Translations under genes and position numbers: made by a program
The notes under the pieces: generated by a model
Databases searched by the model: none
Told to the model about the DNA's origin: nothing
Seen by the model: only the letters and a program-made list of their open reading frames with translations
Shown here: piece by piece, positions 1 through 64,000 of the stretch
How the letters are laid out: the number at the start of each line of letters is the position of its first letter
Numbering within the stretch: position 1 is the stretch's first letter
NCBI RefSeq assembly: GCF_000421265.1
Contig: NZ_ATWN01000001.1
Span: 124,001 to 188,000 of the forward strand
Reading direction: 5' to 3'
DNA from: Thalassospira lucentensis MCCC 1A00383 = DSM 14000
GTDB taxonomy: Bacteria; Pseudomonadota; Alphaproteobacteria; Rhodospirillales; Thalassospiraceae
DNA length: 64,000 nt

Positions 1-938
1 TACTGGCCCGCCGGGATCAGATTGTAATAGGGGCTATCTTCCAAAACAGCTTCATCAACCTGAATGAGCTTATTTTGGCGAATGACGGCCTGGACTTCCT
101 TGACATACACCTCGCCGCGTTCGGAATAGCGGATCAGGGTTTCGGCCAGTGCCATGCCCGACAGCGGCTTGCTTTCCGCGATCATCTTGGCACGCAATGT
201 GCGGAACTCTTTATAAGCCGATCCGGTGTTGAGGTTCATCATATAGGCGCGTACTGACCCAAAGGGTGTTTTGAACGCGGCGATTTTATAATCGCCCAGA
301 TGGCTGCGTTGTTCTTCGGGCGTGATGCCTTCCCCGTCATAGGTCCACTGCCCGAACAGCGCATTGCCATGGGCGGCAAACCGCGATGTGCCCCAGCCAC
401 TTTCAATCGCCATCTGCGCCATGGCAAGCGATGCCGGAACGGGGCCGATACGGTTTTCAAGTTCGGCTATGGTCGCCGGGTCGTCCGGGGCGGAGGAAAT
501 GCGATACTGGCTGGCGAGCTCGCCAATGACAGCGCTATCATTGTTGGAAATGGCGTCTTTCAGGGCTTTTTGCTGAAAGGCGATTTCTTCATTTGCCAGC
601 AATGTCAAAGGTCCAAGCGTGCGGAAGAAAACGCGCTTTTTGGCCGCGACTGTCAGTTGATCGGCAATGTCATCGCGCCATGCCTCTGGGATGGTTTGCA
701 AAAACAGGCGCGGAATGGTGCGCTCCCCGGCGTCCCAGCTTTCCGGCGTGTATCCAAGATCGTTATAGAAACTGTCAAGCTGTTCATAGCCGTGGAGTTC
801 CACACGGATGATATCCGTCGGCGCAGGAACGGGCAGGGTAAGATCGGCGTGGGCAAGCTTTGCACCGCCGGCTGCGATACAGGTCGCAAGGATGGCAGCA
901 CTTCCACATTTACGCATGACGGTGTGATACTTCAACAT
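1..938 (-). CDS. Bax-like glucosaminidase-domain protein, 3' end off the window
   Basis: Read directly on the minus strand; the frame is open to the left edge, so only about the first 312 codons are present. The N-terminus has a hydrophobic signal-like segment (ILATCIAAGG, ending around Ala-His-Ala), so the protein is probably periplasmic. The middle has the signature of the Bax/FlgJ-type glucosaminidase family (peptidoglycan or glycan hydrolase): AMAQMAIESGWGTSRFA, followed by NALFGQW and a conserved YMMNLNT segment. The glutamate in IESGWG is the expected catalytic acid. The start at 938 is preceded by AGGAGA at good spacing; a second in-frame ATG lies at 917. The C-terminal part and any downstream gene cannot be seen. 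The family assignment is good; the exact substrate is not known from sequence. Confidence 0.8.
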   Translation of the reverse strand, partial: MLKYHTVMRKCGSAAILATCIAAGGAKLAHADLTLPVPAPTDIIRVELHGYEQLDSFYNDLGYTPESWDAGERTIPRLFLQTIPEAWRDDIADQLTVAAKKRVFFRTLGPLTLLANEEIAFQQKALKDAISNNDSAVIGELASQYRISSAPDDPATIAELENRIGPVPASLAMAQMAIESGWGTSRFAAHGNALFGQWTYDGEGITPEEQRSHLGDYKIAAFKTPFGSVRAYMMNLNTGSAYKEFRTLRAKMIAESKPLSGMALAETLIRYSERGEVYVKEVQAVIRQNKLIQVDEAVLEDSPYYNLIPAGQ

Positions 939-1158
939 GCCGCGTCTCCTGCTTTCGATGTGTCGTCCAAAGGTGTTTGAAACAAACATACCACTTGGCC
1001 ACCGGTCGGGTCGATTAATTCCCAAGGGTGGCGGGTATTTGTCATATTCGGCGAAGGAGATGGGCCACGCAAATAGCAGGAGCGTCACCCACATCAGGTT
1101 GCAGAAGCGCTTAACCTTGAATGATCTGGGTGACGATGGCGTGCAGGCAGGACACGGG

Positions 1159-1869
1159 TTACCGGCGCAGGTCTTGCAGACGCTGGCGCTGCGCGCCGTT
1201 TTCATCGAAGTTATCGGGTGACATCCATGCCTCAAAACCGGCACGGATGGCCGGCCATTCTTCGGCTGTGATCGAAAACCATGCGGTGTCGCGATTTCGG
1301 CCCTTATAGACCATGTGGTTTCGGAATGTGCCCTCATAGGTAAAGCCATAGCGCGCCGCCGCCGCCCGTGACGGGGCGTTCTGATCATCGCATTTCCATT
1401 CATAACGCCGATACCCCAGCTCATCAAAGGCACGCTTCATCATCAGATACATCGCCTCTGTCCCGCCGATGGTCTTTGATAGGGCCGGGGCATAGTTGAT
1501 ATTGCCAACCTCAACCACGCCATTGGCGGCATCAATCCGCATGAACGCAGCAACCCCGACGGCGCGGTTTGTCGTCTTGTCGATGATGGCATGCAATATT
1601 GGATCTGCATTGGCAGTCATGCCGTCAAGCCAAGCCTTATACGCGGCAAAATCGTCAAACGCATTGGTCGGAAGATAGGTAAAACGCGATCCATCCGTAG
1701 CCTTGCTGTTGGCATCAAAGAGCTGCTGAGCATCACGGGCAACATCAAGCGGGCTGACTATCACGTGGCGTCCGGTCATGTCGGTCCGCGGCGGCAGGGC
1801 ACAGCCCGCCCAGTTGTCAATCGGCTGGCCAACGGGTTTACCAAAGTCATCTTTGTGGGGCGCGGTCAT
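1159..1869 (-). CDS. GNAT-family N-acetyltransferase (RimJ/RimL-like)
   Basis: 236 aa. The layout is that of RimJ/RimL-type GNAT acetyltransferases: an N-terminal extension, beta strands with AVGVAAFMRID, a VEVGNINY strand, and the late helix and strand RRYEWKCDDQNAPSRAAAARYGF, where acetyl-CoA contacts and the NxxS.xxaa..GF motif are expected. Such enzymes acetylate amino groups of proteins, antibiotics or small molecules; the substrate cannot be read here. The gene stands alone, with an AGGA about 11 nt before the ATG. A perfect 10-bp inverted repeat lies 44-76 nt upstream (1913-1945) and probably sits in its promoter, so regulation by a dedicated repressor or activator is likely but unproven. 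Confidence 0.85.
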   Translation of the reverse strand: MTAPHKDDFGKPVGQPIDNWAGCALPPRTDMTGRHVIVSPLDVARDAQQLFDANSKATDGSRFTYLPTNAFDDFAAYKAWLDGMTANADPILHAIIDKTTNRAVGVAAFMRIDAANGVVEVGNINYAPALSKTIGGTEAMYLMMKRAFDELGYRRYEWKCDDQNAPSRAAAARYGFTYEGTFRNHMVYKGRNRDTAWFSITAEEWPAIRAGFEAWMSPDNFDENGAQRQRLQDLRR

Positions 1870-1912
1870 CGGGGAAGTGTCCTGTGTGTGCTAATCAAGG
1901 GGCCAGCATGGC

Positions 1913-1945
1913 CAAAACTGGCCCTATATAAAAGAGCCAGTTTTG
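1913..1945. promoter_or_regulatory. Perfect inverted repeat upstream of the GNAT gene (candidate operator)
   Basis: CAAAACTGGC at 1913-1922 and GCCAGTTTTG at 1936-1945 are perfect 10-bp arms separated by a 13-nt AT-rich spacer containing TATATAAAA. The spacer resembles a -10 region, so the arms may flank a promoter. The position suggests control of the minus-strand GNAT gene. The binding protein is unknown. Confidence 0.5.
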
Positions 1946-1985
1946 CAAAATGAATGGGGCCAATCTTGTGGGGGCGCACCAACAG

Positions 1986-2018
1986 AAAACCCGGCATTCG
2001 AAAATGCCGGGTTTTTTG
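1986..2018. terminator. Intrinsic terminator after cysNC (usable in both directions)
   Basis: A strong stem (AAAACCCGGCATT paired with AATGCCGGGTT) with a tight loop and a run of T on the plus-strand side and a shorter one on the minus-strand side. It lies 34 nt past the cysNC stop, so it should end the cysD-cysNC transcript. Confidence 0.75.
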
Positions 2019-2051
2019 ACGTTGGATCTGATCAGCGATCAGATCGAAAGA

Positions 2052-3971
2052 TCAGATATCGGGATACCACGCACCCAGAACGCCGAATTCTTCGAGTTTG
2101 GCAACGATGATCTCAGCAGCCTGTTCGGCACTTTGATCCGCCGTGCTTACTACGATCTCAGCATTCTCCGGCTTTTCATACGGGCTGTCGATACCGGTAA
2201 AGTTGGCGATTTCGCCCGCACGGGCCTTTTTATAAAGGCCCTTCACATCACGCTGTTCACACACCTCAAGCGGGGTGTCGATAAAGACTTCGATAAACTC
2301 GCCGTCTTCGAGCAGGCTGCGTGCCAACTGACGTTCGCTTTTGAACGGTGAGATAAAGGACACCAGCGTAATCACGCCCGCATCAACAAACAGCTTGGCC
2401 GTTTCGCCAACACGGCGGATGTTTTCCACCCGGTCCGCATCGGTAAAGCCAAGGTCCTTGTTAAGACCATGGCGGACATTGTCGCCATCAAGGGCATAGG
2501 TATGCTTGCCCATGGCATGGAGCTTTTTCTCCACCATGTTGGCAACGGTTGATTTACCTGCACCCGACAGACCCGTGAACCACAGAACGGCCGATTTCTG
2601 GCCTTTCTGATAGGCACGCGCCTGTTTGTTGATGTCCATTTCCTGCCATTTGATGTTGGTCGCACGACGCAGCGAATGGTTGACCATGCCCGCACCAACA
2701 GTCGCATTGGTGAAGCGGTCAATAATGATGAAACGCCCGGAATGACGGTTGTCGTCATAGGGGTCAAAGGCCAGTGCCTTATCGGCCGAAATATTGGCAA
2801 TCCCGACTTCATTGAGCTCAAGCGTCTTGCCCGCCATATGTTCGAGCGTATTGACATTGACCTTGTATTTAAGGTCGCTGATCTGCGCATTGGTGACCTG
2901 TGCGCCCATCTTGATCAGATAGGGACGACCGGGCAGCAAATGATCATCATGCATCCAGATGATGCGTGCTTCGAACTGATCGGCAAATTCCGGTTTGGCG
3001 TCGGCTTGGGCCAAAACATCGCCGCGCGAAATGTCGATTTCGTCGGCAAGGGTCAGGGTCACGGCCTGACCGGCAATGGCCTCATTAAGATTGCCGTCAA
3101 AGGTCACGATCTCCTTGACCGTGCTGGTCTGACCCGATGCGGTGACAATAATTTCATCGCCCGGTTTGATCGTGCCCGATGCAACGGTGCCCGAAAAGCC
3201 CCGGAAATCAAGGTTGGGACGGTTGACCCACTGAACTGGCAGGCGGAATGGCTTTTCAATCGCATCCTGTTCGACCTGAACGGTTTCAAGGTGTGCCAGC
3301 AACGTCGGACCGGAATACCACGGGGTGTTCGGGCTGGCCTCGATCATGTTATCGCCGCGAAGGGCTGATAACGGAATGGCGGTGATGGAGGCATAGCCAA
3401 GGTCTTTGGCAAATTCCTGATACTCGGCAACAATACGATCAAACGTCGCCTGATCATAATCGACCAGATCCATCTTGTTGACCGCCAGCACCACATGCTT
3501 GATGCCAAGCAACGAGGTGATAAAGCTGTGACGGCGCGTCTGGGTCAAAATGCCCTTACGCGCATCAATAAGGATCACCGCGACATCGGCGGTCGAGGCT
3601 CCGGTTGCCATATTGCGGGTATATTGTTCATGGCCCGGCGTATCGGCGACAATGAATTTGCGCTTGTCGGTCGAGAAAAAGCGATAAGCCACATCAATGG
3701 TGATGCCCTGTTCGCGTTCGGCCTGCAACCCGTCAAGCAGCAGCGCAAAATCAATCTCGCCGCCCTGCGTGCCGACCTTGCGGCTATCGGATTCAAGGGC
3801 CGCCAACTGATCTTCAAAGATCATCTTGGAATCCCAAAGCAGACGGCCAATCAGGGTTGATTTGCCATCATCGACACTGCCGCAGGTGATGAAGCGCAGC
3901 AGGCTTTTTTCTTCCTGAGATTTCAGGTAGCCGAGAATGTCATCGGCAATCAGGTCGGATTGATGCGCCAT
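2052..3971 (-). CDS. cysNC: Bifunctional sulfate adenylyltransferase subunit 1 / adenylylsulfate kinase
   Basis: 639 aa, a natural fusion. Residues about 1-430 are the CysN GTPase subunit of ATP sulfurylase: P-loop [16 protein letters not shown]3 motif [12 protein letters not shown] and G4 motif NKMDLVDY, then elongation-factor-like beta barrels. Residues about 455-639 are APS kinase (CysC): Walker [10 protein letters not shown] and the DGDNVRHGL segment that binds APS. With CysD it turns sulfate into APS using GTP hydrolysis, and then into PAPS, in the cytoplasm. The start ATG overlaps the cysD stop by one base (TAATG), so the two are translationally coupled. Length and motifs match NodQ/CysNC-type fusions common in alphaproteobacteria. 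Confidence 0.96.
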
Positions 3972-4876
3972 TAGAAATACCCTTCCTGCTTCTTCTTCTC
4001 CATCGACCCGGCTTCGTCATGGTCAATCATGCGACCTTGACGTTCGCTGGATCGGGTCAGCAGCATTTCCTGAATAATATCGGGAAGTGTCGTGGCTTCT
4101 GACTCAACAGCGCCGGTCAGTGGATAGCAACCCAATGTGCGGAACCGAACCGATTTCATTTCGGGTTTTTCACCGGCACGAAGCGGCATGCGGTCGTCAT
4201 CAACCATGATCAGCGTGCCATCCCGCTCAACCACCGGCCGTTTGGCCGAATAATACAGCGGCACAATCGGGATTTGCTCCAGATAGATATATTGCCAGAT
4301 ATCAAGCTCGGTCCAGTTCGAGATCGGGAACGCACGAATGCTTTCCCCCTTGTTGATTCGGGCGTTATAGATATCCCACAATTCCGGGCGCTGATTTTTC
4401 GGATCCCAGCGATGGGTTTCGGTGCGGAAAGAAAACACACGTTCCTTCGCACGTGCTTTTTCCTCATCCCGGCGTGCCCCGCCAAAGGCCGCATCGAACT
4501 TGTATTTGTTCAGCGCCTGTTTCAGCGATTGGGTTTTCATGACATCGGTATGCAGGCTGGACCCATGGGTGAACGGGCCAATGCCCTGATCAACACCGTC
4601 CTGATTGATATGCACAATCAGCTCAAAGCCGTATTCCGCCGCGACTTTGTCGCGAAATTCGATCATCTCGCGGAATTTCCACGTGGTATCGACATGCATC
4701 AACGGAAAGGGCGGCGGGGCCGGGTAAAAGGCCTTGCGCGCCAGATGCAGCAAAACCGATGAATCCTTGCCGATGGAATAAAGCATCACCGGGCGTTCAA
4801 ACGATGCTGCCACCTCACGGATGATATGAATACTCTCAGCCTCAAGCTGGCGGAGATGGGTCAGATTAGGCTGCAT
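3971..4876 (-). CDS. cysD: Sulfate adenylyltransferase subunit 2
   Basis: 301 aa, full length for CysD. It carries the PP-loop ATP pyrophosphatase motif ([18 protein letters not shown]), the HVDTTWKF strand, the [19 protein letters not shown] arginine-rich motif and the [11 protein letters not shown] motif, all typical of the family. It catalyses adenylylation of sulfate with CysN. The start has AGGAAAGAGA just upstream. It is the first gene of a two-gene operon with cysNC. The AT-rich 380-bp region upstream should hold the promoter, but I cannot assign a CysB site with confidence. Confidence 0.96.
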
Positions 4877-5258
4877 TCTCTTTCCTGACGATTAATCAAC
4901 ACAAATTTATGTGTTTATAATTGTATTTCACTTAGCTTTGATGGGTAATATGGAATGACCCGTAAGGCAAGTGTGATTTATATATTTACACAAATTTTTG
5001 TAGTCAGACTAAATTCAACATTGAAATATGTGTTTAATATGTCGGAAAGAAGGCTGCAAGTTTAATCGTTCATGCTGGGGGCGAGTTGAGCTTATGGGCG
5101 CTTCTGCCGGTTAGTTGCCTTGTTGACTGTGAAAGACGCACCTTGCGCGAATATGCGCAACTGCTGTGCAGAGTTGTATCTTCCGAAACTTGATAGACTA
5201 GAGCACAGTGCGCCCGAACACCCGGCTGGGGTGATGTAAGGCGATTTTTGAGGTCACA
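4877..5258. other. AT-rich divergent intergenic region between cysD and the MFS gene
   Basis: No gene is seen here. The left half (4890-5040) is very AT-rich and should hold the cysD promoter. It contains a motif (4994-5025) that recurs at 6549-6580 and, in part, at 15005-15029. At 5143-5160 there is a perfect inverted repeat, TTGCGC-N6-GCGCAA, which resembles the ATTGCG-N4-CGCAAT repeats at 13728 and 14856. The plus-strand MFS gene is read to the right, from a GTG start. Confidence 0.55.
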
Positions 5259-6467
5259 GTGTTTCGCGTATGGTTCCGGTTTACACAGGCGTCGGGTCTG
5301 TTTTTCTCCTCCATGTTTACCGCACGGCTTGCCGATCAGTTTCTTTTATTTGTTGTGCCGCTTGTGGTTTATCAGACAACCCAAAGCGTTTCGCTGTCGG
5401 GGCTTGCCTATGCGGTAGAAACATTGCCGCGTGTTTTGTTCTATCCTGTGTGTGGGGTTCTGGCTGATCGGTATGCGCCCTTGCGCCTAATGCAGGTAAG
5501 TCAGATTGGCCGTGCTTTGATCTGCGTTTTGGGGTTGATCGGGTTTTCGTTGTTTGGCGGGCTTGGCTGGGTGGTTGGGGTATCCGCCCTTTGCGGGCTT
5601 TTAACCACGCAGGGTTTCATGGCGCGTGAGGTCATGCTGCCGCAGATTTTTGCCCATGCGCGATTTGAAAAAGTTCAGTCGATTTCGCAAAGCGTCAATC
5701 AAACCAGCATCGTTGCCGGGCCGCTTCTGGCGGCAAGCCTATTTGCAATCAGTGATTGGCAAACAGTTGTCGTGATTGCCGCCATCCTGTTTGTCTGTGC
5801 CGAGATTTCCATGATGATCTGGCGACGGGCCAACAGGACGCCGATTGTGGCAACGGATGACCGCAATGCGTCATGGATCGTTCCATTTAAGACGGCATTT
5901 TCACATCTGGTTTATCTGCCAGGGTTAAAGCGGGTGATTGCACTTACGGCGAGTGTGAACCTGATTTTCGGTGTTACGCTGGCAACGTCTGCGGCCATGG
6001 TTACCGGGCTTTATGCACAAAGCGAAGAACACTATGCCCTGTTACAAACCGTTGGGGCGGTGTTTACGATTGTTGTCCTGATGATGGCTGGTGCCAGTCG
6101 CCTTTCGATTGGCATGATCGGATTAGTATCGTTTTCCGGTGTGTTGATCGGTGGCATTGTCACCGCGATCAGCCCGGATTACTGGCTTTATATGGTCGGC
6201 TTTGCAATCGTTCTGGGCTTTGACGGGATGTTCAATATCTATATCCGTACCGTGCGACAGAAAATCATCCCGGCCAAGGATTACGGCAAAACGACGGGGG
6301 TGATTATCCTGTTTAACAATCTGACCCAGCCATTGGCAGGCGTTCTGGTTGGGCTAACAACCAGTGTGGCGCAAACGGGGGGACTGATTCTCGGTCTATG
6401 CATTGTGACGGCGCTCGGCGGTCTTTTACTGTCCCTGCCTCGGCTTTTTGCCCGAACGACTGGTTGA
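5259..6467 (+). CDS. MFS transporter (EntS-like, MFS_3 type)
   Basis: 402 aa and largely hydrophobic, with about 12 predicted membrane segments. It has the MFS loop signature between helices 2 and 3 (GVLADRYAPLRLM), and the overall pattern matches the small-molecule/siderophore exporter group (MFS_3). Substrates cannot be read from the sequence. The GTG start at 5259 begins MFRVWFRFTQ and no strong Shine-Dalgarno is visible before it, so the exact start is less certain than the frame. It is not in an obvious operon: 237 nt separate it from the membrane-protein cluster downstream. Confidence 0.85.
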   Translation: MFRVWFRFTQASGLFFSSMFTARLADQFLLFVVPLVVYQTTQSVSLSGLAYAVETLPRVLFYPVCGVLADRYAPLRLMQVSQIGRALICVLGLIGFSLFGGLGWVVGVSALCGLLTTQGFMAREVMLPQIFAHARFEKVQSISQSVNQTSIVAGPLLAASLFAISDWQTVVVIAAILFVCAEISMMIWRRANRTPIVATDDRNASWIVPFKTAFSHLVYLPGLKRVIALTASVNLIFGVTLATSAAMVTGLYAQSEEHYALLQTVGAVFTIVVLMMAGASRLSIGMIGLVSFSGVLIGGIVTAISPDYWLYMVGFAIVLGFDGMFNIYIRTVRQKIIPAKDYGKTTGVIILFNNLTQPLAGVLVGLTTSVAQTGGLILGLCIVTALGGLLLSLPRLFARTTG

Positions 6468-6548
6468 TGCCTTTAATGTCGGATTATGGTTTTAAGCCAG
6501 TTGGTTAGATGATGTGAGGTTGCGATCTTGGCTTATATTTTCACGCAT

Positions 6549-6580
6549 ATTTTTGTAGTAATACTCAATTTAACATTGAA
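6549..6580. repeat. Repeated intergenic motif, copy upstream of the first membrane paralogue
   Basis: ATTTTTGTAGT, then ACTCAATTTAACATTGAA. Near-identical to 4994-5025 (ATTTTTGTAGT, ACTAAATTCAACATTGAA); the similarity runs further upstream as TTATAT-n-TT-n-AC. A shorter copy lies at 15005-15029 directly before another paralogue. It may be a shared promoter or operator element, or a relic of duplication. Confidence 0.5.
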
Positions 6581-6618
6581 CCTGAGCTTTTGGGGCGGGC
6601 ATACCCCTGACGGATAGG

Positions 6619-6634
6619 TGTGACAGGTGTCACA
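6619..6634. promoter_or_regulatory. CRP/FNR-family-like site
   Basis: TGTGA-CAGGTG-TCACA matches the CRP consensus half-sites TGTGA-N6-TCACA perfectly. It lies 71 nt before the ATG of the 6705 gene. A related site, TGTGA-TATTCG-TCATA, lies at 14965-14980 upstream of the 15061 paralogue, in the same longer context (GGATAGGTGTGA). Confidence 0.45.
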
Positions 6635-6704
6635 GGAAAGCCCGGGCGCTCAAAAGTAGTATTAGGTTGACGTAATTCACATCTATCGGGCTTGGGGGAC
6701 ATGC

Positions 6705-7520
6705 ATGAAATTCGACATCAGTATCTGGGGTGAAGCTTTAGAAGTCATACGTCGAAACTTGGTGGTTTTTCTTGTTGCTATCGGCACGCTGTGGCTTGTT
6801 GATATCACAATCTTTGCGATCAAACCCGAAGCCCAGTCGCCTGCATATCTTTCGTTCATCGTGGGCATGTATCTGGCCATAGCCTGTCATGCGACAATTC
6901 TGCGGAATGTTCAGGGCTTCAAGGTATTCAATAGTCTGGAAAAGAAAGCTTATACAAGGTTCTGGCTGCGTGCCGGTGCGATTGCTCTTCTGAGTTTTAT
7001 TCCAACTTTCGTTCTGTCCATTGCTATTTTCCAGTCACTCGACCTTAAAGCGGCAGGAGGAGACGTCGGCTTCATTCTTGCTATGCTGATTGGGGTGATC
7101 CTTTACGGTGGGCTCAGCCTGGCTTTGCTAAGTCTGGCCGGAACGTGGCTACCCGCTGCGATCATGGGCGATGGTTCGTCACTGAAGCGCGCCTTTGCGC
7201 GGGGGCGAAAAACTGTGGGGTATTCCGCATCCCGTCTGATCATTGGACCGGGGGCGAATGTTGTACTGTTTGCCATCAGCATCTTTGTTCTGCCGCCGCA
7301 AATTCCCGAAGCCATTCGAGCATATACCTTCCATGTCGGCAGCTTTCAGTTCATTCCTCTCGATATTGTTTTGAACGGGTTTGGCAATGTGGTTTGGGCG
7401 ACCGGAACGGTCTTGATCGCTGTTGTGTTGTCGCGCGCCTATCTGCTTGGTGAAGAACGTTGTAAAAACAATGACGTTACAGGTCAGGAACAGATACCGG
7501 AACTGCAGAGGGCAGATTGA
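6705..7520 (+). CDS. Unrecognised multi-pass membrane protein, paralogue 1 of 5
   Basis: 271 aa with about six hydrophobic segments (near residues 18-40, 46-66, 85-108, 120-150, 178-200 and 230-255). I do not recognise a named family. Two features recur in the paralogues at 7520, 8367, 13883 and 15061: a central TWLPAAI.xxGxSLKRAxxRGRKTxxY..SRLIIGP motif at a membrane-cytosol boundary, and a C-terminal RAYLLGEERC motif followed by a short polar tail. The N-terminus has a W.EA...RxN pattern before the first helix. The ATG at 6705 has GGGGGA upstream; an out-of-frame ATG lies 4 nt earlier. The stop overlaps the next start (TGATG), so the three genes here form an operon. Function is unknown; the layout loosely recalls YciC/UPF0259-like membrane proteins. 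Confidence 0.75.
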   Translation: MKFDISIWGEALEVIRRNLVVFLVAIGTLWLVDITIFAIKPEAQSPAYLSFIVGMYLAIACHATILRNVQGFKVFNSLEKKAYTRFWLRAGAIALLSFIPTFVLSIAIFQSLDLKAAGGDVGFILAMLIGVILYGGLSLALLSLAGTWLPAAIMGDGSSLKRAFARGRKTVGYSASRLIIGPGANVVLFAISIFVLPPQIPEAIRAYTFHVGSFQFIPLDIVLNGFGNVVWATGTVLIAVVLSRAYLLGEERCKNNDVTGQEQIPELQRAD

Positions 7521-8365
7521 TGCGTTCGTTAAATAATGGGGGGCTTTTTTCCGATTTGGCGCTGCTTCTAGCAGTCAGTTTCCCGGTTTGGTTGGTTCTT
7601 TTTGCAAGTGAATTTGTTCTCGGAGAATTTGATCATGTAACAGGTCAATATATCGCTTATCCGTGGGTATATACTTACATTATCCACGGCTTGTTCTGGT
7701 TCTTGGCTATGCTGGCGATCCTTAAAGGGCAGCTATTTGTTCCGGTCTCAATGTTGAGATGTTCGGTCGGTGCTTTGTTTGCGGGTTTTCTGTTGGCCCT
7801 AAGCGTTGACGTTCTGGTGCGGTTTTTGTTGGTCGGTTATCAAATTCTGGTCCCCCCACTTCCCGATATATCGAGAGTTCTGCTTGAAATTGATCGAAGT
7901 GCGACGCTTTTATTCTTCGCCAATATAATTACCAGCAATATCGGCAGTGTTTTGACGATCCCGGTTTACCTATTTCTTGGAACATGGGTGGGAGCGTTCC
8001 TAATGAAAGGTAATCGTTCGCCTAAGATGATGATTCGCCGCGGGGCTGCTGCGAGTTCGTATTTCTTACCAAGGTACGTTCTGATTGTTGGGGGACTGTA
8101 CCTGATATCCGTGGGATCAATCTGGATGGTGAATTTTATACCTTTCCCGCGCGAAATGTATGTTGACCCAATCTATAGTTTTGAGGTCGCCGGGCGGAAT
8201 TATCATGTCATCAACACTGGCTCCACTCTGGTTGCTACGTTCTTGCTCGAGCTGAAAACAATGATGCTTGGGGTTTTGCTTGCACGCGCCTACTTCGTAG
8301 GGGAGGCGCGCTTGGCCGAGAGCAATGGGCGTGATGCACAACTCCCGGATGCGGGGCGAGCCTAA
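7520..8365 (+). CDS. Unrecognised multi-pass membrane protein, paralogue 2 of 5
   Basis: 281 aa from the ATG at 7520, which overlaps the previous stop (TGATG) and follows AGAGGG; a TTG one codon earlier is less likely. It has about six membrane segments. It keeps a weaker form of the family motif (GTWVGAFLM, then a basic RRGAAASSYFLPRY stretch) and a clear C-terminal ARAYFVGEARL. It is the most divergent of the left-hand three. The codons are more AT-rich than in flanking metabolic genes. Function unknown. It is co-transcribed with the 6705 and 8367 genes, judging by spacing. Confidence 0.7.
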   Translation: MRSLNNGGLFSDLALLLAVSFPVWLVLFASEFVLGEFDHVTGQYIAYPWVYTYIIHGLFWFLAMLAILKGQLFVPVSMLRCSVGALFAGFLLALSVDVLVRFLLVGYQILVPPLPDISRVLLEIDRSATLLFFANIITSNIGSVLTIPVYLFLGTWVGAFLMKGNRSPKMMIRRGAAASSYFLPRYVLIVGGLYLISVGSIWMVNFIPFPREMYVDPIYSFEVAGRNYHVINTGSTLVATFLLELKTMMLGVLLARAYFVGEARLAESNGRDAQLPDAGRA

Positions 8366-8366
8366 T

Positions 8367-9182
8367 ATGGAACATGGTTCTGACGCGACGCATTGGGATC
8401 AGAAACATTCCGGAATATGGAAAGAGAGCTATGCCGCTTTTCGCCAAAACTGGCGCATAGCGTTGATTTTGGTGCTGGCGGAGGCCTGTCTGAAAGTGCC
8501 ACTTTCCATGATGACCGGGGTGGGCGTGGATTGGGTGAAGCTGGTCATTTTTGGCGCTCTGCAAATTTTGGTTTTGTATGTCGGGTGTGGATGGGTTCTT
8601 TACGGTAACATCAGGTTTGAGTTGTCAAAGTTACTGAAGTTTGCGCTCAGAGCCTTGATCTTACAGCTGTTGATCATTCTTCCTGCTCAGCTTTATTTCG
8701 TGGTTGATGTTGGTTCCATTGCCTTGCTTCCCAGTCATGTCGCAATTGTTTCGCAAGGAGATGAGGAAGTTAGAAAGTCCATCTATTGGATCAAAGTCTT
8801 GACGGAGTGGCCGTTAAAGTGCGCGGTGACCCTGTTGTTCGCAACATGGCTACCCGCTGCTTTAACCTCAGGCAGCGATGGAATTGTTCAAGCTTTGCGA
8901 CGGGGAAGGCGCACGATCTGGTATGTGGCGTCCCGGTCCTTGATTGGTCCTGTTCCGTTCTGGATATTATTTTCCTTCCTCGCAGTCGTATCTGGCGATG
9001 CCGTGATTGACCTTCTCATTACATTGGGCGGCGTGGGGGAAGGGATGTATCGGTGGTTCTCGATTGGATTTGTGATGGGACTTGTCGGAAGCATGGCGGG
9101 AATTTGGATAATGCTGATGATCGCGATCATTGTGTCGCGCGCTTATCTGCAAGCCGAAGACCAGCATAGAGCGTCCTGTTGA
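8367..9182 (+). CDS. Unrecognised multi-pass membrane protein, paralogue 3 of 5
   Basis: 271 aa from the ATG at 8367, one base after the upstream stop; an earlier in-frame ATG at 8325 would overlap the previous gene by 41 nt and is less likely. A charged N-terminus (with HSGIWKESY...RQNWR) precedes about six hydrophobic segments. The family motif is clear: ATWLPAAL, RRGRRTIWYVASRSLIGP, and a final VSRAYLQAEDQH. It is the third gene of the operon. No domain that I can name. A promoter-proximal dyad for the next gene begins about 80 nt after the stop. Confidence 0.72.
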   Translation: MEHGSDATHWDQKHSGIWKESYAAFRQNWRIALILVLAEACLKVPLSMMTGVGVDWVKLVIFGALQILVLYVGCGWVLYGNIRFELSKLLKFALRALILQLLIILPAQLYFVVDVGSIALLPSHVAIVSQGDEEVRKSIYWIKVLTEWPLKCAVTLLFATWLPAALTSGSDGIVQALRRGRRTIWYVASRSLIGPVPFWILFSFLAVVSGDAVIDLLITLGGVGEGMYRWFSIGFVMGLVGSMAGIWIMLMIAIIVSRAYLQAEDQHRASC

Positions 9183-9262
9183 GGGCTGCTCTGGTCGATC
9201 GCACAAGGAAGGCTGTTGGTAATTTTATTTCAAAATTAACCTCCATAAGAAAATAAACTTGA

Positions 9263-9310
9263 TTTAGGTCAGTGTTCCTTGCCAAATATGGGCAGTAAGG
9301 CTGACCTAAA
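9263..9310. promoter_or_regulatory. Long inverted repeat before the aminotransferase gene
   Basis: TTTAGGTCAG (9263-9272) and CTGACCTAAA (9301-9310) are perfect 10-bp arms; the inner bases (TTCCTTGCC against GGGCAGTAAGG) extend the dyad imperfectly. The right arm ends 10 nt before the start codon at 9321. It could be a repressor operator or an RNA stem near the ribosome binding site. Confidence 0.45.
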
Positions 9311-9320
9311 GAGAGTTGCC

Positions 9321-10538
9321 ATGACCGTCCAGTGGAATGATTTGATTGTGCGCGATGCCCACGCACTGACCGCATCGGAAATCCGTGATTTGCTCAAAGT
9401 GGCGGATCGGCCGGAGATTATTTCATTCGCGGGCGGTGTGCCTGATCCGGCCCTTTTTCCGCTTGATGCTTTTCGTACGGTCTATGACGATCTGACGCAG
9501 GACGACGCGGCTGGTCGACGCAGCCTGCAATATTCCATCAGCGAAGGTTTGCCCGCCCTTCGGCACTGGATCGCCGATGACCTTGCGTCAAGCGGGGCTG
9601 TGCGCAGTATCGACAACATCCTGATCACCAATGGCGCGCAGCAGGGGCTTGATATGCTCGCCCGGTTGTTGTTGGAGCCGGGCCGCGAAATCATTGTGGA
9701 AAAGCCAAGCTATCTTGGCGCGATGCAGGCCTTTTCGATGCGTCGCCCAATCTATGTCGGGGTGAATATGGATGTGGATGGTCCGGTGATTGCCGAACTT
9801 GATGCGGCCTTTGCCGGTGGTGCGCGCGTGGCCTACCTTGCGCCGGATTTTCAAAATCCGACCGGGCGATCCTATACGCTGGAACGCCGTTTGGCCGTGC
9901 TGGAAGTCGCACGTAAATATGGTGCCGTGATCCTTGAAGATGCCGCCTATTCCAAACTGTCTTATGAGGGCGATGTTTTGCCTTCCTTACTCGCCCTTGA
10001 TGACATCGGGGATGATCAAAACGCTGGCACAGTTATTCAACTGGGCACGTTTTCCAAAACACTTGTGCCCGCCTTGCGTATTGGCTGGGTCTGTGCGCCG
10101 CGTCCGGTGATTGAACGGTTGGTTTTAATCACGCAGGCTGGTAACTTGCACGTCTCGACAATCAATCAGGAAGTCGCATTGCGCGCGGCCCGCAAACTGT
10201 TCCCCGATCACCTTGATACAGTACGCGATGCCTATCGGGCAAAGCGCGATACCATGCTGGCGGCCATGGGTGAATTTATGCCAGGTACCGTGTCTTACAC
10301 CCGGCCCGAAGGCGGCATGTTCATCTGGTTGACCTTGCCTGAAAACATCGACAGCCGCCAATTGCTGGAGCAGGCTTTGGAGGATGCCAAGGTTGCCTTC
10401 GTCCCCGGACAGGCGTTTTTCTGTGATCATTCCGGGCGCAATACCGCGCGGCTGAGTTTTGCCACCGAAAAGCCGGACCGCATCCGTGACGGGATCGAAC
10501 GCTTGGCATTGCTGATCAAGCGTGTGCACAATCAGTAA
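9321..10538 (+). CDS. PLP-dependent class I aminotransferase (LysN/Aro8-like)
   Basis: 405 aa. Fold-type I aminotransferase of the 2-aminoadipate/aromatic group: ISFAGGVPDPALFP near the N-terminus, ITNGAQQGLDMLARLLLEPG, the YLAPDFQNPTGRS strand, DAAYSKLSYEG, and GTFSKTLVPALRIGWV, in which the lysine should carry PLP. The C-terminal RLSFATEKPDRI includes the substrate-carboxylate arginine. The likely reaction is amino transfer between an amino acid and 2-oxoglutarate; the amino acid is not determined. I chose ATG 9321 because GAGAG precedes it and because the upstream in-frame ATG (9279) lies inside the inverted repeat at 9263-9310. A cupin gene follows after 30 nt and is probably co-transcribed. 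Confidence 0.9.
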   Translation: MTVQWNDLIVRDAHALTASEIRDLLKVADRPEIISFAGGVPDPALFPLDAFRTVYDDLTQDDAAGRRSLQYSISEGLPALRHWIADDLASSGAVRSIDNILITNGAQQGLDMLARLLLEPGREIIVEKPSYLGAMQAFSMRRPIYVGVNMDVDGPVIAELDAAFAGGARVAYLAPDFQNPTGRSYTLERRLAVLEVARKYGAVILEDAAYSKLSYEGDVLPSLLALDDIGDDQNAGTVIQLGTFSKTLVPALRIGWVCAPRPVIERLVLITQAGNLHVSTINQEVALRAARKLFPDHLDTVRDAYRAKRDTMLAAMGEFMPGTVSYTRPEGGMFIWLTLPENIDSRQLLEQALEDAKVAFVPGQAFFCDHSGRNTARLSFATEKPDRIRDGIERLALLIKRVHNQ

Positions 10539-10568
10539 CGCGCGATCAACGAAGTCCGGAGGATCAAA

Positions 10569-10973
10569 ATGAACATTCAGCGCAACGCGTCAAAACCCAC
10601 CGTCAAAGGAAACCCGGATTATTTTACCGGGCACGTGCGCCTTGATAATCCGTTTCAAACAACTGATCCCGCACGGGTTGGCGGAGCCACGGTCACGTTT
10701 GAGCCGGGTGCCCGCACCGCATGGCACACCCATCCGCTGGGCCAAACCATCATTATCACCAGTGGTCTTGGCTGGGTGCAGCGCGAAGGCGGCCCCCGCG
10801 AAGAAATCCGCCCCGGCGATATCGTCTGGTTCGAACCGGGTGAAAAGCACTGGCACGGGGCGACCGACACAACCGCCATGACCCATATCGCAATTGCAGA
10901 GGCGTTGAATGGCGTAGCGGTCGATTGGCTCGAAAAGGTTACAGATGACGATTATCTGACCGAGCGCGGATAA
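10569..10973 (+). CDS. Small cupin-domain protein
   Basis: 134 aa single-domain cupin. Motif 1 is [19 protein letters not shown] and motif 2 is [16 protein letters not shown]; two histidines of motif 1 and one of motif 2 are present as metal ligands, with Gln where many cupins have Glu. This matches the small cupins (COG1917 type) that act as dioxygenases, isomerases, lyases or metabolite-binding proteins. The start has a good GGAGG. It follows the aminotransferase closely and ends just before a strong terminator, so the two genes form one unit, perhaps modifying or degrading the aminotransferase product. That link is inference. Confidence 0.85.
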
Positions 10974-10989
10974 TCATATCCCCCGATTG

Positions 10990-11030
10990 AAAAGCCCGGC
11001 AGCAGGACAAACTCTTGCGGCCGGGCTTTT
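10990..11030 (+). terminator. Intrinsic terminator after the cupin gene
   Basis: AAAAGCCCGGC and GCCGGGCTTTT form a perfect 11-bp stem followed by T residues, 17 nt after the cupin stop. It also faces the end of the cio operon from the other side and may serve both. Confidence 0.8.
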
Positions 11031-11051
11031 GCTGTTTTGGAAGATGGCCTG

Positions 11052-11174
11052 TTAAGCTTGCCCCATCATCGCCCTAAGTAAAAGCGACGCCGCGCCCAGC
11101 ACAAGGATGCTGCCGATATAAAGGCCAGCAAACCACAGTATCCGTCGTGCTTTGGGTGATTTGACCGTAAACAT
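11052..11174 (-). CDS. Small DUF2474-like subunit of the CIO-type bd oxidase
   Basis: A 40-aa ORF that is easy to miss. It starts MFTVKSPKARRILWF and continues with one hydrophobic helix (AGLYIGSILVLGAASLLLRAMMG). The ATG overlaps the cydB/cioB stop as ATGA, so it is translationally coupled. Size, one helix, a basic N-terminus with a Trp before the helix, and position directly after the subunit II gene all fit the DUF2474 / CydX-like small subunits known to accompany bd-type oxidases. The family name rests on pattern, not a search. Confidence 0.8.
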   Translation of the reverse strand: MFTVKSPKARRILWFAGLYIGSILVLGAASLLLRAMMGQA

Positions 11175-12166
11175 CAATGATACCCCTCATCCCCGACCTT
11201 GCCGCGAAACACCCAATAGGCATAAGCGGTATAGGCAAATATCACCGGCAACAGGATCGCTGCCCCAACCAGCATGAATGACAGGCTGTTGTCCGGGGCA
11301 GCTGCATCGCGGAAGGTGATCATTGGCGGCACGATGTTGGGATAAAGCGTGATGCCAAACCCAAGGTAGCACAGGAAAAAGATACCAAGCGTGATGCCAA
11401 AAACCGTCTTTTCCCGGTGCGATACCGCATGCCAAAGCCAGAATAAAAGGCCCGCTGTAATCAACGGAATTGGGGCCAGCATCAACATGTTGGGCATGTC
11501 AAACCAGCGCGTGGCATAGGCCGGATTGACATAGGTGGTCATCAACGACACCACACCAAGATTGGCGGCCATCCAGATCACGGCCGGTTTGGCAAGGCGG
11601 CGCAGGCTGCCCTGAAAATCGCCTTCCATTTTCATGATCAACCAGCCGGTACCAAGAAGCGCATAGCCCACCACAACGGCGGTGGCACAAAAGATCGAAA
11701 ACGGGCTCAGCCAATCCATCGCCCCGCCAACAAACAGGCCATTTTCAACCGCAATGCCCTCGATAAACGCACCGAGCATGGCACCCTGCATGGCCGCAGC
11801 AATGATGGACCCGGCCGAGAAGGCAAAGTCCCAGTGTTTTTGGTGGTTCTGGCTTTTGAACCGGAATTCAAATGCCACCCCGCGAAACACAAGGGCCAGC
11901 AACATGGCAAAAACCGGAATGTAAAAGGCGGTCATTAGCAATGAATAGGCCTTGGGAAAGGTGGCATAAAGCCCGCCACCGCCCAGCACCAGCCAGGTTT
12001 CATTGCCGTCCCAGATCGGGGCGACGGTATTCATCATCCGGCCACGTTTTTTGGGGTCCTTGATGACGGCAAATAGAATACCGATGCCAAGGTCAAAACC
12101 ATCAAGCGTGACATAGGCAAACACCGCAACCGCAATCAAAAGAACCCAGATAAGCTGATAATCCAT
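11174..12166 (-). CDS. cydB: Cytochrome bd-type (CIO) quinol oxidase subunit II
   Basis: 330 aa polytopic protein of the CydB family: N-terminal LIWVLLIAVAVFAYVTLDGFDLGIGILF and the WDGNETWLVLGGGGLYATFP motif are characteristic. It is an inner-membrane subunit that works with subunit I to oxidise quinol and reduce oxygen to water. The start lies 2 nt after the cydA stop. Because subunit I has the short Q-loop and the small third protein is DUF2474-like, this is probably the cyanide-insensitive (CioB) branch rather than classical E. coli cydB. Confidence 0.94.
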   Translation of the reverse strand: MDYQLIWVLLIAVAVFAYVTLDGFDLGIGILFAVIKDPKKRGRMMNTVAPIWDGNETWLVLGGGGLYATFPKAYSLLMTAFYIPVFAMLLALVFRGVAFEFRFKSQNHQKHWDFAFSAGSIIAAAMQGAMLGAFIEGIAVENGLFVGGAMDWLSPFSIFCATAVVVGYALLGTGWLIMKMEGDFQGSLRRLAKPAVIWMAANLGVVSLMTTYVNPAYATRWFDMPNMLMLAPIPLITAGLLFWLWHAVSHREKTVFGITLGIFFLCYLGFGITLYPNIVPPMITFRDAAAPDNSLSFMLVGAAILLPVIFAYTAYAYWVFRGKVGDEGYH

Positions 12167-12168
12167 GA

Positions 12169-13554
12169 TTATTCTCCTGCCTGCGGGGGATTATGGGCGG
12201 CTATTGGGCGACCACCAGCACGAAGGATTTCACCCTCCGGCACATGGGCATCTCGTGGATCATGGTTCATGGCACGCAGGATATAGGCCGTGCCAACCCC
12301 AAAGACGATGGTATAGACAATCACAAAGGCTATCAGTGATCCGGCAATGGCGGTCGGCGCAATTGGTGATCCGGCATCCGACGTGCGCATCACCCCATAG
12401 ACCACCCATGGCTGACGCCCGATTTCGGTGGTGAACCAGCCTGCCAGAATGGCGATAAAGCCACTTGGCCCCATGACAAGGGCAAAGCGATGCAACCATA
12501 CGCAGCTAAACAGCGTTTTGCGCAACCGGGCAAACAGGCTGACCACGCCCAGCAATGCCATCAAAACCCCCATGCCGACCATCACGCGGAACGTCCAGAA
12601 AACGATGGTCGCATTGGGGCGATCTTCGGGGGCGAAGTCCTTTAACCCGGTAATCTTGCCGTCCCAGTCATGAGTCAGGATCATCGACCCCAGTTTGGGA
12701 ATTTCCAGCGCATATCTGGTTTCCTCGGCCGCCATGTCAGGCCAGCCAAACAGGATCAACGGCGCGCCATTCTGGGTGTCAAAATGGCCTTCCATCGCGG
12801 CAACCTTGGCGGGTTGATGTTCAAGGGTATTAAGCCCGTGCATGTCACCGGCCACGATCTGGATCGGGGCGACGATGGCCGCCATCCACATCGCCATGGA
12901 AAACATGATGCGTGCCGGGCGGTTTTGCCGATCACGCAGCAAATGCCATGCGCCAACCGCACCAACCACAAGGGCGGTCGTCAAAAAGGCGGCAAGAACC
13001 ATATGAACCAAACGATACGGGAAACTTGGGTTAAAGATCGCATCCCACCAACTGGTCACAACCGCACGGCCATTTTCGATCATGTAGCCATCGGGCGTCT
13101 GCATCCAGCTGTTGGCTGATAAAATCCAGAACGCGGAAAACAGCGTGCCAATCGCGACCATGGTTGTCGCGGTGAAATGCAGTTTTGGGCCGACACGGTT
13201 CAACCCAAACAGCATGATGCCAAGGAAACCGGCCTCAAGGAAAAAGGCGCTGAGCACTTCATAGGCCATCAACGGGCCAATGACCCCGCCGGTGAATTCC
13301 GAAAACGGTCCCCAGTTGGTGCCAAACTGATAGGACATCACAATGCCCGACACCACACCCATGCCAAACGCCAGGGCAAAGATTTTCACCCAGAATTTAT
13401 ACAGCGCAAGATAGGCGTCATCACGGGTGCGCAGCCAAAGGGCCTCAAGCACAAACAAAAAGCTGGCAAGCCCGATGGTGAACGACGGGAATATGATGTG
13501 AAATGAGATGGTAAAGGCGAACTGAATACGTGCCAGTATTTCTGCATCAAGCAT
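12169..13554 (-). CDS. cydA: Cytochrome bd-type (CIO) quinol oxidase subunit I
   Basis: 461 aa against 522 for E. coli CydA. The difference lies mainly in the quinol (Q) loop, as expected for the short-loop cyanide-insensitive oxidase (CioA) group. It contains the FHIIFPSFTIGLA segment with the heme b595 ligand His, the GxMSYQFGTNWGPFSEFTGGVIGPLMAYEVLSAFFLEAGFLGI region (key residues Glu and His), and the GRQPWVVYGVMRT motif. It is the first gene of a three-gene operon with subunit II and the 40-aa protein. The promoter must lie in 13555-13760, where a repeated block with an ATTGCG-N4-CGCAAT dyad is found. Confidence 0.95.
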   Translation of the reverse strand: MLDAEILARIQFAFTISFHIIFPSFTIGLASFLFVLEALWLRTRDDAYLALYKFWVKIFALAFGMGVVSGIVMSYQFGTNWGPFSEFTGGVIGPLMAYEVLSAFFLEAGFLGIMLFGLNRVGPKLHFTATTMVAIGTLFSAFWILSANSWMQTPDGYMIENGRAVVTSWWDAIFNPSFPYRLVHMVLAAFLTTALVVGAVGAWHLLRDRQNRPARIMFSMAMWMAAIVAPIQIVAGDMHGLNTLEHQPAKVAAMEGHFDTQNGAPLILFGWPDMAAEETRYALEIPKLGSMILTHDWDGKITGLKDFAPEDRPNATIVFWTFRVMVGMGVLMALLGVVSLFARLRKTLFSCVWLHRFALVMGPSGFIAILAGWFTTEIGRQPWVVYGVMRTSDAGSPIAPTAIAGSLIAFVIVYTIVFGVGTAYILRAMNHDPRDAHVPEGEILRAGGRPIAAHNPPQAGE

Positions 13555-13882
13555 GAGCCATGGTCCTTCAATTGGGTTCAGAACCTAAGCGAAGCCACCC
13601 AACAAATCCGCGTCTCCTGAAGGTTGCAGGGCGCTCTTTCGCGACCGGGATGTGCGACGCGTCGGCATCAACTGTCCCGGGGTTTGTTCCGTTAGAAAGA
13701 TCGATAAAATCTTACGTGCACTGCCGCATTGCGAATGCGCAATTTACACTTGGAAAAATGTGAATAATTGCGTGGGGTTGGGCAGCAAAGTTCTGAGTTT
13801 AGTCGAAAATATTTTTGTTACGCTTCTAAAAATCGCTTATGAGTTGTACCTTATGTTGATCGCCTGAAAGTAGGGGGAGCTT
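13555..13882. other. Divergent intergenic region with a 37-bp block shared with 14847-14883
   Basis: No gene is seen. Bases 13719-13755 match 14847-14883 at 32 of 37 positions. Each copy holds a dyad, ATTGCG-AATG-CGCAAT at 13728-13743 (perfect) and an imperfect copy at 14856-14871. An AT-rich ATATTTTTGTTAC follows at about 13808, similar to the motif at 6549. The region lies between the bd oxidase operon (left) and a membrane paralogue (right) and could control both. Confidence 0.55.
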
Positions 13883-14806
13883 GTGGTTGAATTAGAACAT
13901 CCAGACGCTGGTGTATCGACTAGCTCACCGAAGTTTGAGCGATGGGTAATAACCGAGGGGATATCTCAAGTTCGCAAGAACTTCGGTGTTGTGGCGTTTG
14001 CTTCATTGTTGCACTTCTTGATCAGTACTGTGTCGGACCTGCTACAGCTCGAGGGTGCAACATTGCAGCAACTGATGAGTGGTTCTAGGATCCGTTACGT
14101 CTTGCTGGAAATGTTACTGTCCGTTATCGGTATCTTTGCGGTTGTACCAGTATTGATGGCAACTCATATATCTCTCTTGAAGGGTGTCAGCAATTGGCGC
14201 GCAATTGCCTCAAGGCCCTTCAAAGAATGGGACAGGTTTGTTGGGGGGATCGTCTTTTGGGCAATGTGCGGTGCACTCATAATGTTGCTTCCGGCAGTGT
14301 TTCTTCCTGATCAAGCTTTCTTAGGCGTCACAGATCGATCTGTATTGAACGATGAATTGAATGAAAATCAAAAAATCGGTTTCTTGATGTCCTTGTCGGC
14401 GCTCTCTGCTACCGCATTTGCAGTTTTCTCGATTTTGATCGCAACCTGGATGCCTGCAATCATTAATGAGGGTTCCACCTCACTGCGCCGCGTTATTGTT
14501 CGCGGCAAAACAACGTTTTGGTATGTTCTCTCCCGTTTGATCATTTTCATTTTGTTCACCTTGGCCGTCTCGGCATCGGTATTGGCAATTTTGACACCAA
14601 TTCTCCAAGCTGTGTTGCCTATGTTGGAAAATCCAACTCTTCTGGTGTTCATTGTGAATGCCGTTGGAACCGCAATCATTACAAGTTGCTTGGTGCCTGT
14701 TTTTTCTGTGATTTGTGTACGAGCGTATATTTTAGGTGAAGCGCGTCTCAATGCCTCTTCATCGGTTGATGTAGAAGCCGAAATTCCAGCAGAAACTAAA
14801 AGCTAG
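13883..14806 (+). CDS. Unrecognised multi-pass membrane protein, paralogue 4 of 5
   Basis: 307 aa from a GTG start with a strong GGGGGAG eight bases before it. A polar N-terminus is followed by FERW...EGISQVRKNFGVV, then about six membrane segments. It keeps the family motif well (ATWMPAIINEGSTSLRRVIVRG, then WYVLSRLIIF) and the C-terminal RAYILGEARL, with a longer acidic-polar tail rich in Ser and Glu. It is more AT-rich than neighbouring metabolic genes. It is not in an operon with the oxidase genes, which run the other way. Function unknown. Confidence 0.74.
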   Translation: MVELEHPDAGVSTSSPKFERWVITEGISQVRKNFGVVAFASLLHFLISTVSDLLQLEGATLQQLMSGSRIRYVLLEMLLSVIGIFAVVPVLMATHISLLKGVSNWRAIASRPFKEWDRFVGGIVFWAMCGALIMLLPAVFLPDQAFLGVTDRSVLNDELNENQKIGFLMSLSALSATAFAVFSILIATWMPAIINEGSTSLRRVIVRGKTTFWYVLSRLIIFILFTLAVSASVLAILTPILQAVLPMLENPTLLVFIVNAVGTAIITSCLVPVFSVICVRAYILGEARLNASSSVDVEAEIPAETKS

Positions 14807-15060
14807 CTTTTAGTTTTGCCCCTATTGTTTGCTGGTGTTTTCTGCTCAGTGCGACATTGCGAATGTGCAATTTACATTTGGAATATTTTTAAATCGTCAA
14901 CCTCAAGGTATGACGACCACCTTCGTACCTACTCAATGGAATGGTTTAATATCAAAAGGATAGGTGTGATATTCGTCATAGGCTGGGGTGGGCGGAATTT
15001 CTAAAGTAGATGCTCAATTGAATATTGAAGCCAAAGCAGATAGGTGGGCGGGGTAGCGCT
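14807..15060. promoter_or_regulatory. Intergenic region with three shared motifs
   Basis: Contains, in order, the second copy of the 37-bp block (14847-14883), a CRP-like site TGTGA-TATTCG-TCATA (14965-14980) within GGATAGGTGTGA as at 6613, and a partial copy of the AT-rich motif (15005-15029, AGTAGATGCTCAATTGAATATTGAA). The order and content echo the region before the 6705 paralogue. It should hold the promoter of the 15061 gene. Confidence 0.5.
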
Positions 15061-15918
15061 TTGATAGAAGACGCAACCGAAAAGTTTCAGAGTAACTTGT
15101 GGAAGCAAAGCTTAATCGATCTGAGAAGATTGATTGTGCCGCTACTGATTGTCGGGTTTGGCGTTTCGCTTGTGCAATTGGCTCAGTACCTGAAACTGTT
15201 TTCTGTTCTCGGCGATTGGCGAGATTTTTTCTTTGAAGGAGCTCAGTGGGCGATTTGGATTGCCGCCGGGTATATGGTTCAACGGAACGTTTTGGCCAAC
15301 GATCCGAGTAAAATTGATGTTCCTCAGGCGCGTCTTGTAACGGGAATGAGATATTTCTGTGTTGTTGGTCTCGTTGTGTTGGTCTCCTCTGTCCCTGCAC
15401 AACTGATTTATAGCATACTCTTTCAAGCGTCTATGCACAGCGCTGCTCATCTGGCGATGGCGGGGATGGGCGGTGGAGGAATGATATTCGGGGTTCAGGT
15501 TCTAACAGGGGTGATTTTCTTGCTCGGCTTTGCCTTTACTGGCGGCTTTGTTGGCGCTTTTCTACCTGAGCTGGTTTTGGAGGGCAAAGCACCAATGCGT
15601 CGTATTCTTCGTCGCTCCTGTGCCTCGTGGGGATATGTTGCGCCGAGAGTTGTGGGGGGTGTCGTCGTGGGCTTTGTTTTAAAAATCTTTGTTACAGGGG
15701 TTTGTATATGGGCGTTGCAACCAACACCCATATACAAACCCTTCGGGCTCGATATCTCATGGCAAGGTTTTCTCATCGCCAACGTTCAATTGCTTACCAA
15801 AACTTATTTGGTTGTTTTGCTGATCAACGTATGTACACGAGCTTATCTGTTTGATGATCGACACGCTGGAAAATCGGTGACAGTTGAAAAACTTGGTCCG
15901 AAATTACCCATCGCCTGA
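15061..15918 (+). CDS. Unrecognised multi-pass membrane protein, paralogue 5 of 5
   Basis: 285 aa if the TTG at 15061 is used; GGGCGGGG lies just upstream. A TTG at 15025 in the same frame sits inside the shared AT-rich motif and has no Shine-Dalgarno, so I prefer 15061, with moderate certainty. The N-terminus (NLWKQSLIDLRRLIV) and C-terminus (CTRAYLFDDRHAG) are recognisable relatives of the other four proteins, but the central motif is decayed to GAFLPELVLEGKAPMRRILRR. About six membrane segments, with an unusual glycine-rich MAGMGGGGMIFG stretch near residues 145-156. A perfect 15-bp inverted repeat lies inside the coding sequence (15698-15741). Confidence 0.68.
   Translation: MIEDATEKFQSNLWKQSLIDLRRLIVPLLIVGFGVSLVQLAQYLKLFSVLGDWRDFFFEGAQWAIWIAAGYMVQRNVLANDPSKIDVPQARLVTGMRYFCVVGLVVLVSSVPAQLIYSILFQASMHSAAHLAMAGMGGGGMIFGVQVLTGVIFLLGFAFTGGFVGAFLPELVLEGKAPMRRILRRSCASWGYVAPRVVGGVVVGFVLKIFVTGVCIWALQPTPIYKPFGLDISWQGFLIANVQLLTKTYLVVLLINVCTRAYLFDDRHAGKSVTVEKLGPKLPIA
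15698..15741. repeat. Strong inverted repeat inside a coding sequence
   Basis: GGGTTTGTATATGGG (15698-15712) and CCCATATACAAACCC (15727-15741) are perfect complements. The pairing continues inward for four more base pairs after one mismatch, leaving a very small loop. No T-run follows. It encodes residues around VCIWALQPTPIYKPFG in a loop between membrane segments. Confidence 0.75.
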
Positions 15919-15975
15919 AGCGTGATTCTCACGTCGCAATAGACAAAAAAGTCTGCAGCGTATTGGGTTCCAACC

Positions 15976-16866
15976 TCAATCGTTAGCAATACACAGCTTC
16001 TCCAGCGCCAGTGAACTTTGCGTCTGTTTACGTTCCTTGTGGCGCAGGACCATGAATTTGCGCGGTGGGATGTGAAACCCTGCGCGCGCAAGGCGGCCTT
16101 GGGCAATCAGCGAACTGACGGCAAATTGCGATACGGCGGTGGCACCTGATCCGCTTTCAACGGCGGTAATAATCGCCTCGTTACTGGGCAGGACAAGCGC
16201 GGTTTTAAGCCGCGTCGGATCCACGCCAAGTTCGCGCAAGGCGCTTTCAAATTCCGATCTTGTACCCGATCCGGCTTCACGCAAAATCCAGTTGGTTTGC
16301 GTCACCAATGCTTGCGCGGTGAGCGGGCGGCCATCGGCCCACGGGTGCTTTGGGCCGACGACAATGACAAGGGCGTCTTCGGCAACTTCGCGCTTGGCCA
16401 GCGCCGGCTCGTCAATGTCGCCTTCGATAAAACCGATATCAGCCGCCCCGCCGCGCACTGCATCCGATACGGTTTTGGTGTTGCCAATCGTCAGGTGAAT
16501 TTCAATGCCGGGATACTGGTCATGAAATTTCATCAGGAACGGCGGCAGCCAGTAACTGGCAATCGTCTGACTGGCATAGACATTCAAATCACCACGTTGC
16601 ATGCCGCCCAGTTCGGCCAAGGTCAGTTCGGCAGCACGTGCACGGGCCAAAGTTGCCTTGGCTTCATCCAAAAACAGCCGCCCGGTTTCGGTCAGCTCAA
16701 TCCGCCGTCCAACCCGGTTAAACAGCGCCACGCCATAAAACCCCTCAAGGTTCTTGATCGCCGAACTGACCGCCGATGGGGTCAGGCCAATCGCCTCGGC
16801 CGCGCGGGTTAAATGTTCGCGCTCCGCAACCGCGACAAAGATATGGAGTTGTTCAAGCGTCATCAT
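15976..16866 (-). CDS. LysR-family regulator (YeiE-like)
   Basis: 296 aa from the ATG at 16866 (a second ATG follows at 16863). N-terminal winged helix MTLEQLHIFVAVAEREHLTRAAEAIGLTPSAVSSAIK (key residues AA, S-A-V-S), then a LysR substrate-binding domain with ASQTIASYWLPPFL. The divergent partner is a YeiH-type anion exporter; the E. coli yeiE-yeiH pair has the same arrangement, so this is probably its regulator. An upstream in-frame ATG at 16905 lies inside a perfect dyad (16903-16921) and lacks a Shine-Dalgarno, so it is rejected as the start. The effector may be a sulfur compound, by analogy only. Confidence 0.88.
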   Translation of the reverse strand: MMTLEQLHIFVAVAEREHLTRAAEAIGLTPSAVSSAIKNLEGFYGVALFNRVGRRIELTETGRLFLDEAKATLARARAAELTLAELGGMQRGDLNVYASQTIASYWLPPFLMKFHDQYPGIEIHLTIGNTKTVSDAVRGGAADIGFIEGDIDEPALAKREVAEDALVIVVGPKHPWADGRPLTAQALVTQTNWILREAGSGTRSEFESALRELGVDPTRLKTALVLPSNEAIITAVESGSGATAVSQFAVSSLIAQGRLARAGFHIPPRKFMVLRHKERKQTQSSLALEKLCIAND

Positions 16867-16902
16867 GGCATTGGCCTGTTCGATATCGTGTTTGAATACA
16901 AT

Positions 16903-16921
16903 CATTCGATTTTATCGAATG
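16903..16921. promoter_or_regulatory. LysR-type operator dyad
   Basis: CATTCGAT-TTT-ATCGAATG, a perfect 8-bp inverted repeat of the LysR T-N11-A type; another ATTCGAT follows at 16936. It lies between the divergent LysR and YeiH genes, where such a regulator is expected to bind. Confidence 0.6.
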
Positions 16922-16998
16922 AAATATGAATTTTTATTCGATGGAAGTAAATGGTTGAACATGTGATTTTCGGCTTGTCCCTAAATCACAGGTAAAAC

Positions 16999-18003
16999 AT
17001 GTTTTTTAACGCCCGCATCAAACCGATCCTGCCCGGACTTATGCTGACCCTGCTGGTTGCCTTTGTGGCCAAGTTGGCAGAGCATGCCGAGCATGTCTTT
17101 ATGGGGCGTGGCTGGGTGGAAAGTCTGGTCTTCGCCATTTTGATCGGGGTGGTGGTGCGGTCGATCTTTGGCTTGGCACCCGTGTTTTGTGCTGGGGTAC
17201 AGTTTTGCGCCAAGACCGTGCTTGAGGTCGCGATCGTTTTGCTTGGTGCGTCCATAAGCGCACAGGCCATTGGCAATGCGGGCGGGGGATTGATTGCGGC
17301 GATCATTGCAACGGTTTGCATTAGCCTGTTTGTCAGTTTCCACATTGGCCGTGCACTTGGCCTGTCAAAGCAACTGTCGATGCTGGTGGCGTGCGGCAAT
17401 TCGATTTGTGGTAACTCGGCAATTGCCGCAACCGCCCCGGTGATTTCGGCAAAGTCTGATGATGTTGCCGCGTCGATTGCCTTTACCGCCGTGCTCGGTG
17501 TGCTGTTTGTCTTTGCCTTGCCGTTGGTTCATGTCGCGCTTGGCTTGTCGCCAGCACAATACGGCATCTTTTCCGGGCTTACGGTCTATGCCGTGCCGCA
17601 GGTTCTGGCCGCAACCGCACCGGCGGGTGCGCTTGCAGTACAGGTTGGCACATTGGTCAAACTGATCCGGGTTTTGATGCTGGGGCCGGTGATTTTTACC
17701 TTGGCGTTGATCGGCGGACGGGCGCGCGAAACCAAGCTTCCCATCGCGCAGGTTGTGCCGTGGTTCATCATTGGCTTTATCGTGATGATGGCGTTTCGTT
17801 CGTTCGGGATATTGCCCGACATTGCATTGGCACCCATGCGCACGGCGTCTTCTTTCTTGACGATCCTTGCCATGGCGGCATTGGGTTTAAGTGTCGACAT
17901 CAGAAGCGTGATGCATGTTGGTGGTCGGGTCATTGCCACAGCCATTCTGTCCTTGCTGGTGTTGTGTACGCTTGGCTTGCTGGTGTTAACAATCCTGACC
18001 TGA
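16999..18003 (+). CDS. YeiH-family putative sulfate/anion exporter (UPF0324)
   Basis: 334 aa and very hydrophobic, about 10 membrane helices. Family features include the LxxLVAFVAKLAE start, the paired glycine/alanine-rich helices with CGNSICGNSAIAATAPVI, and the AVPQVLAATAP segment. These proteins are annotated as putative sulfate exporters (SuyZ-like in taurine/sulfolactate degraders). No sulfonate-degrading genes are adjacent, so the substrate is uncertain. Divergent from the LysR gene and closed by a strong terminator. Confidence 0.9.
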   Translation: MFFNARIKPILPGLMLTLLVAFVAKLAEHAEHVFMGRGWVESLVFAILIGVVVRSIFGLAPVFCAGVQFCAKTVLEVAIVLLGASISAQAIGNAGGGLIAAIIATVCISLFVSFHIGRALGLSKQLSMLVACGNSICGNSAIAATAPVISAKSDDVAASIAFTAVLGVLFVFALPLVHVALGLSPAQYGIFSGLTVYAVPQVLAATAPAGALAVQVGTLVKLIRVLMLGPVIFTLALIGGRARETKLPIAQVVPWFIIGFIVMMAFRSFGILPDIALAPMRTASSFLTILAMAALGLSVDIRSVMHVGGRVIATAILSLLVLCTLGLLVLTILT

Positions 18004-18009
18004 TAGCAA

Positions 18010-18046
18010 AAAGGGCCGACGCCGTTTAAACCGGCGTCGGCCCTTT
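18010..18046 (+). terminator. Intrinsic terminator after yeiH-like gene
   Basis: AAAGGGCCGACGCCG and CGGCGTCGGCCCTTT form a perfect 15-bp stem with a 7-nt TTTAAAC-type loop. It lies 6 nt past the stop. Confidence 0.85.
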
Positions 18047-18077
18047 GCTTGTTCATGTCGCAGCTACACCTGCCAGA

Positions 18078-18776
18078 TTATTGCATGTAGGTGTTGCTGT
18101 CGTTCATGACGATGATCGAAGATGCAACAAGCTCGCGTTCTGTGAACAACCCAGCGGCGTCCATTTCCCCGGCGACCGAAATACGGTCCCCGGTTTGGAT
18201 TTTCTGATGGGCCTGACCATCCGCACTATTTTCCGGTACTTCGCTGGAATCAACAGTGATGGTTGTGTGGCCCGTGGAAAGGGCTATTTCGTCTTCACGA
18301 ACTTCTGTCACTTCGCCCGTAAGCGTCACCCACTCTTCACCAGTTGCAAGGCCGTTGCTGTTGACAAAGCCAGTACGGTCTTCGCCGTTGGTGTAATAGG
18401 CACCGCGCTCAGGCAGGAAGATTGACGTGGCAACGACTTGTTTGTCGGTGAAAAATCCTTCGGAAACCTCACCGTTTACCCGGACCTGATCTCCTTTCCG
18501 GACAAAGCCCTCGTCGAACCAGTCATAATCAGACATGTCGACAGCAATTTCGCCGTCGCCATAATTCATCGTGAACTGGTCACCGGTAATTTCTTTTACG
18601 GTGCCCGAAAGATGAACAGATTCCGACTCATTAAGAGTGGCGCTATTTTGCTGCATCGACTGTTGGGTTTCATCAGGGACCTGAGGATTATCTTTCTGCT
18701 GGCCTGCGGCCAAAGCGGGCGTTGCACCCAGCGTAAGTGCAGAAAGGGCGGTCAAAGTAATCATTGAGCGGCGCAT
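18078..18776 (-). CDS. Secreted protein with two OB-fold-like repeats
   Basis: 232 aa from the ATG at 18776, which has AAGGAG nine bases upstream; the frame runs much further upstream but with no better start. A signal peptide (MRRSMITLTALSALTLGATPALA) points to the periplasm. The mature part has two similar units, about residues 58-125 and 150-225, each with V.LxGTVxEIxxD.xxxxxGxxxIxVD followed by GDxxxVxGEv...G.F...E.VATSI. This resembles DUF5666 or BOF-type OB-fold proteins that bind small ligands or cations. I cannot name a function. It stands alone between the yeiH terminator and the DUF779 unit. Confidence 0.75.
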   Translation of the reverse strand: MRRSMITLTALSALTLGATPALAAGQQKDNPQVPDETQQSMQQNSATLNESESVHLSGTVKEITGDQFTMNYGDGEIAVDMSDYDWFDEGFVRKGDQVRVNGEVSEGFFTDKQVVATSIFLPERGAYYTNGEDRTGFVNSNGLATGEEWVTLTGEVTEVREDEIALSTGHTTITVDSSEVPENSADGQAHQKIQTGDRISVAGEMDAAGLFTERELVASSIIVMNDSNTYMQ

Positions 18777-19109
18777 GATAAATGCTCCTTTTCTCATGTT
18801 GGAATTCATATCCGGGCGCTTGGCGTCCCGGGGTCGATTTCCAATTGCAGAACACTTGCCGCCGCCTGTTTGTTCCAAATTTTTTATACCTTGCAGGGGG
18901 CATAAAAAGCAGGCGGCATAAAAAAAGCCCGCTGCCCTGGTGGGGACAGCGAGCAAGGAGGAAGATGCCACGGAAACATGAAGAGGCATCTTCTGGCATT
19001 GGTTGGATATGTCATCGGGGTAGCGATAACGTCCGCGCAATGCCGTGGGTAGGGAGAATATCCATCGTCGCAGTGTGATGTTGGCCATCTGGCGGTTCAT
19101 CAAACCGGT
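18777..19109. other. Intergenic region with a minus-strand terminator
   Basis: No gene is visible. It holds the Shine-Dalgarno of the secreted protein and a hairpin with T-run at 18920-18950 on the minus strand that should end the aldehyde dehydrogenase-DUF779 transcript. The remainder should carry the promoter of the 18776 gene, but I see no clear -35/-10 pair. Confidence 0.5.
18920..18950 (-). terminator. Terminator of the aldehyde dehydrogenase-DUF779 unit
   Basis: Read on the minus strand, GCTGTCCCC-ACCAGGGCAGC forms a stem and is followed by GGGC and seven T residues. It lies about 160 nt past the DUF779 stop. Confidence 0.6.
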
Positions 19110-19511
19110 TTAGCTGTCGATTGGTTCCTTTTCCTCGGCGGCTTTCAACGCCTGCCATTCCGCGTCGCTAAACACCCGCGACCGGGTTAAAAAGCGTTTG
19201 CCTTCCGGCCCTTCGAGCGAAAACATGCCGCCGCGTCCATCAACAACGTCAATGATCAGTTGTGTGTGCCGCCAATATTCGAACTGTGCGCGGCCCATGT
19301 AAAACGGGCTGCCGTCAATTTCGCCCAGAAGCACGTCCTGATCACCGGTTTTGAACTCACCATCGGGAAAGCACATCGGTGCACTGCCATCACAACACCC
19401 GCCCGACTGATGAAACATCAGTGGACCATGAATGGATTTAAGTTTGCCGATCAGCTCAATGGCCGCATCGGTTGCGGTGACCCTGTCAGGTATTTTGTCT
19501 GATCTTGTCAT
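19110..19511 (-). CDS. DUF779-family protein
   Basis: 133 aa from the ATG at 19511 (GAGG five bases upstream; a GTG at 19517 has no Shine-Dalgarno). It contains the family's cysteine motif HQSGGCCDGSAPMCF and a WRHTQLIIDVVDGRGGMFSLE segment. Genes of this family are usually found directly after aldehyde dehydrogenases of the AcoD/ExaC type, as here; they may help maturation or redox protection, but no biochemical role is established to my knowledge. Co-transcribed with the dehydrogenase (gap about 77 nt). Confidence 0.9.
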   Translation of the reverse strand: MTRSDKIPDRVTATDAAIELIGKLKSIHGPLMFHQSGGCCDGSAPMCFPDGEFKTGDQDVLLGEIDGSPFYMGRAQFEYWRHTQLIIDVVDGRGGMFSLEGPEGKRFLTRSRVFSDAEWQALKAAEEKEPIDS

Positions 19512-19588
19512 CTTCACCTCTGTCTTTCGGAAAGGTGACCGGACGCGGAATGGTGGTTCCGCGTCCGGCTGGGAATAAACCCCTTAGA

Positions 19589-21109
19589 TCAGAAGAAGCC
19601 CATCGGTTTGGGATCGTAAGACACCAGAAGGTTCTTGGTCTGCTGATAGTGGTTCAGCATCATCTTGTGGTTTTCACGCCCGATGCCCGACTGTTTGTAC
19701 CCGCCAAAGGCCGCATGGGCCGGATAGAGGTGGTAACAGTTGGTCCAGACACGCCCGGCCTTGATATTGCGGCCAAACCGATAGGCACGCGTGCCATCAC
19801 GGGTCCACACACCAGCCCCCAGGCCATAAAGCGTATCATTGGCCAGATGAAGGGCCTCGGCGTCATCCTTAAAGGTGGCGACCGATACCACCGGGCCAAA
19901 GATTTCCTCTTGGAAAATCCGCATGCGGTTATGGCCCTTAAAGATCGTCGGCTGGATATAGAACCCATCCGACAAATCCCCACCAAGATCGGCCTTGTCA
20001 CCGCCGCACAAAACCTCGGCACCTTCTTGTTTGCCGATATCAAGGTAGGATACGATTTTTTCCATCTGTTCGTTTGATGCCTGCGCACCCATCATGGTGT
20101 CGGTATCAAGTGGGTTGCCCTGTTTGATGTTGGCAACGCGCGACAGGACCGTATCCATGAACTTGTCATAGATGTTTTCCTGAATAAGGGCGCGCGACGG
20201 GCAGGTACAGACTTCGCCCTGATTAAGCGCAAACATCGTAAGGCCCTCGGCGGCTTTCTGACGAAAATCATCGTCAGCTGCCATGATGTCATCAAAGAAG
20301 ACGTTGGGTGATTTACCACCCAGTTCCAATGTCACCGGAATGATGTTTTCCGATGCATACTGCATGATCAGGCGCCCGGTGGTGGTTTCACCGGTAAAGG
20401 CGACCTTGGCAACCCGGTTGCTTTGCGCCAATGGCTTGCCTGCTTCAACGCCAAAGCCCTGCACGACGTTGAGCACACCTGCGGGCAACAAATCACCCAC
20501 CAGTTCCAGTAACACACAGATCGATGCCGGGGTCTGTTCTGCGGGTTTCAGGACAACGCAGTTACCCGCCGCCAGGGCAGGGGCTAGTTTCCAGACTGCC
20601 ATCAGGATCGGGAAGTTCCATGGAATGATTTGCCCGACAACGCCAAGTGGTTCGTGGAAGTGATAGGCAACCGTGTTGTCGTCAATCTCGCCAAGCGATC
20701 CTTCCTGTGCGCGGATGGCACCGGCAAAATAGCGGAAATGATCAATCGCCAGCGGGATATCAGCCGCCATCGTTTCACGCACCGCCTTGCCATTGTCCCA
20801 TGTTTCGGCAACCGCCAGCATTTCAAGGTTCTGTTCCATGCGGTCGGCGATTTTATTGAGGATATTGGCCCGTTCCGTTACCGATGTTTTGCCCCATGCT
20901 TCGGCCGCGGCGTGACCGGCATCAAGCGCCTTTTCGATGTCCTCGCTTGAGGACCGGGCGATTTCGCAAAATACCTTGCCATTCACGGGCGAGACATTTT
21001 CGAAATACTGGCCTTTGGTCGGCGCGATCCATTCACCGCCAATATAGTTTTCATAGCGCGATTTGAAGCTGATGACGCTACCGGCATCATTTGGATTTTT
21101 ATAGATCAT
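19589..21109 (-). CDS. NAD-dependent aldehyde dehydrogenase (AcoD/ExaC type)
   Basis: 506 aa from the ATG at 21109, with GGAGG seven bases upstream. It is an ALDH superfamily member: [23 protein letters not shown] with the catalytic Asn, [16 protein letters not shown] with the general-base Glu, and [14 protein letters not shown], in which the first Cys should be the nucleophile; EEIFGPV is near the C-terminus. It probably oxidises acetaldehyde or related short aldehydes to acids. The divergent gene is an AcoR-like sigma54 activator, and a sigma54 promoter (21175-21189) and activator sites lie between them, so expression should be switched on by an aldehyde, alcohol or acetoin signal. Confidence 0.93.
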
Positions 21110-21174
21110 TTTGGTTCCTCCGAGATCCACAGGCGATTTTTTCGCCCGTTTTTAATTGTGACCCCACCAGTCCC

Positions 21175-21189
21175 GCAAAGGTCGTGCCA
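21175..21189 (-). promoter_or_regulatory. Sigma54 (-24/-12) promoter of the aldehyde dehydrogenase
   Basis: On the minus strand, TGGCACGACCTTTGC: GG and GC are exactly 10 nt apart, as required for RpoN promoters, and the match to TGGCAC-N5-TTGC is nearly perfect. It leaves a leader of about 50 nt before the ATG at 21109. Confidence 0.8.
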
Positions 21190-21299
21190 TTTGGGCGCCA
21201 GGCGGGGGATCAGACAAAAAACGACGCTTTTTCAGGTGGATGGGGAACGTCTTAAACGGTGGAGAGTGCTTAGGATGTGCCCGTTTTCTTGGCGCAGGT

Positions 21300-21326
21300 G
21301 GAACAAATTGTTCCGTTTATGGAACA
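21300..21326. promoter_or_regulatory. Activator binding sites for the sigma54 regulator
   Basis: Three alternating half-sites, GGAACA-AAT-TGTTCC-GTTTAT-GGAACA. The first two form the perfect dyad GGAACAAATTGTTCC. They lie about 115-140 nt upstream of the -24/-12 promoter, a normal distance for an enhancer-binding protein, and directly before the regulator gene. Confidence 0.65.
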
Positions 21327-21471
21327 GGTGTCATTGTGCGGTGGATTGGGTTTGAAACGGGTTGGCGTGACAGGGGGCTGATGTGGTAATATCTGGCCTG
21401 TGATCGGATGCGGCATAAGCCGCGCGCCGGAAATTCCGGGTCAAAACGCCGACGCAAGGGAGATAGCGTCT

Positions 21472-23415
21472 ATGTCAGGAAATTTTTCCGGCGGACGGAT
21501 TGAAGCCGCCTTGCAGCTAAGCGGTGCGGCGCAAAATCGGGCAGTCCTTGAAAGCTGGCAGCGGTGTGAACAACGCTTTGGTCTGGCCCACGATACATTG
21601 CGCCGTCCCGAAGTCATGCCCGAAAGCCAGACCCGGCAATTGCGTGACCGCAACGGGCGACTGTATCACCACGCCCATGATCTTGTTCGAACCCTGTATC
21701 GCAAGATTGATGCATCGGGCTATGCGGTGTTTCTGACCGACAATAAGGGTGTCATCCTTGACAGTGTGGCGGCCCATTCGTTGCTGCCAGCCTTTCGCAC
21801 CAACGGCCTTTTGCCCGGTGCCGTCTGGAGCGAGGAACGCGAAGGCACCAACGGTATTGGCACCTGCATTGTCGAAGGCCGTGCGATCACCATCCACAAG
21901 GATGAACATTTCCTCTCCCAGCATTCTGCCCTGACCTGTACCGCCGCCCCGGTGTTTAGCCCCGATGGTGAAGTCTGTTCGGTTTTGGATGTTTCGGCTG
22001 TGCGCGATGATATCAAGCGCACCGATTGCCTGCGGGTGCGCGGCATGATTGCCGATTATGCCGAGGCCCTTGAACGTATCCTGTTTTTTGATGAGCGGGC
22101 AGGTGACATTATTTTGCACCTTCACCCTGAATCGCAGCATGTCGGATCAACCCGCGATGCGATGATTTCCATCGCGCCGGACGGCACGATCAGTGGGGCG
22201 ACATCCATGGCGCGCCGTATCTTGCGCGCCGCCAGCAGTTCCAGCGATATTCGCGATGTCTTTGAAATGGATGTCGACAGTTTGCTGGCAAAGTTCGCCA
22301 ATCAAAGTGCCGGCCGCAAACATCTTCATGCTGATATTGGGCGTGATCAGGCCGATCCTGCGATGGCGGTCAACATTGCCGGGGGCGGGGTGCTGTTTGG
22401 CAGTATCACCTTGCCCGAAAAACTGCGCCGTCAATTCGTCGGGCGGGCAACATCAATGCCCATGCCCGTCAAACCAGTGCGCGCACCCAAGCCCGAAACT
22501 GAAATGCCCGATCATGATCCGGCCTTGCGTCGTATCTTTGATATCGGATCGCGACTGCATGCGCGTGATATCAACATCCTTATGTCGGGGGAAACCGGCA
22601 GCGGCAAAGAATATCTTGCCCGTCACATCCATGATGCGGCGGTAGGCAAATCACGCAATTTCGTGGCGATCAACTGTGCGGCCCTGCCAGAAGGATTGAT
22701 TGAAAACGAACTGTTTGGTCATGCCGGTGGGGCCTTTACCGGGGCGGCGCGCGACGGCTTTGGCGGGCGCATCCGCGAAGCCAATGGCGGCACGCTTTTT
22801 CTTGATGAAATTGGCGATATGCCGCTGGCAGCTCAGGGGCGGTTGTTGCGGGTTCTGGAAAACCGCACGATTGAGCCGCTCGGCAGCACAAAATCAGTCC
22901 CGGTCAATTTCCGCCTGATGTGCGCCAGTAATGTTGATTTGACCAAGGCGGTGGCGAACGGCACGTTCCGCGAAGATTTGCTCTATCGGATCAAGGGCGC
23001 ACGCCTTGCGGTCCCGGCTTTGCGCGAACGCAGCGATCTTGCCGATTTGATCACCCGGTTGCTCGGTGGCATGGCCGCCAACGTCGCTTGTGATGATGAA
23101 GTTCTTGCCATGCTGATCGCGCATCGCTGGCCGGGCAATGTGCGCGAGTTGCTCAATGTGTTGCAATATGCCTGCGTCTTTGCCGAAAACGGCGTGATCC
23201 GCCGCGATCATCTGCCCGATGATTTCAAAGTCATGGCGTCAGAGGCCGATGCCAAGATGTCGCCAATGCAAACCATGAAACACGCCGAAGAGGTGGCCTT
23301 ACGTCAATTGCTTGATGACCAGAAATGGCACATCAGCAACACCGCCAAATCCTTGGGGATTGGCCGCAATACCCTCTATCGTCGCATGGCGCGATTGGGC
23401 ATCGAAAAGGCCTGA
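21472..23415 (+). CDS. Sigma54-dependent AcoR-like transcriptional activator
   Basis: 647 aa from the ATG at 21472 (AAGGGAG upstream; earlier in-frame starts lack one). Order of domains: N-terminal GAF-type sensor (about residues 50-200, with SVWSEEREGTNGIGT-like motif), a middle region, AAA+ domain (about 330-560) with Walker A GETGSGKE, the sigma54 contact motif GAFTGA, Walker B GGTLFLDEIGDMP and the arginine-finger region, then a C-terminal Fis-type helix-turn-helix (ISNTAKSLGIGRNTLYRRM). It should bind the TGTTCC/GGAACA sites between it and the dehydrogenase and activate that gene with RpoN in response to a small ligand. Confidence 0.93.
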   Translation: MSGNFSGGRIEAALQLSGAAQNRAVLESWQRCEQRFGLAHDTLRRPEVMPESQTRQLRDRNGRLYHHAHDLVRTLYRKIDASGYAVFLTDNKGVILDSVAAHSLLPAFRTNGLLPGAVWSEEREGTNGIGTCIVEGRAITIHKDEHFLSQHSALTCTAAPVFSPDGEVCSVLDVSAVRDDIKRTDCLRVRGMIADYAEALERILFFDERAGDIILHLHPESQHVGSTRDAMISIAPDGTISGATSMARRILRAASSSSDIRDVFEMDVDSLLAKFANQSAGRKHLHADIGRDQADPAMAVNIAGGGVLFGSITLPEKLRRQFVGRATSMPMPVKPVRAPKPETEMPDHDPALRRIFDIGSRLHARDINILMSGETGSGKEYLARHIHDAAVGKSRNFVAINCAALPEGLIENELFGHAGGAFTGAARDGFGGRIREANGGTLFLDEIGDMPLAAQGRLLRVLENRTIEPLGSTKSVPVNFRLMCASNVDLTKAVANGTFREDLLYRIKGARLAVPALRERSDLADLITRLLGGMAANVACDDEVLAMLIAHRWPGNVRELLNVLQYACVFAENGVIRRDHLPDDFKVMASEADAKMSPMQTMKHAEEVALRQLLDDQKWHISNTAKSLGIGRNTLYRRMARLGIEKA

Positions 23416-23549
23416 TTCTTCTTTGATGGTTGCTGGAGTGTATCGGGGGAAACCGTTTTCTGGGTTCAAGTCGTTCTTTACAGAAGGTTTTCATTGTAGA
23501 ATGCACCGTTATTGTTTTAAGTAACGGCAGGGTTTTACAGGATTATTTT

Positions 23550-25484
23550 ATGTGTGGAATTGCCGGTTTATGGCTATCTGGGCAAGGTGACGCCAGCCGA
23601 TTGCACGATACTGTTTCGCGCATGAATGCCGCGTTGCATCACCGCGGACCTGATGGCGGTGATGTCTGGTGTGACACGGAAAACGGGCTGGCCCTTGGTC
23701 AGCGCCGCTTGGCAATTATTGATCTTTCCGATGCCGGTAAACAGCCAATGCATTCGGCCAATGGCCGCTATGTCATGGTCTATAACGGCGAGATTTATAA
23801 TACCGAAGAACTGCGCCAGAAACTTGCCAGTGCAAATATCGCATGGCGCGGCCATTCTGACACCGAAGTCATTGTTGAATGCATTGCCCATTGGGGCGTG
23901 CGTGAAACGGTCAAACGTCTGATTGGCATGTTTGCCATCGCCCTTTGGGATCGGAACGCCCAAAAACTGACCCTGGTGCGCGACCGTTTGGGGATCAAAC
24001 CGCTTTATTGGTCGCGCTATGACGGCAATATCGGCTTTGCGTCCGAGGTCAAAGGGTTGCTTGCGGGCAATGCAATTTCGCGTGAGGTCAATCATTCCGG
24101 GCTGGAGGCCTATTTACGGTTTGGCTATGTCCCGTCCGGCCATTCGATCTATGCCCACGCCAAGATGCTCAAACCCGGTCACATTCTTGAAATTACCGGG
24201 CATGATCAGGCATCCGAGTTTGCCTATTGGTCGGTCGAGGATGCCGTGCTTAATGGTCAAACCCACGCCTGGAGTGGGGACGATCAAAGTGCGATTGACG
24301 CCCTTGAAGATTTGCTGCGCGATGCGGTTTCGCGCCGCATGGTGGCCGATGTGCCACTCGGCGCGTTTTTATCGGGCGGCATTGACTCATCGACCATCGT
24401 CGCCCTGATGCAATCAGTCTCAGACCGGCCGGTCAAAACATTTTCGGTCGGGTTCGAAGACGCGGCCTTTAACGAGGCGGCCTTTGCCGGTGAAGTGGCG
24501 CGTCACCTTAAGACCGACCATACCGAACTTTATGTCACCCCGCAGGACGCACTTGATCTGGTGCCAAAGCTGTCGGAAACCTATGACGAGCCATTTTTTG
24601 ACAGCTCCGCCATCCCGACCTATCTGATTTCCGCCCTGACCCGTAAGGAAGTCACCGTGGCCCTGTCGGGCGATGGCGGCGATGAGACATTTGGCGGCTA
24701 TACCCGCTATCTTTGGGCCCGCCAGCTCAGCAAGGCCGCAGGCAGCATTCCGTTTGGCGCCTCGATGGTCGCCCGTATGCTAACCATGTTATCGCCCGAA
24801 CAATGGGATAATCTGGTCGGGCTGGTGCCGGGTGGGGTTGCGACCAGTGCGATTGGCGATAAAATCCACAAGGCTGCGCCGCTTCTGGCGATCAAGGACG
24901 ATCTGGATCGCTATCACGCGCTGTTATCCTTGTTTGATACCGACAAATTGCTGGGCCGTCGCGAGGGCCGCAAGAAAATCCGCGTGCCGGGCGAAAAGTT
25001 CTGTCGCAACCGCAATCTTGATTACGTGTCCTCGATGCAGGTCATGGATACGATGATGTATATGGTCGATGATGTGCTGACCAAGGTCGACCGCGCATCG
25101 ATGGCCAATTCGCTTGAGGTTCGCGTGCCGTTCATCGATCACCGGGTGATCGAATTTGGCTGGCGATTGCCGGCACATTTAAAACTGAACGGGTCGGTCG
25201 GCAAATATGCCGTGCGTCAGATTTTGTATAAATACGTCCCGCGTGAATTGATCGACCGGCCCAAAACCGGGTTTGGGGTGCCGCTGGCACAATGGCTGCG
25301 CGGCCCCTTACGTGAATGGATGGGCGACCATCTGGGTAATGATGCGCTCTACACGGATCTTGGGCTGGATCGCCGCTATATCGACCGCCTGCATCAGGAA
25401 CATATGTCAGGTCGTCGCAACTGGGGGCATCAGCTTTGGACCATTGCCATGTTGTCTGACTGGCAGCAACGCTGGCTGACATAA
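23550..25484 (+). CDS. asnB: Glutamine-hydrolysing asparagine synthetase
   Basis: 644 aa. I place the start at the ATG at 23550 because it puts Cys2 (MCGIAG) as the N-terminal nucleophile of the class II glutaminase; the frame runs 40 codons further upstream without support. The glutaminase half has HHRGPDGG and VYNGEIYN. The synthetase half has the PP-loop LSGGIDSSTIVAL, LSGDGGDETFGGY, and the VRVPFID and KTGFGVPL motifs. It makes Asn from Asp, Gln and ATP. It is longer than E. coli AsnB, closer to AsnO/exopolysaccharide-linked amidotransferases, so a role in modifying a surface molecule is possible. It stands alone and is followed by a terminator. Confidence 0.93.
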   Translation: MCGIAGLWLSGQGDASRLHDTVSRMNAALHHRGPDGGDVWCDTENGLALGQRRLAIIDLSDAGKQPMHSANGRYVMVYNGEIYNTEELRQKLASANIAWRGHSDTEVIVECIAHWGVRETVKRLIGMFAIALWDRNAQKLTLVRDRLGIKPLYWSRYDGNIGFASEVKGLLAGNAISREVNHSGLEAYLRFGYVPSGHSIYAHAKMLKPGHILEITGHDQASEFAYWSVEDAVLNGQTHAWSGDDQSAIDALEDLLRDAVSRRMVADVPLGAFLSGGIDSSTIVALMQSVSDRPVKTFSVGFEDAAFNEAAFAGEVARHLKTDHTELYVTPQDALDLVPKLSETYDEPFFDSSAIPTYLISALTRKEVTVALSGDGGDETFGGYTRYLWARQLSKAAGSIPFGASMVARMLTMLSPEQWDNLVGLVPGGVATSAIGDKIHKAAPLLAIKDDLDRYHALLSLFDTDKLLGRREGRKKIRVPGEKFCRNRNLDYVSSMQVMDTMMYMVDDVLTKVDRASMANSLEVRVPFIDHRVIEFGWRLPAHLKLNGSVGKYAVRQILYKYVPRELIDRPKTGFGVPLAQWLRGPLREWMGDHLGNDALYTDLGLDRRYIDRLHQEHMSGRRNWGHQLWTIAMLSDWQQRWLT

Positions 25485-25518
25485 CCATCTGATACCCGTC
25501 CATTTCTGTTGTGCGTTT

Positions 25519-25545
25519 AAACCCGTCTGCCTGTCAGGCGGGTTT
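25519..25545 (+). terminator. Intrinsic terminator after asnB
   Basis: AAACCCGTCTG pairs with CAGGCGGGTTT (one G-U), followed by T-rich sequence (TTTGCATTTTTT). Confidence 0.75.
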
Positions 25546-25649
25546 TGCATTTTTTCATTCGCGAAATTTACCAAAACAGGCCGATTTTTGACGCTATACG
25601 ATATGTGTGTCCTCATAGGTTCCGTTCTCTCAATCGCAAAAATGTCATA

Positions 25650-25676
25650 ATTCGAAACTTGTAAATTTTCGAAAAT
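25650..25676. promoter_or_regulatory. TTCGAAA repeats and palindrome upstream of glpD
   Basis: The perfect 12-bp palindrome ATTTTCGAAAAT (25665-25676) is preceded by a second TTCGAAA at 25651, 18 nt away. The TTCG half-site resembles operators of DeoR-type GlpR repressors, which is a sensible regulator for glpD; no glpR is in the window. Confidence 0.5.
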
Positions 25677-25723
25677 GAACTATTCATGGCGATACCAACC
25701 CATCAAACGCAGAGAGAACCGCA

Positions 25724-27322
25724 ATGCCCGGCACGTCAAATTCTGGCACATCAAACTCTGGCACATCAAACTCAGGCACATCAAACTCCGGCACATCCAA
25801 TTATGATCTGATCATCATCGGTGGCGGCATCAATGGTGCCGGGATTGCGCGGGATGCCGCCGGGCGCGGCCTGAAGGTTTTGCTGTGCGAACAAAACGAC
25901 CTTGCCAGTGCAACCTCCTCGGCCAGCACAAAGCTGATCCACGGTGGTCTGCGCTATCTCGAACATTATGAATTCCGTCTGGTACGCGAAGCCCTGACCG
26001 AACGTGAAGTTCTGCTGGGTAATGCGCCGCACATCATCTGGCCGCTGCGGTTTGTTCTGCCGCACCGCAAAGACCTGCGTCCGGCATGGATGATCCGCTT
26101 GGGCCTGTTTTTGTATGACCATCTTGGCGGGCGTAAAAAACTCCCCGCATCCAAGGGCATTTCATTCGCGTCTCACGTCGCCGGTGAACCGCTGCGTGAG
26201 GATGTGACCAAGGGCTTTGTCTATTCCGATTGCTGGGTCGATGATGCCCGTCTTGTGGTGCTCAACGCCATGGACGCCCGTGAATGCGGCGCTGAAATCC
26301 TCACCCGCACCAAATGCGTTGGCGCAAAGCAGATGGACGGGCAGTGGAACGTCACCTTGCGCGACGCTGATCGCGATCAAGACCGCGTTGTCACCGGCAA
26401 AATGCTGATCAATGCCGCCGGGCCGTGGTGTGCCGATTTGATCAAACCCGATGGCGGCGCTGTGCAGTCCAAAACCAAGGCGAACATTCGTCTGGTCAAG
26501 GGCAGCCACATCGTTGTGCCCAAACTGTTTGACCACGACTATTGCTATATCTTCCAGAATGGCGATGGCCGGATTGTCTTTGCCATTCCCTATGAAAATG
26601 ACTTCACCCTGATCGGCACCACCGATGTTGATTTTACCGGTGATCCATCAACCGTCAAAATCGATCAGGACGAAGTTGATTATCTGTGCAAACTCGCCAG
26701 CGGCTATTTCAAAAAGTCCGTCAGCACCGATGATGTGGTCTGGACCTATTCCGGGGTCCGTCCGCTCTATGCTGGCAATGGGGACGGTGAAAACGCGTCA
26801 AAGATATCGCGCGATTATACCCTCAAACTCGAAGCCAACACCGACGATGCGCCCGCTCTTCATGTCTTTGGCGGTAAAATCACCACCTATCGCAAACTGG
26901 CCGAGCACGCGTTGCAGATCATCTCGGACCAGCTTGGCCATAAGGATCAACCGTGGACGGCATCGGCACCACTTCCGGGTGGTGACTTCCCCAATGCATC
27001 CTTTGACGATGCATATGACGTCTTTGCCAAACGATATAATTGGGTGCCATCGGCAATGCTTACCCGCTTGCTGCGGCTTTATGGCACCCGGATCGAAACC
27101 ATCTTAGGAACGGCAAACGCCCTTTCTGATCTTGGAACCTGCTATGGCCATGACCTGTATGAAGCCGAAGTGCGCTATCTGATCGATCAGGAATGGGTGC
27201 GCGACCTTGATGATCTGATCTGGCGCCGCTCAAAACTTGGTTTGCGGTTAACTGACGATCAAAAGGCCGTGCTGCAAAAACGACTGGCTGGCGCACAAGC
27301 CGACAAGATCGCCGCAGAGTAA
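25724..27322 (+). CDS. glpD: Aerobic glycerol-3-phosphate dehydrogenase
   Basis: 532 aa FAD-dependent enzyme of the inner membrane face. It passes electrons from glycerol-3-phosphate to the quinone pool and forms dihydroxyacetone phosphate. Dinucleotide motif DLIIIGGGINGAGIARDAAGRG, then SSASTKLIHGGLRYLEHYEFRLVREAL, IIWPLRFVLPH and FAIPYENDFTLIGTTD all match GlpD. The first 26 residues are unusual: Met-Pro, then five copies of Gly-Thr-Ser-Asn-Ser/Tyr encoded by 15-bp tandem repeats. Because an AGAGAGAAC precedes the ATG at 25724 and no other good ATG lies between the repeat and the FAD motif, the repeat is probably translated. The gene stands alone. Confidence 0.94.
   Translation: MPGTSNSGTSNSGTSNSGTSNSGTSNYDLIIIGGGINGAGIARDAAGRGLKVLLCEQNDLASATSSASTKLIHGGLRYLEHYEFRLVREALTEREVLLGNAPHIIWPLRFVLPHRKDLRPAWMIRLGLFLYDHLGGRKKLPASKGISFASHVAGEPLREDVTKGFVYSDCWVDDARLVVLNAMDARECGAEILTRTKCVGAKQMDGQWNVTLRDADRDQDRVVTGKMLINAAGPWCADLIKPDGGAVQSKTKANIRLVKGSHIVVPKLFDHDYCYIFQNGDGRIVFAIPYENDFTLIGTTDVDFTGDPSTVKIDQDEVDYLCKLASGYFKKSVSTDDVVWTYSGVRPLYAGNGDGENASKISRDYTLKLEANTDDAPALHVFGGKITTYRKLAEHALQIISDQLGHKDQPWTASAPLPGGDFPNASFDDAYDVFAKRYNWVPSAMLTRLLRLYGTRIETILGTANALSDLGTCYGHDLYEAEVRYLIDQEWVRDLDDLIWRRSKLGLRLTDDQKAVLQKRLAGAQADKIAAE
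25730..25804 (+). repeat. Five 15-bp tandem repeats at the 5' end of glpD
   Basis: Unit consensus GGCACATCAAACTCT. The copies differ at only a few positions (third bases TCT, TCA, TCC), and the last diverges to end in TAT. 15 is a multiple of three, so copy-number change would keep the frame and only alter the length of a flexible Gly-Thr-Ser-Asn-Ser leader. Confidence 0.9.
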
Positions 27323-27386
27323 CTGTTACCCGGACGGCAATCGGAAAAAGGGCGTCAGCCGACAGCTTCTTCGACGCCTGTTTCCA

Positions 27387-27887
27387 TCAGGTTTGCGCGT
27401 GTTTCGGGGGCGCTGTCATGTCTTCGCGTTCCGCCGGTGGGGTGTCGATTTCTTTTTGCATAACCGTGACATCAAGCGCGCGATAGCCCAAATGGCGATA
27501 GAAATCCTGTGTTGCCACGTTTTCCGACCGCACCATCAACTGCATCCGCCAAACCCCCTGATCGCGCAGCCAGCCTTCCCCGATGTCCATCAAGGTCCGG
27601 CCAAGGCCGGTTTTTTGTGCGGTGGGCGACACCGCCAGATAGTAAATCCAGCCACGATGCCCATCATGACCGGCCATCACCGATCCAACGATGTTATCGC
27701 TGTTATCTTCCCAGACAAACAAGGTTGCTTCGCCCGACGACAGGGCAAAACGTACATCCCATTCCGGCGGATTATACGGGCGATACAGCCCGGTATCCTG
27801 CCACAGTTTGCTAAGTGCGGGGATGTCGGCTTGGGTTGCAACCCGCGGACTGGGTTTCAGGACGGGACTGGATGGTAACTGTGTCAT
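27387..27887 (-). CDS. GNAT-family acetyltransferase (YpeA-like)
   Basis: 166 aa. The core is RVATQADIPALSKLW, the GSVMAGHDGHRGWIYYLAVSP strand pair, the acetyl-CoA pyrophosphate loop QKTGLGRTLM, and the terminal MVRSENVATQDFYRHLGY. This is the usual order for small GNAT enzymes, closest in pattern to YpeA. The substrate is unknown. It is convergent with glpD, with about 64 nt between the stops. Confidence 0.88.
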   Translation of the reverse strand: MTQLPSSPVLKPSPRVATQADIPALSKLWQDTGLYRPYNPPEWDVRFALSSGEATLFVWEDNSDNIVGSVMAGHDGHRGWIYYLAVSPTAQKTGLGRTLMDIGEGWLRDQGVWRMQLMVRSENVATQDFYRHLGYRALDVTVMQKEIDTPPAEREDMTAPPKHAQT

Positions 27888-28035
27888 GGTGTGCGGCGGT
27901 CTTTATGGTGAAAAGGTCGGTCAGCATGATGTGGGCAGTGTAAACGGTCAAATCGAAATAATTCAGACATTCAAATATCCTTTTCATGATTGGCGCATGA
28001 TTGCCTCATGATCTGTGGCATCAATACGCAACACA

Positions 28036-28070
28036 TAAAAAACGCCCCTGAGGGGGGAGCCTCAGAGGCG
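28036..28070 (-). terminator. Terminator of the 28793 gene
   Basis: On the minus strand, CGCCTCTGAGG pairs with CCTCAGGGGCG and is followed by six T residues. It lies about 70 nt after the stop at 28140. Confidence 0.8.
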
Positions 28071-28139
28071 TCGGGGACAGGTTCGGGGTATCGGTTGGGA
28101 TAAAACCCCCGAACCTTGGGGTGGGGTCGATCTAAGCCG

Positions 28140-28793
28140 TTAGCTGATCGGGCGTCCGGTCACACGGCTCAGTTCCATTTCGCGGACAATATCGCCCGCC
28201 TTGTTGGTCACCGTCGCGACGTAGGTGCCACGATCGGTCTCGGCGATCTTGCCAAGTTTAAGCTCCCCCTGGCCAAATCGGATCACCATCGCCTGTGCCA
28301 GCGTATTCATCTGCGCGTCGGTAAACGAACGGTCAAAACGTGCCTCCTTGTCCGGGCGCGGCATCAGTTTGCGAAGCGACCGGCGCTCACCGTGATCAAG
28401 GCGTCCTTTTTTGGCGTCAAACGTGACAACGTCGACCAGATCGCCAGCACCATTCACTAGCAAAACATCAATTTTACCGGGTTCTTCTGCCAGCAACGCG
28501 TCACCGATTTTAAGGTCGCTCACATTGGACCGCAAAAGCATCGCATCAACAAGAATGCGGGCCTCGTCAACGCTAAGCGGGGTTGCACGTTCGCGGTGCT
28601 GCTTGCCAAACATGCCGCGCTTGTCATGGTCACGGTGCGCGCCATCAAAACCAAATTCCTTGAATTGGCCTTGCTCAAGCATTCTGCCGCCATGATGGCC
28701 ATCACTACCGGCATAGGCCGAGGCAATCGGCATTGCGATCAAAGTTGACGCAATCAGGGCAGCGGCGATTTTAAGGGATGTTTTGCGTTTCAT
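28140..28793 (-). CDS. Secreted protein with two PepSY-like repeats, divergent from a two-component system
   Basis: 217 aa from the ATG at 28793 (GAGG upstream). Signal peptide ALIASTLIAMPIASAYA. The mature N-terminus is rich in His, Asp and Arg (DGHHGGRM, DGAHRDHDKRGMFGKQHRE), suggesting metal or anion binding. The rest has two similar units, about residues 105-140 and 175-215: LKIGDALLAEEPGKIDVLLV and LKLGKIAETDRGTYVATV, each followed by N.AGD.V. I do not recognise a named family. Divergence from the response regulator 29001 suggests that it belongs to that regulon. Confidence 0.75.
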   Translation of the reverse strand: MKRKTSLKIAAALIASTLIAMPIASAYAGSDGHHGGRMLEQGQFKEFGFDGAHRDHDKRGMFGKQHRERATPLSVDEARILVDAMLLRSNVSDLKIGDALLAEEPGKIDVLLVNGAGDLVDVVTFDAKKGRLDHGERRSLRKLMPRPDKEARFDRSFTDAQMNTLAQAMVIRFGQGELKLGKIAETDRGTYVATVTNKAGDIVREMELSRVTGRPIS

Positions 28794-28916
28794 CGGAAAC
28801 CTCGTTGGGGTGGGGGATAACGTTTGTCGAGGTCTGTTATGACGTCTGTTTGTCGCGAAATGATCCCGCAAACAGGGGAAATTGGTCGCAACAATTATCA
28901 AAACAGCCAAATGCGA

Positions 28917-28933
28917 CAATTTGATACAAATTG
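28917..28933. promoter_or_regulatory. Inverted repeat in the divergent promoter region
   Basis: CAATTTG-ATA-CAAATTG, perfect 7-bp arms, between the secreted-protein gene and the response-regulator gene. It is a candidate binding site for that OmpR-type regulator, although such sites are more often direct repeats. Confidence 0.4.
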
Positions 28934-29000
28934 AGGTTTCAGCTGTGTTCGCCAACGCGATAGGTTAGGGGGCTTAACGATTAATGATTGGCAGCGATAT

Positions 29001-29726
29001 ATGAGCGACCAGCCCCACATTCTTGTTGTTGATGACCACCGTGATATCCGCGATTTGCTTGGGCGGTATCTGCGCCAACATGAATACCGTGTCACACTGG
29101 CATCGGATGGCCGTGAATTACGCCGCCTGATGGGCGATAACCTTCATCCTGATCTGATCGTGCTTGATTTGATGATGCCCGGCGAAGATGGCTTAAGCCT
29201 GTGTCGCTGGCTGCGCGAAAATCATGATGTGCCGGTGGTTATGCTGACCGCCCTTGGCGAAGAAACCGACCGGATCATTGGGTTGGAAATGGGGGCCGAT
29301 GACTATCTGGCCAAACCATTTAACCCGCGTGAACTTCTCGCCCGGATCAAGGCCGTGATGCGCCGCGCCCAAAGCCTGCCCGTCGGGCGCAAGGGACCAT
29401 CGCCAGTCGGTGAGATTGGCTTTGATCGCTGGGTGCTGGACCGGACCCGTCATGAATTGCGCGATGACACAGATGTTGTCTTGCCGCTCAGTGCCGGGGA
29501 ATACGGCTTGCTCTGTGCCTTTGTCGAACATCCAAATATGGTTTTGAACCGTGATCAGCTCCTTGATCTGACGCGCGGGCGTGATGCCATTCCGTTTGAT
29601 CGCAGCATTGATAATCAGGTCAGCCGCCTGCGCAAGAAAATCGAAATTGATGCGAAAAACCCGACCCTGATTAAAACCGTATGGGGTGGGGGATATATGT
29701 TCACCTGCGAGGTGACAAAGATATGA
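29001..29726 (+). CDS. OmpR-family response regulator
   Basis: 241 aa. The receiver domain (residues 1-120) has the acidic pair VVDDH, phospho-acceptor Asp in LIVLDLMMPGEDG, the conserved MLTA Thr and the Lys in LAKPF. The C-terminal winged helix (about 150-240) has the SAGEYGLLCAFVEHPNMVLNRDQLLDL pattern and the final VWGGGYMF. Its stop overlaps the kinase start as ATGA. It presumably regulates the divergent secreted protein and others. Confidence 0.95.
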   Translation: MSDQPHILVVDDHRDIRDLLGRYLRQHEYRVTLASDGRELRRLMGDNLHPDLIVLDLMMPGEDGLSLCRWLRENHDVPVVMLTALGEETDRIIGLEMGADDYLAKPFNPRELLARIKAVMRRAQSLPVGRKGPSPVGEIGFDRWVLDRTRHELRDDTDVVLPLSAGEYGLLCAFVEHPNMVLNRDQLLDLTRGRDAIPFDRSIDNQVSRLRKKIEIDAKNPTLIKTVWGGGYMFTCEVTKI

Positions 29727-31333
29727 CCCGCCGCCTGATCACGCGCCTTTGGCCCAGAACCCTGACCGGGCAACTGGTGTTTTTGCTGCTGGGCGCGATC
29801 ATTCTGACCCATGTGGTTTTGGGGATCATGCTGGCCGAGGAACGGCGCGATGCGGTTGCCTCGGAACGTCGGGGCAATGCGCTTCTACGTGTGTCGGCAC
29901 TTTCACGCATTTTAACCACAACACCGTCGGAAAACTGGCCGGATGTGTTGCGTGTGGCGCAATCGCCTCAAACCCGTCTGCGTCTGGTTTTAACATCAGA
30001 CGTCGTGAACTCGGATGATCTGGTATCTCAGGGATTGACCGAACGTCTGAATGCTTTTTTGGCAACGTCACCCGACGTACAGGCGAATGTTGATATTCTG
30101 TCCGAAGATGCCTGTTGGGCGGAAAAGCATCGTCTGCGTGACGTGCGTGAGGAAAAGTTCTCCGACAGTGAAATGCCGGGCAAAAAGGACGTCTCCCCCC
30201 ATAGGGGCGTGCACGATATTTTCGAAGAAGCGATTGAGAAAAAGCGCCGAAGCGATAAACCGGATTTAAAGAAAAGTGATCAACGCGCGCATGGCAAAAA
30301 CATTGCCCCATGGGCATTGCGCTATCTTGACCGGTTTGATTGTCATGGCGCACCGGTGATGCAGCTTGCCGTGCCGATCTTTTCAACTTTACCCGATAAG
30401 ATCACGGACGATGGCCAGCCCAACATCTGGCTCGAAGCGATGATTGGCGGGGTGACACCGCCGCCACGGTTTGTCTTTGATAATGTGATCCGGGTTGTGA
30501 TGTCCGCTCTTGTGATTGGGATCATCACATTCTTCCTGGCCCGGCGTATTTCGCGGTCATGGGCGGTGTTGACCCGGGCGGCTGACCGGGTCGGGCGGGG
30601 TGATTATCCCGAACCGGTTCCAGAAACCGGACGACTTGAAATTCGCCGTGCTGCCAAGGCGTTTAACCGCATGACAGCACGTCTAAAACGGTTTGTCGAA
30701 GACCGCACCAGAATGCTGGCGGCGATTTCGCATGATTTGCGCACGCCGATAACATCCTTGCGATTGCGCGCCGAATTTGTCGAAGACCCGGAAAACCGCG
30801 CACGGATCATTGAAACCCTCAATGAAATGGAACAGATGGTCGAAGCGGCGATGACCTTTGCGCGCGAAGAAACCGCCAACGAGGCAACCCGCAAAATCGA
30901 TATCGCCGCGCTGGTTGAATCCGCGGTCGAAGATTTGGCCGAAACCGGGCGTCCCATCGCATTCTCGGGCGAGGTCACCCCGCGTATTTACCCATGCCGT
31001 CCGCTATCGATAAAACGTGCCTTTGGCAATCTGGTATCCAACGCACTTGAATATGGTGCCACGGTCGAAGTCGCCATACAGGATGCCGATGATGACGGCC
31101 TCTGGATCGAGATATCTGACGATGGGCCGGGCATTCCAATTGATCAACGCGAACAGGTGTTTGAGCCGTTCTTCCGGCTTGAAGAATCGCGCAATCGCGA
31201 CACCGGGGGAATTGGCCTTGGGATGGCCATCGCGCGCACGGCCATTCGGGCCCATGGCGGCGAAATATATCTTGAAGATGCACCGCAGGGCGGATTGCTG
31301 GCCCGTATCTATCTTCCACCCGCAAAGCTGTAA
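29723..31333 (+). CDS. Membrane sensor histidine kinase
   Basis: 536 aa from the ATG at 29723. One N-terminal helix (LVFLLLGAIILTHVVLGIML), a periplasmic domain of about 220 residues with two Cys-containing segments (EDACWAEKH, DRFDCHG) and a highly charged insert, a second helix (VVMSALVIGIITFFLARRI), HAMP, dimerisation/phosphoacceptor AAISHDLRTPITSLRLRAEFVED, and an ATPase domain with NLVSNALEYG, DDGPGIP and GGIGLGMAI. This is an EnvZ-type kinase with a larger than usual sensor. The stimulus is unknown; the charged sensor and the His-rich secreted neighbour suggest a metal or envelope signal (inference). Confidence 0.93.
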   Translation: MTRRLITRLWPRTLTGQLVFLLLGAIILTHVVLGIMLAEERRDAVASERRGNALLRVSALSRILTTTPSENWPDVLRVAQSPQTRLRLVLTSDVVNSDDLVSQGLTERLNAFLATSPDVQANVDILSEDACWAEKHRLRDVREEKFSDSEMPGKKDVSPHRGVHDIFEEAIEKKRRSDKPDLKKSDQRAHGKNIAPWALRYLDRFDCHGAPVMQLAVPIFSTLPDKITDDGQPNIWLEAMIGGVTPPPRFVFDNVIRVVMSALVIGIITFFLARRISRSWAVLTRAADRVGRGDYPEPVPETGRLEIRRAAKAFNRMTARLKRFVEDRTRMLAAISHDLRTPITSLRLRAEFVEDPENRARIIETLNEMEQMVEAAMTFAREETANEATRKIDIAALVESAVEDLAETGRPIAFSGEVTPRIYPCRPLSIKRAFGNLVSNALEYGATVEVAIQDADDDGLWIEISDDGPGIPIDQREQVFEPFFRLEESRNRDTGGIGLGMAIARTAIRAHGGEIYLEDAPQGGLLARIYLPPAKL

Positions 31334-31437
31334 ACATTATCTCCTGAATTCAGCATGTTACAGTTTTTTTAAAATTCGAACTTGCATAATTGATGACTGA
31401 TGGTCATTTGTCTGGCGGGAAAGAGACTGTTTCCCAA

Positions 31438-31451
31438 TTCGCAATTGCGAA
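31438..31451. promoter_or_regulatory. 14-bp perfect palindrome upstream of the cyclase gene
   Basis: TTCGCAATTGCGAA is its own reverse complement. It lies 63 nt before the ATG at 31514, in the only promoter-sized gap there, and could be an operator. Confidence 0.45.
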
Positions 31452-31513
31452 ATTGCGTTGCTGTTCTATCTAGGCAATGCGATAGTTAAGGCACGAAATC
31501 TGCGGAGCAGGCA

Positions 31514-32818
31514 ATGAGCAACAAAAACGCATCTTCATCGGTGGTGACATCTTTACCCGGCACCAATTCGGCGCAGGCAGCGCGCGGATTTGTTCGGTCT
31601 GTCAACGACTGGGTGATGGAATGCGCGCTCGAAGATACCGACATTTCAGAGATCCTCAATGGCATGGTGCATCGACTGGTTGCGGCCGGTATTCCCATCG
31701 ACCGTGTGATGGTGGCGTTCAAAACCCTGCACCCCCTATACGAAGGGGTTTCTTATGTCTGGTCAAAGGACAGCGGTTCGGTTGAACGTTCGACCCATAT
31801 GGGGGTGCGCGATGATGATCCCGATTGGGCCGACAGTCCGCTTAAATGGATGTCGGATTCAGATGTCAGTTTCATGCGCCGCCATTTGATCGGGCCGGGC
31901 GCGGTTCTTGATTTCCCGATCCTTGAAAGTTTCCGCCGCAATCGCGGCACAGATTACTATGCGCTGATGACGCCCTTTGTCACTGACCGTGACAGCACGC
32001 TGGGCAGTAACCGCATTTTCATGACCTATATGACGCGCCGCCCCAGTGGTTTTTCCGACGAAGACCTTGCAACACTGTCGGGCATTCAGCGCCGTTTTGC
32101 CGTGTCGTGCAAAATGCGTATCAACCACGAAGAAACCAAAACCATCCTTGAAACCTATTTGGGATCGGATGCCGGTGGACGCGTGCGCAATGGTCAGATC
32201 AAACTGGGCGACAGCACCAAAACCCGTGCGGTGATCTGGTTCTCGGACATGCGTAACTCATCATCGGTTGCAACCCATGTTGGGGACGATGCGTTCCTGG
32301 GTGAAATGAATGATTTCTTTTCGGCAACCGCCGGGGCGGTGTTGAAACACGGCGGACAGGTTCTGCGCTATATCGGCGATGCGACACTGGCGATTTTCCC
32401 GATTGACGAAAACGAGAACAATGTCGAAACCGCTTGCGTTTCCGCCCTGTATGCCGCTGCCGAGGCACAGCTTAACATCGATCAGCTCAACGCCACGCGC
32501 GAAGAATCCGGCAAACCGCCGTTTGATTACGGGCTGGGGATGCATGTCGGGGATGTGATTTATGGCAATGTCGGGGTTCCCGAACGGGTCGATTTCACCG
32601 TGGTGGGGCAGGCCGCAAACGAAGCCGCCCGCATCGAACAATTGACCAAGCAACTGGGTAAACGCGTTCTGGTCAGCCAGACCGTCGCCAGTTTCATTTC
32701 CTGCCCGACCGAGGAAATGGGGGCCTATGAGCTGCAAGGGACCGGGGTTAGCGTCAAGCTGTTTGCCCCTGACTTCTCCGAGGCCTGCCATCGTCTTGAA
32801 CTGATGCGTGCTGGGTAA
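31514..32818 (+). CDS. Class III adenylate/guanylate cyclase-domain protein
   Basis: 434 aa and no obvious membrane segment. Residues about 35-225 form a soluble sensory region, perhaps GAF-like, that I cannot name. Residues about 235-425 are a class III cyclase domain: RAVIWFSDMRNSSSVA (metal-binding Asp), GQVLRYIGDATLAIFP (second metal Asp, usually GDG), and VIYGNVGVPERVDFTVVGQAANEAARIE. It should make cAMP or cGMP from the nucleotide triphosphate. GDA replaces the more common GDG. It stands alone, with GGAG before the ATG and a palindrome upstream. The next genes (R-body locus) run towards it. Confidence 0.9.
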   Translation: MSNKNASSSVVTSLPGTNSAQAARGFVRSVNDWVMECALEDTDISEILNGMVHRLVAAGIPIDRVMVAFKTLHPLYEGVSYVWSKDSGSVERSTHMGVRDDDPDWADSPLKWMSDSDVSFMRRHLIGPGAVLDFPILESFRRNRGTDYYALMTPFVTDRDSTLGSNRIFMTYMTRRPSGFSDEDLATLSGIQRRFAVSCKMRINHEETKTILETYLGSDAGGRVRNGQIKLGDSTKTRAVIWFSDMRNSSSVATHVGDDAFLGEMNDFFSATAGAVLKHGGQVLRYIGDATLAIFPIDENENNVETACVSALYAAAEAQLNIDQLNATREESGKPPFDYGLGMHVGDVIYGNVGVPERVDFTVVGQAANEAARIEQLTKQLGKRVLVSQTVASFISCPTEEMGAYELQGTGVSVKLFAPDFSEACHRLELMRAG

Positions 32819-32852
32819 GATCCCAGCCTCTCAGCATTCAGGACACTGCTGT

Positions 32853-32893
32853 CATCTGCCAGATGCCAGATAGCAGATAGCAGACGGCAGATG
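32853..32893. repeat. Stem-loop with GCAGATA repeats between convergent genes
   Basis: CATCTGCC and GGCAGATG are complementary arms; the loop is built from short near-repeats of AGATAGC. No long T-run. It separates the cyclase and the last reb gene and may act as a 3' end protector. Confidence 0.4.
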
Positions 32894-32896
32894 CCG

Positions 32897-33466
32897 TCAC
32901 GCCATACTGTCAAAATCCTTCACAACACTACTTGCCGACGTCCCAACGCTTGTAAATGTTTTCTGCGCGTCGGTGACGGCCTTGGATGCGGCTTCGATGA
33001 TGTCGCTGTAAGGCTGGACTTCTTTGGTTGCCAGCATCTTTTGCATGGCGACACCGGTTGTTGCCGATGCCATCGACATGATGCTGCGCATGTAATCGGT
33101 TGAATCCTGCACCGCGTACGCCGCTGCCTGCGCCACCTTTTGATAAGCAACACCATTGGCACCCGGAATGGCTCCGTTTAGAACCGCATGGTTGGTTGTG
33201 CCAACCGCCTGAACGATTTGCGGGTTCAATGCCGTGCTGAGCGGGGGCGTGCCAGATGCGGCAGGCGGGCTGTCCGAGGGGGGCGTGTCCTTGTCTGACG
33301 CATCGCCGCCTGATGCTGTGGTGGCATCCGGGGTACCGGTGCCGCCGCCACTTGCATCCTTGGTATCTTTGGCATCCTTGTTGTCTGCGGCATCAGACGT
33401 GGTCGGATCATCCGCGCCCTTGGGTTCAGTGCTGGCTGGCTTTGGGGGGGTGTCATCGTCTGCCAT
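32897..33466 (-). CDS. RebB-like R-body protein with low-complexity N-terminus (reb8)
   Basis: 189 aa from the ATG at 33466 (GAGG upstream); codons before it are not supported. Residues 1-80 are Asp/Thr/Ser/Pro/Ala-rich (DDDTPPKPASTEPKGADD and similar) with no fold expected. Residues about 85-150 are RebB-like: LNPQIVQAVGTTNHAVLNGAIPGANG, then QKVAQAAAYAVQDSTDYMRSIMS, in the same order as the shorter reb genes (xVQAVxxTN, then small-residue helices). It is the most divergent member. It is the last gene of the R-body locus; an Asp/Ser-rich extension on a structural subunit could act as a spacer or solubility tail. Confidence 0.65.
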   Translation of the reverse strand: MADDDTPPKPASTEPKGADDPTTSDAADNKDAKDTKDASGGGTGTPDATTASGGDASDKDTPPSDSPPAASGTPPLSTALNPQIVQAVGTTNHAVLNGAIPGANGVAYQKVAQAAAYAVQDSTDYMRSIMSMASATTGVAMQKMLATKEVQPYSDIIEAASKAVTDAQKTFTSVGTSASSVVKDFDSMA

Positions 33467-33558
33467 GAAGGACCTCATTTGCTTTGACGGGTGTTTTGCG
33501 TGTTTGTTCAATGCTGTTGGGGCACATCATCATGGCCCATCGAATGACCATTCAGAAA

Positions 33559-33822
33559 TCACTGGTTTTTGTTGCCTCCGCCGCCCATGCCGCCGCCAGA
33601 TGTATCAAGGATCATCTTACACGCGCTCGAAGTTACGGCATTGCCGATCTGCTGCAGGCCACCTTGGGTCTGCATGGCATTTTGCATCGAAAGACTGATG
33701 GAATGCGCCATGGTTTGATACACAAGCCCCATCGCCTGGGCAGGCGCTTCGCCAAGAACCTTGACGTTGGTTTGTGTCACGGCATCCGTGATTTGTGAAT
33801 TTACGGGGGTGTTGTCTGCCAT
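33559..33822 (-). CDS. RebB-family R-body protein (reb7)
   Basis: 87 aa from the ATG at 33822 (TGAGGG upstream; a GTG two codons earlier is less likely). A standard RebB core: ITDAVTQTNVKVLGEAPAQAMGLVYQTMAHS, followed by ISLSMQNAMQTQGGLQQIG. The tail is Gly-rich (GGGMGGGGNK). RebB is the Pfam killing-trait family, the building block of R-bodies, insoluble protein ribbons first described in Caedibacter. Confidence 0.88.
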   Translation of the reverse strand: MADNTPVNSQITDAVTQTNVKVLGEAPAQAMGLVYQTMAHSISLSMQNAMQTQGGLQQIGNAVTSSACKMILDTSGGGMGGGGNKNQ

Positions 33823-33885
33823 CTGCACGCCCTCAGTTTAAGTGACCATGGTCCGATGATGGATCGGACGGGTCATGTCATGTGC

Positions 33886-34209
33886 CTAGCGGCGGGTTGC
33901 TGCCAAAATGATCAGGAGTGTCAAAAGCGTATTGCTGTTGTCGGAATTTGACACTTTGTTCGTTGCCATTGCACCGGCCATGGTATTGACCGAGTAAAGC
34001 TGCATGACACCCTGGTTGGTGGCGGCCTGCGAGCAGATCGATGATTGCTGCTGGGCCTGCACCGCGTTCTGGAACAGTATGGATGTCGAGTGCGCCGCAC
34101 TTTGATAGATCGAGCCCATCGCATTGGCGGGTGCGGATCCAAGAACGCTTACCGAAGTTTGCGTAACTGCATCGGTAATCTGACCGTTCACCGGGGTTGG
34201 AATAGCCAT
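33886..34209 (-). CDS. RebB-family R-body protein (reb6)
   Basis: 107 aa. N-terminal PTPVNGQITDAVTQTSVSVLG and APANAMGSIYQSAAHSTSILFQNAVQAQQQ define the RebB core, with ATNQGVMQLYSVNTMAGAMATNK shared with reb1 and reb2. The C-terminus is Asn/Ser-rich, then hydrophobic (LLTLLIILAATRR). GGAGG before the ATG. Closest relatives in the window are reb1 and reb2. Confidence 0.9.
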   Translation of the reverse strand: MAIPTPVNGQITDAVTQTSVSVLGSAPANAMGSIYQSAAHSTSILFQNAVQAQQQSSICSQAATNQGVMQLYSVNTMAGAMATNKVSNSDNSNTLLTLLIILAATRR

Positions 34210-34330
34210 TGTATCCTCCGAATAAGCGGTCTGTCTGACCGCACACCTTTTGACGCATGATGAGAAGAATTGTGATCAAATTTCGCCAGATCGTTTGCCG
34301 ATTATTTTCTGGGCGTTTGCCGATTGTCGG

Positions 34331-34555
34331 CTATCCCGCCTGTGCCGTGATCAAGGCGACCAGTTTCGATGTCGATGTATTGACGACTTGCTGCATGTTG
34401 CCCTGAACCAATGTGGCATTTTCCATGGCAAGTCCGGTGGCATGGGAATGCGATTGCAAGGCCATCGACACCGCCTGTGCCGGACTTTCGCCCAGAACTT
34501 TCACGTTGGTCTGGGTGACCGCATCTGTGACTTGTGGATTGACGATATCGTTCAT
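34331..34555 (-). CDS. RebB-family R-body protein, short (reb5)
   Basis: 74 aa, the shortest member. VNPQVTDAVTQTNVKVLGESPAQAVSMALQSHSHATGLAMENATLVQGNMQQV covers the whole RebB core, then a short TSKLVALITAQAG tail. GGAG lies before the ATG. It lies 16 nt after the end of the alternative-frame tail of reb4 (34572), which would fit an operon if that tail is translated. Confidence 0.88.
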   Translation of the reverse strand: MNDIVNPQVTDAVTQTNVKVLGESPAQAVSMALQSHSHATGLAMENATLVQGNMQQVVNTSTSKLVALITAQAG

Positions 34556-34571
34556 GCTTCAAGCTCCGTCG

Positions 34572-34783
34572 TCAGGATACGCCGGGGGCGTTGTTCTCGT
34601 TGGTCAGGTCATCGGCGGTTTCAGTGCCTTTGCCCACAAAGCGTTCATCAAGTTGTACCCACCATGGTGGGTCGTCGTCGGGCGGGGCTTCGGGGGCAGT
34701 GTCGCCGTCATTTACGTCGGATTGTGGTTCGGATCCTTCTGCGCTGGATTGGTAGGCTGACGCACATTCAAAGGAGCCGCCGT
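34572..34783 (-). other. Coding-like alternative-frame tail of reb4
   Basis: In the frame shifted by one base after the T7 tract at 34784-34790, the sequence is open to 34572 and encodes an acidic, Pro-rich tail (GDTAPEAPPDDDPPWWVQLDERF, then ETADDLTNENNAPGVS). The codons (GAA, GCC, GAC, ACC, GGC) look like those of real genes here, whereas the in-frame tail of reb4 stops at 34712 and leaves a 156-nt gap. No own start with a Shine-Dalgarno is seen. This is either a frameshifted 3' part of reb4, a slippage product, or a sequencing error. Confidence 0.55.
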
Positions 34784-35029
34784 AAAAAAATTTGGTTTGT
34801 TGTCCTGAACCGACAGGGTCGATTTCGCGCATTCCATGGTGGTGGCAAGGCTTGCCACGGCCAGTTGCTGCTGCTCGTTGACCATATTGGCAAACAGAAT
34901 GCCCTGCGCCTGTGCCTGGGATAGATAGGACTGCATGGTCCCCATTGCCGGGCCATTGCCAATGACGGTGGTGTTTGTCTGGGTCACACTGTCGGTGATT
35001 TGCTCGTCAACTTCATGGGAATTGCTCAT
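34712..35029 (-). CDS. RebB-family R-body protein, apparently frameshifted near its 3' end (reb4)
   Basis: 105 aa as it stands. RebB core: VDEQITDSVTQTNTTVIGNGPAMGTMQSYLSQAQAQGILFANMVNEQQQ. After about residue 80 the sequence reaches a run of seven T (minus strand) at 34784-34790; from there the present frame ends 26 codons later, whereas the +1 alternative continues with good coding character to 34572 and would give a protein of about 150 aa ending 16 nt before reb5. The conserved core is intact either way. AAGGA precedes the ATG, 11 nt after reb3. Confidence 0.75.
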   Translation of the reverse strand: MSNSHEVDEQITDSVTQTNTTVIGNGPAMGTMQSYLSQAQAQGILFANMVNEQQQLAVASLATTMECAKSTLSVQDNKPNFFTAAPLNVRQPTNPAQKDPNHNPT

Positions 35030-35040
35030 CGCTTTGATCC

Positions 35041-35373
35041 TTACTGGTTACGGCGATTCATGATCTGTTCGATGCCCTTGGTCATAGTGGTCATGCCAAC
35101 CATCGCATTTTGCCTTTGGGCGGAAACCATATTGGCCATCAAGACACTTTGGGATTGCGACTGGCCCAGCATGGATTGAAGGGCGGCATAACTTGGCCCG
35201 ACACCAATGGTCGCGACATTGGTCATCGCAACGCTGTCGGTGACCTGACTGGACACCTGACAGGGGGCATGTTCCGCGACGTACCAGGACTGTTGTGGCT
35301 GCTGTGGCTGGGTGGATTGGCTTTGATCTGCTTGCGTGCCGTCTTGTGGGGGTGTTCCCGATGGTGCCGGCAT
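35041..35373 (-). CDS. RebB-like R-body protein with Gln-rich N-terminus (reb3)
   Basis: 110 aa. Residues 1-35 are Gln/Pro/Ser-rich (QADQSQSTQPQQPQQSWY), then a diverged core: QVSSQVTDSVAMTNVATIGVGPSYAALQSMLGQSQSQSVLMANMVSAQRQ. The order (xVTDSVxxTNxxxxGxxP, then small-residue helix, then NxxxxQRQ) is RebB-like, closest to reb4. AAGGAG before the ATG. It begins a close series with reb4 and reb5, and a terminator upstream (35441-35471) separates it from reb2. Confidence 0.75.
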   Translation of the reverse strand: MPAPSGTPPQDGTQADQSQSTQPQQPQQSWYVAEHAPCQVSSQVTDSVAMTNVATIGVGPSYAALQSMLGQSQSQSVLMANMVSAQRQNAMVGMTTMTKGIEQIMNRRNQ

Positions 35374-35440
35374 GTCCGTCTCCTTGGCTGGCGAAATGGG
35401 GACTTATCGGTATGACGTGCGCCAGCGACTTTTGTGATGG

Positions 35441-35471
35441 AAAAAGCCCGGCAAGCGACTGCATGCCGGGC
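35441..35471 (-). terminator. Terminator after reb2
   Basis: On the minus strand GCCCGGCA pairs with TGCCGGGC and is followed by five T residues. It makes reb2 a separate transcript from reb3. Confidence 0.75.
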
Positions 35472-35498
35472 CGGTTCGGCGGCGAAACCAATCTGGTG

Positions 35499-35834
35499 TT
35501 ACGACACGGCAGTGCCGGTCGTTGCTTTAAGAGCCGACAACAAAGAAAGCATGTTGTCGGGCACATCGCTGTTTGCGAGTTTGGAGGTGGCAACGGCACC
35601 GGCCATGGTATCGACCGAATAGACCTGAATGACGCCCTGGTTGGTTGCGGCCTGTGAAGAGATGCCGACCTGCTGCTGGGTGCTGACGGCGTTCTCATAG
35701 AGAATGCCGTGCGAATGCGCCAGCGACTGGTACAGCGAGCCCATGGCCATGGCAGGAGCATCACCCAAAACCTTTACGTTGGCTTGGGTTACTGCATCCG
35801 TGATCATGCCATTGACCGGAGTGTTATCAGCCAT
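35499..35834 (-). CDS. RebB-family R-body protein (reb2)
   Basis: 111 aa. TPVNGMITDAVTQANVKVLGDAPAMAMGSLYQSLAHSHGILYENAVSTQQQVGISSQAATNQGVIQVYSVDTMAGAVATSKLANSDVPDNMLSLL covers almost the whole protein and is nearly identical in pattern to reb1, indicating recent duplication. GGAG lies before the ATG. It is its own transcript, with a terminator 28 nt past the stop. Confidence 0.92.
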   Translation of the reverse strand: MADNTPVNGMITDAVTQANVKVLGDAPAMAMGSLYQSLAHSHGILYENAVSTQQQVGISSQAATNQGVIQVYSVDTMAGAVATSKLANSDVPDNMLSLLSALKATTGTAVS

Positions 35835-35984
35835 TGTGTATCTCCTGGTTGCCTAAAGAAGTGCCGGAATCCGGCCCTTTTCCGCGTGGTTTGCGGGATC
35901 AGTCAGATGACGGAGGGCCAGATCGGTTGTGACGGAACTTGTGCAAAAACTTGCGGACCGCAAATTGGGGGCGCGATCCACGTA

Positions 35985-36022
35985 AAATCGGGCGGCCGCT
36001 GATGGAAACGACCGCCCGATTT
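35985..36022 (-). terminator. Terminator after reb1
   Basis: AAATCGGGCGG pairs with CCGCCCGATTT around a loop of about 16 nt; a short T-run follows on the minus strand. Confidence 0.6.
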
Positions 36023-36091
36023 GATGGTGACCCGTGTGTCAGAAGATCCGGAGCGGGACCAGCCTGCCATATGTTTGACAGGTAAACGGGA

Positions 36092-36415
36092 TCAGCCTTT
36101 GGTGGCTTGAAGGGCTGTCAGAAGTGACAGCATATTGTCGGGCACGTCGCTTTTGGCAATTTTCGAGGTTGCCACAGAGTCTGCCATCGTATCGACCGAA
36201 TAGATCTGGATGACGCCCTGATTGGTCGCGGCCTGCGAGGTGATGCCGATCTGCTGCTGTGCGCTGACGGCGTTTTCATAGAGGATGCCGGTGGAATGTG
36301 CGAGGGACTGAAAAATCGAGCCCATTGCCATTGCCGGGGCGTCGCCCAAAACTTTCACATTTGTCTGGGTGACTGCATCAGTGATCTGACCATTTACCGG
36401 GGTCGGAATCGCCAT
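36092..36415 (-). CDS. RebB-family R-body protein (reb1)
   Basis: 107 aa, the copy nearest the sigma factor. PTPVNGQITDAVTQTNVKVLGDAPAMAMGSIFQSLAHSTGILYENAVSAQQQIGITSQAATNQGVIQIYSVDTM is the most canonical RebB core in the set, with IAKSDVPDNMLSLL shared with reb2. AAGGAG before the ATG. It lies about 135 nt after the sigma-factor gene and ends before its own terminator. Confidence 0.92.
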   Translation of the reverse strand: MAIPTPVNGQITDAVTQTNVKVLGDAPAMAMGSIFQSLAHSTGILYENAVSAQQQIGITSQAATNQGVIQIYSVDTMADSVATSKIAKSDVPDNMLSLLTALQATKG

Positions 36416-36550
36416 TGTAAAGTCTCCTTCGTGTAGGTGTGCTGTGGACTGCTTGCGGTTGTGATCCTGACGGGGTTTCGCCGTCCCGTTTTCAATCTAA
36501 AGACGCTGGGTGTTTGGGGTTGTGACGCGTCTTTTTCATTTATTTGCCAA

Positions 36551-37750
36551 CTATTGAATGTCGGCATCCTTCAGGTGGTCACGTGCCAGTTGGACACGTT
36601 TGCGCACGGCGCAATTGCTTAAGCCCAGGGCGACCGCGATGTCGTCATAACTGCGGTCCTGAACGCAGCGCATCAAAAGCGGCTTGCGCAGTTTTTCAGG
36701 AAGGGCACAGAGGACAGTTTCGAGCTGGTCGAGCTTTTCGTTGGTTAAAAACGATTCTTCCGGGCTTGGAATAACCGGCGGGCTGATCGGGGACACCGGA
36801 ACATCCGCACCGCCGTGGGTTTCTTCCTTGTATTCCGCCTTGCGCCGGTTTTGCCGATGCAAATCAATACAGGCGTTATGGACAATCCGCGAAAGCCAGG
36901 CGCGGTGATTGCGGATTTCATCCATCGAGGCTTCGAACTTGGTCGATGCCTTGACCATCGCCTCGGACAGCGCATCCTGCGCATCATCCATATTCCCCGA
37001 CATCAGTTTCAGGCACTGCTTAAGCAGGACGTCTTGCTGATCAATCCACAGCGGCCAGAAATTCGGCGCGGCCGGACCCAGTTCCGGATCAATCGCCGGA
37101 ACGGTTTCCGGGGCCGGGGCCGGGGTTGGATCGGTATGATGTGGCTGGGGGGAATGTGGTCCGGGCATGCCCGGTGCAGGGGTCGGCATGGCGGGATAGT
37201 CAAAGCCGCCGGGCAACAACCCCCGAAGCGCATCCAGCGGGCTTATCTGTGATCCACCCTGATAACCCGGAAGGGCGCTTGCGATGATGTCTTCCGGACT
37301 TGGCCCGGAGCGCGATGGCTCCAGCCCCGGGAAACCGGCAAGCGGATTAAAATCTGCGGGATAGCCGGGCGGCGGGCCCTGGCGGTTGGGCGCACCATTG
37401 AGCGCCGGTGACGCGGCCGATGACGCGGCGGGTGACGCAGTTTGTGCCTGTGCGACAGATGCGCTGAAATCGGGTGTCGCATCGCGCTGCCCAAAAGCTT
37501 GGGCCGGATCGCTTTGTCGCGCGGCGTCGACCGCACTGCCATCCTGCGGAGGATCTGCCGGGGTGAGTTGAGAAAGATATCCCTCGGCAACCCGCACACG
37601 TTGTTCGGGTTTTAACCGTGACCAGATTGACGTGACATTGTCGCCGTCGCCCAGAGCCTGATTTAAGGTATCTTCAAGGCTGCGGGCAAACCGCAATTCT
37701 GCCTCTGTGAAGTTCACCTCGTCCTGTTGAGTATTCTTTTCGTTCTGCAC
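36551..37750 (-). CDS. Sigma-70 family (ECF-like) factor with long proline-rich insert
   Basis: 399 aa, about twice a normal ECF factor, from a GTG with GGAGG upstream. Residues 1-65 are acidic with a helical SIWSRLKPEQRVRVAEGYLSQL. Residues about 65-230 are Pro/Ala/Gln/Ser-rich with no fold expected. Residues about 232-305 are sigma region 2 (ALSEAMVKASTKFEASMDEIRNHRAWLSRIVHNACIDLHRQNRR) and about 335-395 region 4 (ALPEKLRKPLLMRCVQDRSYDDIAVALGLSNCAVRKRVQLARDHL). Being between the reb genes and two upstream accessory genes, it probably switches on the R-body genes. Two nested inverted repeats lie in its own promoter region. Confidence 0.88.
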   Translation of the reverse strand: MQNEKNTQQDEVNFTEAELRFARSLEDTLNQALGDGDNVTSIWSRLKPEQRVRVAEGYLSQLTPADPPQDGSAVDAARQSDPAQAFGQRDATPDFSASVAQAQTASPAASSAASPALNGAPNRQGPPPGYPADFNPLAGFPGLEPSRSGPSPEDIIASALPGYQGGSQISPLDALRGLLPGGFDYPAMPTPAPGMPGPHSPQPHHTDPTPAPAPETVPAIDPELGPAAPNFWPLWIDQQDVLLKQCLKLMSGNMDDAQDALSEAMVKASTKFEASMDEIRNHRAWLSRIVHNACIDLHRQNRRKAEYKEETHGGADVPVSPISPPVIPSPEESFLTNEKLDQLETVLCALPEKLRKPLLMRCVQDRSYDDIAVALGLSNCAVRKRVQLARDHLKDADIQ

Positions 37751-38073
37751 TATGGATCCCTCCAGTTGACAGATTGCAACCTTAGGCTGATTAAGTTTTG
37801 CAGTAACTAGTATGACGTACTATTCGAATGATTGTGAATAAAAGTATTTACTGCAATCAATGGTTGTGAATCTGTGCTCGTCAAAGTGTCCCCGGCCCGC
37901 GTGGGACGGGGGTGGATCAATGCTGGAATTCGTGGGACGCAATCTTGGATCTGGTCTGGTGTGGCGGCCAAAATCCTAAAGTCATGGTAGCGGGCGACAG
38001 CGGTTTTCCGTATCTCAGTGAGCTGCACGATCACCAATAACCACGGTCTTGGCCCTTGGGCCGATCCGTTCTG
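37751..38073. promoter_or_regulatory. Promoter region of the sigma factor with nested dyads
   Basis: No gene that I can support. TTGCAGTAA (37798-37806) and TTACTGCAA (37848-37856) are perfect inverted 9-bp arms whose centres are 50 bp apart, near five helical turns. Between them lies TAGTA-TGACG-TACTA (37809-37823), a perfect 5-bp dyad. This part is AT-rich, unlike the flanks. The remainder up to 38073 is unexplained. Confidence 0.55.
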
Positions 38074-38664
38074 TTAGGGCGGATTATCCTCTGCTGAGGA
38101 CAGCGTACTATCTTGAGAATCGGTTTTCTTTGATGTGTCTGCCTTATTGGCAGCGGTGCGTTTTGCCCCTTTTGGCGTGCTCTTGGCCTGATCTGCTTCC
38201 GTGTCGTCTGGTGTTTCTGTCGGCAGGGATTGCAAAATTGCGGCTTCAACCCGGGCGGCAAGGATCTGCATGCGCTGGTCGACTTCTTTGTTGATGATAT
38301 TGCGGATCTCGTTGGCAATATCGAACATCACCTGATGGGCGCCGCCACCAGCCGGGCTGCTGCCCATGTAGGGCGCGCCTTGTGGCTGGGGTTTTGCTTG
38401 CTGGTTGCCTGCCGGGGCGGCTTGCGTACCAGTTTGCGTCCCCTGTTGCGTCCCCAATGGCGGCTGCGGCGCGGTGGCACCGGCCTTCACATCCTGTGCA
38501 TGTGAACTGATGGTATAACGCTGATCAAGAACCTGCGTGCGTGCGCGTTCAGCAGCCTGCGACATCGCCTGCTGGGTGGCCATATATTCCTGATTGAACG
38601 CCTTTCTGACCGCATCCTTGCGGCTGCTGGCGGTATCAATGCCTGACTGTCCCGGACCCGACAT
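38074..38664 (-). CDS. Low-complexity protein of the R-body locus, unrecognised
   Basis: 196 aa. I do not recognise it. The start (ATG at 38664) overlaps the previous stop (ATGA), so it is coupled to the 559-aa gene. Residues 12-55 are helical and charged (SSRKDAVRKAFNQEYMATQQAMSQAAERARTQVLDQRY); residues 60-100 are Gln/Pro/Gly-rich; residues about 105-145 form a second helical part (HQVMFDIANEIRNIINKEVDQRMQILAARVEAAI); the tail is Lys/Asp/Thr-rich (KKTDSQDSTLSSAEDNPP). No RebB core is seen. The coiled-coil-like pieces and disordered linkers would suit an assembly, packaging or anchoring role for the insoluble ribbons, but that is speculation. Confidence 0.75.
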   Translation of the reverse strand: MSGPGQSGIDTASSRKDAVRKAFNQEYMATQQAMSQAAERARTQVLDQRYTISSHAQDVKAGATAPQPPLGTQQGTQTGTQAAPAGNQQAKPQPQGAPYMGSSPAGGGAHQVMFDIANEIRNIINKEVDQRMQILAARVEAAILQSLPTETPDDTEADQAKSTPKGAKRTAANKADTSKKTDSQDSTLSSAEDNPP

Positions 38665-40343
38665 CAGGAACCTCCCTTGTTGGTCGTGCTTGAACTGGCT
38701 GATTTCCCCGTTCCGCCCTGCGTGGTTTTGGCACCACCCCCGCCGGATTTCGGACCGGACGGCTGGTCTTTGCCATCATCATTGCTCTTGCTATCGCCAT
38801 TGTCCGAGGTGTCCTGCGTTGGCGTTGGGGGGCTTTGATCGTCGCCAGAAGACGGGGTTTTGGCGGCTGACGGGGCGGGCTTGGCATTGGATGCGACAGC
38901 CGGGGCCACAACCGGGGCCGCCTTGGACGTGTCTGACGTGCTGTCGCCGTCCAGGCAAAACCCATATCCCGCCAATTCGTCTGGGGTCGGGGCGGTGGCA
39001 AGCCCGGTCAGCGTGGTTTCAAGACGCCCGTTGGCATTGGCGATCATGCTGGCCGCACGGCACGCACTGTTATCGCTTTGCCCGCTGCAATTTAAAATCG
39101 CGGTTGGCGTGCATGATTTGCTTGATGTCAGCAACTGGGCGGTGACATTAAAACTGACTTCCTGATCATACTGCACAAGGATCACGAGGCCCGCCCCCTT
39201 GTCGCCTTCGCTGGGTGGGGTGATTTGCATCCAGAACGGAATGGCATGGGTCGGCGATATCGGAATGGTCCCGCGCAAGGTCGGGCTGGGCAAGGTGCCG
39301 ACATATTCCAACTGGGCCGGAACCGCAGGACGATCGGCAAAGATCAGGCGGATCAGGGCAAGGTTCGGTGTCGTGCCGCTGGGAACATCGCCAATCGTTT
39401 GTTCAAGATGAAGCGCATAAGCCCCCCCGCCATAGGTCGCCATTTCCGAATAGGGTTCCTGCGCCTGATCGGTCACTGTTGTGTCAAACAACAAGGCGCG
39501 CAAATGCGACGGCGATGTCTTGGGCACGGCAATTTCCAGTTCGGATTGAACACCGGCATTCGCCCCAACATTCAGGCACCAGCCCCCAAGAAGCGCGGGC
39601 GTGTCGAGTGCGACCAGTTTGGCACTGATGGCGGTTTGCGCGCTGGTGCGCCCGGCCGCCAACGGCAGGCATTGCGCAAGATCAATTGTCCAGTCGGGAA
39701 CATCGGCATCCTGACTGTCCTTGCCTTGCAGCTGCGGCATGGCGGTGCGGAACATGTCATCGCCGATCACCGCCCCGGCAAGATCGGTTTCACTGCCGTC
39801 CGGGCGGGTGGTGATCAGGCGCCACTGTGCGGCCGCACTGTCATAAGAAGGGGTGCTTGAGGCCTCGGAAGACTGGGTCATATCAGGTCCCTTTTGCTGA
39901 TCTGCGCGGGTTTGGGGGGGTGACTGCATGGATTTGGCCAGAACGCTGGCCGGGTCGGGGATATGCCCGTCAAGCCCGGCCTGATTTGCGCGGGAATCGG
40001 GCGCATTTGGATCGCGATCAAACAGGAATTTCTGAATGATCGAAAACGCGGTTTCCTGCGGTTCCGCGTCAAATCCATATATGGGCTGGTGAACCTGCGT
40101 ACCGCTGTCTTGCGGCGTGCTGCCACTACTGGCCGGGCTGGTGGCCGGGTCGGGAAAAAGCGAACTGCTGTGCAAAAGCCCCGGTGCCAGCTCCTCAAGC
40201 CCGTATTCACGGCACAATGCCGCCATCACATCAAGCGCATCCTGATGTTCGGGCGGTAAGCTCGCATAGGGCGTAGCTTTATCGGTGCCTTGGTCGGTGG
40301 TTTTGTCGGTTGGTTGAGCCGTGGGCTTTTGACTGTCTGTCAT
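38664..40343 (-). CDS. Large unrecognised protein of the R-body locus
   Basis: 559 aa and the first gene of the minus-strand cluster. Residues 1-25 are Thr/Asp/Lys-rich; 35-130 contain a helical segment (HQDALDVMAALCREYGLEELAPGLL); about 165-440 looks like a folded, beta-rich domain with aromatic and Cys residues (QWRLITTRPDG, IPFWMQITPPSEG, LVILVQYDQEVSFNVTAQLL, CTPTAILNCSGQ); about 470-559 is Pro/Ser/Gly/Asp/Lys-rich disorder. No signal peptide or membrane segment is seen. I cannot match it to a family. It overlaps the 38074 gene by 4 nt and is followed on the same strand by the sigma factor and the reb genes. Confidence 0.75.
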   Translation of the reverse strand: MTDSQKPTAQPTDKTTDQGTDKATPYASLPPEHQDALDVMAALCREYGLEELAPGLLHSSSLFPDPATSPASSGSTPQDSGTQVHQPIYGFDAEPQETAFSIIQKFLFDRDPNAPDSRANQAGLDGHIPDPASVLAKSMQSPPQTRADQQKGPDMTQSSEASSTPSYDSAAAQWRLITTRPDGSETDLAGAVIGDDMFRTAMPQLQGKDSQDADVPDWTIDLAQCLPLAAGRTSAQTAISAKLVALDTPALLGGWCLNVGANAGVQSELEIAVPKTSPSHLRALLFDTTVTDQAQEPYSEMATYGGGAYALHLEQTIGDVPSGTTPNLALIRLIFADRPAVPAQLEYVGTLPSPTLRGTIPISPTHAIPFWMQITPPSEGDKGAGLVILVQYDQEVSFNVTAQLLTSSKSCTPTAILNCSGQSDNSACRAASMIANANGRLETTLTGLATAPTPDELAGYGFCLDGDSTSDTSKAAPVVAPAVASNAKPAPSAAKTPSSGDDQSPPTPTQDTSDNGDSKSNDDGKDQPSGPKSGGGGAKTTQGGTGKSASSSTTNKGGS

Positions 40344-40534
40344 GCACGCATCCCCAGTGTGGCCATTGAGTGTGGCCCTTGAGTGTTGCCCTTGCAGAAG
40401 GCGACATGATCGGGTCAGTACGGTCGCCCAGACTGTCTTCCATGATCTGCAAGGATTTAAACGGTTCCGTGCAAATTGACGTTTCTCGGTGGGGTTGTGT
40501 GAAAACTTTAGCTACTTGAGATATGAACTAAGAC

Positions 40535-40578
40535 ACACAAAACCCCGAAGGGCGATAAAGCCCAACGGGGTTTTGTGT
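40535..40578. terminator. Bidirectional terminator between the R-body locus and tRNA-Thr
   Basis: ACACAAAACCCCG pairs perfectly with CGGGGTTTTGTGT; an inner GGGC/GCCC pair strengthens it. Four T residues are present on each strand. It lies just past the tRNA 3' end and would stop read-through in either direction. Confidence 0.75.
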
Positions 40579-40587
40579 GGTTCAAAA

Positions 40588-40663
40588 TGGTGCTGGCGAT
40601 AGGATTCGAACCTACGGCCTACGCATTACGAATGCGTTGCTCTACCAGCTGAGCTACGCCAGC
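40588..40663 (-). tRNA. tRNA-Thr (anticodon CGT)
   Basis: Read on the minus strand: acceptor GCTGGCG pairs with CGCCAGC followed by A and an encoded CCA. The D arm is GCTC-AGCTGGTA-GAGC; the anticodon stem ACGCA/TGCGT encloses TTCGTAA (anticodon CGT, codon ACG); the T arm holds TTCGAAT. Total 76 nt including CCA. All four arms fold. Confidence 0.96.
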
Positions 40664-40859
40664 ACGACTCATTTTGTGGCGCGGAAAATACGGTCAAACA
40701 TCCGGGTTGGCAAGTGGTTTATTGTTCTTTCTGCGAACAGGGGCCTGACAAACGCCATGTCTTTAAATCACGACGGTTCAATATAATATCACATTGACCG
40801 TGCTGTAATATGTGGCTTAGATGTGCACCGTCTGAAGTGCAGTTTTTGGGGGATCGGGT

Positions 40860-41630
40860 ATGTGTCGCTGGCTGAGTTATATTGGGGATCCGGTTTATCT
40901 CGAAAAACTGGTGTTTGAACCGCGCCACTCACTGGTCGATCAAAGCCTGCATGCCGAACAGGCCAAAACACCTACCAACGGCGATGGCTTTGGCATTGGC
41001 TGGTACGATGACCGCCCGACACCGGGGCTGTACCGCGAAATCCTGCCAGCCTGGAATGACCCGAACTTGCGGTCGCTTGCCCATCACATTCAGTCGGGCC
41101 TGTTCTTTGCCCATGTGCGCGCCTCAACCGGCACACACACCAGCCGGTCAAACTGCCATCCGTTCGCCCATGACAAATACCTGTTCATGCACAATGGTCA
41201 GATTGGCGATTACCCGCTGGTCCGCCGATCACTCGAAGCCATGATTGACGATGAACATTACGCCGCCCGCCAAGGCTCCACCGACAGCGAGTTGATCTTT
41301 TGCCTGATGCTGACCTTGGGCTTGGTCGAAGACCCGCACCGCGCCATCCGCCGCACCATCGAAATCGTCGAAAATGAAATGAAAACCCGTGGGGCGACCG
41401 CTCCGTTTCGCTTTACCGCCTGTCTTTCAAACGGCAAAAGCATCTGTGCCATCCGCCACGCCAGCGATGACAAACCGCCGTCGCTCTATTGGCGCAAACG
41501 CAACGGCCATGTGATCATTGTGTCCGAACCCCTTGATACAGACGCTGACAGTTGGGCGGCAGTGGCCCCGAACCATACCTTACATGTCGATGGTAACCTG
41601 GTCGTCACAGAAGAAGCGACGTTGAGTTAA
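40860..41630 (+). CDS. Class II glutamine amidotransferase (YafJ/EgtC-like)
   Basis: 256 aa. Cys2 after the initiator Met (MCRWLSYIG) is the expected N-terminal nucleophile. It has DGFGIGWYDDRPTPGLYREILPAW, FFAHVRASTGTHTSRSNCHPF and FMHNGQIGDY, all characteristic of the GATase_4 family. Homologues hydrolyse glutamine or related gamma-glutamyl substrates; the YafJ group has no settled role, while EgtC acts in ergothioneine synthesis. No egt gene is nearby, so I leave it as an unassigned amidotransferase. It is convergent with the 42250 gene, the two stops overlapping. Confidence 0.9.
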   Translation: MCRWLSYIGDPVYLEKLVFEPRHSLVDQSLHAEQAKTPTNGDGFGIGWYDDRPTPGLYREILPAWNDPNLRSLAHHIQSGLFFAHVRASTGTHTSRSNCHPFAHDKYLFMHNGQIGDYPLVRRSLEAMIDDEHYAARQGSTDSELIFCLMLTLGLVEDPHRAIRRTIEIVENEMKTRGATAPFRFTACLSNGKSICAIRHASDDKPPSLYWRKRNGHVIIVSEPLDTDADSWAAVAPNHTLHVDGNLVVTEEATLS

Positions 41631-42250
41631 GCTGTGGCGCGCTCAAGTTTGTTTCTAATGAAGTCTTCTGCTTGCTGCTGCGCTTCGTCTAATTGGTCAC
41701 GCCAATCATCGTCGGCGGTCAGCGGGTCATAAATCACTCGCGAGATTTCTTCCATCCTATCGGTCATCAATTGACGGGTACGCTCATCGGTTTCAGGATT
41801 TATCGCAGAGAGGTATTGGTCAATGCGATAAAGTAGCTCATTTGCCATTTGATCTATTCTAACCAGATGTTGCTCAAGGCCGTTGCCCCAATTTGCTCTG
41901 GCTTCGAGGCGACTAGCTTTGAGCTCTTTCTCCGCGTTATAGTATCTATCTCCCCGGTTCTTGTAAGCGTAGGCCACGCGGCGATAGTCCGCTTTTGTAT
42001 GACCAATTTGGTCTACGGTTTCCTGAGGGATATCTTCCATCTCATATGGAGCTATTGCAGGAAATCTAAGTTCATCAATTGTTTCACGCAGCTTGTACAG
42101 ATTGACTAAAATTCGGTGCGATAGTTCATGTTTGATTTTCCATTCGGTTTCTTTGCGCCAAGTGCTTAAGCCTTTCCAAGCGGTAAACGCACCGCATACG
42201 GCAGCTAATGCCACAACAATATTGCTGATGTCCGAAATTAGATTTCCCAT
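41627..42250 (-). CDS. Unrecognised membrane-anchored helical protein
   Basis: 207 aa from the ATG at 42250. One N-terminal hydrophobic helix (IVVALAAVCGAFTAWKG), then charged helices up to the C-terminus rich in Glu, Arg and Asp. It has no motif that I can name. The coding region is visibly more AT-rich than its neighbours, with rarer codons (AGA, ATA, TTA), consistent with recent acquisition. It ends in a 4-nt stop-to-stop overlap with the amidotransferase. Small one-helix proteins like this occur in defence and stress islands, but nothing links this one to such a system. Confidence 0.6.
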   Translation of the reverse strand: MGNLISDISNIVVALAAVCGAFTAWKGLSTWRKETEWKIKHELSHRILVNLYKLRETIDELRFPAIAPYEMEDIPQETVDQIGHTKADYRRVAYAYKNRGDRYYNAEKELKASRLEARANWGNGLEQHLVRIDQMANELLYRIDQYLSAINPETDERTRQLMTDRMEEISRVIYDPLTADDDWRDQLDEAQQQAEDFIRNKLERATA

Positions 42251-42385
42251 AGCCGTTACCTGTTTCAAGCGCAGCGCTAAATAGACGACACAGATCGTTA
42301 TCTGTTGAAATGTAATGCTGAACGAATTGGTTTGCGTAGGATAGTTTTTATTTGTGCGTCTTTGGTTTGGTAGCTCTCAGAGATA

Positions 42386-43168
42386 TTAACTCACCACCAC
42401 AATCTGACTGCGCGCCTTAACCAACGCACGTTGCAACGCATCCCCCGGCGCGGTATTCAGCAACACGGTTTGAAAATCGCTGGCATGCCCATCGCGGCAC
42501 AGCGCCTTGCGGCCCATTTTCTTTTCATCGACCATCAGGATCGCATGATCGCAGCACGATACAAGTGCGCGGCGCGCGCGGACTTCATCCATGTTGAAAT
42601 CAAGCAAATCGCCGTCATCACTCATCCCCCCGACACTGACAATCCCGAAATCCGCGCGCATGCTGGCAAAGAAATCGGCACTATCGGCCCCGATAATATC
42701 AAGATCGCGGGTGCGCACCGTCCCACCCGCAAGGCGCAGGGTCACGTTGGGCGCGTTTTGCAATGTCATCACCACATGCAGATTATTGGTCAGCACGGTT
42801 AAATTGCGGTGCGATGACAAATACTGTGCCGCCAGTTCGGCGGTGGTGCCTGTGCCAATCGCAATCGTGCAGCCCTCCGGGATCAGTTCGGCGATCTTGG
42901 CTGCAATCGCCTGCTTGCCGGTTCTGTTCCAGACTTCACGTTTTTCATAGGCCGAATTATCCGGGTCGGGGGCAGGGCCCGCCAACCCGTGGCGACGAAA
43001 CACGCGCCCCTGTTCCTGCAAATCACGCAGGTCCGCCCGGATGGTCTGAACCGACACATTAAACCGGCGCGCAAGTTCCTCAACCGCCATAAAGCCACAG
43101 GACTTTACAAGGGCAACAATGCGGTCGCGGCGACGGTCAAGCGGCACGGCATCAGGGATTTCAATCAC
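42386..43168 (-). CDS. DeoR-family transcriptional regulator
   Basis: 260 aa from the GTG at 43168; the frame continues upstream but only into promoter DNA. N-terminal DeoR helix-turn-helix (RRRDRIVALVKSCGFMAVEELARRFNVSVQTIRADLRDLQEQG), then the sugar-phosphate-binding DeoRC domain (IGTGTTAELAAQYL, LTVLTNNLHVV, LRLAGGTVRTRDLDIIG). Divergent from the ABC operon at 43386. A TTTCGTTCGAAA site lies just before its start and its inverse before the ABC gene, so it probably represses both. Members of this family respond to phosphorylated sugars or polyols, consistent with a phosphate-ester importer next door. Confidence 0.9.
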   Translation of the reverse strand: MIEIPDAVPLDRRRDRIVALVKSCGFMAVEELARRFNVSVQTIRADLRDLQEQGRVFRRHGLAGPAPDPDNSAYEKREVWNRTGKQAIAAKIAELIPEGCTIAIGTGTTAELAAQYLSSHRNLTVLTNNLHVVMTLQNAPNVTLRLAGGTVRTRDLDIIGADSADFFASMRADFGIVSVGGMSDDGDLLDFNMDEVRARRALVSCCDHAILMVDEKKMGRKALCRDGHASDFQTVLLNTAPGDALQRALVKARSQIVVVS

Positions 43169-43177
43169 ATCATATTC

Positions 43178-43189
43178 TTTCGTTCGAAA
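43178..43189. promoter_or_regulatory. DeoR-type operator, copy 1
   Basis: TTTCGTTCGAAA. Its exact reverse complement TTTCGAACGAAA is at 43328-43339, near the start of the divergent ABC gene. It lies 10 nt before the regulator's GTG, a good place for autorepression. A further partial TTTCGTTTC follows at about 43197. Confidence 0.6.
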
Positions 43190-43327
43190 GGAATGGTTTC
43201 GTTTCTGACCTGAGTATAGACAGGCCTGATTGTGGCTGGAAAGCCCGTTACACCTGTTGAAACATTTAATTCTTGGTGTTGTCACACAACTGTTACGGAA
43301 ATCCCGATAGCTTCCGGATCGAACAGT

Positions 43328-43339
43328 TTTCGAACGAAA
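43328..43339. promoter_or_regulatory. DeoR-type operator, copy 2
   Basis: TTTCGAACGAAA, the inverse of the site at 43178-43189 and 47 nt before the ABC gene start. The two sites 150 bp apart could allow looping by a tetrameric repressor. Confidence 0.6.
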
Positions 43340-43385
43340 CCTTAGATCAACGGGTTTCATTATTTTCGATCAAGGGATGTCAAAC

Positions 43386-44363
43386 ATGCGTAACGTTCTT
43401 CTTGCTGCGGTGGCGACTGCCACAATGATGTTGCCGGTTGTTGGCCAGGCGGCCGAAAAACTGGTTGTTTACACCAGCCAGCCGACCCAGGATGCCCAGA
43501 CCACGGTTGATGCCTTTATGGCGGCCAACCCGGATGTTGAAGTTGAGTGGGTCCGCGATGGCACCACCAAACTGATGGCCAAACTGCGCGCCGAAATCGC
43601 CGCAGGCGACCCGCGCCCGGATGTCCTTCTGATTGCCGATACCGTAACGCTCGAAGGCCTCAAACAGGAAGGTCAGCTTCAGGCCTATAAATCGCCCGAA
43701 GCCAGTGCCTACGAAGATGCGCTGTATGACGGCGAAGGCTATTATTATTCGACCAAACTGATCACGACGGGCATTGTTTACAATACCGCAGTCAAAGCCC
43801 CGAAATCATGGGCTGATCTGTCTGATGCGGCGCTGAAAAATCAGATCGTCATGCCAAGCCCGCTTTATTCCGGTGCGGCCCTTATTCACCTCTCGACCCT
43901 GACCGAGAACAAAGACCTTGGCTGGGACTACTATCAGGCACTGGCCGCCAATGATGCCCGCGCACAAGGCGGGAATGGTGGCACGTTCAAGGCCGTTGCA
44001 TCGGGTGAAAAACCTTATGGCGTGGTTGTCGATTTCCTTGCCATCCGTGGCAAAGCCAAAGGATCGCCGGTTGATTTCGTCTTCCCGACCGAAGGTGTCA
44101 CCTATGTGACCGAACCCGTCGCGATCATGAAAGAAGCCAAGAACGTCGATGCGGCGCATAAGTTCGTTGATTTTGTCCTCTCGGATGCCGGTCAGAAACT
44201 GGTGCTTGATATGGGCTATATCCCGGCCCGTAACGACATGGATCTGCCAGAAGGCTTCCCGGCCCGCAAAGACATCAAACTGATGGATTTCAACCCGGCG
44301 ATTGCGCTCGAGCAGGCCGACGCCAACAAAAAGAAATTCGCAGACATCTTTGGGGCTGAGTAA
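43386..44363 (+). CDS. ABC transporter substrate-binding protein, AfuA/iron(III) type
   Basis: 325 aa from the ATG at 43386; an ATG three codons earlier has its ribosome binding site too close. Signal peptide VLLAAVATATMMLPVVGQA. The mature protein follows the class of AfuA/FbpA-like binders (VVYTSQPTQDAQTTVDAFMAANPDVEVEWVRDGTTKLMAKLRAEIAAG, then PDVLLIAD). No cluster of Tyr ligands typical of ferric-iron binders is obvious. AfuA of Actinobacillus is known to bind hexose phosphates rather than iron; given the DeoR regulator and phosphatases here, an organophosphate is the better guess. TAATG overlap with the permease. Confidence 0.88.
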   Translation: MRNVLLAAVATATMMLPVVGQAAEKLVVYTSQPTQDAQTTVDAFMAANPDVEVEWVRDGTTKLMAKLRAEIAAGDPRPDVLLIADTVTLEGLKQEGQLQAYKSPEASAYEDALYDGEGYYYSTKLITTGIVYNTAVKAPKSWADLSDAALKNQIVMPSPLYSGAALIHLSTLTENKDLGWDYYQALAANDARAQGGNGGTFKAVASGEKPYGVVVDFLAIRGKAKGSPVDFVFPTEGVTYVTEPVAIMKEAKNVDAAHKFVDFVLSDAGQKLVLDMGYIPARNDMDLPEGFPARKDIKLMDFNPAIALEQADANKKKFADIFGAE

Positions 44364-46102
44364 TGCAGGCTGTAAGTCGCCTTCGCGGCTTTTGGCCCGG
44401 CATGATCACAGCCCGTTCAAACAGCAACCGGTCTTCGGACCGGTTGCTGTACTGGTTGTTGGTGCCGGTCTTTGTCGTGTCCATCCTGCCGATTGTCCGC
44501 CTCGGGTTTGAGGGCGTCATGGTCGGCGGCGTGCCGTCCTTTGACTATTTCCGCGATGTTCTGGGCAATGGATCAACGTGGCAGGCCACGGCCAATAGCC
44601 TCTATACCGCCGGTCTTGGCACGATCATTTCCCTTTTGATCGGAGGGTCCTTTGCCTTTCTGGTGGCCTTGACCGATGTGCGCGCCAAGGCCGCCTTGGT
44701 GTTTTGTTTCATGATCCCGATGATGATCCCGCCGCAAATCACAGCGCTTAGCTGGGTGCAACTGACTGGCCCCAGCAGTGCACTTTTAAATGCGTTTGGC
44801 ATCGCCCCGGCGATGGGATCGCCCCAGCCGCTTTATTCTGCCGAAGGCATCGCATTGCTTTTGGGCATTCAGCATGCCTCCATCGTGTTTTTGACCCTGC
44901 GCGCCAATTTGCGCATGCTTCCGCGCGAACAGATCGAAGCCGCCCGTTTGGCCGGCGCACGTGGTGGACGGTTGTGGTGGCAAATTATCCTGCCCCTGAC
45001 CAGTCCCGGCCTGATTGCGGGTACCGCCATGGCGTTTGTTACGGCGTTGGGCAATTTCGGCATTACCGCGATGCTGGGCATTCCGGCGAATTATGCGACC
45101 TTACCGACCCTGATTTATCAAAAACTGGCCGGTTTTGGCCCGTCGGTTCTGGGCGAGGTTTCGGTCCTTGCCATGCTGATTGGCGCGATTGCGATTTGCG
45201 GGGTCGCCCTGCATCACCGGCTGTTGTCCAAACGCGATTATCGTTTGATGGGGATGGTCGGGCGGCCGCTTGATATTCGTCTGGGCGCGCGCCGTCCGAT
45301 GATCGAAGGCATTCTTTGGACCGTGCTTGTCGCCATTCTGGTCGTACCTTTGCTGGCCCTGATTGCAACCTCGCTGGTCCCGGCCTTTGGCGTGAAACTG
45401 AATTTCGATAACTACAGTTTCGCGGCCTTCCGCGAAGTCCTGTTTGTTCAGCCCTCAACCGCACGCGCCTTTCAAAACAGTTTCATGCTGTCGGTCGGGG
45501 CGGCGGTGACACTGGTTCTGGTGTGTTTGCCGCTGGCCTATGTGATGGTGCGCCGTCCGTCGCGTCTGACCAAACTGATCAATCTTCTGGTCGAAGTCCC
45601 CTATGCCTTGCCCGGTGTGGTTCTGGCGATTGCCTGCATCTTGCTGTTCATCCGCATTCCGCTGCTTGATGTCAGCCTGTATGGTACGCTTGGCATCATT
45701 TTCATTGCCTATCTCGCGCGCTTCCTTGTGATTGCGTTGCGCCCGGTGATGAACAGCTTTAGCCAGCTTGACCCCGCCCTGGAAGAAGCAGCCCAGGCCT
45801 GCGGTGCCGGACTGGGTCGACGCCTGCGCGACATTCTGTTGCCGCTTGCCGCCCCGTCGGCGGCCGCCGGGGCGCTCTTGGTATTCCTAACCGCATTCAA
45901 CGAATTGACCGTATCGGCCCTGTTGTGGGCGTCGGGCAATGAAACGCTGGGTGTTTTGATTTTCAATCTTGATGACAGTGGCGACACCGTTCTGGCCTCG
46001 GCCGTGGCGGTTATGGTCGTGCTGGTGGTGATTGCGTTGATGAGCTGTTTTCAGCTGGCATCGCGTCGTTTGCCCAAGGGAGTTGTGCCATGGCAGACAT
46101 AA
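44363..46102 (+). CDS. ABC transporter permease, fused two-domain (FbpB type)
   Basis: 579 aa with about 12 membrane helices in two homologous halves. Each half has the EAA loop that contacts the ATPase: REQIEAARLAGARGGRLWWQIILPL in the first half and LDPALEEAAQACGAGLGRRLRDILLPLA in the second. This is the usual layout of the FbpB/AfuB family. The start overlaps the binding-protein stop by one base (TAATG), and its 3' end overlaps the ATPase start by 13 nt, so the three genes are tightly coupled. Confidence 0.92.
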   Translation: MQAVSRLRGFWPGMITARSNSNRSSDRLLYWLLVPVFVVSILPIVRLGFEGVMVGGVPSFDYFRDVLGNGSTWQATANSLYTAGLGTIISLLIGGSFAFLVALTDVRAKAALVFCFMIPMMIPPQITALSWVQLTGPSSALLNAFGIAPAMGSPQPLYSAEGIALLLGIQHASIVFLTLRANLRMLPREQIEAARLAGARGGRLWWQIILPLTSPGLIAGTAMAFVTALGNFGITAMLGIPANYATLPTLIYQKLAGFGPSVLGEVSVLAMLIGAIAICGVALHHRLLSKRDYRLMGMVGRPLDIRLGARRPMIEGILWTVLVAILVVPLLALIATSLVPAFGVKLNFDNYSFAAFREVLFVQPSTARAFQNSFMLSVGAAVTLVLVCLPLAYVMVRRPSRLTKLINLLVEVPYALPGVVLAIACILLFIRIPLLDVSLYGTLGIIFIAYLARFLVIALRPVMNSFSQLDPALEEAAQACGAGLGRRLRDILLPLAAPSAAAGALLVFLTAFNELTVSALLWASGNETLGVLIFNLDDSGDTVLASAVAVMVVLVVIALMSCFQLASRRLPKGVVPWQT

Positions 46103-47187
46103 ATCTTTCGCGTATTACCAAATCCTTTGGCGATTATCGCGCGGTCAATCAGGTCTCGCTTGATATCGCCGATGGTGAATTTGTCGCCCTTTTGGGGCCA
46201 TCGGGATGTGGCAAAACCACATTGCTGCGTCTGCTCGCCGGGTTTGAAGAACCCGACGGCGGGGTGATTTCGCTGGGCGGGCAGGTGGTTGCCGACCCGC
46301 AAAGCAACATCATGGTCACCCCGGAAATGCGCAATCTGGGCATCGTGTTTCAATCCTATGCCCTGTGGCCGCATATGTCGGTGGCGCGCAACGTTGGTTA
46401 TCCGCTCGAAGTACGCGGTTTGGGCCGCGCTGAACGCGATCATAAAATCAAGGCCGCCCTCGATACGGTTGCCCTTGGCCCTTATGCGGATCGAAGCCCG
46501 ACCGAACTTTCCGGCGGCCAACGCCAGCGTGTGGCACTGGCGCGCTGTCTGGTGATGGAACCGCGTGCGGTGTTGCTGGATGAACCGCTGGCCAATTTGG
46601 ACGTGCATTTGCGTGAAACCATGCAACAGGCATTTCTGGATTTTCACCGCCGCACCGGGGCGACGATGATTTACGTCACCCACGATCAGGCCGAAGCCAT
46701 GGCCATGGCCGACCGGATTGCGGTGATGGATAAGGGCCATATTCGCCAAATGGCCGCCCCTGAAACCCTGTACCGCGAACCTGCTGATTTGATGGTGGCG
46801 GGCTTTGTCGGGGCGGGTGCGGTTTTGCCGATCAGCAACGTGTCGATCACCGATGATCGAACCTGTTCGGTGCGGCTTGGCGACACGGATGTTGCCGCGC
46901 GCATCTGTCCGAATTTCGTGCGCAATCGGGCCGCGGCACATGCCGGACAGGCGGGCATTTGCCTGCGCCCCGAAGACGTCTGGGTCGATGATGCCGGGGC
47001 GCTGCGCGGGTCTGTCGAAGATTGCGTTTATCTCGGCGGGCGGTTCCGCTTATCGGTGCGGATCGGGCAGGATCGTGATCATGTCTTGCCGGTCTATGCC
47101 AATCGACGGGCGCGCATTGGCGAAAACGTCGGATTAAAAGTATCCGATGGCTGGGTGTTTGACCGCATGCAAGGTGAGGCCGCCTGA
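46090..47187 (+). CDS. ABC transporter ATP-binding protein (FbpC/AfuC type)
   Basis: 365 aa. Walker A GPSGCGKTTLLRLLAG, Q-loop VFQSYALWPHM, signature LSGGQRQRVALAR, Walker B AVLLDEPLANLD and the H-loop VTHDQAEAMAMADR. The C-terminal third (about 240-365) is a TOBE-type regulatory part. It energises the permease at 44363. Its start lies inside the permease gene and its stop overlaps the next start (TGATG). Confidence 0.95.
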   Translation: MADINLSRITKSFGDYRAVNQVSLDIADGEFVALLGPSGCGKTTLLRLLAGFEEPDGGVISLGGQVVADPQSNIMVTPEMRNLGIVFQSYALWPHMSVARNVGYPLEVRGLGRAERDHKIKAALDTVALGPYADRSPTELSGGQRQRVALARCLVMEPRAVLLDEPLANLDVHLRETMQQAFLDFHRRTGATMIYVTHDQAEAMAMADRIAVMDKGHIRQMAAPETLYREPADLMVAGFVGAGAVLPISNVSITDDRTCSVRLGDTDVAARICPNFVRNRAAAHAGQAGICLRPEDVWVDDAGALRGSVEDCVYLGGRFRLSVRIGQDRDHVLPVYANRRARIGENVGLKVSDGWVFDRMQGEAA

Positions 47188-48275
47188 TGTCAGCCCGGAT
47201 GCGTATTCTGTCTGGCTTGGGTGAAAAAGGCCCGGCCTGCTTGCGGCTTGAATTTTTTAACCGGCGCTGGCTGCTTGATTGCGGCGTTGGCCCGGAAAGC
47301 GATCAGGGATTTGATCCGGCGTGGCTGAACAAAGTTAACGCTGTTTTCATTACCCACGATCATATCGACCATATCGGGGCGGCCGATGAAATCGTTGCCG
47401 CTGGCTTGCCGATTTACTGCACCGAAGTCACCGCGAAATCATTGCCCAAGGGGGCAAAGGTCATTCCACTGCCGCCCCATGGGGAAATACAGGTCGATGG
47501 CGTGACGGTGACCACCGGGCGCACCGGCCATTCCTTTGGCGGGGTGTGGCTGCATTTCGAACTGGGTGGCGGGGTGTTGTATTCCGGCGATTTTTGTCAG
47601 GAATCCGATTACTTCCTCTATGACACGCCGCCCGATGCGGCCACCGTGTTGCTTGATGCCTCCTATGGCATGGAGGGGCTTACCCAGAATGTGCGGATCG
47701 ACAGCCTTTTGACCACCATGACCAAACTTGATGGTCAAATCCTGTTTCCCGTACCCCCCAGTGGCCGGGCGGCGGAAATGGCCTTGTTGTTTGAACGCAA
47801 TGGTCTGACCGACTGGTCGATGGATGATCGGTGTTATGGACAGGTCAAACAGGTTCTCGATGCCCGTGGCAGTGATTATGTCGACGGCGATGCGATCCGG
47901 CGGTTGCGGTTGCTCAAAGACAAGGCAAAGCATTTTAATCCCGATGCCCGGTTGCTGCTCTGTCACGCGCCCTGCGCGACCTTTGGCAAGGCCCGCGAAC
48001 TGATTGACAGTTGGGGCGATGCCGGGCGGCTGGGATCAAGCGCGCATGTGATCTTTACCGGCTTCATGCCGCTAAACGCGCGCAAAATGGTCGAAAAGGG
48101 CCATGCCCATTTCCGGCGCTGGAACGTGCATCCGTTATCCCAGCACGTTGTGAATGTCGCCAATGACTGCCACGCGATGCAGGTCGTGCCGCTTTTTAAC
48201 AGTCGGCCAGAGGACTTTGGTCTTGTCGACGGGTTCGACGGGCGGCTACAGCTTGCAGATCGGTTCTATTTATAA
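47187..48275 (+). CDS. Metallo-beta-lactamase-fold hydrolase with beta-CASP-like C-terminal half
   Basis: 362 aa. Metal motif FITHDHIDHIGAADE (HxHxDH), GHSFGGVWLHFE, YSGDFCQESDYFLYD and LLDASYG are in the usual MBL order. The second half has FPVPPSGRAAEMALLFERNG, HVIFTGFMPLNARKM and RRWNVHPLSQH, resembling the beta-CASP domain and C-terminal His motifs of nucleic-acid-processing MBL enzymes (CPSF73, RNase J, Ysh1). That is unusual for a transport operon; a small phosphodiester substrate is equally possible. The TGATG overlap ties it to the ATPase. Confidence 0.8.
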   Translation: MSARMRILSGLGEKGPACLRLEFFNRRWLLDCGVGPESDQGFDPAWLNKVNAVFITHDHIDHIGAADEIVAAGLPIYCTEVTAKSLPKGAKVIPLPPHGEIQVDGVTVTTGRTGHSFGGVWLHFELGGGVLYSGDFCQESDYFLYDTPPDAATVLLDASYGMEGLTQNVRIDSLLTTMTKLDGQILFPVPPSGRAAEMALLFERNGLTDWSMDDRCYGQVKQVLDARGSDYVDGDAIRRLRLLKDKAKHFNPDARLLLCHAPCATFGKARELIDSWGDAGRLGSSAHVIFTGFMPLNARKMVEKGHAHFRRWNVHPLSQHVVNVANDCHAMQVVPLFNSRPEDFGLVDGFDGRLQLADRFYL

Positions 48276-48309
48276 TGCAGATGCTTTTTCAAAGGGATGA
48301 TGCCGGGTC

Positions 48310-48900
48310 ATGATCTATGCCGCTGAGAAGTTCGATTTTCCCAAGGTGCCGTTTGTTTTCATCCGGCACGGGGAAACCGATGCCAACCGGGCAGGCATCA
48401 TTGCCGGATCGACCGAACCGCCCTTAAACGAGACCGGCCGCGCGCAGGCCGCCGCAATTGCCGACCTGATGGCGCTCGGCACATGGCAGGCGGTTTATGT
48501 CAGCCCGCAAGACCGGGCGCGCACAACGGCGCAATTGGCTTTGCCCAGCCATCAGGCTCATGTGCTTGACGGATTGCGCGAACGCCATTGGGGCGATCTT
48601 GAAGGCCGCCCGATTGACGAGCTCTGCCCGCGCTTTGACACCCCGCCAAACGGCGAAGGGTTTGATGCCATGTGCCAGCGTGTCTCCTTTGCCATGCAAC
48701 AGGCATTGGCCGAGGTCACCGATAACGTCTGTGTTGTTGTTGCCCATTCAGGCGTGGCGCGCTGCATCCTGTATATGACCGGGTTTGAGGCCGATGGGCC
48801 ACGCCTGCCCAACGCTACCCCGATGCTGTTCCGCCCGACCGCGACCGGCTGGGACTATGAAAATTTGACCGAAACACTGATCAAGGAGATTTCCGCGTGA
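48310..48900 (+). CDS. Histidine phosphatase superfamily protein
   Basis: 196 aa. The RHG motif (VFIRHGETDANRAGII) at the N-terminus and VVVAHSGVARCIL near the C-terminus mark the phosphoglycerate-mutase-like phosphatase fold, with SPQDRARTTAQLAL between. It removes phosphate from a small substrate in the cytoplasm. The gap to the MBL gene is 34 nt and its stop overlaps the next GTG start (GTGA), so it belongs to the operon. The substrate is not determined. Confidence 0.92.
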   Translation: MIYAAEKFDFPKVPFVFIRHGETDANRAGIIAGSTEPPLNETGRAQAAAIADLMALGTWQAVYVSPQDRARTTAQLALPSHQAHVLDGLRERHWGDLEGRPIDELCPRFDTPPNGEGFDAMCQRVSFAMQQALAEVTDNVCVVVAHSGVARCILYMTGFEADGPRLPNATPMLFRPTATGWDYENLTETLIKEISA

Positions 48901-49397
48901 ACCAACCGCAGACCAATGCGCAAGGCCCCGACCAAACTGCACGCACCGCACGCGAAGCGGTGGTTTTTGATATGGATGGAACACTGGCGCATTTCGATGC
49001 CGATACCCTGGGGCATCTGGTTCATGGAGTGGAAAAACACTGGGATGCGTTTTTTGACGCGATGGATTTGGCCAAGCCGATTGAAAACATCGAACGCTTG
49101 CTGCGCATCCTGCATGCCTCGGGCCACGCGATTGTCATCTGCTCTGGCCGCCCCGCCGGTTGGCAACATCGCTCCGAAGCATGGCTGCGCGCCCATAACA
49201 TTCCATTTGACGGCATGTACCTACGCCCCACCGATGCCGATCACCGTACGGATGAAGAAGTCAAAGAAGACCTTCTGGCGCAAATCCGTGCCGATGGGTT
49301 TGATCCGTGGCTGGTCGTCGATGACCGCAGTCGGGTGGTCGATAAATGGCGCGAGATGGGTTTGACCTGTTTGCAATGTGCGCCCGGCGATTTTTAG
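48897..49397 (+). CDS. HAD-superfamily phosphatase (polynucleotide 3'-phosphatase-like)
   Basis: 166 aa from a GTG start in the GTGA overlap. HAD motif I VVFDMDGTLAHFDADTLG; motif II ICSGRPAGW; motif III/IV region TDEEVKEDLL and DPWLVVDDRSRVVDKW. The pattern SGRPxxW.....WLxxHxIPFDxxxxRPxxDxRxDxxVKxxxL is like the phosphatase domain of T4 polynucleotide kinase and related HAD enzymes. Together with the beta-CASP-like gene this may hint at nucleic-acid or nucleotide-derived substrates. Last gene of the operon; its stop lies inside a tandem repeat. Confidence 0.85.
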   Translation: MNQPQTNAQGPDQTARTAREAVVFDMDGTLAHFDADTLGHLVHGVEKHWDAFFDAMDLAKPIENIERLLRILHASGHAIVICSGRPAGWQHRSEAWLRAHNIPFDGMYLRPTDADHRTDEEVKEDLLAQIRADGFDPWLVVDDRSRVVDKWREMGLTCLQCAPGDF

Positions 49398-49453
49398 GGA
49401 TGTGATTTTTAGGACGTGATTTTTGAGGGATCTGATTTCTAGGATCTGACTTT
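49389..49453 (+). repeat. Degenerate tandem repeat spanning the HAD gene stop
   Basis: About four and a half copies of a 14-16 nt unit GATTTTTAGGRNGT (variants GATTTTTGAGGGATCT, GATTTCTAGGATCT), beginning in the last codons of the HAD gene (GAT TTT TAG). Each unit carries an in-frame TAG or TGA, so stop codons are multiplied. Confidence 0.7.
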
Positions 49454-49481
49454 CAATCCTCATACAAATAAAAACACACAA

Positions 49482-49518
49482 AAAAGACCGGCCATGAAAC
49501 GTCATGCGCCGGTCTTTT
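49482..49518 (+). terminator. Terminator of the ABC-phosphatase operon
   Basis: AAAAGACCGGC and GCCGGTCTTTT form a perfect 11-bp stem with T residues following. It lies about 85 nt after the HAD stop and also faces the msrB end. Confidence 0.8.
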
Positions 49519-49561
49519 GAGACGGATTTGATTGTTCATTTAATTTGAATAATAGCGAACA

Positions 49562-50002
49562 TTATTCAAAAAATTTTGCGTAATCGCCATACCCTTCGGC
49601 CTCAAGATCCTCAATCGCGACAAAGCGCAAGGAGGCCGAATTGATGCAGTACCGCAAACCCCCGCGATCCTGCGGGCCATCGGGAAAAACATGGCCCAAA
49701 TGGCTGTCTGCATGTTTGGATCGCACTTCAATCCGGCGCATACCAAGGGTGTTGTCTTCGCGCGCAATCACATGTTCGCTGTCGATTGGTTTAACAAAAC
49801 TCGGCCAGCCACATCCGGAATCAAACTTGTCACGCGATGTGAATAACGGCTCGCCCGAAACAATATCGACATAAAGCCCGTCTTCCTTATGGTCCCAGAA
49901 ATCGTTGCGAAATGGCGGTTCTGTGCCGTTTTCCTGGGTAACGTAATACTGATCGGATGACAGGTCGGCGATTGCATCGGGGTCTTTGGTGTATTTGCTC
50001 AT
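49562..50002 (-). CDS. msrB: Peptide-methionine (R)-S-oxide reductase
   Basis: 146 aa from the ATG at 50002 (AGAGGATA upstream). [34 protein letters not shown] and [12 protein letters not shown] are MsrB signatures; the last Cys is the catalytic one. The CxxC pairs that bind zinc in many MsrB proteins are absent, so this is the zinc-free type. It reduces methionine-R-sulfoxide in oxidised proteins. It stands alone and is convergent with the ABC operon. Confidence 0.96.
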
Positions 50003-50112
50003 GCGTATCCTCTTGCCATCTGTGGGCATTCAAAATCATGTCTCCAAAGATGGCGGGAATATTGAAATTGTCCAGTCCCGACGCCGCCGAAACACATCAA
50101 AGTGAAGGCAGT

Positions 50113-50580
50113 TTACCCCTGACACCAAGGCTGGCGTTTGGTCTTGCCGTCATAGGCGCGCGCCAGTCCATTGCTGATCAGTTCAACATCAAGCGGACTG
50201 CCATCAATCCGCACCGATGCCACCACGCGCCCACCATATCGCCCCCATTCCGGTTCGCAGAACTCCACTGATTTGGCGGATTTCAGGCGGTTTCGCGCAT
50301 AATCGCGGGCTTGCTTGGCAAGGTGTTTCTCGCTTTCGCATTTGCCCCGAATTTCGGGCGTATCCACCCCACGTACCCGCACCGACATATTGGCGATTTC
50401 ACCAGGTAAACCGGGAATGGCGACATAGATAGTATCCCCGTCATAGGCATATTCCCCGCGATATTCGCGCAGCGGCCAGCCATAGCAGGCGGCCTGTGCC
50501 GGAAGGCTTGTTACGATCAGCGACAGAAGGCCAAGCATGGCGATGCGGGTTGTTCGGATTTTGCGGGCGAGGGGGATCAT
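50113..50580 (-). CDS. Secreted thermonuclease-family (SNase-like) protein
   Basis: 155 aa. Signal peptide IAMLGLLSLIVTSLPAQA. SNase motifs: YAYDGDTIYVAIPG, VRVRGVDTPEIRG (catalytic Arg, Asp and Glu expected here), ARNRLKSAKSVEF, and GGRVVASVRIDG, DVELISNGLARAY. It is shorter than average for secreted members but complete. It would cut nucleic acids in the periplasm or outside. Its start overlaps no neighbour; the AAA ATPase gene upstream runs the same way. Confidence 0.92.
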   Translation of the reverse strand: MIPLARKIRTTRIAMLGLLSLIVTSLPAQAACYGWPLREYRGEYAYDGDTIYVAIPGLPGEIANMSVRVRGVDTPEIRGKCESEKHLAKQARDYARNRLKSAKSVEFCEPEWGRYGGRVVASVRIDGSPLDVELISNGLARAYDGKTKRQPWCQG

Positions 50581-50627
50581 GAAATGGGGCGCTTATCTTT
50601 GTTATGGTCACGTTTTTAGGGGGCAGG

Positions 50628-51182
50628 CTAGAGCTTTAGGCGCGACAAAATCTGACTGGCACGCTGTTCAACCGGGCCTTTGCGGACCTCGATCAGGTCA
50701 TATCCGCATTCGTGATAGGTCCGGCACAGGACGACATATGTTCTGACGGCTTCGGCGAAGTTTTGTGTTCGGGCATGATCGGTTTTGTAGATTTCCGCCC
50801 AAGGGGGCAGGATGAAAACGGTGCGGCGATAGCGGTATGTCTGGATCGCGCCCAGCAATCCTGTGTCGTCGGGCAGGTTCGATAACCGGCGATGCGCCAA
50901 GGTATCGGGCAGGCCGCGATCACAAAAGACCGTGCGCGGATGATGATCAAGCCCGGTCTGCCAGTCGCGGATGGATCGCCGCGCCATCAACCCGGCATAG
51001 GCTTCGTTATCGTCCCACGGCACAGCGTTGCCGCCGCGCTCGATCTGTTCTTCGATGATGGCGCGTGCAGCCTCCGGGCTGGTGTCATAGCTGCGGTGGT
51101 CAAGATGATTGATCAATGTGGTTTTGCCAGCACCGGGCCCGCCGGTAATGACAACAAGGTTGGATGTTATAGGCGTTTGCAT
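50628..51182 (-). CDS. Small AAA-type ATPase (AAA_28/NadR-like)
   Basis: 184 aa from the ATG at 51182. Walker A VVITGGPGAGKTTLINHLD; then SPEAARAIIEEQIERGG, VFCDRGLPDTLAHRR (Walker B-like), and a C-terminal helix with VVLCRTYHECGYDLIEV. These features match small P-loop kinase/ATPase proteins of the AAA_28 (NadR-like, TTD14-like) group; the substrate is unknown. It lies 47 nt upstream of the nuclease gene on the same strand; co-transcription is possible. Confidence 0.85.
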   Translation of the reverse strand: MQTPITSNLVVITGGPGAGKTTLINHLDHRSYDTSPEAARAIIEEQIERGGNAVPWDDNEAYAGLMARRSIRDWQTGLDHHPRTVFCDRGLPDTLAHRRLSNLPDDTGLLGAIQTYRYRRTVFILPPWAEIYKTDHARTQNFAEAVRTYVVLCRTYHECGYDLIEVRKGPVEQRASQILSRLKL

Positions 51183-51354
51183 TGGTGTTTCCTGCGCGAA
51201 GCGCCCCGATATGGAGGCACTTTGCGGCAAGGTCATGGCAGGTGTTGCTGATTTTTAGCGTGGAAGAAGCTGGGTGAGACGAGACTCGCTTTGTAGCGCC
51301 TTGCACTGTCCTGTCAACGTCAAAGCCAGAGTCAAAGCCAAAGCCAAAGCAGAG

Positions 51355-52353
51355 TTATTCGCCGACCTGAACCGATGGTTTTTCAATCCGGGCCAGAATA
51401 TGGTCAGACACCAACTGGGCAGACGGCGACAGCCTGTGTCCGCGTGCGGTGATCAGGCTATAGGGTTTGATTTCGATGCCGCCGTCAAACGGCAGTTCGG
51501 TGATCAGTCCGCCACTGGCCAAAAGGCTTGTGACTTCCTCGGCCATTGGCGCAATGGAATCGGTATCGGCCAAGGTTGCCAATGTCACCAGAAGGGATGC
51601 GGAATTCAGACTGGAGTGGGGCAGCGGCAGGTGACGCGATATAAACGCGTCTTCAATCGTGCGGCGCATCAGGTTGCCGGGCGGGGGCAAAATCCATTCA
51701 AACCGTGAAAGCCGGGCCAGGGTTATCGGTTTGTTGTCATCAAGCAACGGATGACCAGTGCGCACCATCAGGCGGATGCGTTCACTGCGGATTTCGCGGA
51801 TGTTAAATTGACGCGGGTTCATGTCTTCGGGCACACGGCCAATGACAAAATCATGATCGCCCGCCAGCAAATCCTTGATCAGAAGATGCGACGGCCCAAC
51901 CGCAACATGGGCTTCAAGAAGTGAGTTGATCGATTGAATGCTTCGGATGGCGGGCACGACCAAATCAACGGCGGCTGCGGTCACGGCCCCGATGAATACC
52001 GTGCCGCCGCCATGCTTGATGTCCTCGATTTCGCGTTCGGCCTCGCGGATTTCGATCAGCATGCTGCGTGCGCGTCGGGCAAGGGCACGCCCGGCATTGG
52101 TCATTTCGATCCCGCGCGGGCTGCGCACACACAATCGCACCTCAAGAATCGTTTCCATTTCCGACAGCAGACGCGATGCCGCAGGCTGCGACGTTTTAAG
52201 CATATCAGCCGCCAGACTGATCTGACCGGTTTCCTCCATCGCAACGATCATGCGCAGGTGGCTCAGCTTCAATCCGCGCTGAAACAGATTGCCGGACCGA
52301 AAGAGCAAGGATTTGGCCGAGCTTAACGGACGGCTGTTGCGTGTTTCTGTCAT
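51355..52353 (-). CDS. LysR-family regulator of the ChvE operon (GbpR-like)
   Basis: 332 aa. A longer N-terminal extension (about 28 residues) is followed by the helix-turn-helix LSHLRMIVAMEETGQISLAADMLKTSQPAASRLLSEMETIL and a substrate-binding domain with IGAVTAAAVDLVVPAIRS. Divergent from chvE, exactly as gbpR in Agrobacterium and Azospirillum relatives, where it controls chvE in response to sugars. GAGGGAG before the ATG. Two dyads (52383-52398 and 52456-52478) lie between the genes. Confidence 0.85.
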   Translation of the reverse strand: MTETRNSRPLSSAKSLLFRSGNLFQRGLKLSHLRMIVAMEETGQISLAADMLKTSQPAASRLLSEMETILEVRLCVRSPRGIEMTNAGRALARRARSMLIEIREAEREIEDIKHGGGTVFIGAVTAAAVDLVVPAIRSIQSINSLLEAHVAVGPSHLLIKDLLAGDHDFVIGRVPEDMNPRQFNIREIRSERIRLMVRTGHPLLDDNKPITLARLSRFEWILPPPGNLMRRTIEDAFISRHLPLPHSSLNSASLLVTLATLADTDSIAPMAEEVTSLLASGGLITELPFDGGIEIKPYSLITARGHRLSPSAQLVSDHILARIEKPSVQVGE

Positions 52354-52382
52354 GATGTTTTCTCCCTCGTGGGGATTTTAGT

Positions 52383-52478
52383 ATATCGATTTTGATATGC
52401 AAGTTTCGAAATTACTTATTTGATTGTTATGTTGATGGCCTGAATAATGCTGCGCGTATCCTTTGGGAAAACGGATAC
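52383..52478. promoter_or_regulatory. Candidate operators between gbpR-like and chvE
   Basis: ATATC-N6-GATAT at 52383-52398 (LysR T-N11-A type) and GTATCC-N11-GGATAC at 52456-52478. Both lie in the divergent promoter region and are sensible targets for the LysR protein. Confidence 0.5.
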
Positions 52479-52582
52479 ACTATTAAGTGAAAACAAAGAC
52501 ACGACATACGCAGGCCACATCGCCTGAGAAAAGTCGGGCAAAAGAAATGGCTGTTATGCCGTGTCTTGTAGGGAGGATAGCA

Positions 52583-53662
52583 ATGAAACGTCTCAGTGCC
52601 GTAATGGCAGGGGTCGCCTTTGGCGCGGCCGCAATGATGAGCCCGATGATTTCTGGCGGTTATGCACATGCCGACGAGAAAGGTTATGTCGGGATCGCAA
52701 TGCCGACCAAATCTTCGGCACGTTGGATTTCTGACGGCAATTCCATGGTTAAGCAGTTTGAAGATGCCGGGTATAAAACCGATCTTCAGTATGCAGAAGA
52801 CGATATTCCAAACCAGCTTTCCCAGATCGAAAACATGATCGTTAAGGGTGTTGATGTTCTGGTGATTGCCGCAATCGATGGCACGACCCTTTCGAACGCG
52901 CTTGAAAATGCGCAGGCAGCGGGCATCAAGGTTTTTGCCTATGACCGCCTGATCGTCGAAAGCCCGAATGTTGATTACTATTCGACCTTTGATAACTTTA
53001 AAGTTGGCGTTCAGCAGGCAACCTCACTGGTTGACGGTCTGCTTGAAGCCGGTGAACCACCTTTCAATGTTGAACTGTTTGGCGGTTCGCCAGACGATAA
53101 CAACGCATACTTCTTCTATAACGGTGCAATGTCGATCCTGCAGCCGCTGATCGATGAAGGTACGGTTGTCATTAAGTCCGGCCAGATGGGCATGGACAAA
53201 GTCGGTACCCTGCGTTGGGATGGTGCGGTTGCACAGGCCCGCATGGATAACCTTCTGTCGGCCTATTACACCGATGACAAAGTCGATGGCGTTCTGTCGC
53301 CTTATGACGGGCTTTCGATTGGTATCCTGTCGTCGCTTAAAGGCGTTGGTTACGGTTCGGGCGACATGGCAATGCCAGTTGTTACCGGTCAGGATGCTGA
53401 ATTGCAGTCGATCAAGTCGATCATTGCAGGCGAACAGTATTCCACGATTTTCAAAGACACCCGTGAACTTGCACGTGTGACCGTTTCGATGGTTGATGAT
53501 GTTCTTGCCGGTCGCGAGCCGACCATCAATGACACCAAAACCTATGACAACGGTGTGAAGGTCGTTCCTTCGTATCTGCTTGAGCCGGTGATGGTTGATA
53601 AATCCAACTGGGAAGAAATCATTCTTGGTTCAGGCTACTACACCGAAGACGAAGTGAAGTAA
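52583..53662 (+). CDS. chvE: Multiple sugar-binding periplasmic protein
   Basis: 359 aa from the ATG at 52583 (GGGAGG upstream; the longer frame has no good start). Signal peptide ending near HADEK. Type I periplasmic binding fold: [64 protein letters not shown], and [19 protein letters not shown] match ChvE, which binds arabinose, glucose, galactose and related sugars. It leads the operon with gguA, gguB and a sugar-acid dehydratase. A 9-bp stem-loop after its stop probably keeps its mRNA more abundant than the downstream genes. Confidence 0.94.
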
Positions 53663-53679
53663 GCCAGCACTTTAGCAAT

Positions 53680-53721
53680 GGAACCCGGTGGAAATGTCGT
53701 TTGGCATGTCTGCCGGGTTCC
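53680..53721 (+). terminator. Stem-loop between chvE and gguA
   Basis: GGAACCCGG and CCGGGTTCC form a perfect 9-bp stem with a 24-nt loop and no T-run, so it is more likely a 3' stabiliser or partial terminator than a full stop. Confidence 0.6.
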
Positions 53722-53880
53722 AATGTCTGAACATTTCCGGATGCGGATGTCTTGCCAAAATGCACACTTTGCGTGATGTAGTTGCAGGCATGTTACGATC
53801 CGCCAAGAAATTATCCCGGACAATCAACAAGACACGTGTATAGAAGCGTCGTCGCACAGCGACGGCAGTGGGAGGACCGG

Positions 53881-55404
53881 ATGGATACCATCCTGGAAAT
53901 GAAGAACATCACCAAGACCTTCCCTGGGGTAAAGGCGCTGGATGATGTCAGCCTGAAGGTTGAACGTGGCGAAATTCACGCACTTTGCGGTGAAAATGGC
54001 GCCGGTAAATCGACCCTGATGAAGGTGCTGAGTGGTGTTTATCCGCACGGCACCTATGAAGGTGACATCCTCTATGACGGTGGCGTGCAGGAATTCAAGG
54101 ATATCCGCAGCAGCGAAGAACGCGGCATTATCATTATTCATCAGGAGCTGGCTTTGGTGCCGCTTCTGTCGATTGCCGAAAACATCTTTCTGGGCAATGA
54201 AAATTCCGAAAACGGTATTGTAAACTGGCCTGCGACATTTGCGCGCACCGGCGAGCTGCTTTCGAAAGTCGGGCTTAAGGAAAATCCGGCAACACTTGTG
54301 ACCAACATCGGTGTTGGCAAACAGCAGTTGGTCGAGATTGCCAAGGCGCTTTCCAAAAAGGTCAAACTGCTGATTTTGGATGAGCCGACCGCCAGTTTGC
54401 AGGAAAACGACAGTCAGAAGTTGCTTGATCTGTTGCTGGAATTCAAGGCACAGGGCATCACATCGATCCTGATTTCGCATAAACTTAACGAGATCAACCG
54501 GGTTGCCGACCGCATCACCGTGATCCGTGACGGTAAGGCGATTTCGACCCTTGATGCGCGCGGCGGACAGATTACCGAAGACGACATCGTCAAGGACATG
54601 GTCGGGCGCGATATGGCTCATCGTTATCCCGAACGCACACCCAACATCAGCAAAGATAAACTGATGGAAGTGCGCAATTGGTCGGCCACCCATCCGCTGC
54701 ACCCTGAACGCAAGGTCGTTGATAACGTCAGTATCGACGTTGCGGCGGGTGAAGTTGTCGGGATTGCCGGGTTAATGGGGGCAGGGCGAACCGAACTTGC
54801 CATGAGCATCTTTGGCAAATCCTATGGTACTGAGATTTCTGGTGAAGTGCTGATCAACGGCAAACCCGCCGATGTTTCGACCGTTGAAAAGGCAATTGCC
54901 GCCGGTCTTGCCTATGTTACCGAAGACCGCAAGGAAATGGGCCTTATCCTTGATGAAAGTATTACGACCAACATCACCCTTGCCAATCTGGGGGGGGTGT
55001 CTGAACGCGGTGTTCTCAATGATGGTGCGGAACGTTCCGTTGCTGAAGAATACCGGGAGAAAATCAACATTCGGACACCGAATGTCGCGCAGAAGGTCGT
55101 CAATCTTTCCGGGGGTAATCAGCAAAAAGTTGTTTTGTCAAAATGGCTGTTTGCGGGACCGGAAGTTCTCATTCTTGATGAACCGACCCGTGGCATCGAT
55201 GTCGGTGCGAAATACGAAATCTATACGATTATCAACCAACTGGCGGCCGACGGTAAGGGGGTCATTATGATCTCGTCGGAGATGCCGGAGCTTCTAGGCA
55301 TGTGCGACCGCATCTACGTCATGAACGAAGGTGAGATCAAAGGGCAGCTTGCAGCAAAAGATGCGAGCCAGGAAGCAATCATGCGCATGATCCTGAAGGC
55401 GTGA
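53881..55404 (+). CDS. gguA: Sugar ABC transporter ATPase (two ABC domains)
   Basis: 507 aa from the ATG at 53881 (GGAGG upstream). Two tandem ABC domains: first with [37 protein letters not shown] and LDEPTASL; the second with a diverged Walker A ([16 protein letters not shown]), [15 protein letters not shown] and [17 protein letters not shown]. This is the MglA/RbsA/GguA family. It powers uptake of the sugars bound by ChvE. Confidence 0.94.
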
Positions 55405-55414
55405 GGAACAGACA

Positions 55415-56599
55415 ATGAGCGATACTGAAAACAAATCACTTGGTTACTATCTGCGCACCCATATCCGTGAATACGGCATGGTTGTTGCGCTGGTCGCCAT
55501 TCTTGCCTTCTTCCAGGTTGTGACCGATGGCATCATGCTTAAACCGGTCAACCTGACGAACCTGTTCTTGCAGAACAGCTATATCATCATCATGGCTGTC
55601 GGCATGCTGCTGGTCATTGTCGGCGGGCATATTGACCTTTCGGTCGGTTCGGTCGTTGGCTTTATCGGCGCCCTTGCTGCGGTGATGATTGTCCATTGGG
55701 ATTTACCGACCGTCTTTGTCGTTCCGGCATGTCTTGTGGTCGGCGCAATCATTGGGGCAGCCCAAGGGTATTGGGTGGCCTATTGGCGCATTCCGTCGTT
55801 TATCGTCACTTTGGCCGGGATGCTGGTGTTTAAGGGCTTGACCCTGGCGCTTCTGGGCGGGGCATCGGTTGGTCCGTTCCCGCCGGAATTTCAGGCAATG
55901 TCGTCGGGCTTCCTGCCGGACTTCTTTGGCGGTTTGATCGAAGGGCGCTTTAACGTCTTTTCGATGACACTTGGCGTTGCACTGACGGCACTCCTGCCGA
56001 TCCTGGGCATGCGGTCACGGGCAAAACAGGCGAAATTTGCCGCCGTTGATGAACCGATGGCGGTATTTGTCACCCAGCATGCGGTGGCCGGTTTGGCCAT
56101 TCTGTTTGTGACCTATCTTCTGTCGACCTATCGCGGGTTGCCGAACATCCTGATCATTATGGCGGTGCTGATTGCGATCTTCACCTTTGTAACCAACAGC
56201 ACAACACTTGGCCGACGCATCTATGCGCTGGGCGGGAATGAAAAGGCTGCCAAGCTTTCAGGCATTAATACCAAACGCCTGACCTTCTTTACCTTTGCCA
56301 ATATGGGGATGCTGGCCGCTCTTGCCGGTCTGGTCTTTGCCGCACGTTTGAACACGGCAACACCAAAAGCAGGTCTTGCGTTTGAGCTTGATGTGATCGC
56401 AGCTGTCTTTATCGGCGGTGCATCGATGTCGGGCGGTGTTGGCAAGGTGATTGGTGCCGTGGTTGGGGCGCTGATCATGGGGGTCATGAACAACGGCATG
56501 TCGATTGTCGGTGTTGGCATTGACTGGCAACAGGTGATCAAGGGTCTGGTGCTGCTCGCAGCTGTGATCTTTGACGTCTATAACAAAAACAAAGCGTAA
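55415..56599 (+). CDS. gguB: Sugar ABC transporter permease
   Basis: 394 aa with about ten membrane segments. GGHIDLSVGSVVGFIGALAAVM, the YALGGNEKAAKLSGINTKRL loop and AVFIGGASMSGGVGKVIGAVVGALIMGVMNNGMSI belong to the RbsC/MglC/GguB family. It begins 10 nt after gguA and forms the membrane channel of the ChvE system. Confidence 0.94.
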   Translation: MSDTENKSLGYYLRTHIREYGMVVALVAILAFFQVVTDGIMLKPVNLTNLFLQNSYIIIMAVGMLLVIVGGHIDLSVGSVVGFIGALAAVMIVHWDLPTVFVVPACLVVGAIIGAAQGYWVAYWRIPSFIVTLAGMLVFKGLTLALLGGASVGPFPPEFQAMSSGFLPDFFGGLIEGRFNVFSMTLGVALTALLPILGMRSRAKQAKFAAVDEPMAVFVTQHAVAGLAILFVTYLLSTYRGLPNILIIMAVLIAIFTFVTNSTTLGRRIYALGGNEKAAKLSGINTKRLTFFTFANMGMLAALAGLVFAARLNTATPKAGLAFELDVIAAVFIGGASMSGGVGKVIGAVVGALIMGVMNNGMSIVGVGIDWQQVIKGLVLLAAVIFDVYNKNKA

Positions 56600-56755
56600 C
56601 AATACGATGACGAGAAAAGGCGCAAATATTCCCACACACAGTCAATCCGATACGGTTTGGCAGGGATGTTTGCGTCTTTCACAGTCCCGCGTAACAGGTC
56701 CGTGTCTGTGCGTGAAAGGACCCGTCTCGATAATAATTCCAAAAGGAGAACGGGC

Positions 56756-58504
56756 ATGACCAAGTTTAAACCGGCATCATGGCCACGCACCTTGCGTTCG
56801 CAAGAGGGCTGGTTCGGTGGCAGCAGCAAGGATGCCATCTATCATCGAAGCTGGATGAAAAACCAGGGTTTGCCGTCAGATTTGTTCGATGGGCGACCGG
56901 TCATTGGCATCTGCAATACATGGTCGGAGCTGACCCCGTGTAATGCGCATCTGCGAGATTTGGCAGAACGTGTTAAGCACGGCATTTACGAAGCAGGCGG
57001 CTTGCCGCTTGAATTCCCGGTTTTCTCGGCTGGTGAAAGCACGTTGCGCCCAACCGCCATGATGTTCCGTAACCTTGCGGCCATGGACGTCGAAGAAGCG
57101 CTTCGTGGGACGCCACTTGATGGCGTGGTCCTGATGGTGGGGTGTGACAAAACCACCCCGGCGCTTTTGATGGGGGCGGCCAGCGTGGATATCCCGGCGA
57201 TTGTTGTCACCGGTGGTCCGATGCTTAATGGGAAATGGCGCGGACAGGATATCGGTTCGGGCACGTCGCTTTGGCAGCTTTCCGAAGACCGCAAGGCCGG
57301 TAAAATCAGCACCGAGGATTTCCTTGAAGCTGAAATCGCCATGTCGCGGTCGCCCGGTTCGTGCAACACGATGGGCACGGCGTCCACCATGGCCAGCATG
57401 GCCGAAGCCCTTGGTATGGCGCTTTCGGGTAATGCGGCCATTCCAGCCGTCGACAGCCGCCGTCGCGTGATGGCCCATATCACCGGGCGCCGTATTGTCG
57501 ATATGGTCAAGGATGATCTGAAACCGTCCGACGTTCTGACCAAGGAAGCGTTTGAAAACGCCATTCGCGTGAATGGCGCGATTGGTGGATCGACCAATGC
57601 GGTGATCCACTTACTTGCGATTGCCGGACGTGTTGGCATTGATCTGAGCCTTGATGACTGGGACCGTTTGGGCCGTGATATCCCGACGATTGTCAATTTG
57701 CAGCCGTCTGGCAAATACCTGATGGAAGAATTCTTCTATTCCGGTGGTTTGCCCGTGGTGATCAAGGCACTGGCCGACGCCGGGAAGCTGCATAATGATG
57801 CGCTGACGGTGTCGGGCGAAACCATGTGGGATCAGGTCAAGGAAGTCCGCAACTGGAACGAAGACGTTATTCGTCCGTTCGAAAAGGCCCTGACCGAAAG
57901 CGGCGGTATTGCCGTGGTGAAAGGCAACCTGGCACCCAATGGTGCGGTGCTTAAGCCGTCAGCGGCAACGCCGGAACTTTTGACCCATCGCGGACGTGCC
58001 GTGGTGTTTGAAGACATCGATGATTACAAGGCCAAGATCTATGACGAAGATCTTGATATCGATGAAACCTGCATCATGGTTTTGAAAAACTGCGGCCCGA
58101 AAGGCTATCCGGGTATGGCAGAAGTCGGCAATATGGGCCTGCCGCCCAAGGTGCTGCGTAAAGGCATCACCGACATGGTACGTATTTCCGATGCGCGCAT
58201 GAGCGGCACGGCCTATGGCACGGTTGTTTTGCATACTTCGCCCGAAGCTGCTGCTGGTGGTCCGTTGGCGGTGGTTCAAAACGGCGACATGATCGAACTT
58301 GATGTGCCCAACCGCCGTTTGCATCTTGATATCAGTGATGCCGAACTTAAACAGCGTCTGGCTGACTGGCACAGCATCGTTCCGGTGCCAGCAAGTGGCT
58401 ATGCATCGCTGTACTACAAAAGCGTTATTGGTGCCGATAAAGGGGCCGATTTTGACTTCCTCGTTGGTCATCGTGGCAAGGAAATTCCCAAAGACAGCCA
58501 CTGA
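56756..58504 (+). CDS. Sugar-acid dehydratase of the IlvD/Edd family (probable L-arabonate dehydratase)
   Basis: 582 aa from the ATG at 56756 (AAAAGGAG upstream). It shows family motifs for the Fe-S enzyme: CNTWSELTPCNAHLRDLAERVK, GCDKTTPALLMGAAS (Cys ligands), GSCNTMGTASTMA, and GPKGYPGMAEVG. The size and its place after chvE-gguAB match the L-arabonate dehydratase of the oxidative arabinose pathway in Azospirillum, but xylonate or galactonate cannot be excluded. A decayed copy of its last 80 nt occurs at 61988-62071. Confidence 0.88.
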   Translation: MTKFKPASWPRTLRSQEGWFGGSSKDAIYHRSWMKNQGLPSDLFDGRPVIGICNTWSELTPCNAHLRDLAERVKHGIYEAGGLPLEFPVFSAGESTLRPTAMMFRNLAAMDVEEALRGTPLDGVVLMVGCDKTTPALLMGAASVDIPAIVVTGGPMLNGKWRGQDIGSGTSLWQLSEDRKAGKISTEDFLEAEIAMSRSPGSCNTMGTASTMASMAEALGMALSGNAAIPAVDSRRRVMAHITGRRIVDMVKDDLKPSDVLTKEAFENAIRVNGAIGGSTNAVIHLLAIAGRVGIDLSLDDWDRLGRDIPTIVNLQPSGKYLMEEFFYSGGLPVVIKALADAGKLHNDALTVSGETMWDQVKEVRNWNEDVIRPFEKALTESGGIAVVKGNLAPNGAVLKPSAATPELLTHRGRAVVFEDIDDYKAKIYDEDLDIDETCIMVLKNCGPKGYPGMAEVGNMGLPPKVLRKGITDMVRISDARMSGTAYGTVVLHTSPEAAAGGPLAVVQNGDMIELDVPNRRLHLDISDAELKQRLADWHSIVPVPASGYASLYYKSVIGADKGADFDFLVGHRGKEIPKDSH

Positions 58505-58529
58505 TCAACGCGAACACCAAAACTCCCGT

Positions 58530-58593
58530 CGGATGCTATTGGGGTAGCATCCGGCAAACACTGAACCGGCTGGCAAGAAATTGCTGGCCGGTT
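58530..58593 (+). terminator. Two hairpins after the dehydratase gene
   Basis: CGGATGCTA-N6-TAGCATCCG at 58530-58553 (perfect) and AACCGGC...GCCGGTT at 58564-58593 (with inner GC pairs), the second followed by TTGCGTTT. Together they end the chvE operon. Confidence 0.65.
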
Positions 58594-58739
58594 TGCGTTT
58601 GACGGGAATGTGCCAGCGAAACCGGGAAGATGAATGTAATTTGAAAATGGCAATCAAGGGTTGAATATTTTGATTTAAAGACCATACTGCATGTAGGGTT
58701 AAAATGCGTTTGGGGGCAAACGCCACGGGGGAGAGAACC

Positions 58740-61700
58740 ATGTTCAAGCGGTCTTCAGCAGCACCATTGCGTGCGCTTATTCTTGCGGGGATTGGCTGTT
58801 GCCTTTCTGGTGCGGTTTGGGCGCAATCGTGTTCAGCCTTGCGCGATGCGCCGCTTGTCCCGACCGATACGGCGTTATGTAAATCGCTAAGTGCGACTGT
58901 GGCCGATCCGTCTGGCTTGCCGCTTGATCAATATGAAGACGCCCTTTCGAAATTCTTTGATAACTGGTGCCATCGCGATACGGATGCCGGATGGGTGCGC
59001 GATAAATATGTCCGTGATACCGGGCCGTTTACCGCCAGTCGCGACACGACCGATATCAATGGTCAATGGACAGGCACCTATCACGGGACCCATTCGCCCG
59101 TCGTCATCTGGTATTCCCCTGAGATGGTCACCTGGTTGTCGAAAAACCGGGGTGCCGAGGATGCCCGACCCAGTACCCCAACCGCGATCCCCGATGGTGC
59201 AATCATGGTCAAGGAGATGTATCCGCAACCTGCGGCGGCCTGTGCAGGGGAAGACCCCACACGTCTTTGGCCAACCAGCGGTGCGGCGATCATGGTGCGT
59301 GATCAGGAGGCATCCTATGATGGTTGGTTCTGGGGCTGGTATGGCTGGCCCGGATCGGGGTGGAAAGCCGATTGGCCAGCGGGAACCAGCAATGGTCCGC
59401 CCAATATGGGCTTTGGGCAATATTGTGTGAATTGTCATGGGTCGGCCAAGGACATGACCTTTGCCGAGGTACGCAACCTTGAAGGTCATCCGGGGCAACC
59501 CGAAGTTTTCCTGTCGCAGGATTTCTTTGCCGGGCAGTATCTGGGCCAGGATGGCGGTGTTGCGCCGTCTGTCAAAAAGATCACGCCATCCAATGATGCG
59601 CCGTCTGATATCCATAGTTTGCGGGCAAAACTTGAAAAGGTGCCAGATCCACTGGGCAAAGCCCGCACTAGTGCACATCCCGATATGGCGGCGATTTTAA
59701 CCGCCTTTGCCAAAACCGGCAGCCCGTTTGAGTATGATCTGGCACCGCCAAGCGATATGCCGTCGCAGACTTATGATACTGTCTGGATGGATGCGGATGG
59801 CCCATCCGCGCACAGTCAATTCATGACCAGTGACCAATGTGTCGGGTGCCATGATGCCGGCAGTACGGGCTTGCAGTTTGACATGACCATGCCTGATCCG
59901 GATGGTGATCGTTTGTTGAACATGTCGCCGTACGCCACATGGCGATCATCGCCGATGGGGCTTGCGGGGCGCGATCCGATCTTCTTTGCCCAAATGGCAA
60001 GCGAGTTGCAAACCTTCCACAGTGATAAACCTGAACTGGTGCAAAACACCTGCTTTGGCTGTCACGGGATTATGGGACAGCGACAGTTCCAGATCGATCA
60101 CAATATGGCGCAGCAGGCCAGTGCAACAGCTGGTGTGCAAACAGCAGTTGATTGTGGTGATTTTACCAGATCAATGGTCGATGCAATTCCATATCCCGCC
60201 AATAATTCGGCGGCTGGTCACGCATCCTATGGGGCGTTGGCGCGTGATGGCATTTCATGCATGGCGTGTCATCAGATGGTGTTGGGCAAGGATGCCACCG
60301 AGAAGTTCAAGGACGCACCGCAGAATGCCTGTGTGTTGCAGCGTCAGGAAACGCTGAACCCGGATGCAACGGGCTTTGCCAAAACCTTTACCGGCAGTTT
60401 CCTTGTCGGGGATGCCGATACGCTTTATGGGCCGTTTGATAAACCGCAAAAACATCCGATGGAATATACCCTTGGCATTACCCCGGCCAAAGGGGATGCC
60501 ATCAAGACATCGGAAATGTGTGGCACCTGCCATACCGTGCATTTGCCGGTGTTAAAGGATGGCAAGCAGGTCGGCACGGTTTATGAGCAGACAACCTATG
60601 CCGAGTGGGCGTTTAGTGGGTTTAGAACCGGCTACACCCTTGATGGTGGGTTGCCCGGTGGTGCCGGGAAAATGGCGATGAGCTGTCAGGAATGTCATAT
60701 GCCATCGGGCGATGACAAAGCCAAATTCCGCAGTAAAATCGCCTCTATTCAGGAATATTCCAACTTCCCGGCTGCTGCCAATACGTTTGGGCCGGAGTTG
60801 CTTGACCTTGAGACCCGTGACGGGTTTGCCCGCCATACGCTGGTTGGGTTGAACCTGTTCCTGGTTGAGATGTTCCAGCAATTCCCGGATGTTATGGGCA
60901 TTCCAACCGCAGATCCGATGCTTGGCGACAAGGGCGTTGATCCGCTGGCCTATACCGAACGGGCGATGATCAAGCAGGCGCGCAGTGATACGGTTAATAT
61001 CGCCATTAAGGACGCTGCGATCAAGGATGGCAAATTGACCAGTGAGGTCGCCATTGCCAGCCTGACCGGGCACAAATTCCCATCCGGCGTTGGGTTCCGC
61101 CGCGCGTTTGTGACGTTTGAAGTGCTTGATCAGGATGAAAAAGTCATCTGGGCATCGGGCCGGGTCAATGGGGCCGGGGTGATTGTTGATCAGGGCGGGA
61201 CGCCAGTTGACGGCGAACTTTGGTGGGACAATCAGTGCAGCGCGCGTATTGATCCGCTTAAGCGGGCACATCAACCGCATTATCAGACGGTAAGTGCGCA
61301 AGATCAGGTCCAGATTTATCAGGAACTGGTCAGCACGCCGCCGCTTGATGGCAGCAGCCAATATAGCTGTGGTCACAACGTGGCGCCCAAAGGGCAACTG
61401 ACGACCAGCTTCCTGTCGATCTGTGCCGAGGTGAAAGACAACCGTTTGCCGCCGGCCGGTTACCTTCCGCTTAAGGAACGGATTGAAATTTCCAATGCGC
61501 TTGGGGCCGGGGATGAGCTTGCCGAGGATGCCGGATTTACGGCCATTGGCGATGATCCCGATTATCGCACATCAACCGCGACAGGCGGGGACCACGTGAA
61601 ATACGACATCAAACTGTCTGACATCGACGGGACACCGGCATCTGTGCGTGCCAAAATGTCCTATCAGGCGACACCGCCGTTTTATCTGCAGGATCGTTTC

Positions 61701-61826
61701 TGTACGGCCAAGGGTGATGATACCGAACGCCTTGCCTATCTTGTCGAGCACCTGAACCTTGATGATACCGCCGCTGAAAACTGGGCGTTTGAAATCGTCA
61801 ATACCGGGGCGGTGCCGATCAAGTGA
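58740..61826 (+). CDS. Large six-heme c-type cytochrome with P460-like N-terminal part
   Basis: 1028 aa from the ATG at 58740 (GGGGGAG upstream). Signal peptide LILAGIGCCLSGAVWAQS. Six CxxCH motifs: CVNCH near residue 229, CVGCH 367, CFGCH 438, CMACH 507, CGTCH 594 and CQECH 649. Residues about 140-260 (IPDGAIMVKEMYPQP, ASYDGWFWGWYG, CVNCHGSAKD) resemble the cytochrome P460 family. The last 350 residues contain LTGHKFPSGVGFRRAFVTFEV and HYQTVSAQDQVQIYQELV, as in other multiheme oxidoreductases. It is periplasmic, but no CcmA-H genes or partner reductase lie nearby. The reaction is not known. Confidence 0.82.
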   Translation: MFKRSSAAPLRALILAGIGCCLSGAVWAQSCSALRDAPLVPTDTALCKSLSATVADPSGLPLDQYEDALSKFFDNWCHRDTDAGWVRDKYVRDTGPFTASRDTTDINGQWTGTYHGTHSPVVIWYSPEMVTWLSKNRGAEDARPSTPTAIPDGAIMVKEMYPQPAAACAGEDPTRLWPTSGAAIMVRDQEASYDGWFWGWYGWPGSGWKADWPAGTSNGPPNMGFGQYCVNCHGSAKDMTFAEVRNLEGHPGQPEVFLSQDFFAGQYLGQDGGVAPSVKKITPSNDAPSDIHSLRAKLEKVPDPLGKARTSAHPDMAAILTAFAKTGSPFEYDLAPPSDMPSQTYDTVWMDADGPSAHSQFMTSDQCVGCHDAGSTGLQFDMTMPDPDGDRLLNMSPYATWRSSPMGLAGRDPIFFAQMASELQTFHSDKPELVQNTCFGCHGIMGQRQFQIDHNMAQQASATAGVQTAVDCGDFTRSMVDAIPYPANNSAAGHASYGALARDGISCMACHQMVLGKDATEKFKDAPQNACVLQRQETLNPDATGFAKTFTGSFLVGDADTLYGPFDKPQKHPMEYTLGITPAKGDAIKTSEMCGTCHTVHLPVLKDGKQVGTVYEQTTYAEWAFSGFRTGYTLDGGLPGGAGKMAMSCQECHMPSGDDKAKFRSKIASIQEYSNFPAAANTFGPELLDLETRDGFARHTLVGLNLFLVEMFQQFPDVMGIPTADPMLGDKGVDPLAYTERAMIKQARSDTVNIAIKDAAIKDGKLTSEVAIASLTGHKFPSGVGFRRAFVTFEVLDQDEKVIWASGRVNGAGVIVDQGGTPVDGELWWDNQCSARIDPLKRAHQPHYQTVSAQDQVQIYQELVSTPPLDGSSQYSCGHNVAPKGQLTTSFLSICAEVKDNRLPPAGYLPLKERIEISNALGAGDELAEDAGFTAIGDDPDYRTSTATGGDHVKYDIKLSDIDGTPASVRAKMSYQATPPFYLQDRFCTAKGDDTERLAYLVEHLNLDDTAAENWAFEIVNTGAVPIK

Positions 61827-61987
61827 TCTGAGGGTTGTTACCCTGCTGCGAAGATGGTTTACATTTCAGTTCAACCGCTGAGAGCTGGGAGTTTCTTGGT
61901 CGCGGGCTTAGGAAATAGCGATTGGGTTTCTTTGCCGTTACCGCCCTAGTCTAGGTGAATGGGTTAGTTAAGGCTGCTATTTCACAG

Positions 61988-62071
61988 CAACGTTATCGAA
62001 GAAGACAAGGGGGTTGATTTCGATTTCCTTGCCGGTCATCGTGGTAAGGAAAATCCCAAAGACACCCATTG
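61988..62071 (+). pseudogene. Relic of an IlvD/Edd-family dehydratase 3' end
   Basis: The deduced peptide DKGVDFDFLAGHRGKENPKDTH is nearly the same as the last residues of the intact dehydratase (DKGADFDFLVGHRGKEIPKDSH, 58436-58501), and the DNA matches at roughly 80 percent over about 80 nt. The TGA stop has become TGG. The 5' part of the gene is missing. The relic and the intact copy flank the multiheme cytochrome gene in direct orientation. Confidence 0.8.
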
Positions 62072-62102
62072 GTTGAAAATTAAATGGATAGCAGATTCAT
62101 TT

Positions 62103-62138
62103 CTGTCGCCGGACACCACGGTAGGTGTCCGGCGACTT
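62103..62138 (+). terminator. Terminator downstream of the dehydratase relic
   Basis: GTCGCCGGACACC and GGTGTCCGGCGAC form a perfect 13-bp stem with a 6-nt loop and TTTT directly after. It is similarly placed to the hairpins after the intact dehydratase. Confidence 0.8.
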
Positions 62139-62173
62139 TTAACCTCATGGAAAGCAGATCTGTCTAACTTAAC

Positions 62174-63151
62174 TCAGTTTGTGCAATGGGAGGCAACTAT
62201 TGCATTGTTCAACAGAAATACTGGAATTCCTTGCAAGTTAGAATACACTAATCCACATGGCTCGCACTTGAGACTGTGTTCGATTTTTGTCAGTTTACTG
62301 TGACACTTTGGGCACGCGTGCGACGGAGCTTTGGGAGAATTGACAGAGGTTGGATTTTTCTCAATCAGCACTAACGCGCCATGATGATACGCATCATGGC
62401 AATAAGGGACAAGTTCGTGCTTCAGAATCTTGTATCCAAGCTTTTTCACCGCAGGAATTATCCCCAAATTCCAGCCGCGATTGTACAACTTGGTTCTCTG
62501 TCCCTTGCTTCCTAGTTCGTAGGATGCCTCAATCACGAATACGTACTTACGGGCTACGCGATACATTTCTTGTATCGCTTCAAGTTCATATCCACCGAGC
62601 TCTTCGAGGCAATAGTGGCTGTACACAATATCAATGCTGTTATCTGGGTAAGGTAATTGAAGAATATTTGCAGCCGATAGTGTGTCTAAAGCGATTGATT
62701 TTTGGGCAGAAAAATCTCGTGCAAACTTGCATCTAGACCAAGATATGTCACTTCCATTGTAGGAGTTTTGTTCCTGATTTATAAATTCAGCCACTGGTAA
62801 AAGTGTTGTGCATTCTCCGGCACCCGCTTCTAGGACGGATCCGGGATCTTTACCTAATAGGCTAGCCACAAGTTCTGAGAGCCATTTATTGTGCAGGTCA
62901 ACTGATTCACCGTAGTTTACCTGTTTGATTTCTCCGTAGTGAGTTCCCAGAGACACTAGGCCGCCTTCATCATGCCTTCGCATGTATTCGTCAACATATG
63001 ATCCAGAACGCTTGTCATACGTAATGAGCGCATCCTGATAGTGTTCTTTCTGCAATCCGGCTGGCAGCTTTTGCAATGCTCTTTTAGCAAAAAACTTTAT
63101 CTTGCGTTTGATGATTGCACGGATGTTAATTTTTGTTCTTTTATCAGTCAT
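62174..63151 (-). CDS. SAM-dependent methyltransferase with C-terminal zinc-ribbon-like tail
   Basis: 325 aa. A basic N-terminus (KRKIKFFAKRALQKLP) precedes a class I methyltransferase domain (about 70-230): motif I VLEAGAGECTTLLPVAEF, motif II NGSDISWSRC, and DIVYSHYCLEELGG. The last 50 residues are Trm112-like: CPKCHSKL....LKCEPCGLVYSNLQGIPVFL, with two CxxC-type pairs. This recalls methyltransferases of surface-polysaccharide or small-molecule pathways that carry a zinc tail. It is AT-rich and its codons differ from those of the flanking genes, suggesting transfer. Substrate unknown. Confidence 0.8.
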   Translation of the reverse strand: MTDKRTKINIRAIIKRKIKFFAKRALQKLPAGLQKEHYQDALITYDKRSGSYVDEYMRRHDEGGLVSLGTHYGEIKQVNYGESVDLHNKWLSELVASLLGKDPGSVLEAGAGECTTLLPVAEFINQEQNSYNGSDISWSRCKFARDFSAQKSIALDTLSAANILQLPYPDNSIDIVYSHYCLEELGGYELEAIQEMYRVARKYVFVIEASYELGSKGQRTKLYNRGWNLGIIPAVKKLGYKILKHELVPYCHDAYHHGALVLIEKNPTSVNSPKAPSHACPKCHSKLTKIEHSLKCEPCGLVYSNLQGIPVFLLNNAIVASHCTN

Positions 63152-63198
63152 TTTTGACCTGTTAAAAATTTAATTTTATTAAACGAACTGCATATTAT

Positions 63199-63954
63199 TT
63201 AGCTTAAGGTCATCTTTGGTTCAATCGAACTTTTGTTTTCAACGGTATCGTTCAAGTTCGGATCTGTTTGAATTGACCTATTCTTTTGATCTATCTCTTG
63301 ACAGATATTGGTTAGCTCTAAGAAACTTGTCGCATGTTTGTCGGCAACGAGGTGCTTAACACCATTGTTTTTCTCAAAAGACACCGAAATAGAATAAGCT
63401 CCTACACTGCTTGCCGCTTCCATATCATTTGCATGATCACCAACCATGATAGTGGTGGCTGAGTTCTTTGGGGGCTGACCAAGTCGATCAAGAATGTAGC
63501 ACAGGAAACGTCCGTCGGGTTTCTTTACCTCGAATGAATCACCTCCGGCAATCACAGTGAACAGATCAGCAATGCCAAGTTTTTGCAGGATAGCCTTGCA
63601 CGGAGCTTCGGGTTTGTTAGATGCCAATGCAATCGTCCAGCCATCTGCTTTGAGGGCACGTAGAACATTTTCTGCATTCTCATAAAGACGGGTTTGGGTG
63701 TAGTTGGTGGCGACGTAGCGTGCGTTAAAATCAATATTTAGTTCATCAAGCGTTGCGTCGACGGGTGTTTTGCCCTGTGCGGCAAAGGCGCGTTTTGTCA
63801 GCATCCATGTGCCGTCGCCCAGCATGGCTTCGAGGTCGTGGCGCGCAAGCGGTGCCAGATCGTGCACGCCGAGCAACTCATTCATGGCAAAAAGCAAATC
63901 ATCGACCCCGTCAATCAGGGTGCCGTCGAGGTCGAACATGATGAATTTTGCCAT
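63199..63954 (-). CDS. HAD hydrolase (phosphoglycolate phosphatase-like), base composition changes mid-gene
   Basis: 251 aa. HAD motifs are complete: FDLDGTLIDG, LASNKPE, KKPDGRFL and MVGDHANDMEAA, with a helical cap between. AGGAG precedes the ATG. The first 65 or so codons are GC-rich like the core genome, whereas the rest (63199 to about 63740) is AT-rich, like the methyltransferase gene, and ends in a Ser/Asn/Lys-rich tail (IQTDPNLNDTVENKSS) not expected in this family. It may dephosphorylate 2-phosphoglycolate or a related metabolite. The gene looks like a mosaic at the edge of a transferred segment that includes the methyltransferase. Confidence 0.88.
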   Translation of the reverse strand: MAKFIMFDLDGTLIDGVDDLLFAMNELLGVHDLAPLARHDLEAMLGDGTWMLTKRAFAAQGKTPVDATLDELNIDFNARYVATNYTQTRLYENAENVLRALKADGWTIALASNKPEAPCKAILQKLGIADLFTVIAGGDSFEVKKPDGRFLCYILDRLGQPPKNSATTIMVGDHANDMEAASSVGAYSISVSFEKNNGVKHLVADKHATSFLELTNICQEIDQKNRSIQTDPNLNDTVENKSSIEPKMTLS

Positions 63955-64000
63955 GATGTGGGGCTCCTGAAATGGATTGTTTGATCGGGGTGGGTAAGTT

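Follow-up and report, generated by a model that had tools for sequence, protein, structure and literature searches.

Thalassospira lucentensis carries what is, known here from its genes, an R-body locus, in which a sigma factor appears to serve its own locus and one subunit gene, R105, probably undergoes programmed -1 frameshifting to give a predicted tailed subunit. R-bodies are coiled, springy protein ribbons; they can unroll, and effects on eukaryotic hosts have been linked to them. The locus lies in a 64-kb window (the whole stretch of DNA analyzed, 64,000 nucleotides) and consists of seven RebB-domain genes, one divergent relative of Reb, the gene for an ECF sigma factor and two partner genes (Table 1). 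In the proposed mechanism, the sigma factor would activate the reb units along with its own gene, and the Reb subunits would polymerize into a coiled ribbon. Most ribosomes translating R105 would terminate after codon 105 while a fraction would slip back one base at A_AAT_TTT_TTT, yielding a subunit of 152 aa that ends in an acidic, Pro-rich tail. We give this explanation as a whole a probability of about 0.7. If true, frameshifting in R105 would be the first known case of recoding in an R-body system, and a parallel within cells to the assembly proteins that phage tails obtain by frameshifting. We found no relevant description of R-body frameshifting in the papers searched.

Table 1. Features of the R-body locus, in positions of the 64-kb window.
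Feature	Position	Strand	Basis or remark
R-body locus	32897-40343	- throughout	Thalassospira lucentensis
U559, 559 aa	38664..40343	-	no Pfam/NCBIfam/PHROGs match
U196, 196 aa	38074..38664	-	start/stop overlap couples gene to U559
TCACAA-N14-CGTC before sigma gene (ECF-type promoter)	37814..37837	-	
ECF-type sigma factor, GTG start, 399 aa	36551..37750	-	Sigma70_r2 and r4_2
TCACAA-N14-CGTC before R107a	36502..36525	-	
R107a, primary Reb (QITD, KVLGD, NAV, QQQ)	36092..36415	-	PF11747 98.5 bits, 2.3e-28
TCACAA-N14-CGTC before R111	35909..35932	-	
R111, primary Reb	35499..35834	-	PF11747 96.9 bits, 7.1e-28
TCACAA-N14-CGTC before R110	35414..35437	-	
R110, Gln-rich N-terminal extension	35041..35373	-	PF11747 34.5 bits, 2.2e-8
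R105, zero-frame product 105 aa	34712..35029	-	PF11747 49.2 bits, 5.8e-13
AGGA, possible Shine-Dalgarno-like stimulator, 12 nt 5' of T7	34803..34806	-	inspection of aligned sites
Slippery site A_AAT_TTT_TTT, overlapping heptamers A_AAT_TTT and T_TTT_TTT	34784..34793	-	R105 codons 79-82, CCA AAT TTT TTT
-1 frame tail, 70 codons and stop, acidic/Pro-rich	34572..34784	-	open frame, pN/pS
R74	34331..34555	-	PF11747 65.8 bits, 3.7e-18
TCACAA-N14-CGTC before R107b	34252..34275	-	
R107b	33886..34209	-	PF11747 89.3 bits, 1.7e-25
R89, Gly-rich C-terminus, likely start ATG 33822	33559..33828	-	PF11747 87.0 bits, 9.3e-25
T189, Asp/Pro-rich N-terminus and divergent Reb-like C-terminal domain	32897..33466	-	hhalign to Reb

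The locus encodes seven RebB proteins in a gene order shared with other Alphaproteobacteria

Using PF11747 at its curated Pfam cut-off of 24 bits to define RebB membership, we identified seven locus ORFs with scores of 34.5-98.5 bits. These are the only matches in the 4.7-Mb genome and none was found in the 14 control genomes searched. A first-pass annotation of this DNA had placed every ORF correctly on the minus strand and given the right subunit sizes of 74-189 aa, while its count of eight RebB-family genes is reduced by the HMM comparison to seven clear members and one divergent relative, T189. The seven matches above the cut-off combined with a matching gene order in other reb genera identify the region as an R-body locus. 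This agrees with the earlier description as a variant R-body or contractile polymer, except that 'contractile' is the wrong word for structures that unroll.

Primary Reb proteins carry the signature motifs QITD, KxxxD/E, NAV and QQQ (PMC13430693). NAV, QQQ and KVLGD are present in both R107a and R111, the latter possessing MITD in place of QITD. The motifs are partial in the remaining RebB genes, with R105 and R110 lacking KxxxD/E. T189 is 189 aa long when read from its ATG, within a longer ORF beginning at TTG 33511. Its C-terminal domain of ca. 115 aa is highly conserved in the Thalassospira alignment and aligns in register with the Reb core in profile-profile comparison (hhalign probability 89.5%, E 2e-6). 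No Pfam match to T189 was found and, given this combination, we count it as a divergent relative only. The Azospirillum protein that occupies the HP1.2 position is also a homologue of T189 (blastp 1e-15; profile 4.6e-18). This position belongs to group 1 of Raymann et al., 2013 (PMC3583457), in which HP1.1-HP1.4 surround the reb genes.

Cassettes with the same gene order are found in Nisaea, Magnetovibrio, Kordiimonas and Brevundimonas, and several further genera of Alphaproteobacteria carry 7-9 RebB genes in this order together with a related sigma factor. The proposal of the first-pass annotation that subunit number and variety are unusual is not supported, and the idea that eight reb genes with a sigma factor form a unique arrangement was rejected on the same grounds. 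Reb loci with multiple gene copies and sigma factors have been on record since 2013, and clustered reb genes are common to the present locus and to Raymann groups 1 and 2 (PMC3583457). Thalassospira itself has been named as a reb-rich genus (PMC13430693); we find 24 species with and five without reb genes. A phage origin was also rejected: nothing in PHROGs matches U559, U196 or T189, and of the Reb proteins, the two that were searched match a single PHROG of unknown function.

R105 contains a conserved slippery site followed by a coding -1 frame

The first 82 codons of R105 are common to the 105-aa product and the predicted 152-aa frameshift product. Of the 22 distinct Thalassospira R105 sequences, 17 have a run of seven T (T7) in identical position and phase, a recurrence that led us to reject sequencing error or a pseudogene as its source. 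CCA AAT TTT TTT is retained in most sequences while neighboring codons vary, and every sequence with T7 has an open -1 frame behind it. Beyond the zero-frame stop codon, the -1 frame has a pN/pS of 0.48, compared to 1.36 and 1.03 for the other two frames, which by this measure indicates purifying selection on the tail as read in the -1 frame. The end motif of the tail includes Trp and LDxRFxG. In 10 of the 21 distinct sequences, the stop codon of the tail shares exactly 4 nt with the start of the following reb gene. R105 combines a conserved in-phase X_XXY_YYZ heptamer with a coding downstream -1 frame and probably undergoes programmed -1 frameshifting. The tail (35029..34572 with its 105-aa gene) had been overlooked in the first-pass annotation.

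Four of the five R105 sequences without T7 possess C_CCA_AAG, a heptamer reported to be highly shift-prone in E. coli (PMC5009743). In this clade the zero frame stops two codons past the heptamer and the -1 frame runs on into a tail like that of one T7 sequence, L051 (ELTDEEL). The fifth sequence, L052, shows no canonical slippery site. Transcriptional slippage on the T run, producing mixed mRNAs in place of ribosomal frameshifting, would fit the homopolymer of 7-8 T at the site; it is a very unlikely source of the tail, as the C_CCA_AAG of the other clade is not a long homopolymer and a run of seven is short for such slippage.

Alternatively, the tail might be a separate overlapping small gene, translated by coupling or reinitiation from its own ATG or GTG within the Met-Glu-Cys codons of R105, with T7 representing plain Asn-Phe-Phe codons. 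An ATG or GTG is indeed present in the -1 frame ca. 43 nt upstream of T7 in 21 of 22 sequences, L052 being without a -1 frame start codon close upstream of the slip, and overlapping starts are used by genes of the locus. However, the candidate start lacks a Shine-Dalgarno sequence (-2.4 kcal/mol versus -4.9 to -12.7 for real genes) and arises automatically from the zero-frame codons GA[AG] TGC. A separate gene would also leave C_CCA_AAG and the conserved T-ending codons unexplained, and we regard it as improbable, if slightly less so than slippage of the polymerase.

Some observations weigh against frameshifting. No conserved 3' stem-loop or other RNA structure with a consistent z-score was found at the slip site in the aligned Thalassospira sequences. 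A 3' stimulatory structure is not a defining requirement in every bacterial frameshift case. U_UUU_UUU is a weaker slip site in E. coli than A_AAA_AAG. Both slip-site Phe codons are free of synonymous change, as is another TTT in R105. Single-sequence tests for a chance-open -1 frame gave p values of only 0.02-0.27, and the sequences share ancestry. Codon usage was taken from the 64-kb window only. A scan of 370 reb ORFs, drawn almost exclusively from other genera, returned a slip site with a long -1 frame only in Thalassospira; besides R105 there were two sporadic R74 matches that we judged to be chance. No frameshift tail is described for the Raymann loci (PMC3583457).

We consider it rather likely that programmed frameshifting in R105 is conserved, uses different slippery sites in the two clades and gives a tail to a set minority of the subunits, which then control assembly or bind partners. 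Such a minority might act in assembly, length control or the anchoring of U559, U196 or T189. This role is proposed by analogy with the phage tail-assembly proteins G/GT, where the gene of a small assembly protein undergoes a -1 shift close to its end that adds a tail to a minority of the product, as predicted for R105. No homology to these phage chaperones is claimed for the R-body subunit, which is a different kind of protein. If real, the site could set the ratio of the two subunit forms and would offer a direct, easily mutated handle on subunit stoichiometry.

A repeated promoter motif suggests joint control by the locus sigma factor

The sigma factor carries sigma-70 regions 2 and 4 at residues 243-393 only, behind a Pro-rich N-terminal extension of ca. 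235 aa. Exact matches to TCACAA-N14-CGTC, a repeat overlooked in the first-pass annotation, occur five times in the window, all inside the locus and on its strand, and 12 times genome-wide compared to six for a reversed-pattern control. Similar sites are found in the reb cassettes of other genera. The presence of the motif before five units including the sigma gene, together with synteny, lends good support to the initial proposal that the sigma factor serves its own locus. This five-unit promoter seems to be new and could provide a switch for the whole locus in a culturable marine bacterium. It is of a type very similar (TCACA, 15 nt, CGTC) to the ECF41 promoter TGTCACA-n16-CGTC, and in both systems the motif precedes the sigma gene itself (PMC3426412). 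In contrast to ECF41 proteins with their fused C-terminal regulatory domain, the Thalassospira sigma factor possesses only regions 2 and 4 and the N-terminal extension; no ECF41-type domain was found in the protein, which ends at region 4 (residue 395 of 399).

The sigma gene is present in all 29 Thalassospira species, including the five without reb. In these five, it is intact at the same chromosomal site with a conserved promoter, and this persistence indicates that reb is perhaps not its only task. The sigma factor might then be a general-purpose ECF regulator in this genus, with the adjacent reb genes among its targets. This reading is further favored by additional copies of the motif at other sites of each genome, in numbers somewhat exceeding those of the control pattern. 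We view it as a tentative and rather less likely alternative to a dedicated sigma factor since copies of the motif cluster in the reb locus (5/12 in this genome) and four of the five reb-less species retain a sequence similar to the U559 promoter motif, suggesting former presence of the cassette in these species. Retention of the sigma gene, its promoter and mostly a U559 promoter relict in reb-losing species seems to be new.

Raymann group 2 likewise includes a sigma factor (HP2.3), whereas no gene for the Crp-type HP2.4 was found among the locus or neighboring ORFs examined. The Pseudomonas aeruginosa PA14 cluster (rebP1P2, rapA, fecI2, rcgA) similarly places reb structural genes under a cluster-encoded sigma factor (PMC8322103). 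It has three reb genes and requires the regulator RcgA, while the Thalassospira locus has 7-8 reb-type genes, no RcgA-type regulator gene and a sigma factor whose N-terminus is greatly extended.

Two genus-restricted partner proteins accompany the reb genes

U559 and U196 were each found in 24/24 reb-containing and 0/5 reb-less Thalassospira species. The pair is genus-restricted and strictly linked to reb presence, and it is the unusual element of the gene list; the first-pass annotation had named it as such alongside the number and variety of subunits. Neither protein matched Pfam, NCBIfam or PHROGs, and U559 was not found outside Thalassospira in 385 genomes of the class. Its ends are disordered and acidic/Pro-rich, and residues ca. 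173-448 are predicted at low confidence to be all-beta (AF2 pLDDT 48). Group 1 of Raymann et al. has HP1.1 where the present locus has U559 and U196, and no HP1.1 relative was found here by sequence. The 361-aa Azospirillum protein at the HP1.1 position was matched by neither the U559 nor the U196 profile. We rejected U559 as HP1.1, which has no sequence support; the AF2 model is too weak (pLDDT 48), and Foldseek returned no PDB fold match at E<=0.001. No PDB sequence match to U559 was found either.

The two proteins are concrete candidates for the partner proteins sought since 2013. The Azorhizobium caulinodans reb operon, compared by description only, is likewise a multi-gene alphaproteobacterial operon with non-Reb partners, of which AZC_3784 is essential; it differs in being controlled by PraR and RebR in place of a sigma factor (PMC5527310). 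U196 has conserved blocks at its N- and C-terminus and a weak possible relative adjoining the sigma gene in Brevundimonas (E 7e-4).

The reb locus encodes seven RebB proteins and has counterparts in other genera

All features described in the first-pass annotation are present on the minus strand at the positions given there. Eight RebB genes had been counted; seven of these ORFs (R107a, R111, R110, R105, R74, R107b and R89, named by product length) match PF11747 above the cut-off in a Pfam search, as no others in the genome do, while the eighth, T189, fails in Pfam. Profile-profile comparison nevertheless aligns the C-terminal domain of T189 with the Reb core (E 2e-6). This domain matches the protein that occupies the HP1.2 position of Raymann et al. 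in Azospirillum and, weakly, a 222-aa frame adjoining a sigma gene in Roseibium. In the 399-aa sigma factor, a Pro-rich extension of ~235 aa precedes regions 2 and 4, the sole regions found. Family searches returned no match for the partner proteins U559 and U196.

Features of the reb locus and related sequences
Feature	Position	Strand	Remark
reb locus	32897-40343	-	
T189	32897-33466	-	189 aa
R105, zero frame	34712-35029	-	105 aa
R105, -1 frame	open to 34572	-	70-codon tail behind codon 82
U196	38074-38664	-	196 aa
U559	38664-40343	-	559 aa
Cyclase-domain gene	31514-32818	+	adenylate/guanylate cyclase; converges on reb locus
Brevundimonas small protein (L096)	12396-12710		directly upstream of sigma gene
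Brevundimonas small protein (L098)	12000-12329		directly upstream of sigma gene

The number and variety of subunits had been considered unusual, but related gene order and sigma genes recur elsewhere. Variations on the order R107a(xN)-R110/R105-R74-R107b-R89-T189, accompanied by a related sigma gene, are found in Nisaea, Magnetovibrio, Kordiimonas, Tistlia, Brevundimonas, Vineibacter and others, R74, R107b, R89 and T189 being the most constant part. Sigma factors at reb loci were already noted by Raymann et al. (PMC3583457), reb expression in PA14 needs FecI2 (Wang et al., PMC8322103) and Thalassospira is in the reb-rich list of Dorr et al. (PMC13430693). Reb loci are also present in the gammaproteobacterium Methylobacter tundripaludum, with an R107a relative 80% identical, and in a Saprospirales MAG (Bacteroidota), apparently reflecting wide transfer.

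R105 carries a candidate programmed -1 frameshift site

The zero frame of R105 stops 23 codons past codon 82. At the junction, CCA AAT TTT TTT forms the overlapping -1 heptamers A_AAT_TTT and T_TTT_TTT. Of 22 distinct R105 sequences, 17 have the run of seven T (T7) in the same place and reading phase, lengthened to T8 in one of them. In four of the other five, the zero frame ends GGC CCA AAG TCC TAA with C_CCA_AAG in phase, and the -1 frame runs on into a tail similar to that of one T7-carrying sequence (L051). According to a review, C_CCA_AAG is highly shift-prone in E. coli, and U_UUU_UUU far less so than A_AAA_AAG (PMC5009743). R105 of L052/L078 (a Thalassospira MAG) has neither a canonical slippery site nor a -1 start; its -1 frame is long nonetheless.

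The tails are acidic and Pro-rich, and a terminal motif containing Trp and [LM]DxRFxG is common to most of those behind T7. The tail stop and the start of the next reb gene overlap by exactly 4 nt in 10 of 21 distinct sequences. Beyond the zero-frame stop, eleven close pairs, not all independent, give a pN/pS of 0.48 for the -1 frame against 1.36 and 1.03 for the other two. The available upstream -1 start codon has no Shine-Dalgarno. Openness of the -1 frame taken alone is weak evidence (p 0.02-0.27 per sequence), and the lack of synonymous change in the two Phe codons at the slip site is only suggestive because a third TTT is likewise invariant. Taken with these data, the selection specific to the -1 frame and the second type of slippery site make programmed -1 frameshifting, with a predicted extended product, the best reading. 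An AGGA 12 nt 5' of T7 could act as a stimulator; no 3' RNA structure is conserved. In a scan of 370 reb ORFs, almost all of them from outside Thalassospira, the slip-plus-long-frame arrangement was confined to Thalassospira R105, and we found no report of such a frameshift in an R-body gene.

U559 and U196 strictly co-occur with reb genes

The same 24 of 29 Thalassospira genomes carry RebB genes (7-8 each), U196 and U559, and the remaining five have none of the three. For U559, 23 genomes were identified by plain search and the 24th holds a diverged copy (E 2.5e-18). This strict co-occurrence argues that both proteins act in assembling the ribbon or in what it delivers. The middle of U559 is predicted, with low confidence, to be all-beta, and a structure search found no relative. 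U559 was not detected outside Thalassospira among 385 genomes of the class, and U196 has only a weak possible relative beside the sigma gene, in Brevundimonas (E 7e-4 in L096, 2e-3 in L098), which may point to a broader family of accessory proteins encoded next to sigma genes in reb cassettes.

A shared promoter motif probably links the sigma factor to reb

Alignment of upstream regions revealed TCACAA-N14-CGTC in front of R107a, R111, R107b and the sigma gene; a fifth copy, before R110, came from a pattern search. The window holds no other exact sites, and all five lie within the locus and on its strand; genome-wide there are 12, compared with 6 for the reversed control pattern. U559 is preceded by the variant TCACAC-N15-CGTC in this genome and by the exact motif in the L049-L051 group. 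The motif is similar to ECF41-type promoters (TGTCACA-n16-CGTC; PMC3426412), but the C-terminal domain of ECF41 is missing from this sigma factor. It is therefore likely that the sigma factor controls its own gene and the reb units. We propose that it would switch these on, that the Reb subunits would polymerise into R-bodies, and that a fraction of R105 would bear the predicted tail.

Reb-less species retain the sigma gene

The five reb-less species (L034-L038) keep an intact sigma gene between glutamine amidotransferase and cyclase genes, flanked as in reb carriers, and reb, U559 and U196 are all missing from this interval. The promoter of the sigma gene is conserved; four of the five also have a second motif, similar to the U559 promoter, ~280-380 bp upstream and followed by no evident gene. 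Reb was thus probably lost in these species, and the sigma factor probably has further duties. In four of the five, the interval also contains a gene for a 729-732-aa membrane protein. The converging cyclase-domain gene accompanies all Thalassospira loci examined, whether or not they contain reb.

Follow-up and report, generated by a model that had tools for sequence, protein, structure and literature searches.

A cytochrome P460 module fused to a pentaheme c552/PHC-type cytochrome in a 1028-residue protein of Thalassospira

The open reading frame at 58740-61826 (+) of the window, i.e. the whole 64,000-nucleotide stretch of analysed DNA from a marine Thalassospira, encodes a protein of 1028 amino acids followed by a stop codon, which by sequence is exported. 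The protein is a clean two-module fusion in which a cytochrome P460 module is joined to a pentaheme cytochrome of the c552/PHC type, and the identity, order and fold of the two modules are near certain. The explanation we favor, held with about even confidence, is that of a self-wired P460 protein that would handle NO or hydroxylamine and move electrons, in one direction or the other, via its five c-type hemes. Feature coordinates are collected in Table 1.

An alternative in-frame ATG at 58704 would yield a protein of 1040 amino acids. The start at 58740 was preferred because GGGGGAGAGAACC is located directly upstream of this ATG and because the product begins with a Sec-type leader that, as judged by eye, ends in VWA before Q. 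Six CxxCH motifs were confirmed over residues 229-649, where they had been expected, with their first cysteines at residues 229, 367, 438, 507, 594 and 649; these numbers were obtained after subtracting 22 upstream residues of the reading frame and agree with the DNA positions. The Cys and His of all six motifs are invariant in 26 of 26 aligned family members, and this invariance, together with a dN/dS of 0.06-0.09 against two near relatives, indicates that the six-motif pattern is not due to chance. The last motif (residues 649-653) is followed by 375 residues without CxxCH. The 26-row alignment omits near-duplicate Thalassospira copies, the truncated L024, L044 (which contains an in-frame stop codon), the fragments L047, L048, L055 and L057-L060, and the P460-less L081 and L062. 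The mature protein was modelled with AlphaFold2 (pLDDT 79, pTM 0.81), and the model splits into two known folds. Structure prediction and fold comparison, as had been suggested with the original prediction, returned a P460/c'-beta fold followed by a c552 fold.

Table 1 Coordinates of the features of the P460-pentaheme protein and of the adjoining gene relic.
Feature	Position	Strand	Basis
Signal peptide, residues 1-28	58740..58823	+	MFKRSSAAPLRALILAGIGCCLSGAVWA followed by Q; predicted by eye
Cytochrome P460/c'-beta fold module, full-length residues ~62-251 (mature ~34-223)	58923..59492	+	PF16694, domain model, fold comparison
His118, near capping-residue position of distal heme pocket	59091..59093	+	Invariant in 26/26
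Lys158, counterpart of Lys78 (heme cross-link) in M. capsulatus P460	59211..59213	+	Alignment with 6hiu
Ala183, where M. capsulatus P460 has its catalytic distal carboxylate (Asp102)	59286..59288	+	Alignment with 6hiu
CxxCH 1 (P460 heme)	59424..59438	+	Motif scan and 26-row alignment
Variable linker between modules, model pLDDT largely <50	59493..59786	+	AlphaFold2 model
Pentaheme c552/PHC-like module	59787..60983	+	VIA-align and Foldseek against 5ze8
CxxCH 2	59838..59852	+	Motif scan and 26-row alignment
CxxCH 3	60051..60065	+	Motif scan and 26-row alignment
CxxCH 4	60258..60272	+	Motif scan and 26-row alignment
CxxCH 5	60519..60533	+	Motif scan and 26-row alignment
CxxCH 6	60684..60698	+	Motif scan and 26-row alignment
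Heme-free C-terminal beta-sandwich (immunoglobulin-like) of c552/PHC module	60984..61823	+	Family profile match to 5ze8; inside Z 17.3 alignment
Relic of the upstream dehydratase gene, 3' end (residues 585-615, 68% identity)	61977..62069	+	tblastn E 7e-10

The P460 module was identified by Pfam family PF16694, which matched residues 145-240 at E 1.6e-8 (35.4 bits against a cut-off of 27) and was the only domain seen with confidence by sequence models. PF16694 was also matched at E<=0.01 by 24 of 25 family members. The module folded alone with a pLDDT of 83.9. When this domain model was compared to the PDB using VIA-align, the best 17 entries were all P460 or c'-beta proteins (Z 7.6-10.4) and the first unrelated row dropped to Z 3.7, which together with the Pfam match bears out the P460-like part originally described around the first heme. 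Foldseek with the P460 domain alone returned nothing at E<=0.001 (best E 0.14); the fold assignment is based on the VIA-align comparison and sequence, not on Foldseek.

Mature residues 322-999 were aligned by VIA-align to the pentaheme cytochrome c552 of Thermochromatium tepidum (5ze8) with Z 17.3 and an rmsd of 3.1, covering 354 of 385 target residues at 23% identity. The same entry was matched by Foldseek using the mature-protein model (E 8.8e-9) and was also found by sequence with a family profile (E 4.9e-7 and 1.1e-7). The single protein had no solved relative below E 0.2, and the PDB gave no close match to a characterised multiheme enzyme of this length. The heme-free C-terminal part is real, as predicted, and is identified by the structure and profile matches to 5ze8 as a c552-type beta-sandwich rather than a new domain; it contains a conserved GHxxPSG motif. 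Part of the unusual combination originally proposed therefore falls away, since the multiheme and C-terminal parts are one known c552/PHC cytochrome; the new element is the P460 module on its N-terminus. The linker between the modules was the part with the highest dN/dS in three of the four relatives that gave a finite value. The ExtKL model NF040886 (NCBIfam) was matched by 9 of 25 family members at E<=0.01 (best 1.9e-7), and the Thalassospira protein scored 12.1 bits against a model cut-off of 250 bits. The protein is a relative of PHC/ExtKL and not an ExtKL.

HAO is an octaheme protein. An HAO-family enzyme would have in common with the present protein the idea of a P460 heme attached to a multiheme wire, but the latter contains six CxxCH motifs rather than eight, its first module has the lysine-type P460 fold and its multiheme part matches c552. 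HAO membership was rejected on heme number and fold and is extremely unlikely.

Lys158 was aligned to the heme-cross-linking Lys78 of Methylococcus capsulatus P460 (6hiu), the role of which is given in Table 2 of PMC11928373, and lysine occupies this position in 26 of 26 full-length relatives. The position of the catalytic distal carboxylate, Ala183 here, is Ala in 20 and Thr in 6 of the 26 and is never Asp or Glu; the carboxylate of the NH2OH-oxidising P460 type (Glu96/Asp102) is thus absent from every aligned relative. Alignment anchors past this position (M-V-K/R-D) are gap-free. According to PMC11928373, the Lys cross-link and the distal carboxylate are tied to NH2OH oxidation, and every cross-link-deficient P460 characterised to date is inactive. 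The P460 of Nitrosomonas sp. AL212 (NsP460) appears in Table 2 of that source with the cross-link present, Ala at the carboxylate position and no NH2OH oxidation. Judged from the aligned residues, the P460 heme of the present family looks to be Lys-cross-linked; the retained lysine, the Ala or Thr at the carboxylate position and the AL212 precedent point to an apparently cross-linked P460 with a different proton relay, if any. The nitrogen (NO/NH2OH) role suggested originally is plausible on account of the P460 lysine, but with the catalytic carboxylate missing the enzyme is only putative. For a sulfur substrate (tetrathionate), also suggested, the only support is a suggestion about c552 that PMC11976967 quotes.

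Asp88, Arg92 and His118 are invariant and are part of the module's longer N-terminal stretch. The invariant His118 could ligate the P460 iron and close the site.

A protein whose first heme is six-coordinate, with His118 as sixth ligand, and which acts as a whole as a non-catalytic electron-transfer hexaheme is quite improbable. Such a role would agree with the conservation of His118 in 26 of 26 sequences, three residues off the capping position in the alignment, but it would give the lysine at the cross-link position no reason to stay invariant, and the distal site is open in those P460 and c'-beta hemes that have been characterised. The P460 site may alternatively be a gas-binding, non-catalytic or slow "halfway house", as in NsP460, which would trap or sense NO while the pentaheme part sets the redox state or reduces bound NO. 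We consider this doubtful: the Ala or Thr at the carboxylate position in all 26 sequences resembles NsP460, described in PMC11928373 as not oxidising NH2OH, and pathway genes are absent nearby and nosZ carriers are fewer among the gene-bearing genomes, yet the cross-link lysine is kept in 26 of 26 although gas-binding c'-beta proteins are without it, and five extra hemes would be costly for a trap or sensor. By analogy with cable-bacteria lPHCtX, electrons might instead enter the pentaheme and be used by the N-terminal heme to reduce O2 or peroxide in a terminal enzyme. In both proteins a ligand-binding heme module sits at the end of this type of wire, lPHCtX is suggested to be a terminal oxidase (PMC11976967), and peroxidase-like activity is described for NeCP-beta (PMC11928373). 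This O2- or peroxide-reducing role is nonetheless unlikely, as guaiacol peroxidase activity was gained by Lys70Ala and is absent in wild-type NeP460 (PMC11928373), and the lysine is invariant here.

In the self-wired P460 protein that we favor, the exported (periplasmic) P460 module would contain a Lys-cross-linked, five-coordinate heme as the binding site for a small nitrogen compound, either NO or hydroxylamine, and the five c-hemes of the fused c552/PHC cytochrome would carry electrons between this heme and a soluble redox partner. Such wiring would let multi-electron chemistry run within one polypeptide. Oxidation of hydroxylamine, if any, would need another distal base, for which the invariant Asp88, Arg92 and His118 are candidates. 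A catalytic hydroxylamine role is weakened by the absence of the carboxylate from 26 of 26 relatives, by the lack of adjoining nitrogen genes and by the lower frequency of nosZ in genomes with the gene. We put forward only tentatively, as possible, a second and independently built "HAO", in which a Lys-cross-linked P460 with a pentaheme conduit would oxidise hydroxylamine to NO or N2O using a distal acid/base system unlike the known carboxylate. Its hosts would be non-nitrifying heterotrophs and purple sulfur bacteria, and the same three invariant residues would be the candidates for the acid/base system.

The genes to the left encode the multiple-monosaccharide ABC transporter ChvE/GguA/GguB and, next to the cytochrome gene, an L-arabinonate dehydratase; to the right lie a methyltransferase-like gene and an HAD phosphatase gene. 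No cytochrome maturation or reductase genes were present among the open reading frames listed for 54-64 kb, and the isolated setting between sugar genes and a relic was confirmed as originally described. One CcmH was identified in the genome, on another contig (contig 2); cytochrome maturation is supplied from elsewhere in the genome. Scans for promoters and terminators showed nothing clearly beyond chance. Among close orthologs, no neighbours were common to different genera, and ten flanking genes that were scanned included a histidine kinase, an EamA transporter, a hydrolase, a helicase and one diheme cytochrome c, with the rest unmatched. An operon or partner gene was rejected because no neighbour is shared across genera and the ten flanking genes are unrelated. 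Since the gene is isolated, a stand-alone role for the self-wired P460 protein, e.g. clearing periplasmic NO or hydroxylamine, is favored over a step in an operon-encoded pathway.

The dehydratase relic was also detected in L012 and, in a longer form (residues 480-615), in L020; the same search found none in L013, L014 or L023. The HAD phosphatase gene is located <=1.5 kb past the dehydratase gene in 18 of 19 cytochrome-less Thalassospira genomes and was not found in G020. Where the cytochrome gene is present, it directly follows the dehydratase gene in 6 of 10 genomes and lies about 5-9 kb away in the other 4. The relic and this occupancy pattern match an insertion that duplicates the end of its target gene. 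The cytochrome in Thalassospira is an insertion next to the arabinonate-dehydratase gene that left a gene relic.

Nitrogen-cycle genes do not adjoin the cytochrome gene, and the window genome has no nosZ and no nirK above cut-off. Among Thalassospira genomes, nosZ was found in 2 of 10 with the gene compared to 13 of 19 without it (Fisher p 0.021, uncorrected for kinship). Above the cut-off, nirK was found in 4 of 10 genomes with the gene and 1 of 19 without, confined to these five genomes and likewise uncorrected for kinship. A link to denitrification was rejected because nosZ is rarer with the gene and nirK is above cut-off in five genomes only.

The protein belongs to a family and is not a singleton. 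Of the other Thalassospira genomes, 9 of 28 have a relative of the same length, as does 1 of 71 other genomes of the order, and named records with relatives include Thiorhodococcus, Thiohalocapsa, Primorskyibacter, and Hyphomicrobiales and Acetobacteraceae MAGs. Relatives were matched in 19 of 385 sampled genomes of the class and 20 of 398 of the phylum, many of them partial or matching the c552-type part only. A PF16694 survey gave 43 of 398 genomes, which is a lower bound in that the window's own gene was missed. A divergent set at 35-38% identity, one member of which is located on a Paracoccus seriniphilus plasmid, keeps the six hemes and the lysine. Pentaheme cousins without P460 (L081 and L062, the latter from Sulfurovum) show that the modules are separable; they sit on very long branches in the tree. 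In this quick tree, the Thalassospira group lies nearest to two Chromatiaceae, which are Gammaproteobacteria, within a group whose other members are alphaproteobacterial (SH-aLRT 98), a placement that points to transfer between classes. The dN/dS was 0.056 against L013 and 0.093 against L014. The family has a patchy distribution, has spread horizontally and is kept under strong purifying selection. A viral or phage origin was rejected: no relatives were found in viral contigs, no PHROG was matched and no viral fold was matched at E<=0.001.

P460 chemistry connects hydroxylamine with NO and with N2O, a greenhouse gas; in ammonia oxidisers and methanotrophs, where it is known, it is carried out by small proteins with a single heme. 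A fused P460 that is widespread among marine heterotrophs and purple sulfur bacteria would bring a further, so far unassigned player into periplasmic nitrogen chemistry. The family offers a natural test of what the lysine cross-link does when the distal carboxylate is missing, and also of the way electrons exit a P460 heme. Alongside the hemoglobin fusions of cable bacteria, it suggests a general role of the pentaheme PHC as a wire that takes different ligand-binding heme modules.

The first module resembles the P460s of M. capsulatus (6hiu) and Nitrosomonas (2je2, 6amg) in its N-terminal fold of ~190 residues, its CxxCH near the module end and its lysine at the cross-link position, and is without a distal carboxylate at the known position, as is wild-type 6amg. 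Known P460s are small, contain one heme and mostly crystallise as dimers, whereas the present module is fused to five more hemes and has a longer N-terminal part with the conserved Asp88, Arg92 and His118. At 1028 amino acids and with six CxxCH motifs, the protein is not a small single-domain monoheme P460. HAO likewise has a P460-type catalytic heme wired to c-hemes, with a tyrosine cross-link on an unrelated scaffold (PMC11928373), in contrast to the lysine-type P460 fold and six hemes found here; given this fold, a tyrosine-cross-linked heme is unlikely in the present protein. The remainder of the protein resembles T. tepidum c552 and the PHC proteins (ExtKL, Gsu2801, cable-bacteria sPHC and lPHC) in having five CxxCH motifs and then a beta-sandwich, and differs from c552 in its longer loops and its N-terminal P460 module. 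The PHC family is described in PMC11976967 as containing an immunoglobulin-like domain, as comprising ExtKL, Gsu2801 and cable-bacteria cytochromes, and as structurally homologous to T. tepidum c552, a protein without a clear assigned role in that account; the family also includes truncated-hemoglobin fusions that are proposed terminal oxidases.

A P460-pentaheme fusion was not found in the literature searched on cytochrome P460, multiheme combinations, Thalassospira, Thiorhodococcus and 5ZE8, and the main text of PMC11928373 uses "fusion" and "multidomain" 0 times each; as far as these searches reach, the protein is unstudied. It shares with cable-bacteria lPHCtX (PMC11976967) the design of a pentaheme wire of this kind to which a ligand-binding heme module is attached. 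It differs in having P460 instead of a truncated hemoglobin, with no globin domain among its Pfam matches up to E 1, and in belonging to Proteobacteria rather than cable bacteria. The protein is the P460 counterpart of the truncated-hemoglobin PHC fusions, and what is new is the combination of two known modules, not a new kind of enzyme.

The insertion of the cytochrome gene at the L-arabinonate dehydratase gene is marked by a relic of the dehydratase 3' end and by empty sites in other Thalassospira, that is, genomes lacking the cytochrome in which a HAD phosphatase gene follows the dehydratase gene within 1.5 kb (18 of 19). A relic of this 3' end is also found at a related locus, L012. In the T. 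mesophila-like group (loci L015 and L016; genomes G011, G019, G026 and G027), the same cytochrome gene occupies a second position, approximately 5-9 kb away and past the HAD phosphatase gene, which implies that it was inserted twice or has relocated. Within Thalassospira, nosZ was rarer with the cytochrome (2/10 genomes) than without it (13/19), as counted over 29 genomes uncorrected for kinship.

The zinc-ribbon-like tail of the methyltransferase-like gene gave a weak Trm112p-like match, and its CxxCH is probably not a heme site.

Features and their coordinates
Feature	Location	Strand	Remarks
Relic of dehydratase 3' end	window 61977-62069		downstream of cytochrome gene
Relic of dehydratase 3' end	L020 11218-11611		
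Methyltransferase-like gene	window 62174-63151	(-)	single CxxCH, in zinc-ribbon-like tail
Divergent cytochrome copy (L061)	large Paracoccus seriniphilus plasmid p599725, 331539-334550		annotated 'hypothetical protein'
Pentaheme cytochrome cluster	L100 8353-19211 (G376 contig 28)		

The cytochrome gene is broken in two genomes of the same family, by an in-frame stop in G794 (L097) and as scattered fragments with stops in G521 (L099); the two share neighbours of the broken gene. The plasmid-borne copy lies near a gene for cytochrome c3 and near an operon (nqr) that encodes an Na+-translocating NADH:quinone reductase. The L100 cluster holds a 745-aa pentaheme cytochrome, accompanied by a tetraheme c554-type cytochrome, a ten-CxxCH cytochrome, a flavin reductase and an iron-sulfur protein; the pentaheme protein is weakly similar in its C-terminal part.
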